A DNA stretch of 57,602 nucleotides from Candidatus Gastranaerophilales bacterium (GTDB taxonomy: Bacteria > Cyanobacteriota > Vampirovibrionia > Gastranaerophilales > Gastranaerophilaceae). Position 1 is the first letter of the stretch. Each line of letters starts with the position of its first letter. The stretch is taken from the NCBI GenBank assembly GCA_944325705.1, contig CALVBB010000013.1, positions 1-57,602 of the forward strand. The letters run 5' to 3'. Of this stretch, positions 1-57,602 are shown one piece after another. The position numbers and the translations under genes were made by a program. Below the pieces are notes generated by a model. It searched no databases. It was not told the origin of the DNA and saw only the letters and a program-made list of their open reading frames with translations.

Positions 1-77
1 AGCCCCGCGCCAGCCCCGCGCCAGCCCCGCGCCAGCCCCGCGCCAGCCCCGCGCCAGCCCCGCGCCAGCCCCGCGCC
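1..77. repeat. GC-rich 11-bp tandem repeat, 7 exact copies
   Basis: Seven perfect head-to-tail copies of AGCCCCGCGCC run from the first base to position 77, where the sequence turns AT-rich again. The unit is almost pure G/C in an AT-rich genome, and its length (11) is not a multiple of three. The array may extend left of the window. It lies downstream of the stop codon of the minus-strand hydrolase. No protein-coding or promoter role is visible. A minisatellite or an assembly artefact at a contig end are both possible. Confidence 0.9.
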
Positions 78-124
78 GTGCACAAAGCCCTAATCTTCTT
101 GAAGCCCTTGAGCCGGCCGACTGT

Positions 125-1978
125 TTATTTAAATATCCACCACTGGTTTTTCTTTTTCGGAACTACAAGCGCCGGTTCGGCTGTGTTTTCAGGTAAGCTG
201 ATAGTTGGCTGTTTGGATGCATTTTTAGGATTGAAAACTCTTGTGCCGAGTGTATGTACATATCTGTTATCAAGGTGTGCGTAATCAAAAAGAATTACAC
301 CGCCAATATCAAGTTTTCGTATTTCATGAATTTCTCTTATTAAGTCCTCTTCACTTCCGCCCATAAAAGTAACAAATAAGCCTGCATATAGTTCAGTAGC
401 AGGTGCTTTGTGCGCAAGAATACTTAATATCATAGAGTTTAAAGTTTTGGCATTGCAGGTTAAAAACAGCGGGGTAAACCCGTTCACATAATTATTTGCC
501 GACCAGGTCTGCCAGTCCTGCTGTTTGTATGCTCTTGCTTTTTTTATATCAGGAAAAATTGCTGCTGTAATGTAAGTATTAGTAGACTTTCCGAGTTTAC
601 CTATTTTTTCAACAAAGTTTGTAACCTGAGTTCTTCTGTAGATATTCCAGTATTCCCACAGCGGATCTGATGCTGATAATTTTACCGGATCAATCCCGTA
701 TTTTTTATAAAAATCAGTGCGGGCATATTCAGTAAATCCCCAGCTGCTGATTGCAGCTGTTGAAACCGATTGCGGGTATCTTATGTAATCAAGATTTATG
801 CCGTCCGGTTTGTAGGTTGTAATTATTTCTGTAATTAATTCCTGTAGAAATTTTTGAACTTCAGGGTTTGCGGGATCAAGAAAGTATCCGTTATGTTCTG
901 ATTGTGACGGGGTTGCATTGCCGGATTCGTAGAATTGTCTGGTCTTGTTGCCCCATTCAGGTTTTACAGCAAGAATATTTCGCGGGTTTGAATTAGGTGT
1001 CTGATTGCCGACGTAGAATGTTTCAAACCAGATGTGAATTTTTATATTGTTTTTATGGGCTTCTTTAATCCAGATTTTCAGAGGGTCAAGTCCGTTGAAT
1101 TTTTCATTTTGCGCAATAAACCCGTATTTTTCCATTGTCTTGCTCGGGAAAATTGTTCTCCCGTGGAAGTATGTTTCCAGAATAATATTATCAATGCCGG
1201 CTTTTTTTAACTTTTGTATTGCCTGAATGATTGCTTCTTCTGTGGTTTCAGTCGGGCGCAGCCAGACGCCTTTAAACTCGTTGTTTTTATAAGGTATTAC
1301 GCTTTTCAGAGCGGAATTTGCCGCGTTGATGGCAAGATGGGAGTATTTTTGTACTTCTTCCGGTTTTTTTGCCGCTTTTTTAAGATAGTTTTCAGCGTCT
1401 TTTATGTAGTCGTTAGGTTCATCCCAATCGTAAGACGGGTTTGTATTTTTGTAGTAATTTACCATGTTGCGTGCTTCGTCAATTTTTTTTCTGGCTTCAA
1501 AAAGAAGGCTTTCAGAGGTGGTGAAAGTTGTTATTACTTTAGTTGCCTCATCATAGTAAATTCTTGTTCCTACGGTGATATTTTCTGTAATCCATTTTTT
1601 AGCAACCCCGTGTCCGCTGATTACTCCTCCGTTCTCGGGAATAAAGGAGTCAGCCCCGCTGAGTTCTGTGACTACATTCCCTTCAATAATGGCCTCAGTA
1701 CCGAATTCATTTGTATTTGTCCGTTCCCCGTAATCTTTTGTATATAAAACAAGCTGGTTGGCCCCTCTTGCTCCCGGGAAAATCCCGCCGGATTTATTGG
1801 TGGTTATTGTCGGGTTAACAAGGTCTACCTGTCTTTTAGACTGGTTAAGAAGAATTTCACCTTTTTTAAGTGTGTAAGGTTTGAACATGCTGTCTGTAGT
1901 GTCAGCTTCTGTTGCAAAGGCTCTAATCCCGCATGCAAATGCTATAAATAATATTATTAATATATTTTTTAATTTCAT
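125..1978 (-). CDS. Secreted glycoside hydrolase-like protein (GHL10/DUF187, YddW type)
   Basis: A 617 aa exported protein. Residues 1-22 form a signal peptide ending in AFA. Residues about 60-155 resemble the phosphodiester-glycosidase-like module found at the N-terminus of some family members (GGIFPGARGANQL at 64-76, SGHGVAKKW near 121). A helical linker follows (155-230). From 235 on is the GH10-like TIM barrel: GVWLRP at 237-242 and the family signature INLDYIRYP at 394-402. YddW-type proteins are thought to act on cell-wall or exported polysaccharide; the substrate is unknown here. The start ATG has AGGGAG upstream. It is three bases after the TPR gene, so the two are probably co-transcribed. 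Confidence 0.85.
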   Translation of the reverse strand: MKLKNILIILFIAFACGIRAFATEADTTDSMFKPYTLKKGEILLNQSKRQVDLVNPTITTNKSGGIFPGARGANQLVLYTKDYGERTNTNEFGTEAIIEGNVVTELSGADSFIPENGGVISGHGVAKKWITENITVGTRIYYDEATKVITTFTTSESLLFEARKKIDEARNMVNYYKNTNPSYDWDEPNDYIKDAENYLKKAAKKPEEVQKYSHLAINAANSALKSVIPYKNNEFKGVWLRPTETTEEAIIQAIQKLKKAGIDNIILETYFHGRTIFPSKTMEKYGFIAQNEKFNGLDPLKIWIKEAHKNNIKIHIWFETFYVGNQTPNSNPRNILAVKPEWGNKTRQFYESGNATPSQSEHNGYFLDPANPEVQKFLQELITEIITTYKPDGINLDYIRYPQSVSTAAISSWGFTEYARTDFYKKYGIDPVKLSASDPLWEYWNIYRRTQVTNFVEKIGKLGKSTNTYITAAIFPDIKKARAYKQQDWQTWSANNYVNGFTPLFLTCNAKTLNSMILSILAHKAPATELYAGLFVTFMGGSEEDLIREIHEIRKLDIGGVILFDYAHLDNRYVHTLGTRVFNPKNASKQPTISLPENTAEPALVVPKKKNQWWIFK

Positions 1979-1981
1979 TGC

Positions 1982-2635
1982 TTACTCCCTGATGAAATTC
2001 CGGTAATATTCAGATTCTCCGTAGTTTAACTGGTTTAACTGTTCTATTTTGGTTAATATCTCTGTCTGCGACGGGTCTATGGTGCTTGCAAAATTATAGT
2101 ATCTTTTTGCATTTTCCAGATCCCCTATCTTTTCATATATGACTGCCAATCGAAGATTCAATTCATATATATTGTCATATCCATTTTCGTAGGCAATAAG
2201 ATAATATCTTAACGCCCTTCTGAAATCATCACGTCTGAAATAATACTCCCCAAAGTAAAAATTTGCAAACGGACTTAAGTTTTCAATGTTTGTTGCCCTG
2301 TAGAAATATTCTTTGGCGTACCGGTCTTTCCTTGTTATATCGTAAATTCTTGCAAGCTGTACGTAAGGTGTGACAGCCTGAGGATTTATTTTTGATAAAA
2401 GAAAATATTTCCCGGCTGCAGTTTCAAGAAGTTTTTGTTTTGTTTTTTCATCGTCTGTCACAAGCGCCATATCCAGATACGCATCTGCTTCTGTCTGAAC
2501 GGGCACCGGATCCATCATGGAATAATCCACACGATTATCACTATACTCCAGCATCCCTTTTTGAATACTAAATGCCGGAGTATTTAAAAAAGAGGTGAAT
2601 ATTATTATGAAAACTATGGCAAAACGCCGTTTCAG
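1982..2635 (-). CDS. Exported TPR-repeat protein; probable non-ATG start
   Basis: Three to four tetratricopeptide-like repeats (YVQLARIYDITRKDRYAKEYF, FYFGEYYFRRDDFRRALRYY, LRLAVIYEKIGDLENAKRYY) indicate a protein-protein interaction scaffold. The first ATG is at 2554 and has only GGG directly against it. The frame stays open upstream and encodes a good signal peptide (KRRFAIVFIIIFTSF, ending TPAFS), with no ATG, GTG or TTG available. The best-placed start is CTG at 2635-2633, 9 nt after GAGG inside the end of the upstream gene; AUA at 2644 is an alternative. The product is then 217 aa instead of 190. I infer an exported partner of the adjacent hydrolase. Confidence 0.7.
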   Translation of the reverse strand: MKRRFAIVFIIIFTSFLNTPAFSIQKGMLEYSDNRVDYSMMDPVPVQTEADAYLDMALVTDDEKTKQKLLETAAGKYFLLSKINPQAVTPYVQLARIYDITRKDRYAKEYFYRATNIENLSPFANFYFGEYYFRRDDFRRALRYYLIAYENGYDNIYELNLRLAVIYEKIGDLENAKRYYNFASTIDPSQTEILTKIEQLNQLNYGESEYYRNFIRE

Positions 2636-2636
2636 A

Positions 2637-2966
2637 TTAAATATCCTCGTAGCCTGTCTTAAATCTCAAATCACGTACAAAAAATTTGTTATCGTCATAA
2701 GATGGGTCTATATAAATAAATATTTCTCTGAGTACATCACTTGTTGTGTCAAAGAATTTATTGCCGATTTTATAATGATTTGGATCCGGCAGATTAATAG
2801 GAACAGCGTTCGCATAAGCTTTGTTTAGCTGTATTAATCTGATAGCTTCTTCTGAATAGTTCCCGTTTCTTAAAGTTTCCGGAGATGTAGATTCTTTAAC
2901 ATCCATACCTGCAAAAGCGGGTGCTGCAATCATTGCAACTAATCCAAACAATAGTAATTTTTTCAT
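2637..2966 (-). CDS. Small secreted protein of unknown function
   Basis: A 109 aa protein with a clear signal peptide (MKKLLLFGLVAMIAAPAFA, cleavage after residue 19). The mature part is acidic and Asn/Tyr-rich, with no Cys and no family I recognise. The start is well supported by GAGGTGAAAT just upstream of ATG. It is the first gene of an apparent three-gene minus-strand unit with the TPR protein (1 bp away if the CTG start is right) and the GH10-like hydrolase. The context suggests an envelope or periplasmic role; nothing more can be said. Confidence 0.7.
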   Translation of the reverse strand: MKKLLLFGLVAMIAAPAFAGMDVKESTSPETLRNGNYSEEAIRLIQLNKAYANAVPINLPDPNHYKIGNKFFDTTSDVLREIFIYIDPSYDDNKFFVRDLRFKTGYEDI

Positions 2967-3051
2967 ATTTCACCTCATATTATTATATTGTAATACTTTT
3001 TTTAAAGACTTACAAAAGTATTATAATTTCTTTACAAAAAAATAAAATGAA

Positions 3052-4107
3052 TTATTTGTATGATTTTCTTATAACTTCTTCCAGTTTTTCAAGAAGCTGG
3101 TTTTCAGGAACCCTTGCAACAATTTCGCCCTTTTTAAAGACATAACCCTCTTTGATACCGCCGGCAATTCCAAAATCAGCATGTCTTGCCTCTCCAGGAC
3201 CGTTTACCGCGCAGCCCATTGTTGCAATCGTAATAGGATACGGAAGATTTTTAAATTTTTCTTCTACTTTTTTAGCGAGATTAATCAAATCAATCTGGGT
3301 ACGTCCGCATGTAGGGCAGGATACAAAATTTACTCCCTGTTCTTTTAATCCAATAGCTTTTAATATATCAATCCCGGCGCTCACTTCTTCCACCGGATTT
3401 TCTGTTAAAGAGACTCTTATTGTATCCCCGATACCTTCAGCGAGCAGTGTTCCCAAACCGATTGAGGATTTGATTAGGCCTCCGCGGAGGGTTCCTGCTT
3501 CGGTTATCCCGAGATGAAGCGGGTAAGGAACTTTCTCTGCAATTGAGCGGTAAGCTTCTATTGTTGTTAAAACATCCGAAGATTTCAGCGAAACTTTTAT
3601 CAGGTCAAAGTCTAAATCTTCCAGAATTTTGATGTGTTTCATCGCGCTGATAACCATTTTTTCAGAAAGCGGGATATCTTTTTCAAGAAGTTCTTTTTCT
3701 AAAGAACCTGCGTTAACCCCTATTCTGATTGGAATTTTTTGCTGTTTTGCAAGCGAAACAACTTTTTCAACATTTTCGCGTCTGCCTATGTTGCCGGGGT
3801 TAAGCCTCAGTGCGTCAATTCCGTTATTTATGCACTGTATCGCAAGCCGGTAATCAAAATGTATATCTGCAACAAGCGGAACCGGTGATTTTTTTACAAT
3901 TTCTTTAATACTTTCTGCAGCGTCTTTGTTTAATACCGCAAGTCTTACAATATCACAGCCGGCAGCTGCAAGTTCGTTTATCTGTTCAAGTGTTCTTGCA
4001 GCATCGCGTGTGTCTGTATTGCACATGGATTGTACGCTTACAGGTGCATCCCCGCCTACTTTTATGTTTCCTATGCTGATTTGTTTTGATTCTCTTCTTT
4101 TTATCAT
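3052..4107 (-). CDS. ispG: 4-hydroxy-3-methylbut-2-enyl-diphosphate synthase (IspG/GcpE)
   Basis: Penultimate enzyme of the MEP isoprenoid pathway: a cytosolic 4Fe-4S enzyme reducing MEcPP to HMBPP. At 351 aa it is the usual compact bacterial length. The TIM-barrel start has VSVQSMCNTDTRD. The C-terminal cluster-binding domain has SCPTCGR and GCAVNGPGEARHADFG, which carry the three Cys ligands. There is no Shine-Dalgarno; a TATCAT box ends exactly 6 nt before the ATG, so the mRNA may be leaderless. It is transcribed away from the metallophosphoesterase gene across a 39-bp gap. Confidence 0.97.
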   Translation of the reverse strand: MIKRRESKQISIGNIKVGGDAPVSVQSMCNTDTRDAARTLEQINELAAAGCDIVRLAVLNKDAAESIKEIVKKSPVPLVADIHFDYRLAIQCINNGIDALRLNPGNIGRRENVEKVVSLAKQQKIPIRIGVNAGSLEKELLEKDIPLSEKMVISAMKHIKILEDLDFDLIKVSLKSSDVLTTIEAYRSIAEKVPYPLHLGITEAGTLRGGLIKSSIGLGTLLAEGIGDTIRVSLTENPVEEVSAGIDILKAIGLKEQGVNFVSCPTCGRTQIDLINLAKKVEEKFKNLPYPITIATMGCAVNGPGEARHADFGIAGGIKEGYVFKKGEIVARVPENQLLEKLEEVIRKSYK

Positions 4108-4146
4108 AATTTTATGATACCATAAAAATAAAGAGAGGAGAAATTT

Positions 4147-4884
4147 ATGAAAGTTGCTGTATTATCTGATATTCACGGAAATCTGCAGGCATTGCAGAGT
4201 GTTATTGCAGATATAGAAAAAGAACAGTGCGAAAAGGTATTGTGTCTTGGTGATCTTGCAATGGCAGGGCCTCTGCCAGTTACAACAGTTGATTATATTA
4301 AAAGAAACTGTTCGGACTGGATAATTATTCAGGGAAATACAGATAAGATTATCGCTGAATTTTCTCTTGATATGTATAATAAGATGCAAAAAGTGTATCC
4401 GGTCATGGCAAACGCAGCACTTGATGATGCAAATGTAATGGATGAAGATTTAAAACAGTATCTTGGAAGCCTTCCTCCAAGAAAAGAACTTATGATAGAA
4501 GGCGTTTCGGTTCTTATGGTTCATGGCTCGCCAAGACGTATGAATGAAGATATTCTTCCAGGAATGAAACTCTCGCAGGTGGAAGAAATGATTGAAGGCG
4601 AACTTGCTGATTTAATTCTCTGCGGTCATACGCATATTCCATGCGGGTACCAGACATTAACAAAGAAAACTGTTGTTAATGTGGGAAGCGTCGGACGCCC
4701 GATGACAGGGATTCCAAAAGCTAATTATGCGGTTATTGATTTTGATAGAGGTTCATTTACCGTTAAACATAAAGAGGTTGATTATGACTGTGAAACTGCT
4801 GCAAAACTTATGCGTGAACGCGGTTTTGAAGGATGTGAACAGATTGCTGACCAGCTTCTTGTGCCTCTTATAAGGCACCTGTAA
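4147..4884 (+). CDS. Metallophosphoesterase, YfcE/MJ0936-like
   Basis: A 245 aa calcineurin-like phosphoesterase with the full set of metal ligands in order: SDIHGN (7-12), CLGDLAMAGP (33-42), QGNTD (near 62), VHGSP (near 126), GHTHIP (near 159), and the terminal VNVGSVGRP strand typical of the YfcE/DUF2007-free branch. Such enzymes hydrolyse phosphodiesters with two metal ions; the substrate cannot be told from sequence. The start has GAGAGGAG 6-7 nt upstream. It is divergent from ispG. The following 90-bp gap holds an 8-codon ORF (ATG at 4946, MPVRILII) ending 2 nt before the next gene. Confidence 0.9.
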   Translation: MKVAVLSDIHGNLQALQSVIADIEKEQCEKVLCLGDLAMAGPLPVTTVDYIKRNCSDWIIIQGNTDKIIAEFSLDMYNKMQKVYPVMANAALDDANVMDEDLKQYLGSLPPRKELMIEGVSVLMVHGSPRRMNEDILPGMKLSQVEEMIEGELADLILCGHTHIPCGYQTLTKKTVVNVGSVGRPMTGIPKANYAVIDFDRGSFTVKHKEVDYDCETAAKLMRERGFEGCEQIADQLLVPLIRHL

Positions 4885-4974
4885 ATATTTCCTGAGATGC
4901 CGATATTGCCTGAATTTTGATTTTTTTTCTGTTTGTGGTAATGTTATGCCCGTAAGGATTTTGATTATTTAGTT

Positions 4975-5979
4975 ATGGATATTAATAAAGAAAAACTTGT
5001 TTCTTGCATAAAAAATTTGTCTAAGCCGAAAATTCTTGTTATAGGCGATCTTGCAATGGATGAGATGATTTACGGCGATGCAGAAAGAATTTCAAGAGAG
5101 GCCCCTGTACTTATCTTGCAGCACACATATACAAAGCTTATACTGGGCGGTGCTTCAAACGCTGCGCATAACGCTGCAACTCTTAACGACAGAAAAGTCA
5201 GCGTAATTGGGGTTATGGGAGAGGACTATCAGGCCGGACAGCTGATTGAAACTTTTGAAAAGGCCGGAATAAGCTGTAATCATGTTATAAAAGATAAAAC
5301 AAGAAAAACTACTACCAAAACCAGAATTTCCGGTTCAATTACCACATCAATAACCCAGCAGATTGTGCGTGTTGACAGGCAGACAAATGAACTTCTCTCA
5401 AAAGAAACAGAATCAAAAGTTCTCACCGAAATTGAAAAAGCCATACCGCAGCATGATGCGGTAATTTTGTCGGATTATCATATAGGAACGCTTACTCCTG
5501 CTGTGATAAAAAAGACAATAGAAATCGCAAACAGACATAATAAAATTATCGTTGTGGATGCGCAGAAAAATCTCGGCAGTTACAAAAATATTACATCAAT
5601 GACTCCGAACCTTCCTGATACCCAGAAATCAACCGGATTTTTGATAAAAGATGAAACAGGTTTAAAGGCTGCGGGCGATAAGCTTCTGGAAGAAACTAAC
5701 GCTAAGGCTGTTGTGATTACCTGCGGGGCAGAGGGAATGTTTGTTGCTGAACCGGACAAAAAGTATACAAAAATTCCGGTATTTAATAAATCGGAAGTTT
5801 TCGATGTTACCGGCGCCGGAGATACGGTTACTGCGGTTTATACGCTTGCGCTTGCAGCAGGAGCGGATTTTCCGTATGCGGCGATAATAGGAAATATTGC
5901 GGCCAGTATTGTCGTAAGGCAGTACGGCTGTGCTACAACAACAATTGACGAACTTTTGTCAGCTGTTGAAAAGCTATAA
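4975..5979 (+). CDS. rfaE1: PfkB-family sugar kinase, heptose-7-phosphate kinase-like (RfaE domain I)
   Basis: A 334 aa ribokinase-fold kinase resembling the N-terminal domain of HldE: ILVIGDLAMDEMIYGDAERIS, REAPV, LGGASNAAHNAATL near residue 60, and the catalytic anion-hole motif DVTGAGDT near 280. The enzyme phosphorylates D-glycero-D-manno-heptose 7-phosphate for LPS core. There is no fused cytidylyltransferase domain, so this is the split-domain form. The start ATG lacks a good Shine-Dalgarno; the tiny ORF ending 2 nt before it could supply translational coupling. It leads an operon with a DUF4330 gene and an O-antigen-ligase-like gene, supporting an envelope-glycan role. An ADP-ribose or other PfkB kinase is not excluded. 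Confidence 0.8.
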   Translation: MDINKEKLVSCIKNLSKPKILVIGDLAMDEMIYGDAERISREAPVLILQHTYTKLILGGASNAAHNAATLNDRKVSVIGVMGEDYQAGQLIETFEKAGISCNHVIKDKTRKTTTKTRISGSITTSITQQIVRVDRQTNELLSKETESKVLTEIEKAIPQHDAVILSDYHIGTLTPAVIKKTIEIANRHNKIIVVDAQKNLGSYKNITSMTPNLPDTQKSTGFLIKDETGLKAAGDKLLEETNAKAVVITCGAEGMFVAEPDKKYTKIPVFNKSEVFDVTGAGDTVTAVYTLALAAGADFPYAAIIGNIAASIVVRQYGCATTTIDELLSAVEKL

Positions 5980-5994
5980 AGACAGGAGAGTTTT

Positions 5995-6567
5995 ATGGAA
6001 AACGAAAAGAAATTTAAAACGGTCGATTTAATTATTATTATAGGTGTGTTGATTGCGCTTGTTGTCGGATTTTTGACTTTTAAAAACTTCCGTCAGACAG
6101 CATCAAAACAGATTGAGGCAACCTCTCAAATATCTTTTGACGTATTTATCAGAGGAATTACCTACACAGGTTCCGGTGCTTTAATTCAGCCGGGCGATAC
6201 AACTTTTATAAGTATAAGAAATGTTCCTTATTCTGACCTTGAGGTTGTGGATGTAAAAATGGAAAAGAAAAAGACACTTTTACCAATGCTGATGCCTCCA
6301 TCCAAAAAGATGCAGAAGAACGTTCTGGTTGTGGAAGATGTGTCGCAGCCGAACGTTTATGATATGCTTGTAACCCTCAAAGATACCGCAAAAATTACAA
6401 AAGACGGAGCTGTTGTCGGTGGTAATAAGATTAAAATAGGGCTGCCGATTACTCTGGAAGGACAGAATTATAAATTTAACGGAACGGTTTCTGATTTGAA
6501 GGTATCAAACTACAATTCTCAGAATGAATTAGGGTCGGAAATTAATAACAGCGATGATATTCAATAG
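5995..6567 (+). CDS. DUF4330-type membrane-anchored protein
   Basis: A 190 aa protein with one N-terminal transmembrane helix (about residues 11-29, LIIIIGVLIALVVGFLTF) and a soluble domain predicted outside the membrane. The layout and the ISFDVFIRGITYTGSGALIQ region match what I recall of DUF4330 proteins of Cyanobacteria and relatives; function unknown. RBS ACAGGAGAG lies 5-6 nt before ATG. It is 15 bp after the heptose-kinase-like gene and overlaps the next gene by 14 bp, so the three genes form one operon. Confidence 0.75.
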   Translation: MENEKKFKTVDLIIIIGVLIALVVGFLTFKNFRQTASKQIEATSQISFDVFIRGITYTGSGALIQPGDTTFISIRNVPYSDLEVVDVKMEKKKTLLPMLMPPSKKMQKNVLVVEDVSQPNVYDMLVTLKDTAKITKDGAVVGGNKIKIGLPITLEGQNYKFNGTVSDLKVSNYNSQNELGSEINNSDDIQ

Positions 6568-7873
6568 TATTTTAAAATTTAGTCAGGGAAAGTTAAACTA
6601 TTTGTACGAAAACAGTTTGTTTCTTCAAAACATTGATAAACTGATTTTCGTATCAATTCTTGCTGTATTTGTGTCATCTGTTGTTTTAAGTTCGGACGGT
6701 ATCGGGTTTATTGCTTTGATTACCGTATTTTTAACCCTGCTTAAGGTTCTTACAAAACGAGGAGAAAAATTTGAGCCGAACCATTTTGAAATATGGCTTC
6801 TGGCATATTTTATGATTGTTCTGATAAGCCTTGCCGGCTCAACTCTTTTCGCGCTGAGCTTTAAGGGTTTTATGAAAACCGTCACCTATCTCGGTTTTTA
6901 TATATCAGTTGTTCATTACCTGAAAGACAACAGGGATAAAATTCCTTATCTGCTTGGTACAATAGGGCTCTGTGCAGGGTTTGAAAGTTTAGCAGGAATT
7001 TTGCAGAATTTTTCGCATGTTCAGGAAATTTCAACCTGGCAGGACGTATCTTCGCTTAATCCGGAGCAGGTAATGACAAGAGTTTACGGAACATTAAAAC
7101 CTTACAATCCGAATTTGCTCGGAGGGTATTTTGTTGCCTCAATTCCTGCCATATTTGGTTTGTCAGGATATTTTTTGTATGCGAAAAAGAATATTCCAGC
7201 AGTTATTTCAGGTGTGCTGGCGCTGAGTTCGGTTGTAGCATTATTTTTGACAGGCTGCAGGGGCTCATATATTGGATGTATGGTAATATTCTGCGGGCTT
7301 TTTGCTGTGTCGGCAAAATATCTGTGGAAGAATTACAAAAAAATATATCTTTCGATTGCTGGAGGGGCTGCTGCTATTGCGTGTGCTGCGCTTCTGTTTG
7401 TCACCTCTTTAAGGGCGCGGGTTCTGTCAATTTTTGCTATGCGGCAGGATTCTTCAAACTCTTTCAGATTCAATGTTTACCAGTCAGCATTTCAGATGGC
7501 AAAGGATAACTGGCTTCTGGGTATCGGTGTAGGAAATAAAAATTTCCGTGAGATATACGGACTTTATATGAAAACAGGCTTTGATGCTCTGAGTGCTTAT
7601 AATATTTTTCTTGAAACTGCTGTTGAAAGCGGAATTTTTGCACTGATTGCCTTTTTAGGTTTCTTAGCTGTAATGATAAAGGATGCCGTAAAATTTATAT
7701 TGACCTGTGAAAACATTCAAAATGTAATTTTTATTTCAGCAGCAATAATTTCTGTTATAGCTGTGATGATTCATGGTCTTGTTGATACCGTATTTTTCAG
7801 ACCGCAGATACAGTTTGTATTCTGGACAATGGTTGCAGTTGTATCCTCAACATTAAAAGCAGAAGCAAGATAA
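6554..7873 (+). CDS. O-antigen ligase / IctB-like polytopic membrane protein
   Basis: A 439 aa integral membrane protein with about ten hydrophobic helices. It carries the WaaL/Wzy signature loops: YGTLKPYNPNLLGGY (near 178), LTGCRGSYIG (near 233), SFRFNVYQSAFQMAKDNWLLG (near 300) and a final GLVDTVFFRPQ. These fit the cyanobacterial IctB branch, first described as a bicarbonate transporter but belonging to the O-antigen ligase fold. Enzymes of this fold transfer lipid-linked glycans. The start overlaps the DUF4330 stop by 14 bp. Its place after a heptose-kinase-like gene favours surface glycan assembly over carbon transport. Confidence 0.8.
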   Translation: MIFNSILKFSQGKLNYLYENSLFLQNIDKLIFVSILAVFVSSVVLSSDGIGFIALITVFLTLLKVLTKRGEKFEPNHFEIWLLAYFMIVLISLAGSTLFALSFKGFMKTVTYLGFYISVVHYLKDNRDKIPYLLGTIGLCAGFESLAGILQNFSHVQEISTWQDVSSLNPEQVMTRVYGTLKPYNPNLLGGYFVASIPAIFGLSGYFLYAKKNIPAVISGVLALSSVVALFLTGCRGSYIGCMVIFCGLFAVSAKYLWKNYKKIYLSIAGGAAAIACAALLFVTSLRARVLSIFAMRQDSSNSFRFNVYQSAFQMAKDNWLLGIGVGNKNFREIYGLYMKTGFDALSAYNIFLETAVESGIFALIAFLGFLAVMIKDAVKFILTCENIQNVIFISAAIISVIAVMIHGLVDTVFFRPQIQFVFWTMVAVVSSTLKAEAR

Positions 7874-7932
7874 AACCGGTGTTGTCCTCACAGTTTGGAA
7901 TTTAAATTGGCAGCCTTCTGCACCGGGGTTGG

Positions 7933-10155
7933 TTAATTTTTCTTTTTCTGCTGTTTTGAATTATTGTTTTTGTGATAATTTTTGTTATTCTGCCGTTGAT
8001 TATTCTGGTGAGGGGCGTAAGATGTTTGTATTCTTTTCACGCTGTAAACGTCCGGAATAGCTTGGACACAGTTGATAACTTTTTTAAGCGTTTCAACGTT
8101 GTCTAACTCCATGCCGAGTTCGATTATGCCGATTTTGTTGTTTTTGGACTTAACATTTGCATAATTGATGTTAATGTTGTTGTCGGAAACTGCTGCAATA
8201 ATATCTTTGAGAAGTCCCATTTTCTCGCCGGTTTCGATCCTGATTGTGGTTGAGTAAGTCTTGTTGACGTTCATTCCCGACCAGTGAATATCAAGCAGTC
8301 TTTCAGGCTGGACGTTTTCAAGTGTCTTGCAGTCAATCCTGTGAACAGAAACGCCTTTTGAGCGGGTTACAACTCCAACAATTGGCTCTCCGGGGATTGG
8401 AGAGCAGCAGCGCGCAAAGGAGTACATAAGCCCTTCCAGTCCGACAATGTCTTTTTCGGATTTCTTTCTGTTTGAGGTGTGGAAGCTGCTTTCCGGACTT
8501 TTTGTCTGTGGTTTTTTGAGTTTGTTTATAATTTTGTTAATTGTGGTTTCACCGTAGCCGAGTGCTGCAAAAAGGTCATCAGCACTCTGGTAGTTCATCT
8601 GTTTGGCAACTTTTTCAAACTCGCCCTGTTTTACGTATTCATCAAAAACTGCTTTTGTAAGTTCGTGTTCAAGGTTGGCTTTTCCTGTTTCGAGGTGGCT
8701 TTCGCGGTTATTTTTCTTGAACCACTGCTTAATCTTTGAGGACGCCTGTTTTGTTACGACAAAATTAAGCCAGTCAAGCCGCGGCGCAGGGGTTTTGGAA
8801 GTTAAAATTTCCACAATGTCGCCGTTGTTTAATTTTGTATCAAGCTGTGCAATTCTTCCGTTAATAAGGGCGCCAACGGTTTTGTTGCCGACTTCGGAGT
8901 GAATTCTGTAGGCAAAGTCGACCGGTGTTGCATTAACCGGAAGGTCAAACACATCTCCGTTAGGCGTGAATGCAAAAACCTGATCCGAGAAAAGGTCAAG
9001 TTTAACCGAGTTTACGTAATCTTCAGCAGAGGTTACATCTTTGTCGTACTCTGCCATTTTTCTCATCCAGGAAAACTGCATATCGGAAGGGTTATCCGCT
9101 TTTTGAGAGCCTTTTTCTTTGTATCTCCAGTGAGCGGCAACACCGTATTCTGCGACCTCGTGCATTTCCCATGTTCTGATTTGAACTTCAAGAGGCTTGG
9201 AGCGCGGGCCGATAACAGAGGTGTGTAACGACTGGTACATGTTGCCTTTCGGCATGGCTATATAGTCCTTAAACCGTCCAGGTATCGGTTTAAACTGCGA
9301 ATGGATTAGTCCTAAAACCTCATAGCATTCCTTCTCCGTGTCAACAATTACGCGTACTGCAGTGATGTCGTAGAGGTCGTGAAATGCTATATTAAGCCGT
9401 TTCATCTTTGAATAAATGCTGTAGTAGTGTTTGGCGCGTCCGGTGATTTGCGCGTTTATGCCGCTTTTTTTTACGTCTTTTGAAATTTTATCTATAAGAA
9501 GCTGAACAGTCATTTCGCGCTCTGCCTTTGTCTGGGAAACAAGCTGGGCAATTTCAAAGTATTTGTCCGGTTCAAGGTAGCGGAGCGACAAATCTTCAAG
9601 TTCAGCTTTAATTTTCCCCATACCTAAACGGTTTGCAAGCGGGGCAAAAATATCTAAGGTTTCGCGGGCTATTTTCTGCTGTTTAGGTGCTGCCATAAAG
9701 TTCAGGGTGCGCATATTGTGCAGTCTGTCCGCAAGTTTTAGAAATATAACCCTTATATCGTTTGCCATTGCGATGAACAGCCGGCGGAAGTTCTCAGCCT
9801 GCCGTTCTTCTTTTGATTTAAACTGTAATTTGCCGAGTTTTGTGACCCCCTGAACGAGAGAGAGAACGTCTTTGCCGAAAAGCTGTTCAATTTCTTCTGG
9901 TTTTGTGTCTGTATCCTCGAGTATATCATGCAGAAATGCCGCAATAATCGTGTGGGTATCGGCTTTCAAATTAACAAGAATTTTTGCAACCTCAACCGGA
10001 TGGACAATGTATGGTTCTTCCGAAACCCTGTACTGCCCGCTGTGCAGCCGTTCCGCAAAAAGAAATGCCTGTTCTATTTTTTTTATATCTTCAGGATTTC
10101 TCTCCTGAGCCGTTAATTCCTGTTTTATATCCGTAAAAAGTGATTTTTCTGACAT
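7933..10155 (-). CDS. rel: Bifunctional (p)ppGpp synthetase/hydrolase Rel
   Basis: A 740 aa stringent-response enzyme. Domain order: HD hydrolase (HPVEVAKIL, AAFLHDILEDT, LADRLHNMRTL), RelA/SpoT synthetase (RVIVDTEKECYEVLGLIH, GRFKDYIAMPKGNMYQSLHT, EVQIRTWEMH), TGS (VFAFTPNGDVFDLP), a Zn-finger-like region (FARCCSPIPGEPIVG) and a C-terminal ACT domain. The last 25 residues are an Asn/Lys/Gln-rich tail. Both catalytic halves look intact. I chose ATG at 10155 because TATAAT ends exactly 6 nt upstream, fitting a leaderless mRNA. A TTG at 10185 would add 10 residues but overlaps that -10 box. Confidence 0.95.
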   Translation of the reverse strand: MSEKSLFTDIKQELTAQERNPEDIKKIEQAFLFAERLHSGQYRVSEEPYIVHPVEVAKILVNLKADTHTIIAAFLHDILEDTDTKPEEIEQLFGKDVLSLVQGVTKLGKLQFKSKEERQAENFRRLFIAMANDIRVIFLKLADRLHNMRTLNFMAAPKQQKIARETLDIFAPLANRLGMGKIKAELEDLSLRYLEPDKYFEIAQLVSQTKAEREMTVQLLIDKISKDVKKSGINAQITGRAKHYYSIYSKMKRLNIAFHDLYDITAVRVIVDTEKECYEVLGLIHSQFKPIPGRFKDYIAMPKGNMYQSLHTSVIGPRSKPLEVQIRTWEMHEVAEYGVAAHWRYKEKGSQKADNPSDMQFSWMRKMAEYDKDVTSAEDYVNSVKLDLFSDQVFAFTPNGDVFDLPVNATPVDFAYRIHSEVGNKTVGALINGRIAQLDTKLNNGDIVEILTSKTPAPRLDWLNFVVTKQASSKIKQWFKKNNRESHLETGKANLEHELTKAVFDEYVKQGEFEKVAKQMNYQSADDLFAALGYGETTINKIINKLKKPQTKSPESSFHTSNRKKSEKDIVGLEGLMYSFARCCSPIPGEPIVGVVTRSKGVSVHRIDCKTLENVQPERLLDIHWSGMNVNKTYSTTIRIETGEKMGLLKDIIAAVSDNNININYANVKSKNNKIGIIELGMELDNVETLKKVINCVQAIPDVYSVKRIQTSYAPHQNNQRQNNKNYHKNNNSKQQKKKN

Positions 10156-10231
10156 GATATAATTATAATACGGATTTAATTTCAAATTTTCAATAAAAAC
10201 GGCTAAATTTCATACATAAGGATTAAGTACA

Positions 10232-10513
10232 ATGCGCGAAACAAAAGACGGAATAGTATTTCAGCTGAAAATTTCACCGAACGCCTCAAAAAATGAGGTT
10301 ATCAAATCGACAGAGGGGGTGAAGGTTAAAATTACTGCCCCGCCTGTGGACGGCAAGGCTAATAAGTGTTTGATTGAGTATCTTGCAAAGCTTTTCAGAG
10401 TGCCAAAAACTTCAATTGAAATTCTGCGCGGGGAAAACTCTAAAGAAAAAATTCTGTTGATTAAAGTTTTTGATGATGATAAGATTAATATTATAAAAAG
10501 CGTTTTAGAATAA
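10232..10513 (+). CDS. DUF167 (YggU) family protein
   Basis: A 93 aa protein with the family hallmark APPVDGKANKCLIEYLAK at 36-53 and the ISPNASKNEV start strand. The YggU fold is a small alpha/beta protein widely present but of unknown biochemical role. AAGGA precedes the ATG by 10 nt. It is divergent from rel (76 bp apart) and is followed 22 bp later by the serpin-like gene. Confidence 0.9.
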   Translation: MRETKDGIVFQLKISPNASKNEVIKSTEGVKVKITAPPVDGKANKCLIEYLAKLFRVPKTSIEILRGENSKEKILLIKVFDDDKINIIKSVLE

Positions 10514-10535
10514 TTTGAAAAAAGGAGTTATTTGA

Positions 10536-11594
10536 ATGAGAAAAGTTATGGTAACGACGCTTGCAGCACTGTTGATTTTAGGCGGCATGTCAGCGGCATT
10601 TGCGTTTGGCAAAAAAGCTGAAAGCATTGCTCTGGTTCCGGCTATGAAGTCTGAATCGGCTGCTACAAACAGAATCTGGGTCGGTACATTCCAGCTTGCC
10701 TGGAATGATTTGATGGACGGAATTGTAAAAGGTCCGGTTGTTTTTAAGGGTTCAAAATCAAGGACTGCAAAACTTTTAAATCAAAAAAGCTTTACAAAGG
10801 ATGATATTTCTGAGGACTCTTATTACACAACTTACGGCGAAATTTCACCTGATTTAAAAACAAAGATTGAAAAAGCCATTATGGAAAAGTTCAACGAAAC
10901 AAGCGATGTATTAAATGCTGTTGACTGGGCACCGGCGCCGGAAAAATATCTGGTTTATGCAATGTTGAAAAAGGATTTCAAGTTTCTCACAGCTTTTGAC
11001 AAGCTTAAACCGGCAAAATTCGGCTCAAACAGAACAAAAGTTGACTATTTCGGTATCGACAAAAACAGCGAAAAAATTCTGCGCAAAACAGTCCATGTAA
11101 TGTTCTACAATTCATCTAAAGATTTTGCTGTTGCAATTAACACTCAGGGGGCGGATGTTGTTTATCTTTACAGAACTGATGACGATGAAAATTTTGAAAA
11201 ACTTTATTCCGATATGTTCATTAAAAGGGCAGAGTTTACAGGCAACTCTGATTTTACAGAAAAAGATGAGTTGAAGGTTCCGAATATAAACCTTTATAAG
11301 GAACAGTCCTTCAATGAGCTTTGCGGCCGTGAAATTAAGGGGACAAAGTTCATGATAGATCAGGCTCTAGAAACAGTTGATTTCAAAATGGACAACGAAG
11401 GCGTCAAGCTGAAAAGCGAAGCTGTAATTGCGACCAGAATGTCTGCATTGCTGCCTCCTCAGAAGGTCAAGCCGAGAAAATTCTATTTTGATGACACTTA
11501 TGTAATCTTCCTGCAGGAAACCGGCAAAGATAAACCGTATTTTGCAATGCGGGTGAACGATGTCGAAACAATCAACATGACAGGAAAGAAATAA
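10536..11594 (+). CDS. Secreted serpin-like protein
   Basis: A 352 aa exported protein with a signal peptide (cleavage near AFA-FG, residue 24). The overall layout resembles serpins: an opening FQLAWNDLM helix, a middle strand (YLVYAMLKKDFKFLTAFD) like the serpin LVNAVYFKGxWxxxF region, then VPNINLY, an FKMDNEGVK strand-5A-like segment, VIATRMSALLPPQ as reactive-loop region, and a C-terminal FYFDDTYVIFLQETGKDKPYFAMRV like the serpin FxxDRPFxFxI...GRV end. The hinge after EG is KLKSEAV rather than a run of small residues, which argues against an inhibitory serpin. RBS AAAGGAG is good, and a strong terminator follows. The fold call is from pattern memory only. Confidence 0.5.
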   Translation: MRKVMVTTLAALLILGGMSAAFAFGKKAESIALVPAMKSESAATNRIWVGTFQLAWNDLMDGIVKGPVVFKGSKSRTAKLLNQKSFTKDDISEDSYYTTYGEISPDLKTKIEKAIMEKFNETSDVLNAVDWAPAPEKYLVYAMLKKDFKFLTAFDKLKPAKFGSNRTKVDYFGIDKNSEKILRKTVHVMFYNSSKDFAVAINTQGADVVYLYRTDDDENFEKLYSDMFIKRAEFTGNSDFTEKDELKVPNINLYKEQSFNELCGREIKGTKFMIDQALETVDFKMDNEGVKLKSEAVIATRMSALLPPQKVKPRKFYFDDTYVIFLQETGKDKPYFAMRVNDVETINMTGKK

Positions 11595-11600
11595 TAAAGA

Positions 11601-11634
11601 GGCGCCGGAATTGAAAAATTCCGGCGCTTTAATT
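11601..11634 (+). terminator. Rho-independent terminator after the serpin-like gene
   Basis: An 11-bp perfect stem, GCGCCGGAATT / AATTCCGGCGC, with a GAAA tetraloop-like centre followed by TTTAATT, six bases after the stop codon. Confidence 0.85.
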
Positions 11635-11646
11635 CATGAATATTTC

Positions 11647-11832
11647 ATCCGGAACGGCAATAAAAAGTTCAGGCTGTAACTTCATTCGCTAGCCGTTTGT
11701 AATAAGCTCAACCCGAAGCAAGTGAACTCGTCACTTGCGTTCCTCAGACAACACTTGCTTTTGTTATTGTTTCGTTGAACAACGGCTGCTCTTTCCGTTG
11801 AGCCAGAAAAATTTTTAATTGCAGTTCCGGAT
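11647..11832. repeat. Palindromic element copy A: conserved core inside private inverted arms
   Basis: A 186-bp non-coding element between the serpin-like gene and the small gene at 11857. Outer arms 11647-11667 and 11812-11832 are inverted repeats of each other (ATCCGGAAC...GCAAT...AAAA, a few mismatches). The inside (about 11674-11803) includes CATTCGCTAGCCGTTTGTAA, GAACAACGGCTGCTC and CGTTGAG, all of which recur in copy B at 21508-21721, although the two copies' arms are unrelated. An inner AAGCAAGTG / CACTTGC pair adds a secondary hairpin. No convincing ORF lies inside. Confidence 0.8.
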
Positions 11833-11856
11833 AAAGTCAGTTGAATTCCTGTCGTG

Positions 11857-12069
11857 TTAATCAAGGCATTTTACGCGCAGTTCTGCTATTGCGGAATAGA
11901 TTTTATCCGCATTCTCCTTTAGTATTCCGGTAATGTGATAGTAATCTTCGTGGCATTCGCCTATAAAGTCAGGCTGTGCAAGCATATCGAGAAAATCTAT
12001 AAGTTCCTCCTGTCCTGTGTATTGTTTTTCCAACTCCTCAAAAAGTTTTTTAAGCTCTTTTCGTTCCAT
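11857..12069 (-). CDS. Small acidic helical protein of unknown function
   Basis: A 70 aa, highly charged, helix-rich protein (ERKELKKLFEELEKQY at the start) with two Cys (GECHED and VKCLD). AGGAG lies 8 nt before the ATG, so it is a real gene. It diverges from the XRE gene at 12185, and the gap holds a perfect 33-bp palindrome, so the XRE protein probably regulates it. I do not recognise the family. It could be the partner of a two-gene regulatory or toxin-antitoxin-like unit, but nothing in its sequence shows toxicity. Confidence 0.7.
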   Translation of the reverse strand: MERKELKKLFEELEKQYTGQEELIDFLDMLAQPDFIGECHEDYYHITGILKENADKIYSAIAELRVKCLD

Positions 12070-12114
12070 ATTGTAGTCTCCTATTGCTTTTAAATGTAAA
12101 AAGGTGAATTATTA

Positions 12115-12147
12115 ATGTAATACTATTGATAATCAATAGTATTACAT
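12115..12147. promoter_or_regulatory. Perfect 33-bp palindrome, putative XRE operator
   Basis: Left arm ATGTAATACTATTGAT (12115-12130), one central A, then its exact complement at 12132-12147. It sits between the divergent genes at 11857 and 12185. A TATAAT box for the right-hand gene is at 12172-12177. This position and symmetry fit an operator bound by a dimeric helix-turn-helix protein; the 12185 product is the natural candidate. Confidence 0.75.
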
Positions 12148-12184
12148 GTGGTATTTGATTTGTCAATAGGATATAATTTCTTTT

Positions 12185-12418
12185 ATGAAAAAAAGTAAAG
12201 ACTTGGTTATATTAGGTGACAATATAAGGATTGAGCGTCTAAAACGTAAATTGTCACAGGAGCGTCTTGTTGAGATGACTGATGTAATTACCGCGCAACA
12301 TCTCGGAAAAATTGAAAAAGGGGAAGTTGATTTACGTGCGACAACGTTGTTTGCGCTTCTGCGCGCACTGAATTGCAGGCTTGAAGATTTAATTGATTTG
12401 ACAGGCAGGGAAAAATAA
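12185..12418 (+). CDS. XRE-family HTH regulator
   Basis: A 77 aa single-domain Cro/CI-type helix-turn-helix protein (IRIERLKRKLSQERLVEM, then QHLGKIEKGEVDLRATTLFALLRAL). No Shine-Dalgarno is present; TATAAT ends 7 nt before the ATG, consistent with a leaderless mRNA. Its stop overlaps the radA start by one base (TAATG), so radA may be co-transcribed and translationally coupled. The likely target is the 33-bp palindrome upstream, giving autoregulation and control of the divergent 70 aa gene. Confidence 0.85.
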   Translation: MKKSKDLVILGDNIRIERLKRKLSQERLVEMTDVITAQHLGKIEKGEVDLRATTLFALLRALNCRLEDLIDLTGREK

Positions 12419-13794
12419 TGGCAAAAACTAAGTCAAAATGGGTTTGTAAAGAATGCGGGTATGAAACAGCGGGTTATCTCGGCAAGTGTCCTGAATGCGG
12501 TTCTTGGGGCTCTTTTATTGAAGAAATCCAGTTTTCTCAAAAGCTTCCGAACGCTGTGGCTAACGAGTTTATAAACACTGAAAAACCCGAACTTTTAAAA
12601 GATATTCATATAGGTGAAGAGCTTCGTGTTTCAACAAATATTTCAGAATTTGACCGTATACTCGGCGGCGGATTTGTGCAGGGGTCGCTTGTTCTTCTTG
12701 CCGGAGACCCGGGCATCGGTAAATCTACCATTACGCTCCAAACCTGCGGTGAACTTTGCAAAAGCGGTAAAAAGGTTCTTTATATATCAGCCGAAGAAAG
12801 CGCAAGTCAGGTTAAACTCCGCGCCGAACGCCTGAATATTGCAGAAGATAATCTCTACATCTACCCGCAGACGAATATGGAAAATATTAAAACCCAGATA
12901 GAAGAACTTTCTCCTGATTTTGTGGTTGTGGATAGTATTCAGGCAATTTATTCAAATAATGTGCCGAGTTCGGCAGGCTCTGTTTCTCAAATCCGCGAGT
13001 GCTGCAATCTCTTAATGCACATTGCAAAAAGCAAAAATATTACTACTGTTGTTATAGGACATGTTACAAAAGATGGAAATATTGCGGGGCCAAAGGTTCT
13101 TGAGCACATGGTTGATACCGTTATTTATTTTGAAGGCGACAAATATAAATCCTACAGAATCTTACGCTCAATGAAAAACCGTTTCGGCAACACTGCGGAA
13201 GTCGGGATTTTTGAAATGGCTGCGGACGGGCTCAGGTGTGTAAGCAATCCTAATGAACTTTTCCTGAATGAACGTTCTCAGGTTGCAGCGCCGGGAAGCG
13301 CTATTATTGTTACAAACGAAGGCACCAGACCTTTAATGGTTGAAATTCAGGCGCTTGTCGGGATGACTTCTTACCCGTCGCCGCGCAGGGTTACAAACGG
13401 GGTTGACCTGAGCAGACTGCACCAGATTTTAGCTGTTCTTGAGAAGCGTGTAGGGCTTAACCTTTCAAAACAGGATGTGTATGTGAATGTTATGGGCGGG
13501 ATTGATGTTGATGAACCCAGTGCGGATTTAGGTATTGCTCTTGCCGTTGCAACCTGTGCACGTGATGTTGTGGTTGACAGCCAGACGGTTATCATGGGTG
13601 AAATAGGGCTTTCCGGAGAAATTCATCCTGTTAACAATATTGAAAGACGGCTTAACGAAGCTATTGCATCAGGCTTTAAAAAAGCTATTATTCCTGATGC
13701 AAACAACATCCCTAAAGATTTGAAAAAAATCGAAATAGTTAAGGTTAAAAGACTTATTGATGCCATTGCAGCCTGTGTTTCTACCGGCAAATAG
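12418..13794 (+). CDS. radA: DNA repair/branch-migration ATPase RadA (Sms)
   Basis: A 458 aa RadA, the branch-migration helicase of recombination. An N-terminal zinc finger has Cys 10, 13, 24 and 27 (CKECGYETAGYLGKCPECG). Walker A is GDPGIGKST at 97-105, Walker B is VVVDSIQA, and the RadA-specific KNRFG motif is present. The C-terminal Lon-protease-like domain holds GGIDVDEPSADLGIALAVA. The protein appears complete. It overlaps the upstream XRE gene by one base. Beyond it, 13795-13902 is a short gap with AT-rich promoter-like sequence. Confidence 0.97.
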   Translation: MAKTKSKWVCKECGYETAGYLGKCPECGSWGSFIEEIQFSQKLPNAVANEFINTEKPELLKDIHIGEELRVSTNISEFDRILGGGFVQGSLVLLAGDPGIGKSTITLQTCGELCKSGKKVLYISAEESASQVKLRAERLNIAEDNLYIYPQTNMENIKTQIEELSPDFVVVDSIQAIYSNNVPSSAGSVSQIRECCNLLMHIAKSKNITTVVIGHVTKDGNIAGPKVLEHMVDTVIYFEGDKYKSYRILRSMKNRFGNTAEVGIFEMAADGLRCVSNPNELFLNERSQVAAPGSAIIVTNEGTRPLMVEIQALVGMTSYPSPRRVTNGVDLSRLHQILAVLEKRVGLNLSKQDVYVNVMGGIDVDEPSADLGIALAVATCARDVVVDSQTVIMGEIGLSGEIHPVNNIERRLNEAIASGFKKAIIPDANNIPKDLKKIEIVKVKRLIDAIAACVSTGK

Positions 13795-13902
13795 TCTGTT
13801 TCCTCCCGCATTTCCTGCTTATGTCGTGATTATGGTTATAGGCAAATTTTTTTATGTCTATGTTTTTATAATAATATAAGTGTAGTTATAAAAAGGTATA
13901 AT

Positions 13903-14535
13903 ATGACTTTAAATATTTCTCAGATTACCAATACTCCATGCCGTTTTAGCGGAGCAGCGGCAGTTCAGGCTGCACCTAAAGCTCAAAGTCTTCCGGCAGA
14001 TACTGTTGAACTCAGCAAAAAGAATGTTAAAAAAGGCGCAGGAATTTTTGCTGATAAAAAGTTTACAATCGAAGCTTCCGAAGGCTTAACCCACCGAGAT
14101 CTGGCTGGCGAAGTTGACGGCGTTGAATTTGATATAAGACATCAGGGAAAATTTCTAAAGGCCGATACTATTACAGGCTTTCTTGGGGATAAAGAATTAA
14201 ATCTTAAATCTAAAGCAAAGCTTACTGGTTCTGTTATTGAAGGTACAATCGGCGATAAAACGGTTAATCTGAAAGTAACTGACACCTGGGCGGGCAAAAG
14301 AATTAAAGGAACTTTTAAAGATAAAGATATTGACATAAAGCTTAACAGCAAGTTCATCGGTTACGCACTTGAAGGCGACAATGTTGATTTAAGAATTAAG
14401 AACAAAAATCTTTTTGGAAATGATGTTAATGTAAAAGGAACATATAATGAAGATCCTGATTTAATCCCTATTTTAATGGATACGGTCTATGGTCTGCAGG
14501 AAGAAGAACTCGTTATGGCTGTGGCGTTGATGTAG
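13903..14535 (+). CDS. Hypothetical beta-repeat protein with N-terminal FSG motif
   Basis: A 210 aa protein of unknown family. After an unstructured N-terminus (PCRFSG at 12-17, then an Ala/Gln-rich linker) come about six repeats of 17-20 residues with a G-x-(I/V)-x-(G/D)-K-x-(V/I/L)-(D/N)-(L/I)-K pattern (DKELNLKSK, DKTVNLKVT, DKDIDIKLN). This looks like a regular beta-solenoid or meander. No signal peptide. AAAAAGG precedes the ATG. Its 3' end overlaps the convergent gene at 14513 by 23 bp. The FSG motif recurs near the N-termini of two other unknown proteins in the window. Confidence 0.6.
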   Translation: MTLNISQITNTPCRFSGAAAVQAAPKAQSLPADTVELSKKNVKKGAGIFADKKFTIEASEGLTHRDLAGEVDGVEFDIRHQGKFLKADTITGFLGDKELNLKSKAKLTGSVIEGTIGDKTVNLKVTDTWAGKRIKGTFKDKDIDIKLNSKFIGYALEGDNVDLRIKNKNLFGNDVNVKGTYNEDPDLIPILMDTVYGLQEEELVMAVALM

Positions 14536-14863
14536 GTTTTGTTTTTTCAACCCCGTTTGCATCTTTTATGATAAAAGGTCTTACAAAAGCCCATGTTCCG
14601 TAGAGTGAAGTTAATAAGCCGGCAGCCATTGTGCCTTTGAAAAGTTTCGGGTGTTTTGTTTTATTTACAAGTCCGCCGAGTGTCACCAGCGTTGTTCCCG
14701 TCATAATCCCGAGATAGCCTTTAAAAATCGTCCGCGGCACAACAATTGTATCTGTCATATCAGAGGAATTTTGGGTGTTTTCGTGGATTTTGTCCAGCCA
14801 GCTTTCTTTTTTCGGCGAGGATGTTCCTGTAAATCGGTAGTTTACTATATTTTGAATTTTCAT
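14513..14863 (-). CDS. Hypothetical membrane protein with N-terminal FTG motif
   Basis: A 116 aa protein starting KIQNIVNYRFTGTSS, followed by a polar stretch and two hydrophobic segments (GYLGIMTGTTLVTLGGLV and TMAAGLLTSLYGTWAFV) likely to be a helical hairpin in the membrane. I chose ATG at 14863, with AGGGAC 5 nt before it, over an ATG at 14896 that lies inside the upstream XRE gene. It follows that XRE gene by 7 bp, so the two form a small operon. Its end overlaps the convergent beta-repeat gene. Family unknown. Confidence 0.65.
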   Translation of the reverse strand: MKIQNIVNYRFTGTSSPKKESWLDKIHENTQNSSDMTDTIVVPRTIFKGYLGIMTGTTLVTLGGLVNKTKHPKLFKGTMAAGLLTSLYGTWAFVRPFIIKDANGVEKTKPTSTPQP

Positions 14864-14870
14864 AATGTCC

Positions 14871-15080
14871 CTAATCTTTGTCAGGAATATATTCAAAAAT
14901 GTCCTGAATTCTGCAATTCAGAGCATAGCACAGTTTATTTATGGTTTCAAGCTCTATTGTTTTTGTCTTATTGTGGTAGATGCGGAAAACTGCTACATGG
15001 CTTAATCCGGCTATTCTGGCGACTTCTGCCATATTCATTCGTCTTATCCCCATCATTATCGAAAGCTTATTTTTTATCAT
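14871..15080 (-). CDS. XRE-family HTH regulator of pilin module 1
   Basis: A 69 aa single-domain helix-turn-helix protein (MNMAEVARIAGLSHVAVFRI as the recognition region, then ELETINKLCYALNCRIQDIF). It is divergent from the pilin-like gene at 15191 across 110 bp that contain a 30-bp perfect palindrome. No Shine-Dalgarno; a TAAACT box ends 7 nt before the ATG. Likely an autoregulator and regulator of the pilin gene. This is module 1 of four similar XRE/pilin pairs in the window. Confidence 0.85.
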   Translation of the reverse strand: MIKNKLSIMMGIRRMNMAEVARIAGLSHVAVFRIYHNKTKTIELETINKLCYALNCRIQDIFEYIPDKD

Positions 15081-15134
15081 AATAAAAAGTTTAGCATTCT
15101 TAATATGGGCTTGCTTTTTATTATATAATCATAT

Positions 15135-15164
15135 AATAATATTATATATATATATAATATTATT
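15135..15164. promoter_or_regulatory. 30-bp perfect AT palindrome between XRE gene and pilin gene
   Basis: AATAATATTATATA followed by its mirror complement, all A/T, centred between the divergent genes of module 1. It could be an operator and also contains TATAAT-like boxes on both strands. Because it is pure A/T, chance is a larger concern than for GC-containing palindromes. Confidence 0.5.
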
Positions 15165-15190
15165 GTAAAGAACTATAATAAGGAGGACTT

Positions 15191-15973
15191 ATGAATAGAG
15201 GGTTCACATTAGCAGAAGTTTTTGCTCCCCTATCCGGCGGTAATTGTAAATTTGCATTTACTTTGGCCGAGGTTTTAATAACGCTCGGGATAATCGGTGT
15301 TGTGGCTGCCATGACGCTGCCATCAGTTGTTGGTAAGTATAACGAAAAAGTGACTATAACCCGTCTCAAAAAGGCTTATTCTGTGTTGTCCCAAATTTAT
15401 ACAATTGCCTCGGAAAAATACGGGGTTTCTCCTGACCAGTGGCCGGAAGTGTATAAAGAAGACGGTGGAAGTGTTGACCTTTCTGCCACGCTGCAGAATG
15501 TTATGCTTGAATCTCTGAAATCATTAAGTCTTTGTACAGACTGTCAGGCAAAAGGATATTACTTTTTGAATGGACAGATTGACGGTAATTCGGGATGGAG
15601 AGCCGGGAATAAGTCAATTATAACACCTGATGGAATGACAATAAGAGCTAATAAGGATGAAGGGCAGGCAATGGATTGTTCTTTGCGGAGAGGTTCTAAT
15701 AACGCATTGAAAAGTGTATGTTTTGAGATTATGGTTGATGTTAATGCACAGCAAAAGCCCAATACGTATGGACGGGATATTTTTGTGTTTTATTGGACTA
15801 AATACGGAATAGTAGCGGCAGGAGGTCCGGACGAGAACTATGTTATGCCCTTTTCCACCTGCTCAACTTCCGGCAACGGATATGGCTGCGGAGCTTGGGT
15901 TTTATTTAACGATAATATGGATTATCTGTATTGCACTGGGCTTTCGTGGAGCGGAAAGAAATCTTGTAAGTGA
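15191..15973 (+). CDS. Type IV pilin-like protein, module 1, with doubled prepilin motif
   Basis: A 260 aa pilin/pseudopilin. The prepilin peptidase site and N-terminal helix appear as KFAFTLAEVLITLGIIG from residue 20, but a first copy, RGFTLAEVF, stands at residues 3-11, so the protein carries two tandem cleavage-like motifs with different codons. The globular part has DVNAQQKPNTYGRDIFVF and a Cys-rich end (GCGAWVLFNDNMDYLYCTG, LSWSGKKSCK) shared with the module 2 pilin. RBS AAGGAGGA is strong. The product should sit in the inner membrane and, if assembled, in a pilus or type II-like filament. No secretion ATPase is nearby. Confidence 0.9.
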   Translation: MNRGFTLAEVFAPLSGGNCKFAFTLAEVLITLGIIGVVAAMTLPSVVGKYNEKVTITRLKKAYSVLSQIYTIASEKYGVSPDQWPEVYKEDGGSVDLSATLQNVMLESLKSLSLCTDCQAKGYYFLNGQIDGNSGWRAGNKSIITPDGMTIRANKDEGQAMDCSLRRGSNNALKSVCFEIMVDVNAQQKPNTYGRDIFVFYWTKYGIVAAGGPDENYVMPFSTCSTSGNGYGCGAWVLFNDNMDYLYCTGLSWSGKKSCK

Positions 15974-16011
15974 CTTAACTTTTTTTTAATAATTCAAACG
16001 TCCTAAACCTA

Positions 16012-16040
16012 TTGATTAGTTTTTTTGTTAGTGCTATAAA
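16012..16040 (+). promoter_or_regulatory. gapA promoter
   Basis: TTGATT (16012-16017), a 17-bp spacer and TATAAA (16035-16040) form a near-consensus sigma-70 promoter. The expected start is near 16047, giving a leader of about 37 nt with AGAAGGAG 9 nt before the gapA ATG. Confidence 0.75.
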
Positions 16041-16053
16041 GAACATGTTATAG

Positions 16054-17088
<1,035 letters not shown>

Positions 17089-17105
17089 TTTCAAAAATTA
17101 TAGTT

Positions 17106-17137
17106 AAAAAGACCTCTCGATTGAGAGGTCTTTTTTA
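17106..17137 (+). terminator. gapA terminator
   Basis: AAAAAGACCTCTC / GAGAGGTCTTTTTT with an ATT loop-type centre and a terminal T-run, 18 bp after the gapA stop. The symmetric A-stem-T form can also stop the convergent pilin transcript. Confidence 0.92.
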
Positions 17138-17160
17138 GTTTAAAAATCTCGCAAAAATTT

Positions 17161-17877
17161 TTAGTTGCATTTTGTCTTGCCGTCCCATGAAAGCCCGTCG
17201 CAATGCAGGTAATTCATATTCTCATTTGTAATTACCCACGCAGTACACCCCCTGCCCTGGTCAATACCGCTTTCTTTAGGATTACAATATTTATCAAACG
17301 GATAGGTTGAAATACCCCAGGGAACTATTTTATTATTTGTAATTGTAAATGTAAAAATATCTTTTCCCATTGTGTTAGGCGGCGTTTTTCCGTTGACATC
17401 TATTCTGTAAAATCCACTGCTGCTGGTCTCGGTGTATGCCATAATCATGCTGCCGTCAGCCAGTATTGCTTTTGAGTAATATCCCTTATCCGGGTACTCG
17501 AAGATTCCTCCATTTAAGGAGTACATAGGTGTAGAATACCAGCATCCTTTCTCTAATCCGCAGTATTTCGTAACTTTTAAGTAGTCTTTTAAATGATATA
17601 GTATGTTTTCTTTATCATTATAAAGTGTGATGTCTGGAGCCTCATCATCTCTGCCATCGTTGGATTTTAGGATGCCCCATGTCTCAATTGGCCCTTTTTC
17701 ATTAACTGCCATCAGGTAAGCCTGCTGCATTGTCGAATAACTTTTTTTAAGTTTTGCTATGGTAACTTTTTCCTGATGTTTCTGTACAAGTGTAGGAAGT
17801 GTCATAGCCGCAACAACCCCGATTATCCCAAGAGTTATTAAGACCTCGGCTAATGTAAATGCAGTTTTATTGTTCAT
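17161..17877 (-). CDS. Type IV pilin-like protein, module 2
   Basis: A 238 aa protein with a short leader MNNKTA and then FTLAEVLITLGIIGVVAAMT, so Ala rather than Gly precedes the expected cleavage. The globular domain carries RIDVNGKTPPNTMGKDIFTF and ends with CTAWVITNENMNYLHCDG and LSWDGKTKCN, clearly paralogous to the module 1 pilin. AAGGAGGA lies 5 nt before the ATG. Its divergent neighbour is an XRE gene at 18011. It converges with gapA and probably shares its terminator. Confidence 0.9.
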   Translation of the reverse strand: MNNKTAFTLAEVLITLGIIGVVAAMTLPTLVQKHQEKVTIAKLKKSYSTMQQAYLMAVNEKGPIETWGILKSNDGRDDEAPDITLYNDKENILYHLKDYLKVTKYCGLEKGCWYSTPMYSLNGGIFEYPDKGYYSKAILADGSMIMAYTETSSSGFYRIDVNGKTPPNTMGKDIFTFTITNNKIVPWGISTYPFDKYCNPKESGIDQGRGCTAWVITNENMNYLHCDGLSWDGKTKCN

Positions 17878-17944
17878 ATCTTCCTCCTTAAAATGACATG
17901 TTATATCACTATTATGTATTATTTCGTCACTTTTGTCAATAATA

Positions 17945-17988
17945 TATGATTTTTAAAATCATAATAAGTTGAGCATATAAATTATATG
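17945..17988. promoter_or_regulatory. Two palindromes between module 2 pilin and its XRE gene
   Basis: TATGATTTT-T-AAAATCATA is a perfect 9+1+9 palindrome at 17945-17963, and CATATAA-A-TTATATG is a perfect 7+1+7 palindrome at 17974-17988. They lie in the 133-bp divergent gap. Putative operators for the XRE protein encoded at 18011. Confidence 0.55.
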
Positions 17989-18010
17989 ATAATAACTAAA
18001 GGAGTTTTTA

Positions 18011-18316
18011 ATGCAGGACGTAAGAGATTTGTTCGGTAAAAGAATAAAAGAACTTCGCAAAGAGAAAAATATGACTCAGGAAAAGCTTGCGGAGCTTGTT
18101 GATATTGATACAAGAAACATTATCAAAATAGAAAACGGGCAGACCTTTCCGAGATTAAAAACTCTTGAAAAATTTTTGGAAATTTTTGAAATAAGCGCTT
18201 CAGATTTATTTCGTACTGAGCACTTGCAGGATACGGCGTTTTTAAAGGAAAAAATCTTACAAAAACTTGATAAAGATGATGATTTAGTCAGACTGGTTTA
18301 TAAAATGCTGTTTTAA
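18011..18316 (+). CDS. XRE-family HTH regulator of pilin module 2
   Basis: A 101 aa helix-turn-helix protein (RIKELRKEKNMTQEKLAELV, TRNIIKIENGQTFPRLKTLE) with about 35 extra C-terminal residues (LKEKILQKLDKDDDLVRLVY) that may aid dimerisation. AAAGGAG precedes the ATG by 6-7 nt. It is divergent from the pilin gene ending at 17877 and probably controls it through the palindromes between them. Confidence 0.88.
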   Translation: MQDVRDLFGKRIKELRKEKNMTQEKLAELVDIDTRNIIKIENGQTFPRLKTLEKFLEIFEISASDLFRTEHLQDTAFLKEKILQKLDKDDDLVRLVYKMLF

Positions 18317-18395
18317 ATCAGTCTGTATTCTAGCCGGCTGGTTCTTGTTTTTAAAACAAAACTTTCTAACAATATTAACGAAAGGAGATATTGTT

Positions 18396-18599
18396 ATGAG
18401 AGCTTTAAAAATTATTTCTTATATTTTAGTTGTTATCGGTGCAATCAACTGGGGGCTTGTCGGATTATTTAACATAGACCTTGTTGCACTTATATTCGGG
18501 GAAATGACTCTTCCGGCAAGAATCGTGTATGCTGTTGTCGGAATTTCTGCAATTATTTCAATCATAACAAGCTACAGAGATATTGCAGACTACAATTAA
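18396..18599 (+). CDS. DUF378 family small membrane protein
   Basis: A 67 aa protein with two hydrophobic helices and the family signature IGAINWGLVGLFNIDLV at residues 13-29. DUF378 proteins are small inner-membrane proteins of unknown function. I chose ATG at 18396 because AAAGGAG lies 8 nt upstream; an in-frame ATG at 18345 has none. The 3' end overlaps the convergent M16 gene by 4 bp. Confidence 0.9.
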   Translation: MRALKIISYILVVIGAINWGLVGLFNIDLVALIFGEMTLPARIVYAVVGISAIISIITSYRDIADYN

Positions 18600-21400
18600 T
18601 TTTCCAGCGATTTTAAAAAGTCATTGTTTGCTTTGAGAGTATTTTCTGTTGCAACGATTGAGTAGGTTGGCGCGCCTTTGAAAATATAATTTGCCGTATT
18701 ATAGATGTCATCTACAGTAATTTTGTCAATCATATCAAGAAGCTGATTTTCTCTTGATATACCGTAAACACTGCCTGCGTTGTAATCCAGGCCTATGGTT
18801 TTACCTATATTACTTTCATTCTGGGCCAGAATACGGTTTTTAAGGGTTAACTTTGCGTTCTCAAGTTCTTCCTGTGAAACTTTTTCTGTTTTAAGTTTGT
18901 TAACGTGGTATTGGAAACCTTCAATAGATTTTTTAAGATTGTCATAGCTTATTTCGCCGGTTTCTTTATTTTCGGTTGTAGTGCCTATAGACAGGTTAAT
19001 CACTCTGGTAGTATCTATGCCGGAAAGAGTTGAACGTACCGAATATGCAAGCTTCTGCTGTTCTCTCAGGTCGTTAAACAGTCTTGAGGACGGGCCTCCG
19101 CCGAGGATTATATTCAGCAATTCTATTGCAGTACTGTCTTTCAGGTTGCCGTTAACGTTAAACTTATATGCCATAACTATGTTTGCCTGATTTTTGTTAT
19201 AGGTATCTGTCAGAACTTTTGTTTTTTCCACAGGTGTATAGTTCTGGAAGATGTACGGCTCAAATTTGTTAACTTTTGGCATCCGGGCAATATTGTTAAA
19301 CAAAATTTCTTTTAACGCCGGATTTTTTTCAAACGGGGCAGAAATTGTTATTGCTGCCTTCGCATCTTTCATCATTGAAGCATAAAGCGCCTTTATGTCA
19401 TCCAGTGTTACATCATCAAGACTGTTCAAAATCTCATCTTCTGTGTAGCCTAACAACGTGCCTTTAAATAATTCTGCATCAAGCTTTTTGTACGGAGTTT
19501 TTTCCGAACGTGATAGAGAATCTCTTATGGAAGCTTTGACAGTATCAAGAGTTTCCTGTGTAAAACGCGGGTTTAAAAGCACTTCTTGTGAAGATTTTAA
19601 GGCATAATCTATATCTTCTGCATCAAATTTTGCAGTACATTCAATAATGTTTACACCGGAAGCAAAATTCATTTCAATGCCTTTTTTCTCGTTATCGTTT
19701 GAAAATTTTGCCTGGTTTCTAAACAGGGAACCCTCATTCAAGAGTTCGCTCAAGATGAATGAAACTGCCGGTTTTTCTGTTATTCTTGGCAAATCATCGC
19801 GGAACGATATTTTAAATGAGGCGTTTCTGTTTTTTGTATTATTAGTAATTATTCTGAAGTTATTATCCGGCATATCATATTGTTTAATGTTATCCAGATT
19901 AACGGCCTGTTTGTGGCGTGAGCCGGTAAATGATATTTTTTCTGCTTTATCATAGTTGTTTTTGATTGTCTGTTCGCTTGAAGCTGCAGGATGAACCACT
20001 GTAATTGCGATTTTATTAAGATCAAGATATTTTTTTGCAGTGTTCATAATATCTTCCGGCTTCATTTCATTTACTATTTTTTCAAAGTTATTTATGTAAT
20101 CCAGATTATCCTCCAGCAAAGATTCGCCAATAAGGTTATTCATCAGTGCTGAATACTCAAATTTTTCCGAGAAAGAATTGAGCAGGTGTTTTTTCACAAT
20201 AAGCATTTCATCTTCTGTCGGAAGTATATTTGAGCGGTTAGTTATCTGACGGTACAAAATTTTCAGAAGCTTTTCTGAATTTTCTTCGTTTGTATCTGTA
20301 CTGAAAATAATTGCCTGCGGTGCATCCTGTTTTGTACTTACCTTTTCATCTTCATAGTAAATATGTGCGTTCAGGGGTTTTATCCATTTCATGGTTGCGG
20401 GTGAAGATGTAAGAAGGATGCCCAGAGCTTTCATATATATGCGGTCTTTGACATTATTGTTGGCAGGCCCGTTAAAACCTGCTGCCACAATTGTTGAAAC
20501 CGCCTTATCCGAAATAATATCTTCTCTGACCGGTTTATTTATCGGGGTTAAATCTTCATAATGTCTGTCATTTACAGGCGGTTTGCCGGAGGTAAAATAT
20601 TTAGAAACAAGTTTCATTGTTTCCTCGGGTTTGACCTCGCCGGAAATTACTGTAACCATATTTGCAGGGTAGTAATTTCTGTTGAAGTAATCTACCACAT
20701 CGTTTCTTGTTAAATTTGTTATGTTATCTGTCCTGCCAGCTATAACATCTGCGGAATTTGTTTTTATATTAAACAGGTTTTTTAAGGTTTTGTTGAAGGC
20801 AATGTTATCGGGATTGGAGGTAATCATATTTATTTCAGAGTTTACAATCCCTTTTTCCTTCTCAAGCATATCAGATGCAAACCTCGGCGTTTCAATCATT
20901 GATGCGTGGCTTTTTATTTTCTTTTCAAGATCCTCATCTTTTAATAGATAAGAGCTTATATAATAGTTTGTTTCGGCAAGACCGGTACTAGCATTTGTTT
21001 CAGCCCCCATTTTGTCTGTTGTCTTAAAGAATTCGCCTGCCTCAAGCCCTTCAGAACCATTGAAAAGATTGTGCTCAATGTAATGGCTGATGCCGCGGAC
21101 ATTGTCAGGTTCATTCATAGAGCCGGTATTTACATAGGTCTTTACAACGGTTTCACCTTCGTTAGGCACAATAATAACTTTCTGACCATTTGAAAGCTTG
21201 TACATATATGCTTTTGTATCAAACGGAAGATTTATTTCTCCGAGTTTTGTATATTTGAGCGGAGTTTTTACATTAAAATCAGGTGTTACATTTGAAATAG
21301 TATTTGTCTGCACAGCGGAGTTTCCCGGGTTCTTATTCTGTGCAGGAGGCTTTATCTGACTATTTATATTTACATTACCAATCGGATTAAAATTTAACAT
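18596..21400 (-). CDS. M16 zinc protease, double-module, no signal peptide
   Basis: A 934 aa pitrilysin/insulinase-type protein with two M16 halves. The active-site HYIEH is at 106-110, with the third zinc ligand expected in EKEKGIVNSEINM about 75 residues later. The second half is inactive-type and holds the family motif LREQQKLAYSVRS near 795. The first 45 residues are Asn/Pro/Gln-rich and disordered, not a signal peptide, so the enzyme appears cytosolic or exported by an unrecognised route. The start has only a weak AGGTAG. A second, shorter M16 gene lies at 41037. Confidence 0.9.
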   Translation of the reverse strand: MLNFNPIGNVNINSQIKPPAQNKNPGNSAVQTNTISNVTPDFNVKTPLKYTKLGEINLPFDTKAYMYKLSNGQKVIIVPNEGETVVKTYVNTGSMNEPDNVRGISHYIEHNLFNGSEGLEAGEFFKTTDKMGAETNASTGLAETNYYISSYLLKDEDLEKKIKSHASMIETPRFASDMLEKEKGIVNSEINMITSNPDNIAFNKTLKNLFNIKTNSADVIAGRTDNITNLTRNDVVDYFNRNYYPANMVTVISGEVKPEETMKLVSKYFTSGKPPVNDRHYEDLTPINKPVREDIISDKAVSTIVAAGFNGPANNNVKDRIYMKALGILLTSSPATMKWIKPLNAHIYYEDEKVSTKQDAPQAIIFSTDTNEENSEKLLKILYRQITNRSNILPTEDEMLIVKKHLLNSFSEKFEYSALMNNLIGESLLEDNLDYINNFEKIVNEMKPEDIMNTAKKYLDLNKIAITVVHPAASSEQTIKNNYDKAEKISFTGSRHKQAVNLDNIKQYDMPDNNFRIITNNTKNRNASFKISFRDDLPRITEKPAVSFILSELLNEGSLFRNQAKFSNDNEKKGIEMNFASGVNIIECTAKFDAEDIDYALKSSQEVLLNPRFTQETLDTVKASIRDSLSRSEKTPYKKLDAELFKGTLLGYTEDEILNSLDDVTLDDIKALYASMMKDAKAAITISAPFEKNPALKEILFNNIARMPKVNKFEPYIFQNYTPVEKTKVLTDTYNKNQANIVMAYKFNVNGNLKDSTAIELLNIILGGGPSSRLFNDLREQQKLAYSVRSTLSGIDTTRVINLSIGTTTENKETGEISYDNLKKSIEGFQYHVNKLKTEKVSQEELENAKLTLKNRILAQNESNIGKTIGLDYNAGSVYGISRENQLLDMIDKITVDDIYNTANYIFKGAPTYSIVATENTLKANNDFLKSLEN

Positions 21401-21507
21401 AACTACCTGTATTTATAAAAACGGGGCGATGAAAAAAATTGCGCTTTGATTTTATTTATGCCCGCGGAGCAGTCTTGTGGCTGAGTCTGTATTTTTTGTA
21501 ATTTCTA

Positions 21508-21721
21508 ATTATCGTATTTTGTATAAAATTTAACCTGTAACTACATTCGCTAGCCGTTTGTAATTGGTTCAACCATAAGTAAGTGAACTCGCTTGCCGAT
21601 TTGTTCTCATTACAACTGGTATTTTTCACTCACGCTCGGACAGCACTTGCTTATGAAGTTGTTTCGCCGAACAACGGCTGCTCATTTCGTTGAGGTTGCA
21701 TTTTATACAAAACACGATAAT
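21508..21721. repeat. Palindromic element copy B: conserved core inside private inverted arms
   Basis: A 214-bp non-coding element in the 364-bp gap between the M16 protease and purA. Arms 21508-21529 and 21700-21721 are 22-bp inverted repeats with a single mismatch and are unrelated to the arms of copy A (11647-11832). The core shares with copy A: CATTCGCTAGCCGTTTGTAA, TCAACC, AAGTGAACTCG, CACTTGCTT, GAACAACGGCTGCTC and CGTTGAG, in the same order, with about 30 extra bases in the middle. I see nothing recognisable in the rest of the gap (21401-21507). Confidence 0.82.
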
Positions 21722-21764
21722 ATTTCATTGAGATGTATGGAAGCTTTTTCTGCTGAATAACGCT

Positions 21765-23036
21765 TTATTTCCAGATTGTCTGTTCCCTGTCCGGCCCGAC
21801 GCTTACAATTGAAATAGGCACTTCAAGCAGTTCCTCCAATCTTGTAAGATATTTTTTGCAGTTTTCAGGGAGCCTTTCGTACTCTCTAATTCCTGTAATA
21901 TCCTCACACCAGCCTTTGTGGGTTTCGTAGACCGGTTCAAGGTATTTGTGAATGAATACATCTGTAGGGTAAGATGTATAAATTTTGCCGTCACGTGTAT
22001 CTTTGTAAGCCGTACAAACTTTTATTTCATCAAAAGTGTCAAATACATCAATTTTTGTTAATGCAACAGAGGTAAGCCCTCCGACAAGAACTGCATATTT
22101 CATTGTGACAGCATCAAACCAGCCGCATCTTCTCGGGCGTCCGGTTGTAACACCGAATTCGTGACCTATTTCTCTGATTTTGTCGCCTGTTTCATTTTTT
22201 AATTCTGTTACAAAAGGCCCTTCACCAACTCTGGTTACATAGGCTTTTGCAACGCCGATAACTTCATCTATCATTTTAGGCCCGAAACCTGAACCTGTAC
22301 ATGCTCCGCCGCCAATCGGGTTTGATGATGTTACAAAAGGATATGTTCCGTAATCCACATCCAGCATTACACCCTGTGCGCCTTCAAAAAGAATAGATTT
22401 TTCTCTTGAAGCATTGAGCATGTCCTGCCAGTCAAAACATACATAAGGCTTGAAGATTTCAGCGTATTTTTCACATAGTGCAAGAATACAGTCTTTTGAA
22501 TAAGGTTCAAGCCCGTAAACTTTTTCAAGTGTTTTATTTTTCAGCGGAAGAATTATGTCGAGTTTTTCATTTAATGCTTCGGGCGAATAAAGATCTTCAA
22601 TTTTTAACCCAATTCTAGCCATTTTATCAGTGTATGTCGGACCGATACCTTTTTTAGTGGTGCCGATTTTTCCTTTTTTTGCGTTATCTTCGCTGTAGCC
22701 GTCAACTTCTGTGTGGTAAGGCATTGTAATAGAAGCCAGCGGGCTTACTTTCAGACCGGAAACATCAATCCCCTGTTCAATCAGTTCTTTAACTTCTCTT
22801 TCAAAGGCTTCCGGTAGAATAACCGTTCCAGCCCCGATAAAGCAGGTTTTATTACCGTATAAAATTCCTGACGGGATTAAGTGAAATTTAAATGTTTTAT
22901 TATGCGCAACAACAGTGTGCCCTGCATTACATCCGCCCTGATAGCGGATGATTAAATCAGCATCCTGAGCCAGTAAATCAGTAATTTTAGCCTTTCCTTC
23001 ATCGCCCCACTGGGCTCCGACTACAACTTTATTCAT
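21765..23036 (-). CDS. purA: Adenylosuccinate synthetase
   Basis: A 423 aa GTP-dependent enzyme of AMP synthesis (IMP plus aspartate). The P-loop region is QWGDEGKAK (9-17); the usual form is GDEGKGK, so Gly-16 is Ala here. NAGHTV, GTTKKGIGPTY, QGVMLDVDYGTYPFVTSSN and VTTGRPRRCGWFD are all as expected. AGAGGA lies 8 nt before the ATG. Full length, apparently monocistronic. Confidence 0.97.
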   Translation of the reverse strand: MNKVVVGAQWGDEGKAKITDLLAQDADLIIRYQGGCNAGHTVVAHNKTFKFHLIPSGILYGNKTCFIGAGTVILPEAFEREVKELIEQGIDVSGLKVSPLASITMPYHTEVDGYSEDNAKKGKIGTTKKGIGPTYTDKMARIGLKIEDLYSPEALNEKLDIILPLKNKTLEKVYGLEPYSKDCILALCEKYAEIFKPYVCFDWQDMLNASREKSILFEGAQGVMLDVDYGTYPFVTSSNPIGGGACTGSGFGPKMIDEVIGVAKAYVTRVGEGPFVTELKNETGDKIREIGHEFGVTTGRPRRCGWFDAVTMKYAVLVGGLTSVALTKIDVFDTFDEIKVCTAYKDTRDGKIYTSYPTDVFIHKYLEPVYETHKGWCEDITGIREYERLPENCKKYLTRLEELLEVPISIVSVGPDREQTIWK

Positions 23037-23181
23037 GACATATCCTCTCTTAATTCTTTATGCTCGCTGCCAAAAATTATTACGGCAGGTAAAAGGTCAT
23101 TTACTGATTTATTTTAGCACAAAAATAAATTCCAGGTTTATTTTCTAAAACATGAATTTTTTTTGAATTTTATTAAAATAA

Positions 23182-24168
23182 TTACAATTGTTTAATCAAT
23201 TCAGGAATAATTTCAAACGCGTCGCCAACCATGCCATAATCTGCTATTTCAAATATCGGGGCTTTCTCATCTTTGTTTATTGCGATAATTTTTTCAGATT
23301 TATCCATGCCTATTGTATGCTGGATTGCGCCAGAAATTCCGCAGGCAATGTAAAGTTTCGGTGTAACTGTTTTTCCTGTCTGTCCGACCTGCATATCATG
23401 AGAGGCAAGCCCCATTTCTACGGCAGCACGGCTTGCGCCAACTGCAGCGCCGATTTTATCCGCGAATTCTTTTAGAAGTTTGAAACCATCAGCGTTTTTC
23501 ATTCCTCTGCCGCCGGCAACTATAATTTCAGCGCTGTCGAGTTCGTTTATTTCCGTTGTTAGTTTTTTATGAAATTCCAGAAGTTCAACTTTTTTTTCTA
23601 TTTCATCAAGATTTACCGTTTTATAAATTATATCAGCCGGTTTGATATTATCTTTTTCAGCCGGTTTAAAGACTTTAGGTCTGACTGTGGCCATTTGCGG
23701 CAAGTTTTTGCACAAGATTGTTGCCATCAATTGTCCGCCAAATGTCGGACGTGTTGCGGCAAGCTGCCCTTTTTCATTAATATCAAGTCCAGTGCAGTCG
23801 GCAGTTAAACCTGTATTAAGTGCTGTCGAAATTCGTGGTGCTAAATCCCGCCCCTGATTCGTCGCACCGAGAAGAAGAATTTCCGGTTGAACCTCTTTTA
23901 CAATATCGACAGCGGCTTTGGTGAAGTATTCTGTTGAATATGTTTTAAGACGGTCATCTTCGCATACGTAAATTTTTGAAATTCCGCTGTTTTTGAATGC
24001 TTCTCTATAGTCCGCTGCAAGTCCTTTTTGGGAAATTAAAAGCGCGTTAACTTCCGCCTCCCCGAGTTTAGCGGCAAGTTCCTGAGCTTTATTTGCAAGT
24101 TCAAAAAATACCGTATGAATATAATTATCTCTTGTAACTTCTGCATAGATTAGAATTTCTTTAGTCAT
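23182..24168 (-). CDS. etfA: Electron transfer flavoprotein, alpha subunit
   Basis: A 328 aa FAD-binding ETF subunit. The C-terminal FAD domain has GGRGM, the GASRAAVEMGLA motif, VGQTGKTVTPKLYIACGISG and the final IADYGMVGDAFEIIPEL. I chose ATG at 24168 (AGGAGG 5 nt upstream); a GTG two codons earlier is the longer alternative. It overlaps etfB by 8 bp. ETF passes electrons between flavin dehydrogenases and other carriers; which dehydrogenase partners it is not encoded here. Confidence 0.95.
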   Translation of the reverse strand: MTKEILIYAEVTRDNYIHTVFFELANKAQELAAKLGEAEVNALLISQKGLAADYREAFKNSGISKIYVCEDDRLKTYSTEYFTKAAVDIVKEVQPEILLLGATNQGRDLAPRISTALNTGLTADCTGLDINEKGQLAATRPTFGGQLMATILCKNLPQMATVRPKVFKPAEKDNIKPADIIYKTVNLDEIEKKVELLEFHKKLTTEINELDSAEIIVAGGRGMKNADGFKLLKEFADKIGAAVGASRAAVEMGLASHDMQVGQTGKTVTPKLYIACGISGAIQHTIGMDKSEKIIAINKDEKAPIFEIADYGMVGDAFEIIPELIKQL

Positions 24169-24946
24169 TTTCACCTCCTATGCAGGTCTTAATTTGTCGC
24201 GCAAGTTCCTCCGGCGTCTTAAAGATTACACATTCCACATTTTTAGGCTCAGGACGGAATGCTCTGCTTACGTAAGTCGGAGAGCCTTTCAGCCCTATTT
24301 CTTCTGCTGAAAGCCCTAAATCTTCAAAGCCGTAAGTTTGAATTACGGCTTTTTGAGCCTTTTTGATTCCGTTTATTTTGGCTCTGATAGGTTCAAAGTA
24401 GTCCTGTAAAACACAAATTAAAGCCGGAAGTTTTACTCTGACAATCTCTGTACCATCATCAAGCTCTCTGCGGACTTTTAAAAATCCGTTTTCATAAGAT
24501 ATAATTTCCTGAACATAAGTTACCTGAGGTATGTTCAGGGTGTTTGCAATGCTTGGACCTGTTTGAGCCGTATCGCCGTCAATTGCAAATTGACCGCAGA
24601 TTATCAAATCAAAGCCGGAAAGTTTTTCTTTTATAGCTGTTCCTATTGTTTTGCCGGTTGCATAGGTGTCTGCTGCTGCAAATTTTTTATCAGAAAGCAG
24701 TATTGCATTATCAACACCTGACGCTAAAGTTTTTTTCAGCATATCAACAGCCTGAAACGGCCCCATTGTAAGAGCCGTTATTTCTACATTATCGTAAGAC
24801 CGTTTTAATTTAAGTGCAGCTTCTATTGCATAAACATCGTATGGATTTATAATGCTCTCAAGCCCTTCTCTCTGGATAGTGTTATTTTCAGTCCATTTTA
24901 TATCAGAAGTGTCGGGCACCTGTTTTATGCACAATACTATTTTCAT
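24161..24946 (-). CDS. etfB: Electron transfer flavoprotein, beta subunit
   Basis: A 261 aa ETF beta subunit: the MKIVLCIKQVPDTSDIKW start, GPFQAVDMLKKTLA and CGQFAIDGDTAQTGP signature, then the LPALICVLQDYFEPI strand. Third gene of a four-gene minus-strand unit: FAD/NAD reductase, Cys-rich peptide, etfB, etfA. The reductase-like gene upstream suggests an NAD(P)H- or ferredoxin-linked, possibly bifurcating, ETF, but the sequence alone does not prove it. Confidence 0.95.
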   Translation of the reverse strand: MKIVLCIKQVPDTSDIKWTENNTIQREGLESIINPYDVYAIEAALKLKRSYDNVEITALTMGPFQAVDMLKKTLASGVDNAILLSDKKFAAADTYATGKTIGTAIKEKLSGFDLIICGQFAIDGDTAQTGPSIANTLNIPQVTYVQEIISYENGFLKVRRELDDGTEIVRVKLPALICVLQDYFEPIRAKINGIKKAQKAVIQTYGFEDLGLSAEEIGLKGSPTYVSRAFRPEPKNVECVIFKTPEELARQIKTCIGGEND

Positions 24947-24989
24947 AATAAAGTTCTCTCAATATTAATTTAATATAATTTATTATAAA

Positions 24990-25178
24990 TTACAGTCGTT
25001 TCTTTGGCACTTGTCTGGTATTCGCATCCAACAGGGCATCGTATGCGATAATATATGCTGCACATTTTTTTATGTTCGGAATATACCATGCACATCTTGC
25101 TTCGGCGCAGACCTTATCTATATCGCACCCCGCGCTCATAAGCGGACAAAACGGGATAGTTTCTTTTTTTTCAGCCAT
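24990..25178 (-). CDS. Small Cys-rich protein in the ETF operon
   Basis: A 62 aa peptide with five Cys in the pattern CPLMSAGCDIDKVCAEARCAWY...KKCAAY. The spacing suggests binding of zinc or an Fe-S cluster. Similar CPL...C..CAWY...CA peptides occur widely as orphan small proteins of unknown role. TAGGAGA lies 5 nt before the ATG. It starts 14 bp after the reductase gene and ends 43 bp before etfB, so it is inside the electron-transfer operon and may serve as a small redox or assembly partner. Confidence 0.8.
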   Translation of the reverse strand: MAEKKETIPFCPLMSAGCDIDKVCAEARCAWYIPNIKKCAAYIIAYDALLDANTRQVPKKRL

Positions 25179-25192
25179 ATCTTTCTCCTAAT

Positions 25193-26035
25193 TTATTTTG
25201 CTGCCGCCTGTTTTAACAGGTTACAGTTCTCATCTCTTTTTCTTTCCTGATCTTTGTAAATTTTAGTTCTATTGATAACTTCATCAAAGTCAATTTTGTG
25301 AGCGTCAAAGTCAGGCCCGTCAACGCATGCAAATTTCACTTCTCCGCCGACAGTAACCCTGCAGGCTCCGCACATACCGGTACCGTCAACCATAATCGGG
25401 TTCATGCTGGCTTCAGTGTAGATGCCTTTATCTCTTGTAAGGTTTGCAACAGCTCGCATCATAGGCATAGGCCCGACAGCGATTGCATAATCGATTTTTT
25501 CTTTTTGCATAAGCCTTTCAAGAACCTGTGTTACAAAGCCTTTTTCACCCATAGTTCCGTCGTCTGTTGTGATAAATAATTCTGTGCATGCCTCTTTCAT
25601 TTTGTCAGCCCAGAAAATAAGGTCTTTGTTTCTTGCGCCCATAATCATGTAAACTTTATTACCGGCTTCTTTAAAGGCTTTTGCAATCAAATAGCATGGT
25701 GCAGCACCGTAACCTCCGGCAAGACAAACAACTGTTCCGTATTTTTTAATATGAGTAGGTTTGCCCAGAGGGCCGACAATATCAGCAATTTCATCACCTA
25801 CGCCCAGAGATGCAAGGCGTTTTGTTGAATATCCGACAGCCATAAATACTAAAGTTAAAGCGCCTGTTTCTTTGTTAACATCAGCGATAGTCAAAGGAAC
25901 TCTTTCACCGTTTTTGTCCGCTCTGAAAATTATGAACTGTCCTGCCTGAGCGTTTCGGACAACGTAAGGCGCATCTATTGTAATTTCATACTGATTAGGG
26001 CAAATTTCTTTTTTTGATAAAATCTTATATCCCAT
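25193..26035 (-). CDS. FAD/NAD-binding oxidoreductase subunit (NfnA/SudB, PyrK-like)
   Basis: A 280 aa ferredoxin-NADP reductase-fold protein: FAD domain with VPLTIADV, the NAD(P) domain with CLAGGYGAAPCYLIAKA, and a C-terminal 2Fe-2S-type Cys cluster DGTGMCGACRVTVGGEVKFACVDGP. This is the sulfide dehydrogenase/NfnA/PyrK family small subunit, which shuttles electrons between NAD(P)H and a larger flavo-Fe-S partner. The usual GltA/NfnB partner is not adjacent; ETF genes follow instead. I chose ATG at 26035, with AGGAGAG upstream, rather than 26071. Confidence 0.9.
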   Translation of the reverse strand: MGYKILSKKEICPNQYEITIDAPYVVRNAQAGQFIIFRADKNGERVPLTIADVNKETGALTLVFMAVGYSTKRLASLGVGDEIADIVGPLGKPTHIKKYGTVVCLAGGYGAAPCYLIAKAFKEAGNKVYMIMGARNKDLIFWADKMKEACTELFITTDDGTMGEKGFVTQVLERLMQKEKIDYAIAVGPMPMMRAVANLTRDKGIYTEASMNPIMVDGTGMCGACRVTVGGEVKFACVDGPDFDAHKIDFDEVINRTKIYKDQERKRDENCNLLKQAAAK

Positions 26036-26133
26036 TTGTTTATCTCTCCTTTTTATAAAAATATTATACACAAATGAACTTTTATAATCAAGTAAGAGAT
26101 TAAGTCCTTGAAGTCCTGAAAAATTTCCAGAGG

Positions 26134-26901
26134 TTAATAGCTGACTTTGTACGGGTAATTGTCAGGAATTTTCCAGCCGTTTATCTGTATTAATGCAGTA
26201 CAGTAAGCTTTGCCGGCATTAACATTTTCACTTGTGTAAATGGGTTGATTTTTATAACAAGCATTTTTTAATTGTTCCACTGTTCCGTCCCAGTAATATT
26301 TCCATGGCTCAAATCCTTTGTTGTAACTGTATGACCACCTAGGCTGAGTGTTTGCAGGATTAAAATTAAAATGAAACATGCAGGTTCCGTAGCTGTTCCC
26401 GTTATTGTAATCACATTTATCAGGCTTTCCGGGGAAAAAGACCCAGTCTCTAGTTGTGTGCGAAAGGGTTCTTAATGCACTGCCGTCAGGGAAATATACC
26501 ATAAGGCTTCCGTCTGAAAGAATTTCTGTTTTAATAATTTTCATGTAAGGCGCAAGATATTTGTTAAACCATTTTTCAGCCTCGGAGCTCCCGGGAACAG
26601 GCTTTCCCTCATCGTCCAGTTCGGCGCCTGCAAGATCCTGATACCAGATTTTTTTATCTCCGTAATCGACTTCTGCCATTTTAACAGCCTGATTGATTGA
26701 TGAATAGAATTTCTTAAGCCTTGTTTCCACAACACGGTTATTATTTTTTTGAATTAAAGCCGGCATTGTCATAGCCGCGACAATCCCTATTATGCCGAGT
26801 GTTATTAAAACTTCTGCCAGTGTAAATGCAGATTTAGCGAAGCTGTCATTCATAGGACAAAATTTTTCTGTTGTTGTAAACGAGTATGCAAACTTTTCCA
26901 T
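26134..26901 (-). CDS. Type IV pilin-like protein, module 3
   Basis: A 255 aa pilin-like protein with an unusually long leader of about 24 residues (EKFAYSFTTTEKF, then FAKSA) before FTLAEVLITLGIIGIVAAMT; the residue before the cut is Ala. The C-terminal YCTALIQINGWKIPDNYPYKV matches the module 4 pilin (33726), so these two form a subfamily. AAGG lies near the ATG. Divergent from the XRE gene at 27032. The DVNG-type motif of the other pilins is not clear here. Confidence 0.9.
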   Translation of the reverse strand: MEKFAYSFTTTEKFCPMNDSFAKSAFTLAEVLITLGIIGIVAAMTMPALIQKNNNRVVETRLKKFYSSINQAVKMAEVDYGDKKIWYQDLAGAELDDEGKPVPGSSEAEKWFNKYLAPYMKIIKTEILSDGSLMVYFPDGSALRTLSHTTRDWVFFPGKPDKCDYNNGNSYGTCMFHFNFNPANTQPRWSYSYNKGFEPWKYYWDGTVEQLKNACYKNQPIYTSENVNAGKAYCTALIQINGWKIPDNYPYKVSY

Positions 26902-26936
26902 ATTAACCTTTCTTTACAAAAATAACACTAATTTAA

Positions 26937-26948
26937 ATGTAATTACAT
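26937..26948. promoter_or_regulatory. Palindrome between module 3 pilin and its XRE gene
   Basis: ATGTAATTACAT, a perfect 12-bp palindrome, in the 130-bp divergent gap, with a further TTGTAATAATT about 10 bp to the right. Its half-site ATGTAAT also begins the 33-bp palindrome at 12115. Putative operator for the 27032 product. Confidence 0.5.
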
Positions 26949-27031
26949 GAAATATATTGTAATAATTCTGTTTTGTCAAGTCAAAATCTCCGAAAAAGGC
27001 TTTTTTTGCGCTATCACTTTATAATTAAAGA

Positions 27032-27244
27032 ATGGAAGCAAAAACCGCACGTGAAGTTGTAAAAATATTATTGATGCAAAGTAATGTATCATTAAGTAAA
27101 CTTGCCAGAATGATGTCAACGGAAGAAAAGAGAGTTTACCAGCAGTCGCTTTCCGCAAAACTGATTAACGGAACCCTGAAGTATAACGAACTCGTCCAAA
27201 TCTGCGATATTCTCGGTTATGATATAGAGTTCAGAAAAAAATAA
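27032..27244 (+). CDS. Small HTH regulator of pilin module 3
   Basis: A 70 aa helix-turn-helix protein of the LLLMQSNVSLSKLARMM ... QSLSAKLINGTLKYNEL ... ICDILGYDIEF type, common as orphan Cro-like regulators. No Shine-Dalgarno; TATAAT (27020-27025) ends 6 nt before the ATG, so the mRNA is probably leaderless. It is divergent from the module 3 pilin. A 207-bp gap to glyS follows. Confidence 0.85.
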   Translation: MEAKTAREVVKILLMQSNVSLSKLARMMSTEEKRVYQQSLSAKLINGTLKYNELVQICDILGYDIEFRKK

Positions 27245-27279
27245 ACATTTACTCTTTTTTAATAAAATCAATATTTTCC

Positions 27280-27308
27280 TTTACAATGTATTTTTCTTTA
27301 TCTATAAT
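27280..27308 (+). promoter_or_regulatory. glyS promoter
   Basis: TTTACA (27280-27285), a 17-bp spacer and a perfect TATAAT (27303-27308). The expected start near 27315 gives a leader of about 137 nt before glyS. Confidence 0.75.
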
Positions 27309-27314
27309 TTTTTT

Positions 27315-27451
27315 ATATTAAATTTGTCCATAAAAATTTCGCGCCGCCATGCGAGGGTGAACGAGATTTTTAAGCGGAGTAAAAATGTGTGCCGTTAAAC
27401 GGGTATTTTAAGCCGGTGAGATGGCAGCAACGGATTAGAACAAGGTGAGAT
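27315..27451 (+). ncRNA. Long glyS leader, possible structured or peptide-coding regulator
   Basis: About 137 nt between the promoter and glyS, markedly more GC-rich than other leaders here. It contains short start-stop ORFs (ATG CGA GGG TGA near 27351; an 8-codon ORF starting ATG TGT GCC near 27385; ATG GCA GCA ACG GAT TAG near 27421) and complementary segments such as GCCGTTAAACGG. I do not find the T-box NGGUGGNACCGCG signature or the glycine riboswitch cores. Call is tentative. Confidence 0.35.
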
Positions 27452-29521
27452 ATGAGCAAATATTTATTGGAAATAGGAACGGAAGAACTTCCTTACAGGT
27501 TTATACCGCAGGCAATTGAACAGCTGCATAACGGTTTTGAAAGTTTTTTGAAAGATAACAAAGTCGGATATGAAAAGGTTGATGTATATGCAACCCCGCG
27601 CAGACTTGCTGTTATCGTAAGCGGGCTCGAGGCGCAGACATCCGATGAAACAAAAATCGTTAAAGGCCCGATTGCAAAAGTCGCTTATGACGAAAACGGC
27701 AATCTCACGAAAGCCGGCGAAGGTTTTGCAAAGAAAAACGGGATTGTGCCGGAAGATTTGTACGTGGAAAATGATTACGTTTATGCAAAAGTTGTTATCA
27801 AAGGTAAATCTATTATCGAACTTTTGCAGGAAAATGTTCCTGTTATTTTCTCAAAACTTCAGGGTGCTCACTTTATGAGATGGGGCTATAATGAGCAGAA
27901 GTTTTCACGCCCGATAAAATGGATTGTATCACTCCTTGATAAAGAAGAAGTTAAAGTAAAAATTATTGATAAAGAATCTTCTAATGTATCGCGCGGTCAC
28001 AGGTTCGCCCAGCAGAATGTGATTATCGGGCATCCTGATGATTATGTTGAAATTATGCGCAACTGCTGCGTAATCGTTGACCAGAACGAGAGAAAACAAA
28101 TTATTATTGATAAAGCAAAAGCAGAGGCTGAAAAACTCGGCGCTGAAGCTCATTATACTGAGGATTTGCTTGATGAAGTAACCTTTATTACAGAATATCC
28201 GGTGCCTGTAACATGTGAATTCTCCGAAGAATACTTAAAACTGCCGGAAGAACTGGTCGTTACAGTTATGGCTGTACACCAGAGATATTTTGCTCTCTAT
28301 AAAGACGGCAAATTAATCAATAAATTCATTACCATGACAAATTATATCGGAGATGAGTTTGCTAATATAAAAGCAGGTAATGTGAGAGTAATTAAGGCGC
28401 GTCTTGATGATGCTGTATTTTTCTTTAACGAAGATACCAAAAAGCCACTTGCGGATTACGTTGAGGAACTGAAAGGCGTAACCTTCCAGAAAGGCATGGG
28501 GTCTGTCTATGACAAAACCCAGAGGTTAATCACGCTTTCAAAAGATATTGCAAAAGAATTAAATGTTCCGTCAAAAGATATAGAAAGAACAGCACTACTC
28601 TGTAAAGCTGATTTAGTAACCCAGCTGGTGTTTGAGTTTACCGAACTGCAGGGCTTTATAGGTTCTGATTATGCAAGAGTCTGCGGAGAAAATGAAAAAG
28701 TTGTGGAAGGTATTAAAGAGCACTATTTCCCGCTTAATGCCGAAAGTGAAATCGCAAAAGGGCTGGAAGGTCAGGTTGTAGGTATCGCTGATAAACTTGA
28801 TACTATCTGTGCTGTTTTTGCGGACGGCAAAAAACCTACAGGTTCGTCTGATCCTCTCGGCGTAAGGCGTGCGGCGCTCGGCATTATAAGAACTGTTTTA
28901 AACAACGGATTGAAAATTAATCTCAGCAGCCTAATTCAGAAAGACTTGCTGCTTCTTCCTGTTTCAATTGAAACTTCTGCAGAAAAAAATGCGTTTCAAA
29001 AGATTGCCGACACCGTGAAAAAGAATGTTGCAAGGATTTCGCCGGACAAATGTCTTGCCGAGATTAACGAATTTTTCGTGCAGCGTCTGGTAATCTTTTT
29101 AGGTGACAGGTACAGCAAAAATGTTCTTGAAGCATGCGCTTCCAACAAAAATCCTATGGATGATTTGTCGGATTATATTGAACGTGTAAAAGTTATTCAA
29201 ACTCTTGATAATCCTGCACTTCTGGAAAGCGCGAACAGAGTTATCAGAATCCTGAAAGAGGATTCAAAATCTCAAGTTAACAGAGATTTGTTCAGGGAAG
29301 CTTCTGAGGGCATGCTATACGGTGAGATAAAATCACTCGATGAAAGTCTGGATTACACATCCTATCTTAATCAGTTGATTGCCATAAATCCTGCTGTTGA
29401 AAAATTCTTTGAAGATGTTCTTGTCATGGATAAGGACGAAAAAGTTAAAGAAAACAGGCTTGCACTTCTTACTATGCTAAAGAAAAAATACGAAGTCATA
29501 ACGGATTTCAGCAAGCTGTAA
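27452..29521 (+). CDS. glyS: Glycyl-tRNA synthetase, beta subunit
   Basis: The 689 aa beta subunit of the alpha2-beta2 glycyl-tRNA synthetase, needed for tRNA binding. It starts YLLEIGTEELPYRFIPQA, has HFMRWG and FSRPIKWIV, the HQRYFAL strand, GSSDPLGVRRAALGIIR and a C-terminal DALR-like anticodon region. Full length. The alpha subunit gene glyQ, usually adjacent upstream in many bacteria, is absent and must lie elsewhere, as in Cyanobacteria. AAGGTGAG precedes the ATG. Confidence 0.97.
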   Translation: MSKYLLEIGTEELPYRFIPQAIEQLHNGFESFLKDNKVGYEKVDVYATPRRLAVIVSGLEAQTSDETKIVKGPIAKVAYDENGNLTKAGEGFAKKNGIVPEDLYVENDYVYAKVVIKGKSIIELLQENVPVIFSKLQGAHFMRWGYNEQKFSRPIKWIVSLLDKEEVKVKIIDKESSNVSRGHRFAQQNVIIGHPDDYVEIMRNCCVIVDQNERKQIIIDKAKAEAEKLGAEAHYTEDLLDEVTFITEYPVPVTCEFSEEYLKLPEELVVTVMAVHQRYFALYKDGKLINKFITMTNYIGDEFANIKAGNVRVIKARLDDAVFFFNEDTKKPLADYVEELKGVTFQKGMGSVYDKTQRLITLSKDIAKELNVPSKDIERTALLCKADLVTQLVFEFTELQGFIGSDYARVCGENEKVVEGIKEHYFPLNAESEIAKGLEGQVVGIADKLDTICAVFADGKKPTGSSDPLGVRRAALGIIRTVLNNGLKINLSSLIQKDLLLLPVSIETSAEKNAFQKIADTVKKNVARISPDKCLAEINEFFVQRLVIFLGDRYSKNVLEACASNKNPMDDLSDYIERVKVIQTLDNPALLESANRVIRILKEDSKSQVNRDLFREASEGMLYGEIKSLDESLDYTSYLNQLIAINPAVEKFFEDVLVMDKDEKVKENRLALLTMLKKKYEVITDFSKL

Positions 29522-29654
29522 GAGTTTTTTAACTTTTTTATAAAGAATTGTAAATAATCCATCAAAAAGAGTAAATTATTTTTTTCAGGTTACTTTAAAA
29601 TAGTACAATAAGGTAGTGAATTCCAATTCGACTAATCAAAAAGCAGAGGTTCTT

Positions 29655-29969
29655 ATGTTAAACCGATTTAAAAACTTAAAAATTGTAAGAAAGCTGAGAA
29701 ATGAAATCAGTCCTCGATTGAGATGGTTAATGTTTGAAAAACAATCTATCGATAAATCGTCGCCTGAATACATTAAAATGATTAGCGGAGTTGAGGATAT
29801 ACAGACAAATTCTGACGAACGTAGGCTGGAAGCAATGGTCAGAGAACAACTCAAGGAAGAGTTCCCGAATATTGAGAACATGAAATCCTATGAACTTCTT
29901 GTTGATGCAGTAATGCACAACTTAAAGAAAAAACAGCTTCAAGCCACAGATGACCTTGATATTGAATAG
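29655..29969 (+). CDS. Hypothetical charged helical protein
   Basis: A 104 aa basic-then-acidic helical protein (RFKNLKIVRKLRNEISPRLRW, later EAMVREQLKEEFPNIENMKS) with no recognised domain and no membrane segment. I chose ATG at 29655 because AGAGG stands 5 nt upstream; an in-frame GTG at 29616 would add 13 residues. A terminator follows at 30014. Transcribed separately from glyS, 130 bp away. Confidence 0.6.
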   Translation: MLNRFKNLKIVRKLRNEISPRLRWLMFEKQSIDKSSPEYIKMISGVEDIQTNSDERRLEAMVREQLKEEFPNIENMKSYELLVDAVMHNLKKKQLQATDDLDIE

Positions 29970-30013
29970 TATGGTCAAGGAAAAAGGAGAAATAAAACTC
30001 CATTTAAAAAAAG

Positions 30014-30049
30014 AAAATAATACCCCATCTGCGGGTGTTATTTTTTTTA
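30014..30049 (+). terminator. Terminator after the 29655 gene
   Basis: AATAATACCC / GGGTGTTATT stem around an ATCTGC loop, followed by a run of eight T. Confidence 0.85.
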
Positions 30050-30109
30050 TTAAAAATAAAGATTAGAAAATTGCACATTGATTTTTTAATATATGTTATC
30101 GGATTGTAC

Positions 30110-30155
30110 GTTCATTTCTTTTCTTTTTTAGCCAGAAAAAAGAAAAGAAATGAAC
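30110..30155. repeat. Perfect 20-bp stem hairpin
   Basis: Arms 30110-30129 and 30136-30155 are exact complements (pyrimidine-rich GTTCATTTCTTTTC on the left), with a 6-nt loop AGCCAG. It is followed by CAAAGAAAAG. Part of the 489-bp gene-free stretch 29970-30458, which is filled by a terminator and several palindromic repeats. Confidence 0.85.
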
Positions 30156-30222
30156 CAAAGAAAAGAAAAATCGGTGACAGATAAGAGCGTCGCTGCGCGG
30201 CGCAAACCCAAATGGAAGCAGT

Positions 30223-30270
30223 GAAAAATTTTTGTCATCCTGAATTTAGTTCAGGATCTCAAAATTTTTC
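30223..30270. repeat. CATCCTGAA...TTCAGGATC palindrome inside private arms
   Basis: The inner TCATCCTGAATTTAGTTCAG-type palindrome (30236-30258) is a repeat type seen in many bacterial genomes. It is enclosed by perfect 10-bp arms GAAAAATTTT (30223-30232) and AAAATTTTTC (30261-30270). Immediately right, 30279-30312 holds a further GCGGC-AAA-GCCGC hairpin. Confidence 0.7.
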
Positions 30271-30314
30271 TACCTCTAATGCTCGCTATTGCGGCAAAGC
30301 CGCACGCTCGCCTG

Positions 30315-30393
30315 AAAACCCTCCGGCGCTTTGCGCCGCCTCCCTTAAAATGGAGGTTTACTTCCCTTTTTTTAGGGGGCAGAGGGGGTATAA
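30315..30393 (+). repeat. Dispersed repeat, shared with 57497-57583
   Basis: Bases 30315-30357 match the reverse complement of 57541-57583 at 35 of 43 positions by eye (AAAACCCT, CGCCGCCTCCCTTA). Both copies then continue into a GGGGCAG-GGGGG-AT-type end. The unit contains small hairpins (GGCGC-TTT-GCGCC and CCTCC...GGAGG). No coding capacity is convincing. Confidence 0.7.
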
Positions 30394-30458
30394 TGACCTG
30401 CCGGCAGGCAGGTTGCCGGACGTGCACGTAGTGCTATAGTAAAAAGAAAGGAGAGAAT

Positions 30459-30689
30459 ATGATAACAATTATCGGTGTTAATCTTACAAACAGGGCTGAA
30501 TGCTCAGCCGAATTCCAGCAGATTCTTACAAAATACGGCTGTTCAATCCGAACCCGTATAGGTCTTCATCATTCTGAAGGTGAGGTCTGCCAGAATAATG
30601 GTATAGTGCTTCTTGATTTGAAAGACGACGGGCAGGAGCTTATCGCAGAACTTTCTAAACACTGGGAAGTCCAGACCATGAAGTTTTAA
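30459..30689 (+). CDS. Small ACT-like regulatory protein (TM1266 type)
   Basis: A 76 aa protein: a beta-alpha-beta-beta-alpha-beta ACT-like module (TIIGVNLTNRAECSAEFQQI, YGCSIRTRIGLHH, GIVLLDLKDDG, WEVQTMKF). The pattern recalls the TM1266 family linked with FeFe-hydrogenase genes in anaerobes, where it is a putative regulator; no hydrogenase genes are present here. AAAGGAGAG lies 5 nt before the ATG. It stands alone after the repeat-rich gap. Confidence 0.7.
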   Translation: MITIIGVNLTNRAECSAEFQQILTKYGCSIRTRIGLHHSEGEVCQNNGIVLLDLKDDGQELIAELSKHWEVQTMKF

Positions 30690-30775
30690 TAATTTGCAGT
30701 AAAGTTATGTAAACATTTTAACTTTTAATAGCAAAAAATAATTTTACGGATATTTATATAGAGGGATCCGTAGAG

Positions 30776-32341
30776 ATGATTAATCCTGTGAATTTTTCAC
30801 AAACAACAAATTTGCTTGAGCGATACAGAAGGCAGAAACAAAAACTGCCGCCGGATAAGCCGTATCCGTCCGAAAATATCAAGACCAGTATTTTCTACGT
30901 TAATGATTACCATGGCAAAGCTATAAATATGGAGCGTACAGTTACAGCTTCAAACGAATTTGATAAATATGTATCGTCTGATAAGGTAGATAAATTAAAA
31001 CTATCATCAGGCGATATTTTATTAGGAGAGAACCCTAAAGTTAACAGCGTTGCTGCAGCATTTTTAAAGATTATAGGCGTCAGCGCTTCCGCTGTCGGAA
31101 ATCACGAATGTGATATGAAATCATCTGTTTTTAAAGATGTTATGCAGAATAGCAGCTATAAACTTCTTGCATGCAACCTTAAACCTATGGATAAAAATAA
31201 CCCGCTTGCAGCTAAAGTTGAAAAATCTATTATCGAAGAGCATAACGGGCATAAATACGGGATTATCGGAGTTTTGCCAACGGATTTATTATCAAGGGTT
31301 AAGTACGGTAAAGTCCTGCAGGATCAGAAAATTGAGCCGGTTAGTATTGAAGAAACCATTAACGATATTCAGATTGAAGTTAATAAATTGAAGGCTCAGG
31401 GCGTTAATAAGATTATACTTCTTTCGCACAGCGGTTACGGCTATGATAGAAAAATTGCCCGCGAAACTGACGGGATTGACGTAATTTTAGGCGGACATTC
31501 GCATAATTTAATTGACGGGGTGAAGAATGGAGAAAATCTTCTTTATTCAAAAAGCGGAGAGCCTGTTGTGATTACTCAAGCGGGACGCGACGGCAAAAAT
31601 TTCGGCGTTCTGAATCTTGAATTTGATGATAGTGGTGTTATCAAAAAGGTTCAGAATAATCTTGGAACTACAAGAAGTTTTAAACGAAACGCGCCGGCAA
31701 GGTACCTGTTTGAAACAATTCTCGGTAAACCTCATGTTGTCGGTGAAATCCGGACTGCCCCGCCGCTTTTGACTAATGACTTAATCCAGCCTAACCCTCT
31801 GGCTTATTACGGGCTTGATGCAATGCGTGAAATTACCGGTGCGGATATTGCGCTTGTCGGTGCTGCAAACATACGCGGTTACGTTGAAAAAGGTAAAATT
31901 GACACCCGGACAATTGAAGAAATTTCTCCGTTCAAAAATAAAATTGTGAAAATTAATTATACTGAAAAAGAAATTGTTGATGCTCTGAAATTCGGTGCAA
32001 AATCATTTGTAAACCGCAATAACAAACCGGGTATTATGTATGTGTCAGGCTTAAAATATACAATTTCAAGAAGCGGACAGATTTATGATTTGAAGTTTAT
32101 ACAAAAAGACGGCTCGGAAGAAGAAATTGATATTGCAAATCCTCGCAGTGATAAATTTTATTCTGTTGCAATAAACGATTACTATTCATCAGGAAATGAT
32201 GACATGACTATGCTTAATAAGATTGATCAGGCTGTCGAGCGCTATGATTTTGATTTGAATGAATGTATAAAAGCTAAAATAGTGAATACAAACGGCCCTG
32301 TTGATATGATTGACGACGGCAGAATAAAAATTGTGGATTAA
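30776..32341 (+). CDS. 5'-nucleotidase/UshA-family metallophosphoesterase without signal peptide
   Basis: A 521 aa protein with both UshA domains: the N-terminal dinuclear metal domain (VNDYHGK at 42-48, GNHE near 107, GGHSH near 240) and the C-terminal substrate domain (NPLAYYGLDAMREITGADIA, RTIEEISPF, YVSGLKYTI, VAINDYYSSGND). Family members dephosphorylate nucleotides, normally outside the cytoplasm; here residues 1-35 are polar and there is no signal peptide. AGAGGGAT lies about 8 nt before the ATG. It ends 23 bp before prfB, whose promoter overlaps its 3' end. Confidence 0.88.
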   Translation: MINPVNFSQTTNLLERYRRQKQKLPPDKPYPSENIKTSIFYVNDYHGKAINMERTVTASNEFDKYVSSDKVDKLKLSSGDILLGENPKVNSVAAAFLKIIGVSASAVGNHECDMKSSVFKDVMQNSSYKLLACNLKPMDKNNPLAAKVEKSIIEEHNGHKYGIIGVLPTDLLSRVKYGKVLQDQKIEPVSIEETINDIQIEVNKLKAQGVNKIILLSHSGYGYDRKIARETDGIDVILGGHSHNLIDGVKNGENLLYSKSGEPVVITQAGRDGKNFGVLNLEFDDSGVIKKVQNNLGTTRSFKRNAPARYLFETILGKPHVVGEIRTAPPLLTNDLIQPNPLAYYGLDAMREITGADIALVGAANIRGYVEKGKIDTRTIEEISPFKNKIVKINYTEKEIVDALKFGAKSFVNRNNKPGIMYVSGLKYTISRSGQIYDLKFIQKDGSEEEIDIANPRSDKFYSVAINDYYSSGNDDMTMLNKIDQAVERYDFDLNECIKAKIVNTNGPVDMIDDGRIKIVD

Positions 32342-32364
32342 AATTTTTGTAATATAATTTTTGT

Positions 32365-33451
32365 ATGGAAACAGAATTAAAACAAATGATAAATGCTTTG
32401 CGTCCTCGCGTTGAAAGTATAAAGGAGTGTCTTTGACTACGCCGGTTCAGGCAAAAAGCTTTCTGAACTTGAAGCGCAAATGCAGGCTCCGGACATCTGG
32501 TCGGATAAAAATAAGGTTTCAAAACTCGGGGCTGAAATAAAAGAGGTTAAGGAAAATATTTCGCTGATTGAAGGCTGGTCAGCGGCAATTGATGATGCTG
32601 AAGTTGCTCTGGAAATTCAGGATGCGGATTTGATTTCGGAAAGCTATGAGGCTTTAAAACATGCTGCAAAAGATTTGGATAAGTTTGAGATAAAACTTAT
32701 GTTGAGCGGGGAATACGATGAGGCTGATGCAATTTTAACAATAAATGCAGGCGCGGGCGGTACAGATGCGCAGGATTGGGCAAGCATGCTTCTCAGAATG
32801 TACATGCGCTGGGCTGAAAGCCGCGGCTGGCATGTAGATTTGCTGGACAAACTGGACGGAGATGAGGCCGGAATTAAATCTGCAACGATTAAGATTACAG
32901 GCAAATACGCCTTCGGGTATGCAAAGGCTGAAAAAGGCGTCCACAGACTTGTCAGAATTTCTCCGTTTAACGCAAACGGGAAACGCCAGACCAGTTTTGC
33001 CTCGGTTGAGGTGTCGCCAATTATAGCTGATTTTGAGAAAACCATTGTTATTCCGCCTGAAGATCTGGAAATTGATACAATGCGCTCTGGTGGTGCAGGC
33101 GGTCAGAACGTTAATAAAGTTGAAACAGCAGTCAGAATTCTTCATAAACCGACAGGCATAGTTGTTAAATGCCAGCAGGAGCGTTCGCAATTACAGAATA
33201 AAGAAAATGCAATGCAAATACTTGCCTCAAAACTTCTTGCTATACGTCAGGCTGAGCATGAAAAAAAGTTAGCCGAACTTAAGGGCGAAAATGTTGATAT
33301 AAATTTTGGCTCGCAAATCAGATCTTATGTATTCCATCCGTATAAAATGGTTAAAGACCACAGAACAGGCTATGAAGCCGGAAATGTCGATGCTGTCATG
33401 GACGGTGAGCTTGACGGGTTCGTTGAAGCATTCTTGAAACAGCAACATTAA
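32365..33451 (+). CDS. prfB: Peptide chain release factor 2, with programmed +1 frameshift
   Basis: RF2 ends translation at UGA and UAA. The reading frame starts at ATG 32365, meets an in-frame UGA at codon 24 (32434-32436) and continues in the +1 frame from GAC at 32435, giving 361 aa, the normal RF2 length. The site is the classic AAGGAG-TGT-CTT-TGA-C: an internal Shine-Dalgarno three bases before CTT TGA C. The body has the stop-codon recognition SPF (RISPFNANG) and the catalytic GGQ ([11 protein letters not shown]). TATAAT at 32353-32358 ends 6 nt before the ATG and there is no Shine-Dalgarno, so the mRNA is probably leaderless. Confidence 0.97.
32423..32437 (+). promoter_or_regulatory. 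RF2 autoregulatory frameshift site
   Basis: AAGGAG, TGT, CTT TGA C. When RF2 is scarce the ribosome pauses at UGA, is helped by the upstream Shine-Dalgarno-like hexamer, and slips +1 on CUU-U. This is an established autoregulation mechanism, and all elements are in place here. Confidence 0.93.
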
Positions 33452-33660
33452 TCAAAGTCAAAAAGCTCTTTCGGGTGGACATGCAGCGTATCTGCGATTA
33501 TTTTTACTTTCGATACGGTAAGGTCGGTTTTTGCAATCTCAATAAGGCTTATCATAGAACGCGAAATTCTGTCTGACGCAAGGTCATCCTGCGTCAGACC
33601 TTTTTCTTTGCGCAGTCGTTTTAAGTTTTTTGCAAATTTTTGTAAATATCCCTTGTCCAT
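33448..33660 (-). CDS. XRE-family HTH regulator of pilin module 4
   Basis: A 70 aa single-domain Cro/CI-type protein ([40 protein letters not shown]). Its stop overlaps the convergent prfB stop by 4 bp. It is divergent from the module 4 pilin across only 65 bp containing a CTAGTG palindrome and repeated ACTAGCAA boxes, so it very likely controls that gene and itself. No clear Shine-Dalgarno. Confidence 0.88.
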
Positions 33661-33677
33661 TTAAAGATTGTTAGCAT

Positions 33678-33710
33678 ACTAGCAATTAATACAACTAGTG
33701 TCACTAGCAA
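33678..33710. promoter_or_regulatory. Operator-like CTAG cluster of pilin module 4
   Basis: CTAGTG-T-CACTAG is a perfect 6+1+6 palindrome at 33695-33707, and ACTAGCAA occurs as direct repeats at 33678 and 33703. They fill the short divergent gap, where any bound dimer would cover both promoters. Confidence 0.65.
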
Positions 33711-33725
33711 AAATAGGAGGGAATA

Positions 33726-34421
33726 ATGAAAGGAAGAGCATTTACGCTGGCAGAAGTTTTGATTACACTCGGGGTAATAGGTGTGGTGGCGGCAATGACA
33801 TTGCCTGCTCTTGTGCAAAATCATAAAAAATCAGAAGCTACTGCCAGACTAAAAAAGTTTGTCAGTTCGATGGAGCAGGCTGTTCTTTTTGCGGAAAACG
33901 CTAATGGAACTAAGGCTTATCAGTGGACTAATATTGATGATTATCAGGATCAAATTGATGAAAATCCGCAGCTTGGAAATGACCTGACTTATGCCTACTG
34001 GAATAAATATTTTGCACCTTATATAAAAAGCCTTGAAGTTAAAAAGGGGGTATATGTTGCAACTGAAGATGATGAAGTTGACAACAGCGGACGTACAAAA
34101 GTATATTTTGCTGACGGGTCAACTGTAACTATATTTTTTGGATTTTGTGTTGATTTAAATTTTGATATAAATGGTGATAGACTGCCAAATACCTATGGAA
34201 AGGATATTTTTACGTTTTTTATTGCAACGGGTAAATCCTACAATAATCAAGATACAAGTGGAGAATTATATCAGAATAAGTCCTTTGCTCCGACTTATAT
34301 GCCATTATATAATACCAGAGAAAAAGCTCTGGAGGCTTGTAAAAAGGAGGCTTATAGATGTTCTGCTCTGCTGCAGTATGATAACTGGGAATTTAAGGAA
34401 GATTACCCTTACAAATTATAG
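33726..34421 (+). CDS. Type IV pilin-like protein, module 4
   Basis: A 231 aa pilin-like protein with a very short leader (MKGRA) and FTLAEVLITLGVIGVVAAMT, again with Ala before the cut. The globular domain has FDINGDRLPNTYGKDIFTF and ends RCSALLQYDNWEFKEDYPYKL, matching the module 3 pilin. AGGAGG precedes the ATG. The 3' end overlaps the convergent PHP gene by 13 bp, so the module is tightly wedged between prfB and the PHP gene. Confidence 0.92.
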   Translation: MKGRAFTLAEVLITLGVIGVVAAMTLPALVQNHKKSEATARLKKFVSSMEQAVLFAENANGTKAYQWTNIDDYQDQIDENPQLGNDLTYAYWNKYFAPYIKSLEVKKGVYVATEDDEVDNSGRTKVYFADGSTVTIFFGFCVDLNFDINGDRLPNTYGKDIFTFFIATGKSYNNQDTSGELYQNKSFAPTYMPLYNTREKALEACKKEAYRCSALLQYDNWEFKEDYPYKL

Positions 34422-43128: not shown

Positions 43129-44016
43129 ATGAGAAAAGCACTGGCAATTGATGTCGGCGGAACAAAGATTTATAATACAGTAGTGAATGAGAAGGGGGAA
43201 ATAGTAGGCGAAATTGAAAAACGGCATACCCCTGAAACCTTTCAAGCAATAAAAGAAACTTTTGAGGAAATTATTTCCCGCTATGAAGATGAAGTTGATG
43301 TTATAGCATTCTCTACATGCGGTGCGGTAAATAATGCTAATAACAAAATTCTTGGCTCTACCGGAAATATTGCAGCAGGTTATCCTGAAATGGATTTTGC
43401 ATCGCTCAGCAAGAAAAAGGTTTTTGTCGAAAATGATGCCAATGCTGCAGCATGGGCAGAGCATATACTCGGAGCATCCAGAGGAATGCCGTATTCAATT
43501 ATGATTACGCTCGGAACAGGTGTCGGCGGAGGAATAATTCTGAATAATAAACTTTATAAAGGCAAAAACGGCGCAGCAGGGGAAATGCACTTTAAAATGC
43601 GGACGGATAAACACAGAAAATGCACCTGCGGAAGCTGGGATTGTTTTGAGAGTTATGCTGCAGGTACAGGCTTGAAACGCACTGCAGAAGAAATTTCAAA
43701 AAATCCTGATATTACTACCTATGACGTTATAGCAGGCTGGAAAAACGGTGATAAGCTTATGACAGAAATTTTTAACCGCTGGCAAAATGATATTCTGGAA
43801 GGTTTAATCGGGCTTGCAAATATTTTTGATCCGGATGTGTTTGTATTGTCAGGCTCAATGGCGGAGTTTGTTGATACAGAATATCTTACCCGTTCAGTTA
43901 ACGCTGAAATAATCACAACTCCTACACAGGTTGTAAAAGCCAGAACCGGAAATTATGCCGGCATGATAGGGGCAGCACTTCTTGCTCTTGGTGTTGGACT
44001 GGATGGTGAGGCTTAA
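43129..44016 (+). CDS. ROK-family sugar kinase, probable amino-sugar (ManNAc) kinase
   Basis: A 295 aa ROK kinase: LAIDVGGTKIYNTVV (phosphate 1), ENDANAAAWAEHILG (catalytic Asp), LGTGVGGGII, and the ROK zinc region CTCGSWDCFESYAAG. Adjacent to nanE, so ManNAc kinase (NanK) is the best guess; glucokinase is possible. I chose ATG at 43129; an in-frame TTG at 43120 would add three residues. Confidence 0.85.
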   Translation: MRKALAIDVGGTKIYNTVVNEKGEIVGEIEKRHTPETFQAIKETFEEIISRYEDEVDVIAFSTCGAVNNANNKILGSTGNIAAGYPEMDFASLSKKKVFVENDANAAAWAEHILGASRGMPYSIMITLGTGVGGGIILNNKLYKGKNGAAGEMHFKMRTDKHRKCTCGSWDCFESYAAGTGLKRTAEEISKNPDITTYDVIAGWKNGDKLMTEIFNRWQNDILEGLIGLANIFDPDVFVLSGSMAEFVDTEYLTRSVNAEIITTPTQVVKARTGNYAGMIGAALLALGVGLDGEA

Positions 44017-44238
44017 ATGGGTAAGGCAAAGAAAAGAAGTTTGCATCTTGGAATTAACGACAGGGTTTCAAATATGTCGCGAGAAACTGCTGTAAGAGCT
44101 GTTGTTGATATGCTGGGGAGTGGAAATGACGAAATCTATGCGCTGGTTACGCTTTTCGGGCTTACCGCGGAGGAGCTTCTGGAGGCCGGAGCGTCTTATG
44201 AAGGTGTTATGGGCATAAAAGGACTTTTGAAATCGTGA
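44017..44238 (+). CDS. Hypothetical small protein
   Basis: A 73 aa protein with a basic N-terminus and a helical body (SRETAVRAVVDMLG, EIYALVTLFGLTAEELLEAG). No family recognised. The ATG directly follows the ROK kinase stop, and its end overlaps the next gene by 4 bp, so it is firmly within the nanE operon. AGG of GTGAGG 4-5 nt upstream is the likely RBS. Confidence 0.7.
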   Translation: MGKAKKRSLHLGINDRVSNMSRETAVRAVVDMLGSGNDEIYALVTLFGLTAEELLEAGASYEGVMGIKGLLKS

Positions 44239-45188
44239 AAAAAATTATTTTCTGGCTGAATTGTGCAAGGGCGTTTTCGCTTCCTATGACAGTTATGTCG
44301 TGGCTTGTTGTGTTTTTGTATGCAGTGAAATCCGGCGGGGATGTTTTAAACGGATTGCTTGCGCTTGTCGGTGTGTCTTTTGCTCATCTTGCAGGCAACC
44401 TTACGGATGACTATATTGATTACGGGATTTTGTCAAAAGATGAAAAGATGATGATGAGCGCTGTGAAAACGAAATGCTGTTTTCTTCGCGACGGAAGTGT
44501 TACATTGAAGCAGATGAGAAATGTCATTGCTTTATTTTGTGGAATTGCGCTTCTTACCGGCGTAATTCTGTTTTTCAGAAGCGGGGAGGGTGTTATTTGG
44601 CTTACTGCAGCCGGCGGAATCCTCACGCTTACTTATGCAAGATTTTCGCTCGTAGGACTTAGTGAGATTGTTATAGGGCTTTTGTTTGGGCCTTTGATGT
44701 TTGAAGGCATTTATTACGTGATGATGAAAACATTTTCTTTTGAAGTTTTAATTCTGTCAATTGCGGTTGTTATGTTTACGGTTGCAGTATTGTATGTGCA
44801 TACGCTTCTTGATTATGACAGTGATGAGGTTTCGCATAAAAACACGCTTTGCCGAAGAATTGTCGATAAAGACAGAGCTCTTGCGCCTCTTGTAATTTTT
44901 TATGCTGCAGGGTATATTGCTGCCGGTTATTTTGCATTTTTAATACGAAACTATGCTGTACTGTTTGTGTTTTTGACAGTTCCGTTTGCGGTAAATGTTT
45001 TCAGACTTATTAAAAAGTACAATAATGATAAAAACTTTGGGCCGGTTATACGCTGGTGGCACAAGCCACTTGACAGATGGGATGCTGTAAAAGAAGAAGG
45101 AACAGAAGCCTTTTACTTTGTTCTGTTCCAGTCAAGAAATTTACTGCTGTGGTTCTGCCTGATTTTATGTCCGGCAATCTTGTTTTAG
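44235..45188 (+). CDS. UbiA-family prenyltransferase-like membrane protein
   Basis: A 317 aa polytopic protein with eight or so hydrophobic helices. First Asp-rich motif NLTDDYIDY near 54, the second DYDSDEVSHKNT near 194, and TYARFSLVGLSEIVIGLLFGP between them, as in MenA/UbiA enzymes that attach prenyl chains to aromatic acceptors. The substrate is unknown; it lies in a sugar-metabolism operon, unlike typical quinone genes. The start is GTG at 44235, overlapping the previous stop. Confidence 0.82.
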   Translation: MKKIIFWLNCARAFSLPMTVMSWLVVFLYAVKSGGDVLNGLLALVGVSFAHLAGNLTDDYIDYGILSKDEKMMMSAVKTKCCFLRDGSVTLKQMRNVIALFCGIALLTGVILFFRSGEGVIWLTAAGGILTLTYARFSLVGLSEIVIGLLFGPLMFEGIYYVMMKTFSFEVLILSIAVVMFTVAVLYVHTLLDYDSDEVSHKNTLCRRIVDKDRALAPLVIFYAAGYIAAGYFAFLIRNYAVLFVFLTVPFAVNVFRLIKKYNNDKNFGPVIRWWHKPLDRWDAVKEEGTEAFYFVLFQSRNLLLWFCLILCPAILF

Positions 45189-45268
45189 AATAATTTGTTT
45201 TCAGTATTTTATTTTAATTTTGAGCGTGTTAAGATTGTTATGTAAACTAGGAAAGAGGAGTTTCAAAA

Positions 45269-46597
45269 ATGTCCGGCAGTACAAATCAGTCAATAAAACC
45301 CGTTACAGCAAAAGTTAATCAAAATGGAAACCTTTCCATCGGCGGTTGTGATACTATTGACCTTGCCTCTAAATACGGAACTCCGCTTTATGTTCTAGAT
45401 GAAGCTACAATAAGAACCATTTGCAAAGATTACAAAGATGCTTTTGCTTCTTACGCAAAAGTTAATATGATGTATGCCTCAAAGGCTCTTTGTACCATGG
45501 CTGTATCTAAAATCCTTGCAGAAGAAGGTTTTGGCTTTGATGTTGTTTCTGCCGGTGAAATTTATACCGTTTATAAATCCGGTGCAGATATGAATAAGGT
45601 TCTTTTTAACGGCAACAATAAAACTGTCAGTGAATTAACTCTCGCACTGGAACTCGGTGTCGGAAGATTTTCCGTCGATAATTTTCTGGAGCTTTCTTTG
45701 TTAAATGAACTTGCAAAAAGTGCAGACAAGACAGCTGACATTCTGCTTAGAATTACGCCAGGTATTGAATGTCACACTCATGAATATATTCAGACCGGAC
45801 ATCTTGATTCTAAATTCGGTTTCGATTTGACGCAGGTTGATGAAGCGGTTGAATTAATACTTAATGAGTATTCAAACCTTAAACTGCGCGGACTTCATGC
45901 TCATATAGGTTCACAAATTTTTGAAACTCAGGTTTATCACGATGAAATTGAAATTCTTGTAAAAGAACTTGCGCATCTTGATGAAAAATTTGGTCTGAAA
46001 CTTGATGAGATTAATATAGGCGGTGGATTAGGTGTAAAATATACGGATAAAGACTGCCCGCCTTCAACTTACAAAATTGCTGATGTTATTTTAAAAAGCC
46101 TGAATGAAAGTATTGAAAAATATGGAATAGAACCGCCGACGCTTTATATAGAGCCTGGCAGAAGCATTATTTCAACCTCCGGTGTGACTCTATACACGGC
46201 CGGAAGCTCAAAGCAGGTTCCGCACGGTAAAAAATACGTTGCAGTTGACGGCGGAATGGCAGATAATGCAAGACCAGCTATGTATGGAGCTGAATATTCC
46301 GCATGCGTTGCAAATAAACCGGAGGCAGAAACTTTACAAACAGTCACAATAGCCGGACGCTTTTGTGAAAGCGGTGATATTTTAATCAGGGAAATATCGC
46401 TTCCTGAACTTGGAGAAGGCGATATACTCTGTGTTTACAATACCGGTGCGTATAATTATTCAATGTCATCAAACTATAACAGAGTGCCAAAACCGGCTAT
46501 GGTACTTGTAAATAATTCTCAATCTGATATTATTATAGAAAGAGAGACTCTTGACGATTTAATTTCGCACGATAGAATTCCGGATAGGTTAAAGTAA
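45269..46597 (+). CDS. lysA: Diaminopimelate decarboxylase
   Basis: A 442 aa PLP enzyme making lysine from meso-DAP. PLP Lys72 in MMYASKALCTMAV; HAHIGSQIF; INIGGGLGV; IEPGRSI; FCESGDIL; NTGAYNYSMSSNYN. Full length. AGAGGAG lies 9 nt before the ATG. Followed 1 bp later by cdaA, so lysA-cdaA-yitT form one unit. Confidence 0.97.
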   Translation: MSGSTNQSIKPVTAKVNQNGNLSIGGCDTIDLASKYGTPLYVLDEATIRTICKDYKDAFASYAKVNMMYASKALCTMAVSKILAEEGFGFDVVSAGEIYTVYKSGADMNKVLFNGNNKTVSELTLALELGVGRFSVDNFLELSLLNELAKSADKTADILLRITPGIECHTHEYIQTGHLDSKFGFDLTQVDEAVELILNEYSNLKLRGLHAHIGSQIFETQVYHDEIEILVKELAHLDEKFGLKLDEINIGGGLGVKYTDKDCPPSTYKIADVILKSLNESIEKYGIEPPTLYIEPGRSIISTSGVTLYTAGSSKQVPHGKKYVAVDGGMADNARPAMYGAEYSACVANKPEAETLQTVTIAGRFCESGDILIREISLPELGEGDILCVYNTGAYNYSMSSNYNRVPKPAMVLVNNSQSDIIIERETLDDLISHDRIPDRLK

Positions 46598-46598
46598 T

Positions 46599-47501
46599 AT
46601 GTTTAATGATATTTTATCATATCTTCAATTTCAAATAGGTGCCATGGATTTGTCTTTTAACTGGACAAACCTTCTTGAAGTGCTAGTTATTGTCGGAATT
46701 TTATATGCGTTTTACAAAAAATTTATTAAAAATACACAGTCTGAAAAATTTGTTAAAGGTATTTTTATACTTATTTTTGTCTGGATATTTTCGGAAATTC
46801 TCATAAGGCTTGATTTGAAAATTCTCGGAATGTTTTTGAAATCCATTGTAACTCTCGTTTCTTTGAGTTTGATTGTTATTTTCCAGCCAGAATTAAGACG
46901 ATTCCTAGGGTTTCTTGGACAGGTTGACTTTATATCAAAAGCTTTTTCTAACAATTCAAAAAATTCTAAAGATGAAGAAATTGATGTTATCAAAGAACTA
47001 ATAGAAGCTGTTAAATTTTTGTCAAAAACCCACACAGGCGCATTGATTGTCTTTCAGCCGGATTTAAGTAATACATATTACGATGTAGGAACAAAACTTA
47101 ATGCAGATTTGTCTACTGAACTTCTGCTGACAATTTTTCATCCGAACACACCGCTTCATGACGGAGCTGTTGTTATAAACGGCTCAAAGATAATTTCTGC
47201 CGGCGTTCTGCTTCCGTTGACAGAAGATCCAAAACTAAGCTGGAAGTACGGCACCCGCCACAGGGCTGCAATCGGAATGTCAGAAGTTAGTGAAGCTGCC
47301 TGTCTTGTTGTTTCTGAAGAAACAGGCGACGTTTCTATTGCCCTTGACGGCACGCTGAAAAAATATGAGGATTTAGTAACTTTAAAATCCGATCTTGAGC
47401 ATATTCTCGGTTATCCTGACAAGAACGAAGAAAAGAAAACTATTTTTAAGATTAATAATTTGATTACGATACGCAAAAATGTTTCAAAAAACGATAAGTA
47501 A
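46599..47501 (+). CDS. cdaA: Membrane diadenylate cyclase CdaA
   Basis: A 300 aa enzyme making c-di-AMP from two ATP. Three N-terminal transmembrane helices (about 24-40, 51-70, 75-95), then the DAC domain with DGA at 188-190 and GTRHR at 218-222, both required for catalysis. In Firmicutes cdaA is followed by cdaR and glmM; here it follows lysA and precedes a YitT gene, and no CdaR is present. The matching phosphodiesterase pgpH lies 6.4 kb away. Confidence 0.96.
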   Translation: MFNDILSYLQFQIGAMDLSFNWTNLLEVLVIVGILYAFYKKFIKNTQSEKFVKGIFILIFVWIFSEILIRLDLKILGMFLKSIVTLVSLSLIVIFQPELRRFLGFLGQVDFISKAFSNNSKNSKDEEIDVIKELIEAVKFLSKTHTGALIVFQPDLSNTYYDVGTKLNADLSTELLLTIFHPNTPLHDGAVVINGSKIISAGVLLPLTEDPKLSWKYGTRHRAAIGMSEVSEAACLVVSEETGDVSIALDGTLKKYEDLVTLKSDLEHILGYPDKNEEKKTIFKINNLITIRKNVSKNDK

Positions 47502-47515
47502 AAAGAAGGTAAAAT

Positions 47516-48385
47516 ATGTCTGCTGGTAAATTATTTATGAAAAAGATTTTGTCGATATTTAAAAAAGGCTTTTTCTTAACTCTAGGTGCGTTTATCGCAG
47601 GTTTTGCCATTGATACTCTTCTTGCTCCGAACAACATTATTGACGGCGGAGTTATCGGTATTTCAATGATTTTGAGCTATGTGTTCAAGTATAATCTGGG
47701 TCTTTTGATTATAATTTTGAACATCCCGTTTATCTGTCTTGCGTTTACAAAAATGGGGAAAAACTTTGTAATCCAGACATTTTTTGCAATTTTTATGTTC
47801 GCTGTTGCGACAAATATTTTTCATTCAATACAAATTACGCATGATTTGCTTCTTGCGACTGTGTTCGGGGGCTTAATCCTCGGTACCGGCGTTGGTATTG
47901 TTCTGAAAAACGAGGGCTCGCTTGACGGAACCGAGATTATGTCACTTGTAATTTCTAAAAAGTTTGGTTTTTCCGTCGGTGAGATTATTATGACATTTAA
48001 TATATTTATATACGCTGCCTCAGGTCTTGTGTTCGGCTGGGAAAAGGCTATGTATTCTATTCTGACTTATATTCTTGCTTCAAGGGTTATTGATGTTGTG
48101 CTTGAAGGTGTAAGCAATTCTAAATCAGTACAGATTATCAGTGAAAAATGGGATGAAATTGGTGAGGTGCTTATTAAAGATTTAGAAATTGGTGTTACTT
48201 ATATGCACGGAACCGGCGGATATTCCGGTCAGGCAAAGACAATTATTTACTGTGTTGTTTCCCGTATTGAACTCAGTAAAATGAAAGAAGCTATCAAAAG
48301 TATTGATCCGAGAGCTTTTATCTCGGTTGTTGATGTCCATGAAGCTTACGGTATTCGTATGGGAAAAAGAATTGATAAAACTTAA
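47516..48385 (+). CDS. YitT family membrane protein (DUF161 + DUF2179)
   Basis: A 289 aa protein with five to six transmembrane helices (FFLTLGAFIAGFAIDTLLAP, NNIIDGGVIGISMIL, GTGVGIVLKNEGSLDGTEI) and a C-terminal soluble DUF2179 domain (GVTYMHGTGGYSGQAKTIIY, SIDPRAFISVVDVHEAYG). A common family of putative transporters of unknown substrate. AAGAAGG lies before the ATG. Co-transcribed with cdaA (14 bp gap); a c-di-AMP connection is only inference. Confidence 0.92.
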   Translation: MSAGKLFMKKILSIFKKGFFLTLGAFIAGFAIDTLLAPNNIIDGGVIGISMILSYVFKYNLGLLIIILNIPFICLAFTKMGKNFVIQTFFAIFMFAVATNIFHSIQITHDLLLATVFGGLILGTGVGIVLKNEGSLDGTEIMSLVISKKFGFSVGEIIMTFNIFIYAASGLVFGWEKAMYSILTYILASRVIDVVLEGVSNSKSVQIISEKWDEIGEVLIKDLEIGVTYMHGTGGYSGQAKTIIYCVVSRIELSKMKEAIKSIDPRAFISVVDVHEAYGIRMGKRIDKT

Positions 48386-48452
48386 TATGTAGACAAATTT
48401 CAAAAAATATATTATACTTTATTTATTAAACAGTTTATGTAAGGAAAAGATT

Positions 48453-48800
48453 ATGGCTAAAAATATAGATACAGTTCCAATAGAAGTAAGTATTCTGACA
48501 GTAGATCACGATATTAAGGGTATAGTGCATGTTTCAAAATATACCAATACAAATCGTGAATTGACCGACCTGCTGAATGATAAGGAAAGACGCTTCCTGG
48601 CTGTAACTAACGCTGAAATCTATCCGCGTAATGCAAATCAATCCCCTAGAAAATATAATTTTCTTGAAATTCACATGGATTATGTTTTGATGGTACACCC
48701 GTCTGCGCAGGCAGTTTTTCAGGATTCAGGAAAAACTCAGGAAGATATTGCCCGCTTCAGAGATTTAAGACTTAAGTTAAATCAGACAAAGCCTTTTTAG
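48453..48800 (+). CDS. Conserved hypothetical protein (FLAVTNAEI type)
   Basis: A 115 aa soluble protein with beta-strand character: IEVSILTVDHDIKGIVHVSK, RRFLAVTNAEIYP, FLEIHMDYVLMVHPSAQA. The pattern resembles a small family of unknown function in which a FLAVTxA strand precedes the IHxDxV strand. AAGGAAAAG lies 7 nt before the ATG. Own promoter likely in the 67-bp gap after the YitT gene. Confidence 0.7.
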   Translation: MAKNIDTVPIEVSILTVDHDIKGIVHVSKYTNTNRELTDLLNDKERRFLAVTNAEIYPRNANQSPRKYNFLEIHMDYVLMVHPSAQAVFQDSGKTQEDIARFRDLRLKLNQTKPF

Positions 48801-48972
48801 TTGAACGGGACAGTCATTTTGCATTGAGTTCTGCGGGAGGAAGGGGAAATGGTTCCTACTTACTTCTTTGCTGTTGTATGTTTTATCGGGGTGCTACATT
48901 AACTGAGTGCTAGGTGGGGTGTTTTTACTGTAAATTATTCCGTCCAGTGTGTTTTACGCGGGATTGGGTGCT

Positions 48973-48983
48973 CCCCCCCCCCC
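48973..48983. repeat. Homopolymer tract of 11 C in a convergent gap
   Basis: Eleven C (11 G on the minus strand) in the 223-bp gap 48801-49023 between convergent genes. It is enclosed by TGTGTT on the left and AACACA on the right, with ATTCCG and CGGAAT further out, so the tract lies in the loop of an interrupted palindrome (48939-48995). The same gap has GGAGGAAGGGGAA before an ATG at 48850 opening a 17-codon ORF (MVPTYFFAVVCFIGVLH). Confidence 0.8.
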
Positions 48984-49023
48984 AACACACGGAATTTGCA
49001 GCTTAACCTTGTTATATACGCAG

Positions 49024-49770
49024 CTAAATTTTCAGACCGGAGCTTTTCGGGTAAAGATTTCCAAAAGAACCGAAGGCACCTGATGAAGTTTTAAGTTCCG
49101 GTTTATGAGTTTCTGCTGCAGGTTTGTCCGGTGAGTAGGTATTCTCGGTTTCTTTGCTAATTTCAACATGTTTATCGTTACGGCTCATCCATTCTTTTGT
49201 CTTGTCTGCAAGAGGGGTTGCAATAAACGGTACGATTACTCTTTTCCCTATTGTTGTTGCAGCAATTAGTGAGGCAATGTTTGCAAACGCATCAAGAGTT
49301 GTATCTTTTACGCCTTCCATTGACTTGTTGAACTTATCTTCAGATAAGTTTTTAAACCTGTCGCGGCCTTTTACTATAGCCAGATACCCCTTTTTGGCGG
49401 CTCTGTCAAAATGTTTGCCAAACATTTTATTAAAAAGTTTTGTTTGTATAACCTTGTTTGAAATAGTTTTAAAAAGCAAAATCTGCATTGCAATCATCAG
49501 ACCACCGTTTGCAAGATCCAGAGCTGCAACAAACCTACGTTTATCTTCAGGGATTTTTTTGTTGTTCAAACTCTGGTTTACATAGAAATAGCAGCCCAAA
49601 CCGTCTTTAATAACAATAGATGCAATCCCCAGACCGTTTATGAAATTCCTTTTGTTTGCCCGGTATTTTTTGCAGACATAATCCATTGGTTGAATTTCAG
49701 AAAGCCATTTTAGAGGTTTTTTCACAACTGTGTCAAGTGTATCCTGTGCAAATTTTCCTATCTTGCTCAT
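49024..49770 (-). CDS. Hypothetical protein, second gene of an unknown pair
   Basis: A 248 aa basic protein with moderately hydrophobic helices (GLGIASIVIKDGLGCYFYV, ALDLANGGLMIAMQILLF, ASLIAATTIGKRVIVPFIA) and a disordered Pro/Ser-rich tail. No signal peptide and no recognised family. Its ATG overlaps the stop of the upstream gene (ATGA), so the two are translationally coupled and probably act together. Confidence 0.7.
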   Translation of the reverse strand: MSKIGKFAQDTLDTVVKKPLKWLSEIQPMDYVCKKYRANKRNFINGLGIASIVIKDGLGCYFYVNQSLNNKKIPEDKRRFVAALDLANGGLMIAMQILLFKTISNKVIQTKLFNKMFGKHFDRAAKKGYLAIVKGRDRFKNLSEDKFNKSMEGVKDTTLDAFANIASLIAATTIGKRVIVPFIATPLADKTKEWMSRNDKHVEISKETENTYSPDKPAAETHKPELKTSSGAFGSFGNLYPKSSGLKI

Positions 49771-51200
49771 TTGTCCACCTCAACTTTCTTGGGCGCTTTC
49801 GCTATGAGGGCTGAAGATTCGTTGTCATGTTTCTTGTTTGAAAGATTCGGGAATACAGCATCCATAAATATCGGATATACCCAGTTCAGCAGTGCGCAGG
49901 TGAACGGCAGCATAGCGCAGGAAACGATTATGCCTGCTATTTGTTTAAAGCCTTTCAGGTTATTTTTCAAATTCTTTTTAAGTCTTTCGATAACATCCTT
50001 TGTGAAATCTCTGTTCAGTAATTTGTTTTCTGTTTTATTGAATGTTTCATTAAACAGTTTCTTTATTTCTGCAACTGTCATTTTATCCTGAGAAATTGCT
50101 TCTTTTATCCGGTTAAAGAATTTTTTTGCATCTTCTGCTTCGGCAAACTGTCCTTTTATGCTGTTTTCAGCAATGGCAATGGCTTCTTCTGCAGAGGTTG
50201 TTTTTGCATAAAGTGCTGTGTGACCGAGCATTTTGATAACTTTTCCCTTCATCGCATTAATGATGGCCTTTTCTGTTGCCTGATCGTGAAGTTTTGTTGC
50301 CGGTGCTCTGCCTGCAACTTCCTGTACCATCTTAATTAATTCAGGGTTAGTCTTGTTAGTTTTTAGTTCTTTTATTTTTTTACCTAAATAAGTTTTATAA
50401 TTAGCTACAGTGTTAGGTTTGTTAAGTTCATCCTTTATTTCGTTGAGAACACGAGTAACTTCTTCACTGTGTGTTCTTAAAAATTCTGCTCTGAATTTGC
50501 GTTTTCTACTTGTGATTTCAAGTTCTTTTTTTGTTTCTTTGAGGTCTTTCAGCATATCCTCTACGGTTTCTCTGAGAAGGTTTTTATATTCGCGTTTGCT
50601 CATCGGAACAGTTTCACCTTTGTAATTCTTGAGCATGATTACGTTTTTATTTTCTAAATTGCTGATTAATGTTGTAATTTGCTCGTTCTTTTTCGCTGTA
50701 ATTCGTTTAGTAAGCTGTTCCTTGGTAGCTTTCGGCGATTCTTTTTTAATAAGCTTTTCAATATAGTCATCATCTCTTAGTGCGCTCTTGTTGTATTTTT
50801 CACCAAGATAACCGGAATTTGACATGTTGTTAATTAATTTGTTAAACGGAATAGTGATACCGGCCTGTGTTACAACTGCAAGAACAGCAGATATTGGCTG
50901 TCTCCAGGCTGAATATGTTCTTGTGTCCTCATCAGTTTTGGAAAGCGGGTTCCATTTTATAAATATCGGGGCTACAAGACCTGTTGCCAGAGCATTGAGA
51001 ACAATATTCTGAACTTCCCCCATATTCTTTGCCAGTCTGTTCATCATGCTTAGAGAATTCGGCATGAGTTTTTTCATCTCATCTTCAAGGGTTTTTACGT
51101 TAGCTTTCCCGCTGAAGGATGGCTGAGTAACTCTCCGGTTTCCTCTGTTATTTGCCCTGCCGGACGAGGTTTGATAATTAACCTTTTCTACTACCTTCAT
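49767..51200 (-). CDS. Large hypothetical protein with coiled coil and N-terminal FSG motif
   Basis: A 477 aa protein. The N-terminus is basic and disordered up to QPSFSGKANVKTLEDEM, where the FSG motif resembles those at 13903 and 14513. Two hydrophobic stretches follow near 65-120 (IVLNALATGLVAPIFI; ISAVLAVVTQAGITIPF), then a long Lys/Glu-rich coiled-coil region, and a C-terminal hydrophobic helix (IAGIIVSCAMLPFTCALL). Probably membrane-associated. ATG at 51200 is 6 nt after a TAAAAT box; ATG at 51203 is an alternative. No known family. Confidence 0.68.
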   Translation of the reverse strand: MKVVEKVNYQTSSGRANNRGNRRVTQPSFSGKANVKTLEDEMKKLMPNSLSMMNRLAKNMGEVQNIVLNALATGLVAPIFIKWNPLSKTDEDTRTYSAWRQPISAVLAVVTQAGITIPFNKLINNMSNSGYLGEKYNKSALRDDDYIEKLIKKESPKATKEQLTKRITAKKNEQITTLISNLENKNVIMLKNYKGETVPMSKREYKNLLRETVEDMLKDLKETKKELEITSRKRKFRAEFLRTHSEEVTRVLNEIKDELNKPNTVANYKTYLGKKIKELKTNKTNPELIKMVQEVAGRAPATKLHDQATEKAIINAMKGKVIKMLGHTALYAKTTSAEEAIAIAENSIKGQFAEAEDAKKFFNRIKEAISQDKMTVAEIKKLFNETFNKTENKLLNRDFTKDVIERLKKNLKNNLKGFKQIAGIIVSCAMLPFTCALLNWVYPIFMDAVFPNLSNKKHDNESSALIAKAPKKVEVDK

Positions 51201-51271
51201 CATACTATTTTACTACTAAACCCTTCCATATATATATACTCCCGAACATAATAAAAATTGCTATTAAAACG

Positions 51272-52906
51272 TTAATTGTTAAGTTTTGTGAATTTAATTG
51301 CAGACCAGTCTCCTTTGCTTTCAAACCTTGTTACAGTGAGTGTTTTGAGTAAATCTTTTCCAACCTGTTCTTTTATATGTGAAAAAACTAAAAATAAAAG
51401 CGGTGTTTTTTTATATAATCTGTCATCAGAGGCTATGAGTTTTACCTGTTCAGGCTCGTAAAAGGCAACGCTGTTGAGCATCAGAACAATTACGCTGTTG
51501 TTTGGCTTAAGGTTTTTAAGGATTTCTGTTTCAAGTTTTTTCTGTAGATAGCTGTTAACTGATGTCTGAAATGTTGGTCTGTAGACTTCTTTTCCGGTTT
51601 TGACAGCTTTTTCGTAAGTCATATTCTGTGAAAGATATTCAGGGAAATTTCCTTTATCAATAGAAATTACGTTTAAACCGGTAAAATCTATATATTTTTC
51701 AAACCGGTCTTTTTGATAGTATTCAAGTAAAATAAAGTCGCCTTTTTGCGGGGCTGCATTTTTGATTAAGTCCGCGGCAATTTTATGACCCTGCGCCCGC
51801 CGTATTTTAGGGGCCGATACCGGGCTTAAGATAAGGTATGTTATATGAATTAAGCAGAATAGAACGACCAGTCCGTTTCTGAAAATTTTATTTTTAATAA
51901 GGCATGCTCCTGACGCTGCAAGGAGTATAAGCCCCGGATAGATTTCTATTGAATATTTTGTAATGAACACAAGTTTTCCGCAGAGCGCAGCAAGTGTTAG
52001 GATAATGATTACTCCGGCTGCACTGCTGAATAATAAGATATTGTCTTTGTTGCCTTTGAGCGAAAAAATTATCCAGACTGATGCAATCAATGCAGGAATA
52101 ATTGCAAACATAATAAAGCCGGCATTTAAGTTATAGAAAAAGTTTTCAGGTGCGCTCACAAGGTTCGTGAGTACAGGTGAAAAGTAGTCAGTAATCAGAA
52201 AACCAAGATTTGAAAAACTAAAGCTTGACCACCACTGGGAAAATGAGGTCGTTGTAAATATTTTTAAGACCAGAGGTGCTGCCGCAAGTACACTAACCGC
52301 CCCGCAGCACCAGATTGCAATAATTGTCTTTCTGTAATTTTTAAACAGTTTAATACTCAGATACACAAGGTTAAAAAATACATAAACAAAACCGATTGTA
52401 TGGGTGAATATTACAAGCAGGTTGGCTATAATCAGGCAAATAAGGTTTGTCAGGTTTGTTTTTTTTACAAGTCTTATCGTAAACAACAGCGAAAGTGCCG
52501 AAAACAAAAACAGCAGCGAGTAAAATCTAACCTCCTGCGAATAGTAAATTAAAAAAGAACTTATTGCTGTAAACAACGCTGCAATAAGTCCTGTTTTTCT
52601 GTCTTTTTCTAGTCCTGTAAAATACATTGCTATGATTGATAACGTTCCGCAAAGTACCGAGGTTAACCTCAATAATAAATCACTCTGCCCGAACATTGCC
52701 ATAAAACTTTTAAGGTAAAGGTAATATACAGGCATGTGGCATTGTGACTTAATTCCCGCCCAGAAACCGTCAAGCATTGGTCTTGAGGCTATCATCCATG
52801 AAATGTATTCATCATTCCATAACCCGTCAGGCTTATTAATATAAAGAACCCTTAAAATCAGACCGAGAAGCGTTATTACAAATATCCCCAAAGCATGTTT
52901 CTCCAT
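51272..52906 (-). CDS. GT39/ArnT-like membrane glycosyltransferase
   Basis: A 544 aa polytopic protein with about eleven hydrophobic helices. The N-terminal LRVLYINKPDGLWNDEYISW carries the acidic loop-1 motif of the PMT/ArnT (GT-C) superfamily, and SSFLIYYSQEVRFYSLL its second signature. Such enzymes transfer sugars from polyprenyl phosphate to lipids or proteins on the outer face of the inner membrane. The divergent neighbour (52958) is a DPM1-like GT2 enzyme, which could make the lipid-linked sugar donor, so the two plausibly work together. Confidence 0.85.
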   Translation of the reverse strand: MEKHALGIFVITLLGLILRVLYINKPDGLWNDEYISWMIASRPMLDGFWAGIKSQCHMPVYYLYLKSFMAMFGQSDLLLRLTSVLCGTLSIIAMYFTGLEKDRKTGLIAALFTAISSFLIYYSQEVRFYSLLFLFSALSLLFTIRLVKKTNLTNLICLIIANLLVIFTHTIGFVYVFFNLVYLSIKLFKNYRKTIIAIWCCGAVSVLAAAPLVLKIFTTTSFSQWWSSFSFSNLGFLITDYFSPVLTNLVSAPENFFYNLNAGFIMFAIIPALIASVWIIFSLKGNKDNILLFSSAAGVIIILTLAALCGKLVFITKYSIEIYPGLILLAASGACLIKNKIFRNGLVVLFCLIHITYLILSPVSAPKIRRAQGHKIAADLIKNAAPQKGDFILLEYYQKDRFEKYIDFTGLNVISIDKGNFPEYLSQNMTYEKAVKTGKEVYRPTFQTSVNSYLQKKLETEILKNLKPNNSVIVLMLNSVAFYEPEQVKLIASDDRLYKKTPLLFLVFSHIKEQVGKDLLKTLTVTRFESKGDWSAIKFTKLNN

Positions 52907-52957
52907 TTGTAATTCTTACATTTTAATTATATAATAAAAAAAATAAGAGGGAAGCTT

Positions 52958-53917
52958 ATGAAACTAGTTATACAGATTCCATGCTTTAATGAGGAGGATG
53001 CCTTGCCTGTTACGCTCGCGGCACTTCCGGTGCATATTGAGGGAATTGATGAAATTGAAATTCTTGTTATAGATGACGGCTCTACTGATGGAACTGTCGA
53101 AGCCGCAAGAAAAGCCGGTGTGAAGCATATGGTATCCTTAGGTGCAAATAAAGGATTGGCAAAAGCTTTCACTGCCGGTATCAGTAAAGCTCTTGATATG
53201 GGCGCTGATATAATAGTTAACACAGATGCTGATAACCAGTACCGGGCTGAATATATTGAATGTCTTATAAAGCCTATACTTGAGAATAAAGCGGATATTG
53301 TAATAGGAACCCGTCCTGTGGATAAAATAGAACACTTTTCTCCGTTGAAAAAATTCTTACAGAAACTCGGGTCTGCTGTTATGAGATTTGTAAGCTCTTC
53401 AAATGTTCAGGATGCTCCGAGCGGTTTCAGGGCATTTTCAAAGAATGCAGCACTGCAGCTTAATGTTTTTGATAAATACACATATACTCTTGAAACGATT
53501 ATGCAGGCGCGTGCAAAGGGGCTGGTAATAGATTGCGTGGAAGTAGAGGTTAATCCTGAAATGCGCAAATCAAGGCTTTTCAGAAGTATGTTTCAATATA
53601 TAAGACGTTCAATATTCACAATGCTCAGGATGTTTATAATTTACAGACCGTTCAGATTTTTTATTGTATTCGGACTATTATTCTTTCTGGCAGGTTTGAT
53701 TTTAGGGATAAGGTATTTATATTATTATTATACCGGTGATGGTATCGGGCATATTCAATCATTAATCCTTGCTGCTGTATTGTTAATTTTTGGGGTGCAG
53801 ATTTCTCTGATTGCTGTGCTTTCCGAACTCCTGTCCATTAACAGGAAACTCTTGGAGGACGTACAATTCCGTGTAAAACTGGAAGGGTTGAAAAAAAACA
53901 CTGACGGTATAAAATAG
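52958..53917 (+). CDS. GT2 glycosyltransferase, dolichol-phosphate-mannose-synthase-like
   Basis: A 319 aa enzyme: GT-A domain with IPCFNEEDALP, VIDDGSTDGT, GANKGLAKAF, the NTDADNQY DxD site and GTRPVD, then two C-terminal transmembrane helices (FFIVFGLLFFLAGLIL; LILAAVLLIFGVQISLI). Layout and motifs match polyprenyl-phosphate glycosyl transferases (DPM1/GtrB-like). AGAGGGAAG precedes the ATG. Divergent from the GT39-like gene across 51 bp. Confidence 0.92.
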   Translation: MKLVIQIPCFNEEDALPVTLAALPVHIEGIDEIEILVIDDGSTDGTVEAARKAGVKHMVSLGANKGLAKAFTAGISKALDMGADIIVNTDADNQYRAEYIECLIKPILENKADIVIGTRPVDKIEHFSPLKKFLQKLGSAVMRFVSSSNVQDAPSGFRAFSKNAALQLNVFDKYTYTLETIMQARAKGLVIDCVEVEVNPEMRKSRLFRSMFQYIRRSIFTMLRMFIIYRPFRFFIVFGLLFFLAGLILGIRYLYYYYTGDGIGHIQSLILAAVLLIFGVQISLIAVLSELLSINRKLLEDVQFRVKLEGLKKNTDGIK

Positions 53918-53949
53918 GTTTAACGAAAAATTAAATTATAAGGTGATAT

Positions 53950-56142
53950 ATGAATAAATTTGTTACAATGTCTAAAATCCGTGATTTTTTCCTGTCAGCA
54001 CAGGCTTTTAAAACTGTCGGATTTATATTTTTTACGGTTTTACTGACAACGATAATCGCATCGCAGAATTTCTTTTTTCAAAGTATTGTTGAAAACGGGA
54101 TAAGCAAGAAAGATATTATTGCGCAGAAAACTATTACTGTTGTTGATGTAAAGCGTACAGAACAGCATAAAAAAGAGGTTGCCCAGAAAGTCGAACCTAT
54201 TTTAACTTCAGCCGAGGATGATTTTATCCGTACAAACCTTGAAACTCTGGAAAATTCAATTTTACAGATTAGAAAAAAAGAGGTTGATAATACAGTAAAA
54301 AAAGAAGAATTGTCACTGCTTTTTGATATTTCTGATGCCGCGAAAAAAGAGTTTGTGATAAGTTTTCTTTTAAAATCGGATGATCATACCGTAAGAGAAG
54401 CCTTTGATAAGGCAAACCTTACTCTGACAAATATTTTAAGAGCAGGAATTACGGAAAAAGATTTTGAGCGGAACAATATTGACAGTATAATAACAAATAA
54501 TCTTATTTCAAATGTTTCAAGACGCCAGATTTCAGTTATTAATGCTCTTTTGAGCCAGATTATTGTTCCAAACCTTGTGGAAGATGAGTTTGCAACTGAA
54601 ATTGCCCGTAAAAAAGCTGAAGCAACTGTAAAACCTTATGAAATTACATTCCAGAAAGGCGATAAGATTTTATTTGAAGGCGAACCGGTTACAAGGCTTA
54701 AACGGGATGCTCTCAGACAGGCCGGATATAATGTTTATGAATTGAACTGGCAGGGACTGATTGCAATATATATTCTTGTTTTGTTAGCGTCGGTTATTTT
54801 CATGACTTATATGAAATATTTTGAAAAACAGTTTCTAGCAACACGATACATGATGCTTGCCGCAGTGCTTTCAATAATGCTTGCAGCAATTGCTGTAGTG
54901 ATACCAACGGGATTTTCGCCTTACGTTTTGCCAATACCTGCCTATGTGCTGCTGCTTGCAATATTTACGAATCCGCGGGTAGCATTTGCAGCAATGACAG
55001 TTCTTTTAACTGTTCTGACCGTCGGAGTTCAATATCCGGCGCAGTATATTGTAACGTTTACTCTTTTAAACTTTGTTGCGGCTGTTGCTGTTTCTCAGGT
55101 TAAGTATTCAAGGCGTTTTGACCTTATAAAAGCAGGTTTTGCAATATCTGCTGCCGGGCTTTTAATTGTTCTTTCAATATACGTTCTTGAAAAATGTCTG
55201 ATTGATGTTAATAATGTTCTGATTTTTAAAAACTGTACGTTTATTCTGCTTAACGGTATAGTAAGTTCAATGATAGCACTCGGAACACTGCCGTTGTTTG
55301 AAAGTTCGTTCAAAATTATTACACCTTACGGACTAGCGGAACTTGCAGACCACAACCAGCCATTATTGAAGCGTTTGCAGTTTGAGGCTCCCGGAACTTA
55401 TCACCACAGCCTTATGGTTTCCAACCTTTGTGAAGCTGCGGCGGAAGCTATCGGCGCCAATCCTATTCTTGCAAGAGTTGGCGCATTTTATCATGATATA
55501 GGAAAATTGAAGCGTCCGCTTTTCTTTGTTGAAAACCAGTCCTATTTCGGAATTGAAAACCCGCACAAAAAGTTAAATCCTAGATTAAGTAAAATGGTTA
55601 TCACAGCACACCCGAAAGACGGGGTAGAACTAGCGAAAGAATACGGGCTTCCTTCTGTAATTAATAATTTTATTTTGCAGCATCACGGTGAAGGTCTTGC
55701 AAGTTACTTCTACAATCAGGCTGTTCAGGAAGAAGGTATTGAAAATGTTAAGGAAGAACAATTCCGCTATACAGGTCCGAAACCTAATATGAAAGAAACT
55801 GCTATTCTTATGATTGCTGATGCTGTTGAATCTGCAGTTCGTTCTTTGAAAAATCCTACGTCTGAAGAAATTGAACAGATTATTAATAAGATTATTGTTG
55901 AAAGGCTTAATGACGGACAGCTTGCAGACAGTCCGTTGACGCTTCATGATATTAAGGTTATTGCGGCAACATTCAGCCGAATCCTGCGCGGTATGCAGCA
56001 TAACAGGATTAAGTATCAGGAAAATATTGTTGCTGAATTAAATAAAAACAAAATAAATCTGCCGGCAAAGATGCTTGATGAAGATCTTGAAAATAAGATT
56101 AAGCAGCTTTCCGACAATAATGAGGAAAAGCATGACACCTAA
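53950..56142 (+). CDS. pgpH: 7TM-HD c-di-AMP phosphodiesterase PgpH
   Basis: A 730 aa protein: one transmembrane helix near 22-42, an extracellular 7TMR-HDED domain (to about 265), seven transmembrane helices (about 270-450) and a cytosolic HD domain with GTYHHSLMVSNL, FYHDIGKLKRP and LQHHGEGLASYF. Proteins with this architecture hydrolyse c-di-AMP to pApA. It overlaps ybeY by 11 bp. The order pgpH-ybeY-dgkA is the conserved Firmicutes-type order. Confidence 0.96.
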   Translation: MNKFVTMSKIRDFFLSAQAFKTVGFIFFTVLLTTIIASQNFFFQSIVENGISKKDIIAQKTITVVDVKRTEQHKKEVAQKVEPILTSAEDDFIRTNLETLENSILQIRKKEVDNTVKKEELSLLFDISDAAKKEFVISFLLKSDDHTVREAFDKANLTLTNILRAGITEKDFERNNIDSIITNNLISNVSRRQISVINALLSQIIVPNLVEDEFATEIARKKAEATVKPYEITFQKGDKILFEGEPVTRLKRDALRQAGYNVYELNWQGLIAIYILVLLASVIFMTYMKYFEKQFLATRYMMLAAVLSIMLAAIAVVIPTGFSPYVLPIPAYVLLLAIFTNPRVAFAAMTVLLTVLTVGVQYPAQYIVTFTLLNFVAAVAVSQVKYSRRFDLIKAGFAISAAGLLIVLSIYVLEKCLIDVNNVLIFKNCTFILLNGIVSSMIALGTLPLFESSFKIITPYGLAELADHNQPLLKRLQFEAPGTYHHSLMVSNLCEAAAEAIGANPILARVGAFYHDIGKLKRPLFFVENQSYFGIENPHKKLNPRLSKMVITAHPKDGVELAKEYGLPSVINNFILQHHGEGLASYFYNQAVQEEGIENVKEEQFRYTGPKPNMKETAILMIADAVESAVRSLKNPTSEEIEQIINKIIVERLNDGQLADSPLTLHDIKVIAATFSRILRGMQHNRIKYQENIVAELNKNKINLPAKMLDEDLENKIKQLSDNNEEKHDT

Positions 56143-56647
56143 ATCCGTAAAGCTAAATATATTTAGTGAAAATATTTTTGAGAAGCTGGAAGTTAATGAA
56201 AAAAAGTTTATACAAATAGCAAAAAAGATTTTTAAATTTTACCTGACACTTCCTGAAATTTCCGAAAAATCCTGTCTTGCAGGTCTTGATTATAATACGG
56301 TATCGTTTGACTTTGTGTATTGCGACAGCGAAAAGACGCATGAAATTAACAGGGAATACCGGGATAAGGATTATCCTGCGGACATTATAACTTTTGCAAT
56401 ATTTGCGGACGCACAGCCGGAGGAAAGATTTATTTTTGACGGTGAAGTTAATCTCGGGGAAGTAATAATTGCGCTGGACAAGGTTCAGGAAGAAGCTGAA
56501 AAAAAGGATGTTACGTTTGATTATGAACTTTCATTTCTCATAAGCCATGGTATTTTGCATCTGCTTGGATTTGACCATCAGACAGAGGCAGATTATAATT
56601 TTGTTATAAGCGTGCAGAATAAGGCTTTGAGGAGTATCGTAGTATGA
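56132..56647 (+). CDS. ybeY: Endoribonuclease YbeY (16S rRNA maturation)
   Basis: A 171 aa zinc metalloprotein: ADIITFAIFAD, GEVNLGEVIIALDKV and the HGILHLLGFDHQT metal site (HxxxHxxxxxH). Involved in rRNA 3' end processing and ribosome quality control. I chose ATG at 56132, preceded by GAGGAAAAG, over an upstream in-frame ATG inside pgpH. The end overlaps dgkA by 4 bp (ATGA-type). Confidence 0.96.
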   Translation: MTPKSVKLNIFSENIFEKLEVNEKKFIQIAKKIFKFYLTLPEISEKSCLAGLDYNTVSFDFVYCDSEKTHEINREYRDKDYPADIITFAIFADAQPEERFIFDGEVNLGEVIIALDKVQEEAEKKDVTFDYELSFLISHGILHLLGFDHQTEADYNFVISVQNKALRSIVV

Positions 56648-57024
56648 GCAAGTTTAAATCGCAGGGTTTCAGGAATACTTTTAAGAATGCCAGAAAGGGA
56701 ATGCGTCTTGTCTTAAAGAGCGAACGGAATGTTCGTATTCATCTTGTAATGGCTGCATTTGTTCTTATGTTTGGCTTTTTACTTAATTTTAGTATTACAA
56801 AACTTTGTATTCTCCTAATTGCAATAGGAATGGTTGTATCGGCGGAGATGATTAATTCTGCGCTGGAATACTCCCTTGATGCTGTTTTTCATAACAGGTA
56901 TTCAAGACTTGTGGGGATGGCAAAGGATATTTCTGCCGGTGCTGTAATGTTTGTGACAATTATTGCTGTTGTTATAGGGCTTTTGATTTTTATTCCTCCG
57001 ATTTTCGGGCTGCTGTTTGGCTAG
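56644..57024 (+). CDS. dgkA: Undecaprenol/diacylglycerol kinase DgkA family
   Basis: A 126 aa membrane kinase with three helices. SERNVRIHLVMAAFV and the catalytic EMINSALEYSLDAVF are diagnostic. The Gram-positive-type enzyme phosphorylates undecaprenol; the E. coli type uses diacylglycerol. Last gene of the pgpH-ybeY-dgkA operon; hairpins follow. Confidence 0.94.
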   Translation: MSKFKSQGFRNTFKNARKGMRLVLKSERNVRIHLVMAAFVLMFGFLLNFSITKLCILLIAIGMVVSAEMINSALEYSLDAVFHNRYSRLVGMAKDISAGAVMFVTIIAVVIGLLIFIPPIFGLLFG

Positions 57025-57068
57025 ATGCACTTGAAAATTGTTGAAAAATAGATTATATTAAAAAAGGC

Positions 57069-57096
57069 TTCACGGACACGGTTCCGCTAACGTGAA
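57069..57096. repeat. Short hairpin after dgkA
   Basis: TTCACG (57069-57074) pairs with CGTGAA (57091-57096) around a 16-nt loop containing CACGGTTCCGCT, faintly like the loops of the two larger hairpins to the right. It begins 44 bp after the dgkA stop. It has no clean T-run, so it is a weak terminator candidate. Confidence 0.5.
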
Positions 57097-57126
57097 AGAT
57101 ATTCTAGAACATTTCAAATAAAATAA

Positions 57127-57182
57127 AAAACTTTTGTCGGGCACGCTCCCGCGCTGCTTCCGGTATCGCCACAAAAAGTTTT
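57127..57182. repeat. Hairpin with conserved 33-nt GC-rich loop, copy 1
   Basis: Arms AAAACTTTTGT (57127-57137) and ACAAAAAGTTTT (57171-57182) pair with one bulge. The loop, 57138-57170, is 33 nt and GC-rich (CACGCTCCCGCGCTGC within it). It matches the loop of copy 2 at 26 of 33 positions, although the stems are unrelated. Confidence 0.8.
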
Positions 57183-57192
57183 ATATTACAAC

Positions 57193-57221
57193 TTGAAAAG
57201 AAGCGGAAGATTTGATATAAT
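57193..57221 (+). promoter_or_regulatory. Promoter of the second poly-G leader gene
   Basis: TTGAAA (57193-57198), exactly 17 bp, TATAAT (57216-57221). The transcript should start near 57228, just before the 21-bp-stem hairpin, which therefore lies in the 5' UTR. Confidence 0.75.
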
Positions 57222-57232
57222 TAAAGTAAAGA

Positions 57233-57310
57233 GGACAATCTATAAATGTTTTCTCGAACACGCTGCCGCTCTGCTCCCGCTATCGTCTCGAAAACATTTA
57301 TAGATTGTCC
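57233..57310. repeat. Hairpin with conserved 33-nt GC-rich loop, copy 2 (21-bp perfect stem)
   Basis: Arms 57233-57253 (beginning GGACAATCTATAAATG) and 57290-57310 are exact complements over 21 bp. The loop segment 57255-57287 (CGAACACGCTGCCGCTCTGC at its start) is 79 percent identical to copy 1's loop. It sits between the promoter and the RBS of the poly-G gene. With the two other hairpins it fills the 328-bp gap 57025-57352. Confidence 0.88.
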
Positions 57311-57382
57311 AGAGAAAAGTAATAAAAGAAATAAATCAAAGGAGACTAAACAATGGAAAAACCAAGTATAGCAAGGATTTGC

Positions 57383-57393
57383 GGGGGGGGGGG
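57383..57393 (+). repeat. Homopolymer tract of 11 G in the second leader
   Basis: Same position in the leader (ten codons in), same length and same flanks (GCAA/GCAAG then TAGTTTAAGCTCCTTAACCG) as the tract at 40197-40207. Confidence 0.9.
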
Positions 57394-57496
57394 CAAGTAG
57401 TTTAAGCTCCTTAACCGGCACAGAGCCAGGGATACAGGCAGCCGAAGGGGGTAAAGCCTTAAGCTGGCGTGCATTTTTGCGGAAACTGATTGAAAT

Positions 57497-57583
57497 AAAA
57501 TCCCCCCTGCCCCATTTTATCAAAGGGGGTAATGGCAAAGACTTCCCTTGTAAGGGAGGCGGCGCGCAGCAGCGTAGGGTTTT
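57497..57583 (-). repeat. Dispersed repeat, second copy
   Basis: Reverse-orientation relative of 30315-30393; 57541-57583 matches 30315-30357 at 35 of 43 positions. Both end in a GGGGCAGGGGGG-type run (here read on the minus strand). It lies within the open frame of the second poly-G leader gene. Confidence 0.65.
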
Positions 57584-57602
57584 AATAAAAAATCCCCCTT
57601 TT

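Follow-up and report, generated by a model that had tools for sequence, protein, structure and literature searches.

A non-autonomous palindromic repeat family of one Gastranaerophilales family, probably remodelled by replication template switching

The hairpins at the end of a Gastranaerophilales contig are, with moderate confidence, members of a non-autonomous palindromic repeat family that is confined to one family of this order and is remodelled by replication template switching. Each copy has a conserved apex, which measures approximately 45 nt including the collar, on a stem of approximately 15–25 bp. The window referred to below is the whole stretch of DNA that was analysed, 57,602 nt in length; it forms contig 13 of a genome of 1.95 Mb.

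Hairpins at the contig end

The family is represented in the window by two large hairpins, which follow a diacylglycerol kinase gene (56644-57024) and a third, smaller hairpin, in the order small hairpin, class C copy, class B copy and contig end (Table 1). The genes upstream of the hairpins encode a 7TM-HD protein, YbeY and the diacylglycerol kinase.

Table 1. Features at the end of the window. Positions are those of the window.
Feature	Position	Strand	Details
Third, smaller hairpin	57069..57096	-	6-bp stem TTCACG/CGTGAA; 16-nt loop GACACGGTTCCGCTAA
Class C copy	57122..57187	-	stem 57122-57135/57174-57187; core conserved at 57142-57168; minus strand G-rich
Promoter-like TTGAAA-17-TATAAT	57193..57221	+	11/12 consensus matches; between the two copies
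Class B copy	57233..57310	-	perfect 21-bp stem, 57233-57253/57290-57310; core conserved at 57259-57285; minus strand G-rich
Leader ORF MEKPSIARIC	57353..57602	+	G11 run 57383-57393; cut by the contig end

The original prediction was of two adjacent hairpins with one loop and unrelated stems. The likeness of the loops was reproduced, with 26 of 33 positions identical between 57138-57170 and 57255-57287 in an ungapped alignment, and so was the self-complementarity of the arms, which is full in the class B copy and 93% in the class C copy. The stems do, however, have something in common, namely a loop-side collar (TTTT.TC on the left, C.AAAA on the right). Consequently, conservation does not end exactly where pairing starts, as had been supposed, and stem pairs 5–9 are nearly invariant across 148 copies.

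When folded as RNA, the hairpin at 57233-57310 has z-scores of -7.05 (plus strand) and -6.88 (minus strand). The AAAACTTTT-type hairpin alone folds more weakly, with z-scores of -1.67/-0.87 as RNA and -3.00/-2.99 as DNA. The smaller hairpin, which formed no part of the original prediction, was grouped with the two larger copies as a direct repeat by a repeat finder and gives six pairs on folding. Its loop appears to be a one-unit version of the family loop, and such a one-unit loop is also present in L120:3057.

Because a predicted promoter sits between the two copies, the class B hairpin would lie at the 5' end of a transcript, and the same promoter-like motif occurs upstream of other class B copies. 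Terminators were rejected as an explanation, as the stems are not followed by a T run and the hairpins hold no terminator-like site. Chance was likewise rejected: the loop consensus matches the window twice, against no match in 100 dinucleotide shuffles, and the loop core occurs at 52 places in the genome (at most three mismatches), against none in a reversed control.

Distribution and classes

Copies of the family are patchily distributed. Within the genus, 7 of 13 genomes carry a copy at no more than one mismatch, and the number per genome ranges from 0 to 51. At the family level, 14 of 191 genomes carry one (one mismatch) and, at the level of the order, 19 of 383 (two mismatches), all from one family and five genera; the six other families of the order (22 genomes) yielded no copy at two mismatches. 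All 69 stretches with the loop pattern in a public genome collection belong to Gastranaerophilales, apart from those of one uncultured bacterium (CASFGU); the latter agree in contig numbers and positions with copies in G012, a genome of the same genus. No description of the family was found in the open-access PMC literature searched. A phage or plasmid origin was discarded: the loop pattern has no exact match in IMG/VR, plasmids gave no match at all, and the only phage match is a short one to an AT-rich stretch outside the cores (query 108-140).

The outer stems fall into classes, each of which recurs elsewhere in the genome. The 51 distinct copies of the window's own genome comprise 20 with class A arms on both sides, 12 of class B, 8 of class C, and 11 that are mixed or other. 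Outer stems are alike within a class at unrelated loci, while inner arms are common to all classes. Thus, the assumption that the arms lie outside the repeat family was only partly borne out: the inner arms belong to the family as a whole, and the outer arms belong to it within a class and not beyond. In the mixed copies L022:1040 and L118:1200, the left arm is of class B and the right arm of class C, from which it follows that copies have recombined within the loop region.

Placement is mostly intergenic. Counting copies with an nhmmer score of at least 25 and a called gene on both sides, 57 lie between co-directional genes (G-rich strand sense in 24, antisense in 33), 25 between divergent genes and 21 between convergent genes, and the 57 show no orientation bias relative to their neighbours. 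Cis-regulation in a fixed orientation was rejected for want of such a bias. A further 38 copies, counted apart, lie within called ORFs, many of which are short and dubious.

Some placements recur in particular genomes. Class F copies of the CALURU genome (L059, L069, L071, L097, L101, L105, L110, L119 and L120) lie within ORFs of 129–372 codons, always with the C-rich strand sense and some in tandem at a spacing of approximately 210 bp. In the CANQML genome (L252:425 and L089:4505), a copy is located within or immediately ahead of an ORF that continues into a prepilin motif, again with the C-rich strand sense. G012 has two inverted copies 833 bp apart with only short ORFs between them. Several copies in the window's own genome are found no more than a few hundred bases from a contig end (for example, of C33, C36 and C13), so these repeats probably break the assembly.

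Fold and covariation

The arms pair in 148 of 164 parsed copies, and 16 lack a good stem; some copies are hybrids that combine arms from two classes. The expectation that the loop is always flanked by inverted repeats therefore describes most copies and not all. Across the 148, stem pairs 11–20 vary yet stay paired: outer stem positions 11–20 pair with their own partner in 88.4% of cases, against 57.0% when right arms are swapped within a geometry class, an excess that selection on the stem would also be expected to produce.

Covariation was assessed in 55 of 56 candidate class A copies (the hybrid L043 was left out), the 56 being those of class A geometry with distinct outer stems among 180 distinct copies. 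Standard pairs make up 95.2% against a shuffled mean of 85.9%, double changes number 99 against 32.2, and covariation is 0.258 against 0.101, with none of 500 shuffles as high. Related sequences may exceed shuffles in the absence of structure; in slid-alignment controls, which retain relatedness, pairing falls to 34–53%. Unaided, RNAalifold recovered the same structure at -25.5 kcal/mol, with two extra apical pairs and without the outermost pair.

The two strands differ in their predicted folding. As RNA, the mean fold energy is -24.2 kcal/mol for the G-rich strand and -16.2 kcal/mol for the C-rich strand, the former being lower in 147 of 148 copies; as DNA, the corresponding values are -13.5 and -10.4 kcal/mol, with the G-rich strand lower in all 148. 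The apex of the G-rich strand is modelled as tandem G-A mismatches (the two mismatched pairs by the collar), a 4-bp helix, and two GC-GNRA-GC mini-hairpins. GNRA accounts for 313 of 328 tetraloops: any of the four bases occurs at position 2, a purine at position 3 in 325 of 328 and A at position 4 in 327 of 328. The purine preference at position 3 relative to position 2 gives a Fisher p of 1.5e-6, uncorrected for shared ancestry. On the C-rich strand, 53 of the mismatches are A.C and 16 are G.T (binomial p 9e-6, for copies that are not independent), an excess of A.C that corresponds to G.U-type wobble on the G-rich strand. Together, this one-sided wobble and the GNRA preference suggest that selection acts on a single folded strand.

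These features could be those of a functional structured RNA or RNA binding site, in which a protein or RNA would be bound by the twin-GNRA apex while the stem is kept by compensatory mutation. The class A covariation, the structure found by RNAalifold, the freedom of tetraloop position 2 beside the purine at position 3, and a wobble confined to one strand all favour such an RNA. Several observations speak against it, however, and make it unlikely: copies lack an orientation preference relative to genes, their orientation flips between species, they are scattered so unevenly within one genus, and the window has no Rfam match above the gathering threshold, only weak ones at E values of 0.18 or more. 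A CsrA-type site is defined by GGA in the loop, and this candidate was rejected because GGA is not kept in the loops, where GTGA, GAGA and GGAA occur. Integron attC sites, which have conserved ends and a variable centre, were set aside too, since by description their pattern of conservation is the opposite of that seen here.

A related reading, which we consider distinctly doubtful, is a minimal mobile element of which the twin-GNRA apex alone is fixed, with the folded G-rich strand recognised by a host or parasite protein and the stem free. If true, such an element could turn around in place without loss of function.

Spread within larger repeats

Copies multiply at least partly within larger repeats, which for classes B and C is a prepilin leader and for part of class A a unit flanked by REPs. 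Similarity among recent copies in G006 extends past the hairpin, and copies of classes B and C sit in a leader that comprises a promoter-like site, a ribosome-binding site and a poly-G ORF, followed by prepilin-like genes; both observations imply that part of the spread is by larger repeats. Paralogues of the leader ORF enter prepilin-like genes given the right G-run length.

The leader ORF (MEKSSIARI...) also occurs at position 40167 of the window and at L024:1168, L026:1166, L158:15542 and L175:2828 (minus strand). Its G runs are mostly of 10–15 G, and the right length is needed to read into the prepilin-like gene (FTLAEVLITLGIIGVVAAM), which in L158 has a Pfam N_methyl match. The ORF is in frame in L158 and L175, and has one G too many at window position 40167 and in L019, L020, L024 and L026. 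Judged from these reading frames, the poly-G leader ORFs look like a phase-variable set.

Many class A copies in G000 and G012 have a REP-like motif, GTAGGTCGGATT, at approximately -68 or +84. The form GTAGGTCGGATTTA..TAATCCGAC is seen at approximately -68 or +84 of the class A hairpin core in, for example, L067, L073 and L090. Most copies outside class A have no REP-like motif nearby. REPs and REPINs, which are associated with RAYT, are short palindromic extragenic repeats without genes of their own, with a conserved stem and a GTAG tag at the foot of the hairpin. The present family shares their palindromic, extragenic and gene-less form, and part of class A adjoins REP-like motifs. Unlike them, it lacks a GTAG tag at the hairpin foot, its centre rather than its stem is conserved, and its copy number is not tracked by the presence of RAYT.

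It is quite improbable that a Y1 (HUH, RAYT-type) transposase moves the family as single-stranded DNA, using the hairpin as substrate. RAYT-like Y1_Tnp genes (Pfam PF01797) were found in 4 of 13 genomes of the genus and would agree with such movement, as would the REP-like motif near class A copies and the strand-specific fold. On the other hand, no Y1_Tnp match was found in the copy-rich genomes G000 (37 copies at no more than one mismatch) and G004 (16), one was found in G003, which has no copy, most copies outside class A lack a nearby REP, and the GTAG tag lies outside the hairpin. Retrotransposition by a resident reverse transcriptase was rejected, RVT_1 being missing from all five high-copy genomes of the genus and present in five of the other eight.

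Inversions between species

Copies were treated as orthologous when linked by both flanks (at least 80 nt aligned per side and 69% identity, with a single copy in the gap, among fetched loci). Of 28 loci common to at least two genomes, seven carry the element inverted in at least one pair. Inversion was found at four of nine loci compared between G006 and G007, and at none of 15 between G000 and G012 (Fisher p 0.012). Among 55 other hairpins in the fetched loci, 10 comparisons were usable and none was inverted; the difference from the family (Fisher p 0.067, for pairs that are not independent) comes from too few cases to set the family apart.

Clear in-place flips of the inner stem and loop within a kept outer stem are seen at loci 2 and 4 only. 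At locus 2, G006 and G007 have flanks that are 98% identical, outer stems that are the same but for single bases, and a loop core that is the same but for one base, with the loop reversed; the asymmetric inner arms (T4/T5) have swapped sides together with the loop. At locus 4, the reversal takes in the loop and inner collar, and the outer A/G asymmetry is unmoved, which places the breakpoint inside the stem. Both outer arms at this locus also differ between species in concert (ACCTGTTG vs CCCTATTG). Since outer stems or loop subtypes differ in addition to the inversion at loci 1, 3, 5, 6 and 7, replacement by another copy is possible there.

A site-specific DNA switch, in which a recombinase acting on the paired arms would invert the enclosed segment, could produce the two in-place inversions and perhaps the inverted orientation at the five further loci. 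It is nevertheless very improbable, given that the breakpoint at locus 4 falls within the stem, between two asymmetric positions, and that the arms differ between loci and so provide no fixed recombinase site.

Template switching as the probable remodelling agent

Replication template switching between the arms of a settled palindrome would account for both kinds of change. One arm would rewrite the other, letting the stem drift in sequence without losing its pairing, and whatever lies between the switch points could be copied in reverse, so that the loop flips. Two signatures of this process can be looked for. Arm homogenization is seen in the excess of own-arm pairing and in the concerted arms of locus 4; spacer inversion with breakpoints in the arms is seen at loci 2 and 4. 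We infer that template switching, rather than selection alone or a recombinase, is the agent. The lack of any flip among the 15 loci shared by G000 and G012 counts against it. Template switching alone predicts neither the wobble bias nor the GNRA pattern, and selection of some kind for the folded G-rich strand is therefore likely, whether ongoing or at the time of spread.

In yeast, template switching homogenizes arms and inverts spacers, the reported inversions having spacers of 2–5 bp (PMC8604942). It has also been proposed to create and mend RNA stems (PMC8794818). Plastid hairpins have flip-flop loops of 4–24 bp (PMC6824564). The flipped part here, at approximately 40 bp or more, is longer than either the yeast spacers or the plastid loops, a difference that speaks against the reading.

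The persistence of the palindromes may have a genetic basis. SbcD is part of a nuclease that removes long palindromes. No SbcD match (TIGR00619) exceeded the cut-off in any of the 13 genomes of the genus, compared with 8 of 14 controls; weak partial matches below the cut-off were present in 3 of the 13, none of them a high-copy carrier. A missing SbcCD may thus let such palindromes persist.

Element-free sites

Sites lacking the element bear on its origin. Locus 1 (a GGDEF-like gene, named by eye, and its neighbour) carries the element in five genomes and lacks it in eight; locus 2 (L050) carries it in six and lacks it in six, with one genome giving no match. The element-free sites of both loci hold a short bare spacer with neither a hairpin nor a single arm, and their flanks, at approximately 70–85% identity, are too diverged to define exact ends or a target duplication.

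The original prediction had offered three interpretations: insertion into hairpin loops, insertion that duplicates a flank in inverted order, and a protein or RNA that requires the loop together with any stem. The first two are suggested by outer stems that vary among loci around a constant apex, yet they are highly improbable, because the bare spacers (eight relatives at locus 1 and six at locus 2) show neither a pre-existing hairpin nor a single arm, and stems of one class are alike at unrelated loci, so that the arms travel with the element; the divergence of the flanks keeps this evidence from being final. The third interpretation fits best of the three, given the 148 paired stems and the GNRA-like constraints on the loop strand.

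Relation to known systems and implications

Small palindromic mobile repeats are dispersed, mostly intergenic, non-coding and patchy between related species, and the present family is all of these. It differs from such repeats in having no definable terminal repeats or target duplication. As regards the terminal inverted repeats and target-site duplication of MITEs, the copies are palindromic, and the empty sites are too diverged to define their ends. It is a new family within a known kind, distinguished by an unusual conserved apex and by repeated template-switch signatures across species.

Template-switched short inverted repeats (PMC8604942 and PMC8794818) show the same arm homogenization with concerted multi-base arm changes, and the same spacer inversion with switch points inside the arms. 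Unlike the yeast cases with their much shorter spacers, this is a repeat family with a conserved spacer of approximately 40 nt that is inverted at several loci between bacterial species. The plastid small inversions (PMC6824564) likewise have a loop that lies either way between conserved arms in related species; those loops are single-copy, whereas here the repeat family is dispersed.

Template switching at hairpins has mostly been inferred from single loci, and here many orthologous copies are available in several bacterial species. As the family shows both signatures, concerted arms and flipped centres, it becomes possible to measure rates, switch points and the contribution of absent cruciform nucleases. 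The family also cautions that compensatory changes are not by themselves proof of a functional RNA, and the GNRA pattern and wobble asymmetry raise the question of both forces acting together. In this way, the palindrome family documents, in nature, the copying errors that arise at DNA hairpins.
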